7,966 bases of DNA from Gammaproteobacteria bacterium. Lineage in GTDB: Bacteria > Pseudomonadota > Gammaproteobacteria > DSM-16500. The stretch is taken from NCBI GenBank assembly GCA_021323555.1, contig JAJONP010000091.1, positions 1 through 7,966 on the forward strand, given 5' to 3'. A model generated the notes under the pieces. That model did not search any database, was not told the origin of the DNA, and was given only the letters and a program-made list of their open reading frames with translations. Below, piece by piece: positions 1-7,966 of this stretch (positions are counted from its first letter, which is position 1; every line of letters starts with the position of its first letter). The position numbers were made by a program, and so were the translations under genes.

Positions 1-750
1 AAGTACAACCAAGCGATCTTTTCCATTCTTCACCAGTCTTTTGTCTTTACCATACACTCTAATAAAAGCCGGTATGATAAACACTGAAGTATTACACTCT
101 GGAATTTGTATTTCCCATTCCCACTTTAATTGGCACACTTCTTGTTCGCGGCATCCCGTATTAACTTTGAACATTGCCATATCATAGAGATGAGATGGTA
201 ATTCACTGAATAAACGGTCTTGCTCACTCCAAGACAGTGGATAAGGTGCGCGAGCATCGTATACAGGCAACAATTTAATTTTAGGTGCCTGTTGTAACCA
301 ACTTAAACCATTCTCATCTAACCACTCTGTCGCTGCCAAATTTAATATATGTCTGACAACTTCTAAGGCGTTATTAATGGTTTTGGTTTTACGGCCTTGT
401 TCTTGCCTTGATACAATAAAAGGCTGTAACGTTCCGCTATGCACTTGATCCAGCGCCAACTTCCCAATAAACTGGCAAAGTAGCTTGAGGTGCAACGCGT
501 CATCTTCAATGCTGGCTTTATGCTTGTTCTCAAGCAAATATTTTGTCGCCGCCTCGTGAAAACTCCGTTTTGGTCTCACCCCATAAACTGCCGCTTGCCT
601 GATCTCATCAGAGCGTCGCGCCAAGTAGCGTTCTGCTTCTTCCAGATCATCCGTGCCAGTACTTTCACAGATCCGCTGACCCATTATCGTTTTATCAATG
701 TGCCAGTGGTTGCCTCGCTTATAAATGCCAGGCGTCTTTTTTCGCCCCAT
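1..750 (-). CDS. Tyrosine recombinase (phage/ICE integrase), 5' part only
   Basis: This is the N-terminal 250 codons of a site-specific tyrosine recombinase; the gene runs off the left edge, so the C-terminal catalytic half is missing. It would integrate and excise the element at a chromosomal attachment site. Translating the reverse strand from the ATG at 750 gives an uninterrupted frame. It begins MGRKKTPGIYKRGNHWHI, a typical basic N-terminal arm-binding start, followed by an SAM-like core-binding region (about residues 65-130). The box I motif NTGCREQEVCQLKW (about residues 200-213) carries the first catalytic Arg. The start is supported by GGAGG (plus-strand 759-763) 8 nt upstream. The remaining catalytic residues (H-x-x-R and Tyr) lie outside the window. 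The gene lies downstream of, and in the same direction as, the small HTH gene at 912-1274. The attachment site is probably beyond the left edge. Confidence 0.93.
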   Translation of the reverse strand, partial: MGRKKTPGIYKRGNHWHIDKTIMGQRICESTGTDDLEEAERYLARRSDEIRQAAVYGVRPKRSFHEAATKYLLENKHKASIEDDALHLKLLCQFIGKLALDQVHSGTLQPFIVSRQEQGRKTKTINNALEVVRHILNLAATEWLDENGLSWLQQAPKIKLLPVYDARAPYPLSWSEQDRLFSELPSHLYDMAMFKVNTGCREQEVCQLKWEWEIQIPECNTSVFIIPAFIRVYGKDKRLVKNGKDRLVVL

Positions 751-796
751 CTTTATTTCCTCCAGTTTGACAGGGCGTTTGCCAAAAGGGCAAAGT

Positions 797-826
797 AATA
801 TTGAAGGATGCGAGCGCCTCTGTCAA
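797..826 (-). promoter_or_regulatory. Candidate integrase promoter
   Basis: On the reverse strand a perfect -35 hexamer TTGACA (plus 826-821) is followed after 18 nt by AATATT (plus 802-797), a 4/6 match to the -10 consensus. Transcription would start about 40 nt upstream of the integrase ATG. A second reverse-strand TTGACA lies at plus 859-854 but has no convincing -10. The weak -10 would suit an integrase that needs an activator, but that is inference. Confidence 0.35.
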
Positions 827-860
827 TCATCGCGATTAAGTCAATTGCTTATCTGTCAAT
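819..860. repeat. Three short GTCAAT repeats upstream of integrase
   Basis: GTCAAT occurs at 822-827, 840-845 and 855-860. The outer two are part of an identical 9-mer TCTGTCAAT (819-827 and 852-860) spaced 33 bp apart, close to three helical turns. They sit between the HTH gene and the integrase start. They could be binding sites for the excisionase-like protein or the integrase arm domain, or simply paired reverse-strand -35 hexamers. Confidence 0.35.
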
Positions 861-868
861 GTACTTGT

Positions 869-887
869 GAATTTTTTATAAAAATTC
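869..887 (-). terminator. AT-only hairpin after the excisionase-like gene
   Basis: GAATTTTT (869-876) and AAAAATTC (880-887) form a perfect 8-bp stem with a 3-nt loop, about 25 nt past the stop codon of the 912-1274 gene on the reverse strand. There is only one G-C pair, so it would be a weak terminator. It may equally be a chance AT palindrome. Confidence 0.25.
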
Positions 888-911
888 TTATGGTAAGAGA
901 ATAAAAAATGA

Positions 912-1274
912 TCAAGAAGAAGAATCATCTTTCTGTTGTTTACTTGTTTTGATCAAATCAACTGCAGCATAAAAACCTGCCTCTGATGATTGCATAATTT
1001 TTTTCTTTTTGTGTGTTGGTTGATGAGTACGATGGCTTTTTAAATGATTTGAGGATTTTATAAAAGCGTATTTTTTAGGTAACTTATTCTGTAATTTATA
1101 AGATTGAACCCAAGCATCTAAATTTTCTCGCTCAAAAGCAACTCCTTGTTTTCCAATTTTGATTTCATCGATAAAAGGTCTTACTTCTCGATTAAAACGA
1201 TGTTTATCCATACCAAGATACTGCGGTGCATCCCGCATTCTAATTAGCTTAGGTAGTATGATAGATTTTGACAT
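912..1274 (-). CDS. Excisionase/AlpA-like winged-helix DNA-binding protein
   Basis: This 120-aa basic protein carries an N-terminal winged helix-turn-helix of the excisionase/AlpA type. Residues 10-58 include LIRMRDAPQYLGMDKHRFNREV, followed by a wing-like IGKQGVAF and then NLDAWV. That pattern is typical of small proteins encoded next to integrases in proteobacterial islands. The C-terminal half (60-120) is Lys/His/Ser-rich and of unknown role. Likely roles are recombination directionality factor (excision) or repressor of the adjacent promoters. The start at 1274 is preferred over an in-frame ATG at 1310 because AAGGAG (plus 1282-1287) lies 7 nt upstream and homology begins just after it. 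It is co-directional with the integrase (161-bp gap) and divergent from the regulatory operon starting at 1724. The DNA-binding fold is fairly secure; the excision role is inferred from position. Confidence 0.72.
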   Translation of the reverse strand: MSKSIILPKLIRMRDAPQYLGMDKHRFNREVRPFIDEIKIGKQGVAFERENLDAWVQSYKLQNKLPKKYAFIKSSNHLKSHRTHQPTHKKKKIMQSSEAGFYAAVDLIKTSKQQKDDSSS

Positions 1275-1431
1275 GATGGTTCTCCTTTTTATTAAACAAT
1301 AACTGTCCATGTTAGATAAGTTGGTAGCTCTCTCATTCCGATTTGTCTTGGATGTCGAATTAGGCTTGACATCATCTTTTAGTCTTTACCTTATTCGATG
1401 ATTTATCTTAATAGAATTCAGCAGAAAAAAG

Positions 1432-1453
1432 CGTGCAAAAACGCACAACGTGC
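1432..1453. promoter_or_regulatory. Operator-like palindrome 1 (GTGC-N6-GCAC)
   Basis: GTGC (1433-1436) and GCAC (1443-1446) flank AAAAAC, with the same geometry as the perfect palindrome at 1590-1605. A third half-site GTGC follows at 1450-1453, so GCACAACGTGC also forms an inverted repeat. It lies about 160 bp upstream of the excisionase-like start. It is probably bound by a dimeric HTH regulator, perhaps one of the two flanking gene products (inference). Confidence 0.45.
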
Positions 1454-1589
1454 AAATTCACTTTAAGTTGATTTATTTTTGCAATGAAGCAAGGTAATGT
1501 GAGTGGAGGAGATTTTCTAGAATATCATATAGATAATAAATAAGCGTGCTTTTTTCCTTTTGAAATGAAACAAAAATGCTCAATCACGT

Positions 1590-1605
1590 CGTGCGTATAC
1601 GCACG
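1590..1605. promoter_or_regulatory. Operator-like palindrome 2 (perfect 16-bp)
   Basis: CGTGCGTATACGCACG is a perfect 16-bp inverted repeat with GTGC-N6-GCAC at its core, about 120 bp upstream of the 1724 start. It matches the imperfect site at 1432-1447, 158 bp away. Its high GC against an AT-rich background argues for functional constraint. It is likely an operator for the rightward regulatory operon. The binding protein is unknown. Confidence 0.5.
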
Positions 1606-1723
1606 CTTTTTGCTGAAAAATTCAGTTAAGATATCCTTTCATCTCAAAAAAATATAGGAATTGATCTGGCTATTCTACAAGGAGGCTTGCGAACAAGAGG
1701 ATTTTACTCTAAGGATGGAAGCC

Positions 1724-2770
1724 ATGCCAGCAAAGGATGTGAATGAAGAGTTAATAGAAAAGCAGAAAAGGATATTGTTAGAGATAGTTCGTTTATTGGG
1801 TAGCCGTGCGGTTATTGCGCGAATATTAAAAATAGAACGTTCTCAAGTTAGCCGATGGATGAATGGTGAGAAAAGAAGAAGATTAGGCCGCCGATGGGTT
1901 CCTATTCCCTACGAACACGCCTTACGTTTAAGTAAATTAACTCATTTTTCTATCAAGGAATTAGCTCCTTATTGCGAATGGGCTAACGAATTTTTAGAAC
2001 CTTTATTGCTTGAGATTGTCATGCGTCCTCGCTGCATTCAGGCGGACAAAATCTTACATGTCAAAAAAACCTCCTATTCTTTATTTGACGATTATCAAGG
2101 AATGTATACGTCGTTAGAACATCCTTTATTGTTGACAAGAGAAAGTTTTTTGATAAGTCCTATTAAGCGCATGCAAGGGTTTATAGAGGCGAATTACCAG
2201 TTTATACCTGTTTTTATAATAGATCTGAACAGCCTGTATAAGAAAGAAATCGATATTTCGATGTTTGATCCGCCACTCTTATTGTGTGATTTGGTTGCCC
2301 TAGGGCTGTGGCTAGAAGATTTTGTGGTGGAAAAAATGAGAGGCTTTTTTGAAGAAAATAACATTAATATGGGATTTGAGCTGGAACCATCCTATCCTGT
2401 CATTCAAAAAGATAGAGATTGTTCTTGCAGCAAAAAGCTTTCTTGTACCAGAAAATTATCTGTTTTAGGAGGATCTACAGAAGAGAGACAATATTTTGAA
2501 TTAAGGGTTAGGACCAATAAAAACTCTCGTTTTGAAGGAGATATTTGTTTAAATAATAAAAAAATATATTTTAATGAAATTAATACAGAAGAAAAGAAGC
2601 TAAAATTTGTTGCAAACCGTATGGGATTTGAAGATGAGAAGCATTATTGTGATGCAAGAAATTTAGCTCAATATGGTAATAAGGGTTTGTTGGAAAAGGT
2701 TGAAGGGGGACAGGTCTTGATAGAAGAAGCTAGTCAGATATTGAAGGGAACTTCTATATTGAAATGTTAA
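1724..2770 (+). CDS. HTH-domain regulatory protein with unrecognised C-terminal part
   Basis: This 348-aa protein is first in the rightward regulatory operon. Residues 24-50 form a Cro/YdaS-like helix-turn-helix (LGSRAVIARILKIERSQVSRW), followed by a basic stretch KRRRLGRRW and IPYEHALRLSKLT, typical of YdaS/Cro domains. The rest is not recognised. A middle region around 135-165 (LLLTRESFLISPIKRMQGFI, then IPVFIID) faintly recalls a ParB N-terminal domain. Three cysteines cluster at 233-241. The C-terminus ends in a mixed charged region. The start at 1724 is chosen because AAGGA (1711-1715) lies 8 nt upstream. An upstream in-frame TTG at 1661 has AGGA only one base away, and the ATG at 1715 has poor spacing. 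The protein occupies the position of the phage-repressor-like regulator in Legionella ICE regulatory loci, but lacks an S24 peptidase region. The role as regulator of the divergent region is inferred. Confidence 0.7.
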   Translation: MPAKDVNEELIEKQKRILLEIVRLLGSRAVIARILKIERSQVSRWMNGEKRRRLGRRWVPIPYEHALRLSKLTHFSIKELAPYCEWANEFLEPLLLEIVMRPRCIQADKILHVKKTSYSLFDDYQGMYTSLEHPLLLTRESFLISPIKRMQGFIEANYQFIPVFIIDLNSLYKKEIDISMFDPPLLLCDLVALGLWLEDFVVEKMRGFFEENNINMGFELEPSYPVIQKDRDCSCSKKLSCTRKLSVLGGSTEERQYFELRVRTNKNSRFEGDICLNNKKIYFNEINTEEKKLKFVANRMGFEDEKHYCDARNLAQYGNKGLLEKVEGGQVLIEEASQILKGTSILKC

Positions 2771-2792
2771 AAATAGAAGAGGGAGATAAAAT

Positions 2793-3428
2793 ATGGATAA
2801 GTCTGAAAAAAGTCGATTTTTTAGTTTGCTTTTGGATATGGGTGAAGTTTACAACAAAAAGCTAACGCCCACTTTGCGAGAGCTCTATTGGGATATTTTA
2901 AGAGAATATCCTTATGGTGAAGTAGCGAAAGTGTGCTGGGGCCATGTAAAAGATCCAAAACGGGGTGTCCATTTTCCCAAACCGTCGGATCTAATAGGAT
3001 TGCTATCACAAGGGTTTAGAGACAAAGCGTTAGAAGCGTGGAATAAAGTCCAACAAGCAGTATCTCATGTGGGTGTGTATGATAGCGTCGTGTTTGATGA
3101 TCCTTGTATACATGTACTGATAGAAAAACAAGGTGGGTGGATCTATTTATGTGGGCTAAAGCAAGCAGAGATGAAAGACTATGCACAAACCTTTATAGAA
3201 AATTATATTCGTCTATGGCCCTTCCGCATTGGGAAGTATCCTGCCTGTTTAAAAGGATTGTGTGGACTATCTAACGAGGAAAAGGGCGGTAGGAATAAAA
3301 TGCCTCGATTTATCGGCGATGTGGAGCAAGCAAAGGCGGTTTTTAACGCGGGTCGGCAAATAGCTATAAAAAATGAGATACCCTTTTTGTCGTCATTTTC
3401 AAAGCGCGAGGATTGCTCTCATGAATAA
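2793..3428 (+). CDS. DUF6475-like phage/plasmid protein (possible LvrA-type)
   Basis: This 211-aa protein has the architecture of DUF6475-family proteins of proteobacterial phages and mobile elements. The N-terminal part (1-72) has the pattern F..LL..........YW..L..YP, then HVKDPKRG, then FPKPSDLIG, as in phage replication-associated proteins. The DUF6475-like core (about 80-150) contains AWNKVQQAV, GVYDSVVFDDPCIHVLIE and QGGWIYLC. No enzymatic motif is visible, and the molecular function of the family is not known to me. The start is supported by GAGGGAG (2779-2785), 7 nt upstream. It lies 22 bp after the HTH gene and overlaps the next gene by 8 bp, so the three are probably co-transcribed and translationally coupled. 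By position it may correspond to LvrA of Legionella ICEs; I have not verified this. Confidence 0.72.
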   Translation: MDKSEKSRFFSLLLDMGEVYNKKLTPTLRELYWDILREYPYGEVAKVCWGHVKDPKRGVHFPKPSDLIGLLSQGFRDKALEAWNKVQQAVSHVGVYDSVVFDDPCIHVLIEKQGGWIYLCGLKQAEMKDYAQTFIENYIRLWPFRIGKYPACLKGLCGLSNEEKGGRNKMPRFIGDVEQAKAVFNAGRQIAIKNEIPFLSSFSKREDCSHE

Positions 3429-3837
3429 AATAGATGTCATTGATGTTCACGAGCTAGAACCGTTATTAGAAGCATGGGGGAGGTGGGCAGGAGAACGAAT
3501 AACCCCCCATTTAGGTTATCATCGTGTTAATATTATTCCTATTACTCGAAAACACCCGCCAGACTTTACGATAACGATGAGGTTGGAAAGCCTGGAGGTG
3601 AGCGAAGCGGCCATTGAATATATGGAGCAAGTTATCTGCCTTTTATGTACACATCAACCCATTTTGGGCGACATTATTATTGAAGAGTATGCCAGCAATC
3701 GCGGCATACACAGTCAGCGTGAGAGAGCTTCTCGCAGGGGGCTTTCCCAAACAGAATATCGAAGGCGACTATTACATGCCCAGCAATGGCTATGTGGATA
3801 TTTTACAGGAAGTTTTCTCAATGAACATGCTGCCTAA
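3421..3837 (+). CDS. Phage 21 Q-like antiterminator (possible LvrB-type)
   Basis: This 138-aa protein resembles the short Q antiterminators of phages 21 and 82 (Phage_antitermQ type). The N-terminus LEPLLEAWGRWAGE (12-25) matches the family's L-x-x-WG-x-WA opening. The C-terminal half (about 66-130) follows the family's HTH layout. It has a helix with IICLL-like VICLLC, then IIIEEYASNRGIHSQRERAS, then LSQTEYRRRLLHAQQWLCGY, which parallels the Y-Y...A...S-x-x-x-x-x-x-x-L-x-x-A-E pattern of Q21. Such proteins bind a Q-binding element at a late promoter, load on paused RNA polymerase and make it ignore terminators. The start at 3421 has GAGGA (3408-3412) 8 nt upstream and overlaps the preceding gene by 8 bp. 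Directly downstream lies a leader with a strong promoter and intrinsic terminator, as in lambdoid phages. It may correspond to LvrB by position. The resemblance is recalled, not searched. Confidence 0.65.
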   Translation: MNKIDVIDVHELEPLLEAWGRWAGERITPHLGYHRVNIIPITRKHPPDFTITMRLESLEVSEAAIEYMEQVICLLCTHQPILGDIIIEEYASNRGIHSQRERASRRGLSQTEYRRRLLHAQQWLCGYFTGSFLNEHAA

Positions 3838-3875
3838 ACATTACGCTTAAAGTAATTCTTATTTTTTATCATGAG

Positions 3876-3903
3876 TTGACTTTTACAGTAGATTGATTAG
3901 TAT
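3876..3903 (+). promoter_or_regulatory. Weak promoter-like element
   Basis: TTGACT (3876-3881) is separated by 16 nt from TAGTAT (3898-3903), giving 5/6 and 4/6 matches to the sigma-70 hexamers. If active it would make an RNA of about 80 nt ending at the 3954-3990 terminator. In AT-rich DNA such matches are common, so support is slight. Confidence 0.25.
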
Positions 3904-3953
3904 TTGCTTTGTTAGAAGAAGCCTTATGTTAAAACAAACTTACCGTTAATCGT

Positions 3954-3990
3954 GAAAAACCCAATAGGAAGTGTTTCTATTGGGTTTTTC
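3954..3990 (+). terminator. Strong intrinsic terminator, probably bidirectional
   Basis: GAAAAACCCAATAG (3954-3967) pairs perfectly with CTATTGGGTTTTTC (3977-3990), extendable by a G-U and two A-U pairs to leave a GUG loop. The descending arm ends in a run of five T, and the ascending arm starts with a run of A, so it could work in both directions. It lies 117 nt after the stop of the Q-like gene and probably ends the regulatory operon. The GGA at 3967-3969 falls near the apex of the hairpin. Confidence 0.85.
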
Positions 3991-4051
3991 AAACTAAAGC
4001 CAGTTTAAAAGCTTTTTTTCATATTTCAAATAAAAATTTTTCAAAGGGTGC

Positions 4052-4110
4052 TTAGCAAGTGTATGGCGAAAAAAGCACAATAAATCTGGCATGTTGGATA
4101 AATGTGCAAA
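4052..4110 (+). repeat. Degenerate copy A of the late-promoter element
   Basis: This 59-bp segment aligns without gaps to 4230-4288 with 47 of 59 identities, 178 bp apart. At the equivalent of the -35 and -10 it has TTAGCA and CACAAT rather than TTGACA and TATAAT, with the same 18-bp spacer. It would therefore be a weak or inactive promoter. Most differences are transitions, as in an old duplicate. Conserved blocks include CAAGTGT, GGCG, AATAAATCTG and TGGATAA, extending well into the transcribed region. Confidence 0.7.
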
Positions 4111-4229
4111 AGAAATATTACTATCTCGTGATGAAAGCTAGTAATAACACACTTTGGTTTTTTGTTATAAGTGTTGATGAAATAAATGTTGGTCTTATTT
4201 AATACATAAAAGTTTTTTAAAAAAAACTA

Positions 4230-4288
4230 TTGACAAGTGTGCGGCGCAAAAAGTATAATAAATCTGTAATGCTGGATAAGTGTGTAAA
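4230..4288 (+). promoter_or_regulatory. Strong promoter (copy B), candidate Q-dependent late promoter
   Basis: TTGACA (4230-4235), an 18-bp spacer and TATAAT (4254-4259) match the sigma-70 consensus at every hexamer position, with a start predicted near 4266. A -10-like TGTAAT (4265-4270) and a conserved GATAAG (4275-4280) lie in the early transcribed region, where Q-dependent promoters carry a sigma-dependent pause element. The spacer and early-transcribed sequence are conserved in copy A, which is where a Q-binding element would be expected. A terminator follows about 50 nt downstream. Confidence 0.75.
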
Positions 4289-4338
4289 TAACACAGTGAA
4301 GCCAGCCATCAAAGCCCAACCGCCGTGTTGGGTTTTTT
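4266..4338 (+). ncRNA. Predicted short RNA (terminated leader, 6S-like of lambda late promoter)
   Basis: Transcription from the consensus promoter at 4230-4259 would end at the intrinsic terminator 4315-4338 to give an RNA of about 73 nt. It can fold further: GTGT (4280-4283) with ACAC (4291-4294), inside CTGG (4272-4275) with CCAG (4302-4305). The GGA at 4274-4276 might interest a CsrA protein. It is either a by-product of the blocked operon, like the short RNA from the lambda late promoter, or a regulatory RNA. No expression evidence is available here. Confidence 0.5.
4315..4338 (+). terminator. Intrinsic terminator between promoter and csrA
   Basis: CCCAAC (4315-4320) and GTTGGG (4327-4332) form a perfect 6-bp GC-rich stem around a 6-nt loop (CGCCGT), followed at once by six T (4333-4338). 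It stands about 50 nt after the predicted start site of the strong promoter and 137 bp before the csrA ATG, so it should block the csrA-tra operon unless RNA polymerase is modified or the hairpin is prevented. Confidence 0.85.
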
Positions 4339-4475
4339 ATTTAAACCTTGTTTTTCTTTATTACCTATTTTTAATTCGGTATTTTTATTTTTTTAACCCT
4401 CATTATCAGAGGTCGATATCTTTTTGTTCCAAATAGGTCACTATTCCCCAATTCCATCGAGAGCAGGAGCCAATA

Positions 4476-4685
4476 ATGTTGATATTGAATCGTTATAATG
4501 GCCAGAAAATATATTTAGGTAAAAACCAGGAAATTACTATTACTGTTAAAGCCATCAGAAAAGGTCGTGTTAGTCTCGGTATACAAGCACCTCTACATTA
4601 CCCTATTGTGCGAGATAATGCGAAGAAAGAAGCTTGCCATCCATTTATTCAAGATCCATCAAAGAATTTGTTTGATTCTATTTAG
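4476..4685 (+). CDS. csrA: CsrA-family RNA-binding regulator (CsrT/LvrC-type ICE paralogue)
   Basis: This 69-aa protein is a CsrA/RsmA paralogue, a dimeric regulator that binds GGA motifs in mRNA leaders and usually blocks translation. The opening MLILNRYNGQKIYLG follows the CsrA pattern MLILTR-x-x-GE-x-x-x-IG, and GIQAPLHYPIVRDN matches GVNAP...VHREE. RNA-contacting L4, R6 and R46 (equivalent to R44) are kept, while the usual R7 is Tyr. The C-terminal tail is about 8 residues longer than in E. coli. The start is set by AGGAG (4465-4469), 6 nt upstream. Legionella ICEs are known to carry CsrA paralogues (csrT/lvrC) next to conjugation genes, so this is almost certainly an element-borne copy rather than the housekeeping one. 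It lies 62 bp before traA and is probably co-transcribed with the tra genes. Confidence 0.92.
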   Translation: MLILNRYNGQKIYLGKNQEITITVKAIRKGRVSLGIQAPLHYPIVRDNAKKEACHPFIQDPSKNLFDSI

Positions 4686-4735
4686 TATTGGTTCAATCTA
4701 TTTTCTAGTTGTTTTAGTTAAAGTTAAGTATTTTT

Positions 4736-4742
4736 AAGGAGG
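4736..4742 (+). promoter_or_regulatory. traA ribosome-binding site with overlapping GGA motifs
   Basis: AAGGAGG (4736-4742) is a near-perfect Shine-Dalgarno, 5 nt before the ATG at 4748 and 8 nt before the adjacent ATG at 4751. With the following AA it contains two GGA motifs (4738-4740 and 4741-4743), the core of CsrA binding sites. As the product of the gene immediately upstream is CsrA-like, it is a natural candidate target. This is inference. Confidence 0.5.
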
Positions 4743-4747
4743 AAGAC

Positions 4748-5107
4748 ATGATGTTAATAGGGACTGTCATCAAATTAAGACGGCAGAAGGAAAGGCTGTT
4801 TGCCCGATGGCCATCGATACGCAGGGCTTTATTTATTGGCTTTGTCCAAGTGGGATTTGTCTTGTTGCCAAAAATTGCTTGTGCTGCCACGAGTACAGAT
4901 AATATCTTTGAATTTGCGCATGATTTATTTAGTTCAAGTCTTGCCAAAGCAGTGTGTTTAATCCTTTTTTTGGGTGGGATGTTATTAGCTTTAACGGGCC
5001 ATAAATTGATTGGCGTAGTCGGTGCTTGTTTAGGCATGTCTGCATTATTGCACTTTATGCCAGATATTGTTGATCTCTTCTTTGCCGGTAACACGGATTA
5101 CTCGTAA
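4748..5107 (+). CDS. traA: F-type conjugative propilin TraA
   Basis: This 119-aa protein is the likely pilin subunit of an F-type type IV secretion pilus. It has the propilin layout: an unusually long basic leader (1-46, with RRQKERLFARW and a hydrophobic stretch about 28-43), then a signal-peptidase-like site ACA-ATS around residue 46. A mature segment of about 73 residues follows, with two hydrophobic helices (about 66-83 and 86-104) and a small polar tail. F TraA is 121 aa with a 51-aa leader and a 70-aa mature pilin, which fits closely. The sequence itself is poorly conserved, so the call rests on architecture and on its place directly before traL. Its stop overlaps the traL ATG by one base (TAATG), showing translational coupling. 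ATG codons at 4748 and 4751 are both possible starts. Confidence 0.78.
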   Translation: MMLIGTVIKLRRQKERLFARWPSIRRALFIGFVQVGFVLLPKIACAATSTDNIFEFAHDLFSSSLAKAVCLILFLGGMLLALTGHKLIGVVGACLGMSALLHFMPDIVDLFFAGNTDYS

Positions 5108-5406
5108 TGTCAGAGTCAGTTATTCACTATGTGATCCCCAAAGGTATTGATACCCCGTTAGAATTTATCCTCTGGAATGCAAGACATTGTACCGTAGCCA
5201 CTGTCTTTGTGAGTTTCATGATGTATTTAGATCAATTAACACTGGGGCTTATTTTCGGGTTTTTAATCTTATATCTCCTTAATCGATTTGAGCGGCAAGC
5301 TGCCAGAGGCGCTGCCATGCACGCTTTGTGGTCTTTGGGGTTACCCGTGGGATTAAAAGGGCTTAAAAGTTTTCCATCCCCTTTAATCAAACAATTCACG
5401 CAATAA
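5107..5406 (+). CDS. traL: T4SS pilus assembly protein TraL
   Basis: This 99-aa inner-membrane protein is of the TraL family, related to VirB3, and is needed for pilus assembly. F TraL is 91 aa. The N-terminus YVIPKGIDTPLEFILW matches the family's Y-x-IP-x-x-(L/I)D-x-P-x-x-x-L-x-W motif. A long hydrophobic region (about 29-58) forms one or two membrane helices, and the C-terminus HALWSLGLP...LKSFPSPLIKQF matches the conserved H-x-L-W...P...FP-x-x-x-x-x-F end. The ATG overlaps the traA stop. It is separated from traE by 27 bp. Confidence 0.9.
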   Translation: MSESVIHYVIPKGIDTPLEFILWNARHCTVATVFVSFMMYLDQLTLGLIFGFLILYLLNRFERQAARGAAMHALWSLGLPVGLKGLKSFPSPLIKQFTQ

Positions 5407-5433
5407 AAAAATCTTTTTGTCAGGGAAGCACTC

Positions 5434-6009
5434 ATGTCAAACCGGCATCAGTTTCATTTTATTGATTTTGTCGAAAATCAACGGCAAATTGTCAAAATCT
5501 TAAGTCGATGGAACAAACTGTTAGTTATCCTCTTAAGTTCCAGTTTTATCCTGATAGCTTACGTGATGACACACCACGAGAGTTTTTTGATCCCCTTTGA
5601 GTTGGAAGGTAAAGCAAGTATTTCTGCACGACATGCTTCAGATAATTATCTTTCTACCATCGCTTTAAGCGATGTGACGACTTATTTTAATTTTACCCCT
5701 GAGACGATTGAAGACCAATCAGGCAGGTTTTTAAAACGGCTAGATCCGACATTGTTTGGTTCGGTACAAGTCCAACTGGCTGACAGGCAAAAGGGAATAA
5801 AACAAGATGGCTTAAGTGAAGCTTTTTTTCCGGGCAAGATTGAAGTCTTAAGCAAAGACAATACCGTTAAGATGGAAGGAAAGCTCTGGCAAGGTATTGC
5901 AGATAAATCGATAGGTAATCAAACGCAAAGTGTTTCCATCACAGTAGGATATCGGTTTGTGAATGGGTTAGCGTACATCAATAGGTGGCATTATGAAATT
6001 AAAAAGTAA
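5434..6009 (+). CDS. traE: T4SS protein TraE (VirB8-like)
   Basis: This 191-aa bitopic inner-membrane protein of the F-type secretion channel is close to the 188 aa of F TraE. A short cytoplasmic N-terminus is followed by a membrane helix at about 28-45 (KLLVILLSSSFILIAYVM) and a periplasmic VirB8-like domain. That domain includes YLSTIALSDVTTYFNFTPETIE, a typical TraE stretch, and ends YRFVNGLAYINRWHYE. AGGGA (5422-5426) lies 7 nt before the start. Its 3' end overlaps traK by 17 bp. Confidence 0.92.
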   Translation: MSNRHQFHFIDFVENQRQIVKILSRWNKLLVILLSSSFILIAYVMTHHESFLIPFELEGKASISARHASDNYLSTIALSDVTTYFNFTPETIEDQSGRFLKRLDPTLFGSVQVQLADRQKGIKQDGLSEAFFPGKIEVLSKDNTVKMEGKLWQGIADKSIGNQTQSVSITVGYRFVNGLAYINRWHYEIKK

Positions 6010-7219
6010 TAAAAAAGAGAGTTTTCTCTTGCCTTCTCTGCTAGTAGGGCTGCTTATAGGAGGTAGTCACATACCTGCTGGGTGGGCACAATCTACTACT
6101 GCCGAAGCCAACGGTTTTCCTATGCCGATTGAGGCATCTTCTGCAAAACCTGATAAAGAGCTGTTGGAAGAGGAAGAGAACCCTTCAGAAATGAGCGAGA
6201 GTACACCGAATAGCATAAATGATGAGAGCCTCGCGCGGCTTGAGCCTCTTTCAACTGTTATATCCCCGGAACCGGAAGAAACAGTACCGTTTTCATCGAA
6301 TGATAATAATGAAGCGGCTTCACCTGTTACTAGAGCAGATTTACTGAGTGGCGACACAGTGCCTTATGAACCTGCTGAAGCGCAAGGTGCTGACGAAACT
6401 GAATTTAATGAAGCTTATTTTCATGAAGCTTTAGCGAGAGAGAGCCAACAAGTGCAGCTGCCTCCCTCGCATGAAAAATTAACGGTGAATGATACCTATA
6501 GTGATGAAAAAACCAATTGGCTATCGCGCAGTGAATTAAATACCCTGGTGTTTTCAGTCCCTATTGCGCACGTTTTCCAGCCGCATTTACAACAAGCCGT
6601 ATTTAGCATGGCAGGAGATAACAATCAATCGCTTGCCGTAGAATTTGCTGACCCCACCGCTTTGCAAGCTCAATTCGTCGTGTCGTTAAAGAATGGTAAG
6701 GTTTTGTCACTGCATTTTTCTTTAGATGACGTTACGGGGCGTATTTTGACTATTCCGTCTGAATTGTCGGGCACCTCAAGTTTATCCAATGAAGATAATC
6801 CTTTTGCCTCTAACTTGACAGATAACGATTATCAGGAACGATTACTCAATTTCATCAAACCCGTGGTATTGAAAGGTGAGCCTTCATCTGAATGGGCATT
6901 GGTACAGCAATATACCCTCGATGTAAGTCCCAACTCTGATTTTAGTGCAACGGATTTCAAAGAATGGCAGCGAGATGAGTTACGATTACAACGCTGGCAA
7001 CTGTGTGCCAAGGAAAAGCCCGTGACGGTAGTAGCCAGCCAATTTGCAGAAAGCTCCAATATTCTGGCAGTCACGTTAAGCCAAGAATCGTTAGAACCCA
7101 ACGATTGTACTCCTTTAATCATCCTGCGCCAGTCTACAATCGATGAGACCACTGAGTCAGCGGAAGCTGATTTTAAAATGGAAGTTCCCTATAAAATGAG
7201 TGAAAAGGACCTTAAATGA
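5993..7219 (+). CDS. traK: T4SS outer-membrane complex protein TraK (VirB9-like), with enlarged N-terminal linker
   Basis: This secreted protein of 408 aa is in the traK position, between traE and traB. TraK forms part of the periplasmic/outer-membrane ring with TraV and TraB. A signal peptide (1-32, hydrophobic 11-24, cleavage after GWA) leads into a long low-complexity acidic region (about 35-175), rich in Glu, Ser, Pro, Asp and Asn. The secretin-like TraK domain follows from about 183 (TLVFSVPIAHVF...FADPTALQAQFVVSLKNGKVLSLHF) to the C-terminal domain with Cys338 and Cys372, which could form a disulfide. F TraK is about 242 aa, so the extra length is almost entirely the acidic linker. The start has AGGTGG at 5983-5988. 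The gene overlaps traE by 17 bp and traB by 4 bp (ATGA). Identity rests on order plus domain shape; sequence similarity is modest. Confidence 0.82.
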   Translation: MKLKSNKKESFLLPSLLVGLLIGGSHIPAGWAQSTTAEANGFPMPIEASSAKPDKELLEEEENPSEMSESTPNSINDESLARLEPLSTVISPEPEETVPFSSNDNNEAASPVTRADLLSGDTVPYEPAEAQGADETEFNEAYFHEALARESQQVQLPPSHEKLTVNDTYSDEKTNWLSRSELNTLVFSVPIAHVFQPHLQQAVFSMAGDNNQSLAVEFADPTALQAQFVVSLKNGKVLSLHFSLDDVTGRILTIPSELSGTSSLSNEDNPFASNLTDNDYQERLLNFIKPVVLKGEPSSEWALVQQYTLDVSPNSDFSATDFKEWQRDELRLQRWQLCAKEKPVTVVASQFAESSNILAVTLSQESLEPNDCTPLIILRQSTIDETTESAEADFKMEVPYKMSEKDLK

Positions 7220-7966
7220 GTTATCCGAAACGAGATGAGAATAAACCGAATCGAGACAACGCTCTCTTTTTGACGAATGTTTTGAGGGTGTTCACGACTC
7301 GCTGGAAGACGTATCAGAAAAGTCTTCAAGAATCATTATCTGATTTAAGTAGTTCTATGCGGGGGCGGCAATGGCTTCATCGTAGGGTGTTAATCATTAT
7401 AGGGGTTGTCATTTTAGTGATGATTGCCTGCTTTATTTTTGTATTTGATAAAAAGCCTCCAGTCCGCCACGCCTCTTCCTCTTCAGAGCCTATTTTAATT
7501 AAAACTGACCATGACAGTTTACATACCTGGCAGGTGGAATCATCAGAAACTTTTAATGCCCTTTCAGAAGCACAAAAGAAACAAGAGAAAGTCATTAATA
7601 GCTTAAATGAAGGGCTTAATAGTGAGAAAACTTCTATCGATACATTGAGCAGTCAACTGAAAGATATGCAGTTAATGCTTGAAAAGGTAAGTCGGCAACG
7701 AGAGAACGTCGTCTCTACAGCAGGCATTGCACCACAACGCGCACCTGCTTTTATGAACGGGGGTGAGGGGGCTTACTCTCAAAATGGATCGAATCTCCAA
7801 AGCACAGCCACTTTTCCCGCTATGATGCCTCGTTTTGACAAATTGCATGAATACACGCCCCCTGTTGAGCAGTCAATCAAAGAAACTAAAACAGGCAATC
7901 CTTCCGTTTACAGCCGTAATCGCAAGACTGGATGGTTTCCGACGGGAGGTTTTATGCAATCAACTT
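7216..7966 (+). CDS. traB: T4SS channel protein TraB (VirB10-like), 3' part missing
   Basis: The first 250 codons of TraB, running off the right edge. TraB spans both membranes and links the inner-membrane energy complex to the outer-membrane ring. It has a cytoplasmic N-terminus (1-56) and a single membrane helix (about 57-77, VLIIIGVVILVMIACFIFVF). A coiled-coil-like segment (about 113-160, Glu/Lys/Leu/Ser-rich) and a Pro/Gly/Gln-rich linker follow. The final residues in the window, PTGGFMQST (242-250), match the start of the conserved TraB/VirB10 beta-barrel domain, where F TraB reads P-x-G-S-F. The start overlaps the traK stop as ATGA. F TraB is about 475 aa, so about half should lie beyond the window. 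Confidence 0.92.
   Translation, partial: MSYPKRDENKPNRDNALFLTNVLRVFTTRWKTYQKSLQESLSDLSSSMRGRQWLHRRVLIIIGVVILVMIACFIFVFDKKPPVRHASSSSEPILIKTDHDSLHTWQVESSETFNALSEAQKKQEKVINSLNEGLNSEKTSIDTLSSQLKDMQLMLEKVSRQRENVVSTAGIAPQRAPAFMNGGEGAYSQNGSNLQSTATFPAMMPRFDKLHEYTPPVEQSIKETKTGNPSVYSRNRKTGWFPTGGFMQST

What the first reader, a model, noticed from the sequence alone, without database searches (positions are those of the whole stretch)
3421..4475. Conjugation operon apparently controlled like a lambdoid late operon: Q-like antiterminator, promoter, terminator, then csrA-tra
A protein resembling the phage 21 Q antiterminator is encoded directly upstream of a consensus promoter (4230-4259). That promoter is followed about 50 nt into its transcript by an intrinsic terminator (4315-4338), then csrA and traA-L-E-K-B. 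Q genes of phages 21, 82 and lambda sit just upstream of their own late promoter, which is likewise blocked by an early terminator. The promoter also has a -10-like TGTAAT (4265-4270) where a sigma-dependent pause would be. The hypothesis is that antitermination switches on CsrA and the whole transfer apparatus. I know of no ICE of this type described with Q-type control.
Basis: partly seen in the sequence, partly recalled or inferred. Interest (0 to 1): 0.85.

Follow-up and report, generated by a model that had tools for sequence, protein, structure and literature searches.

The report
Phage late-gene switch on conjugation genes
A mobile DNA element appears to keep its DNA-transfer genes off with an early transcription stop and to turn them on with a phage-type protein that lets RNA polymerase read through, a layout that recurs in other conjugative elements.

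Summary

New: eight MPF_G (PFGI-1-type) conjugation operons have a Q-like gene just upstream. In one order, all 6 such operons found in 36 genomes do. A terminator lies in 9 of 9 Q-to-conjugation gaps against 35 of 260 control gaps; promoter of at least 10/12 plus terminator in 5 of 9 against 0 of 260. All 5 promoters have a -10-like hexamer at the same offset (3.2% of 278 background promoters).

The window's own F-type relatives (5 loci) lack Q. Best reading: a lambdoid late switch reused for conjugation, here with csrA. Seven paper searches found no such report. Nothing has been tested at the bench.

The parts
1..750 (-). integrase gene, cut by the window end
   Evidence: weak Pfam integrase matches below cut-off; 73% identity to a protein of L082
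912..1310 (-). small gene of unknown function kept beside the integrase in relatives
   Evidence: phrog_13517 E 3.7e-21; also in L082, L100, L124, L126, L128
1661..2770 (+). LvrA-type gene with a YdaS/Cro-like HTH, first gene of the presumed early operon (name by position; start codon uncertain)
   Evidence: PF15943 E 8.2e-5, below cut-off; relatives
2793..3428 (+). DUF6475 gene, in phages found directly after a replication gene
   Evidence: PF20081 E 1.4e-16, phrog_10105 E 9.7e-42; contexts
3421..3837 (+). Q-like antiterminator gene
   Evidence: sequence; structure
3953..3991 (+). T1, near-symmetric intrinsic terminator after the Q gene
   Evidence: inverted repeat I2; -22.5 kcal/mol
4056..4110 (+). 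degenerate second copy of the promoter region (hexamers decayed)
   Evidence: 82% identity to 4234-4288
4230..4259 (+). P2, TTGACA-18-TATAAT; its spacer is the presumed Q binding place
   Evidence: 12/12; 2 of 2000 shuffles
4265..4270 (+). TGTAAT, -10-like hexamer, presumed sigma-dependent pause signal
   Evidence: same offset in all 5 strong Q-linked promoters
4311..4336 (+). T2, intrinsic terminator about 45 nt into the P2 transcript
   Evidence: -11.7 kcal/mol
4476..4685 (+). csrA-like gene
   Evidence: PF02599 E 2.9e-13
4748..7965 (+). traA, traL, traE, traK, traB (traB cut by the window end)
   Evidence: traL and traE by Pfam; traA, traK, traB by position

Best explanation
The element carries a lambdoid-style two-step switch. 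An early operon (LvrA, DUF6475 protein, Q) is presumably held off by a repressor and closed by T1. P2 fires, but RNA polymerase stops at T2 after about 73 nt. When Q is made, it binds within P2, engages polymerase that sigma has paused at the -10-like TGTAAT, and its flexible N-terminal loop narrows the RNA exit channel, so that polymerase passes T2 and transcribes csrA and the transfer operon. Shown by computation: homology, predicted fold, arrangement, recurrence. Inferred: repression, pausing, Q binding and read-through.
For: Q homology and fold. P2-hexamer-T2 arrangement rarer than chance. Q-like gene directly before eight MPF_G conjugation operons, including 6 of 6 found in one order. Terminator in 9 of 9 gaps against 35 of 260; promoter plus terminator in 5 of 9 against 0 of 260. 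-10-like hexamer at offset 5 in 5 of 5 promoters, 3.2% of background; lambda has AACGAT at offset 6. Phage-type repressor or replication genes before Q where checked (L149; L168, L172).
Confidence: 0.75

Rival explanations
1. The Q-like protein is an ordinary DNA-binding activator (its HTH is sigma-region-4-like) or a phage relic, and T2 is an attenuator answering to something else, such as CsrA bound to its own leader.
For: The C-terminal half also matches sigma region 4. In relatives the slot before traA can hold a LuxR-type HTH gene (L099, L102), and SXT/R391 has the activator SetCD in the comparable operon (PMC4344509 passages).
Against: The N-terminal helix and loop are shared with 21 Q and not with sigma region 4. 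Terminators recur in Q-linked gaps and csrA does not: my csrA model hit only the window among the loci searched.
Confidence: 0.13
2. The Q protein acts on the early transcript, letting it pass T1 and T2 into csrA-tra; P2 is incidental.
For: In Q-less relatives L100, L101 and L123 the DUF6475 gene runs into traA with 29 nt or less between them, so transfer genes can follow from the early operon. A 9/12 promoter-like site lies before T1 (3876-3903).
Against: P2 is a full consensus promoter with the hexamer and T2 in lambda-like order. The 3876 site is within chance.
Confidence: 0.06
3. P2-T2 makes a short regulatory RNA and transfer is controlled by a repressor at the AAGTGTG repeats.
For: AAGTGTGYG-like sites: 9 at one mismatch, 2.56 expected, 1 of 200 shuffles as high; several lie at P2 and its copy.
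Against: Does not explain the Q gene or the same order in unrelated elements.
Confidence: 0.06

Closest known systems
Phage 21 Q with its late promoter (PMC6606751: abstract, passages, sections 7, 8, 12, 15 read)
   Same: full-length structural match; -10-like signal after the promoter; binding element between -35 and -10; terminator passed
   Different: 17-18% identity in the structural alignment; no TGAGCA direct repeat found; the controlled operon is conjugation, not lysis and morphogenesis
Lambda Q and PR' (sequence of L215; element names recalled)
   Same: promoter shortly after the Q gene, -10-like hexamer 6 nt after the -10
   Different: PMC6606751 reports no general structural similarity of 21 Q and lambda Q beyond the HTH; promoter 42 nt after Q against 392 here
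AlpA of Pseudomonas aeruginosa (PMC9371919: passages) and GafZ of Caulobacter (PMC11150451: passages)
   Same: antitermination of a promoter-linked kind used outside ordinary phage late control
   Different: they control a cell-death pathway and a gene transfer agent; no sequence homology to 21 Q reported for AlpA, and GafZ is reported as unlike the known antiterminators
pLS20 conAn and Tn916 canT (PMC11658703: passages)
   Same: antitermination serves a conjugation operon
   Different: Gram-positive elements; protein plus RNA (conAn) or RNA (canT), not a Q protein
SXT/R391 SetR-SetCD (PMC4344509: passages; L004)
   Same: cI-type repressor, early operon with a DUF6475 gene, transfer activator at its end
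   Different: SetCD is a promoter activator binding near the -35, not an antiterminator

Membership tests
Phage 21-type Q (PF06530 / phrog_79) | sequence match over the full length | tested here: inconclusive
   PF06530 15.1 bits, cut-off 26; phrog_79 1.1e-4; 11 of 14 relatives hit phrog_79 and 8 of 14 PF06530
Phage 21-type Q (PF06530 / phrog_79) | fold: N-terminal helix, flexible ring segment, sigma-region-4-like HTH domain | tested here: met
Phage 21-type Q (PF06530 / phrog_79) | late promoter with -10-like signal and downstream terminator | tested here: met
Phage 21-type Q (PF06530 / phrog_79) | direct-repeat binding element between -35 and -10 | tested here: inconclusive
   spacers checked by eye and for dyads only: 9-bp dyad in the window, 14-bp perfect dyads in L167 and L169, none in L149 and L168
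Phage 21-type Q (PF06530 / phrog_79) | protein-dependent terminator read-through | not testable with these tools
   needs transcription assays
Legionella lvr-type island | lvrA, lvrB, lvrC(csrA) homologous to the Legionella genes | not tested
   no Legionella sequence was obtained; the gene set is described in passages of PMC3218107
SXT/R391-type regulation | SetCD activator encoded in the early operon | tested here: not met
   no FlhC/FlhD-like gene among the window ORFs (my models); Q-like gene in its place

The most novel reading that the evidence does not exclude
Q-type antitermination is a recurrent master switch of Gram-negative integrative conjugative elements: a whole lambdoid control region (cI-type repressor, replication-type gene, Q, late promoter with pause signal, terminator) in which the phage late genes are replaced by a conjugation operon, in two unrelated transfer-apparatus types, and in this window with CsrA added as a layer that itself depends on Q.
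Probability: 0.7. Interest if true: 0.86.

Novelty: new variant of a known kind. Interest (0 to 1): 0.8.

Why it matters
Q antitermination is known from phage late operons. Here it would be the step that commits an element to conjugation: a strong promoter can stay ready yet silent and then switch on all transfer genes at once. It would also show that the end of this phage-like early operon is a swappable activator slot (SetCD, LuxR-type, none, or Q), and it supplies many natural Q-promoter pairs for working out how Q recognises DNA. The claim is directly testable by measuring T2 read-through with and without the protein.

Tried and rejected
Close relatives of the window Q: none in genome contigs, viral contigs, plasmids or phages at the sensitivity used, and only itself in the first protein search. 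Sequence searches of solved structures gave no Q for the window protein, for the Q of phage CBW1004C-Prop1 or for the profiles A5 and A6. Rfam gave nothing. TraE of the window found only itself. A6 in viral contigs gave no confirmed relative. Lambda Q and AlpA are not among the structural rows, which excludes nothing. The tree does not place the window Q; its starred branches force at least two changes for the MPF_G-linked Qs.

Against or weak: phrog_79 also rings in 9 of 14 control genomes at E 0.1, so weak hits to it alone mean little. L171 and L172 have a terminator but no promoter by my threshold. In L204 and L205 the terminator counted is one right after the Q gene; on re-checking both also have a second terminator just before the operon, preceded by a weak promoter-like stretch (L205 9/12; L204 about 7/12, by eye) and TGTAAC 5 nt after its -10. 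This gives the same T1-P-T2 order as the window but is post hoc and is not in the counts. Lambda itself fails the hexamer rule.

Rows dropped: one search gave 29 places in 19 of 369 genomes; 17 places were read in context (3 before MPF_G operons, 2 beside a contractile-injection operon, 12 prophage-like, orphan, contig-end or unassigned) and 12 partial matches, most in longer frames, were not read. One search gave 10 places in 9 of 36 genomes: 6 before MPF_G operons, L166 before a remnant of one, L170 before a MerR-like gene on a short contig, L174 in a prophage-like region, L173 not resolved. G163 is in the profile by construction. One search left out gaps with N, duplicates and the Q gaps themselves; its AT-rich subset gave 10 of 80 with a terminator and 0 of 80 with promoter plus terminator. 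A6 holds 74 of the 77 proteins (the window's own and the last two left out).

Full report
The window. It is a stand-alone 7966-base record with no genome held.

Is the protein a Q? By sequence, weakly but over its full length: PF06530 E 0.022 (15.1 bits, cut-off 26), phrog_79 'anti-termination protein Q-like' 1.1e-4 and phrog_5285 1.2e-5. It has no close relative in the collections searched. Family searches gave intermediates, aligned as A3-A5. Of the 14 rows of A5, 11 hit phrog_79 (best 4.1e-14), 11 phrog_5285 and 8 PF06530. The A5 profile finds 77 proteins, three of them named 'antiterminator Q family protein' by a source. A profile of 74 of these, without the window row, scores the window protein at 31.8 bits; the best of 2000 shuffles scores 7.8. 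The 77 had been recruited with the window as one seed of 14.

The early operon. DUF6475 homologues follow replication protein O in L001 and L005 and a primosomal protein in L003. In the SXT/R391-type element R997 (L004) the order is LexA-type repressor, HTH gene, a DnaD-like replication gene, DUF6475, a transglycosylase, SetD, SetC. The closest conjugative relatives are five loci in three genomes: L099, L100, L101 (G001), L102 (G004), L123 (G106). There the DUF6475 gene is followed by traA directly (L100, L101, L123; -8, 29 and 15 nt) or by a LuxR/GerE-type gene and then traA (L102 E 2.8e-9; L099 E 0.0033, below cut-off). None of the five has Q. Only the window has Q, promoters, terminators and csrA in that slot.

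Independent recurrence. In L149 (G163) a Q-like gene lies directly before PilL2, TIGR03747, TIGR03745, TIGR03746, TIGR03749, TIGR03752 and TIGR03751, a PFGI-1-type (MPF_G) conjugation operon. In the order of that genome, 36 genomes, Q-like genes occur at 10 places in 9 genomes. A separate search for TIGR03746 finds 6 places in 6 genomes, and each lies 3.2-3.9 kb downstream of one of those Q-like genes on the same contig and strand. In a class sample of 369 genomes, L204 and L205 add two more operons with Q before PilL-type genes. A cI-like repressor with S24 peptidase domain lies divergent in L168 and L172 and a phage-type replication protein (Phg_2220_C) before Q in L168. L149 has a LexA/S24-type regulator on the opposite strand. 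Other members of the family lie in prophage-like regions (for example L174, L209, L212) and, in L148, beside a contractile-injection operon.

The control region. With one set of criteria an intrinsic terminator lies in the gap between Q and the first conjugation gene in 9 of 9 cases (window plus eight), against 35 of 260 other co-directional gaps of 100-650 nt (3 of 34 in comparable loci). A promoter of at least 10/12 followed within 5-90 nt by a terminator occurs in 5 of 9 against 0 of 260. The criteria were fixed after several of these loci had been seen, and the tree groups L149/L167/L169, L171/L172 and L204/L205, so the cases are about five lineages, not nine. The five promoters are TTGACA/T-18-TATAAT/A (window, L149, L167, L169) and TTTACA-17-TATAAA (L168). 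In all five a -10-like hexamer starts exactly 5 nt after the -10 (TGTAAT, TATGAT, TATGAT, TATGCT, TAGTAT); 3.2% of 278 background promoters have one there. In lambda, fetched as a control, the promoter starts 42 nt after the Q gene and AACGAT starts 6 nt after the -10 (element names recalled). L171 and L172 have no such promoter. L204 and L205 were re-read late: each has a terminator right after Q and a second one just before the operon, with TGTAAC 5 nt after a weak -10, the same T1-P-T2 order as the window; this is post hoc.

Q binding place. The spacers of L167 and L169 hold perfect 14-bp dyads at the same position (arm of 7 in 0.5% of random spacers), the window a 9-bp dyad, L149 and L168 none. 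PMC6606751 describes a direct repeat for 21 Q. The binding element of the window is therefore open.

Mechanism. Shown: homology, predicted fold, arrangement and recurrence. Inferred: repression of the early operon, pausing at TGTAAT, termination at T2 in the off state, and Q loading at P2 to carry polymerase into csrA-tra. T1 would keep early transcripts out of this region. As the first gene of the operon, csrA would itself depend on Q.

Known or new. Conjugation operons with other antitermination systems are known in Gram-positive elements (pLS20, Tn916; PMC11658703 passages). Promoter-linked antitermination outside ordinary phage late control is known for AlpA (PMC9371919 passages) and GafZ (PMC11150451 passages). 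Seven searches for Q-type control of conjugative elements found no report; the library lacks most subscription papers, so this is not proof. I file it as a new variant of a known kind.

Noticed in passing
window 1590-1605 and 1432-1454: A perfect 16-bp palindrome CGTGCGTATACGCACG and related GTGC repeats upstream of the LvrA-type gene, operator-like.
   Followed up: no
window 4056-4110 and 4234-4288: The promoter region is present twice (82% over 55 nt) with decayed hexamers in the upstream copy.
   Followed up: partly
L148 3379-5163 and 6061-11066: Two Q-like genes beside a contractile-injection operon (sheath, baseplate proteins), possibly another late function under Q-type control.
   Followed up: partly
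L167 and L169, spacer of the Q-linked promoter: Perfect 14-bp palindromes at the same place between -35 and -10.
   Followed up: partly
L099 and L102, between DUF6475 gene and traA: A LuxR/GerE-type gene in the slot where the window has Q, suggesting swappable activators.
   Followed up: partly
L126 and L128: Integrase, 912-type gene, LvrA-type and DUF6475 genes with no transfer gene found by my models nearby; possibly remnants or mobilizable relatives.
   Followed up: no
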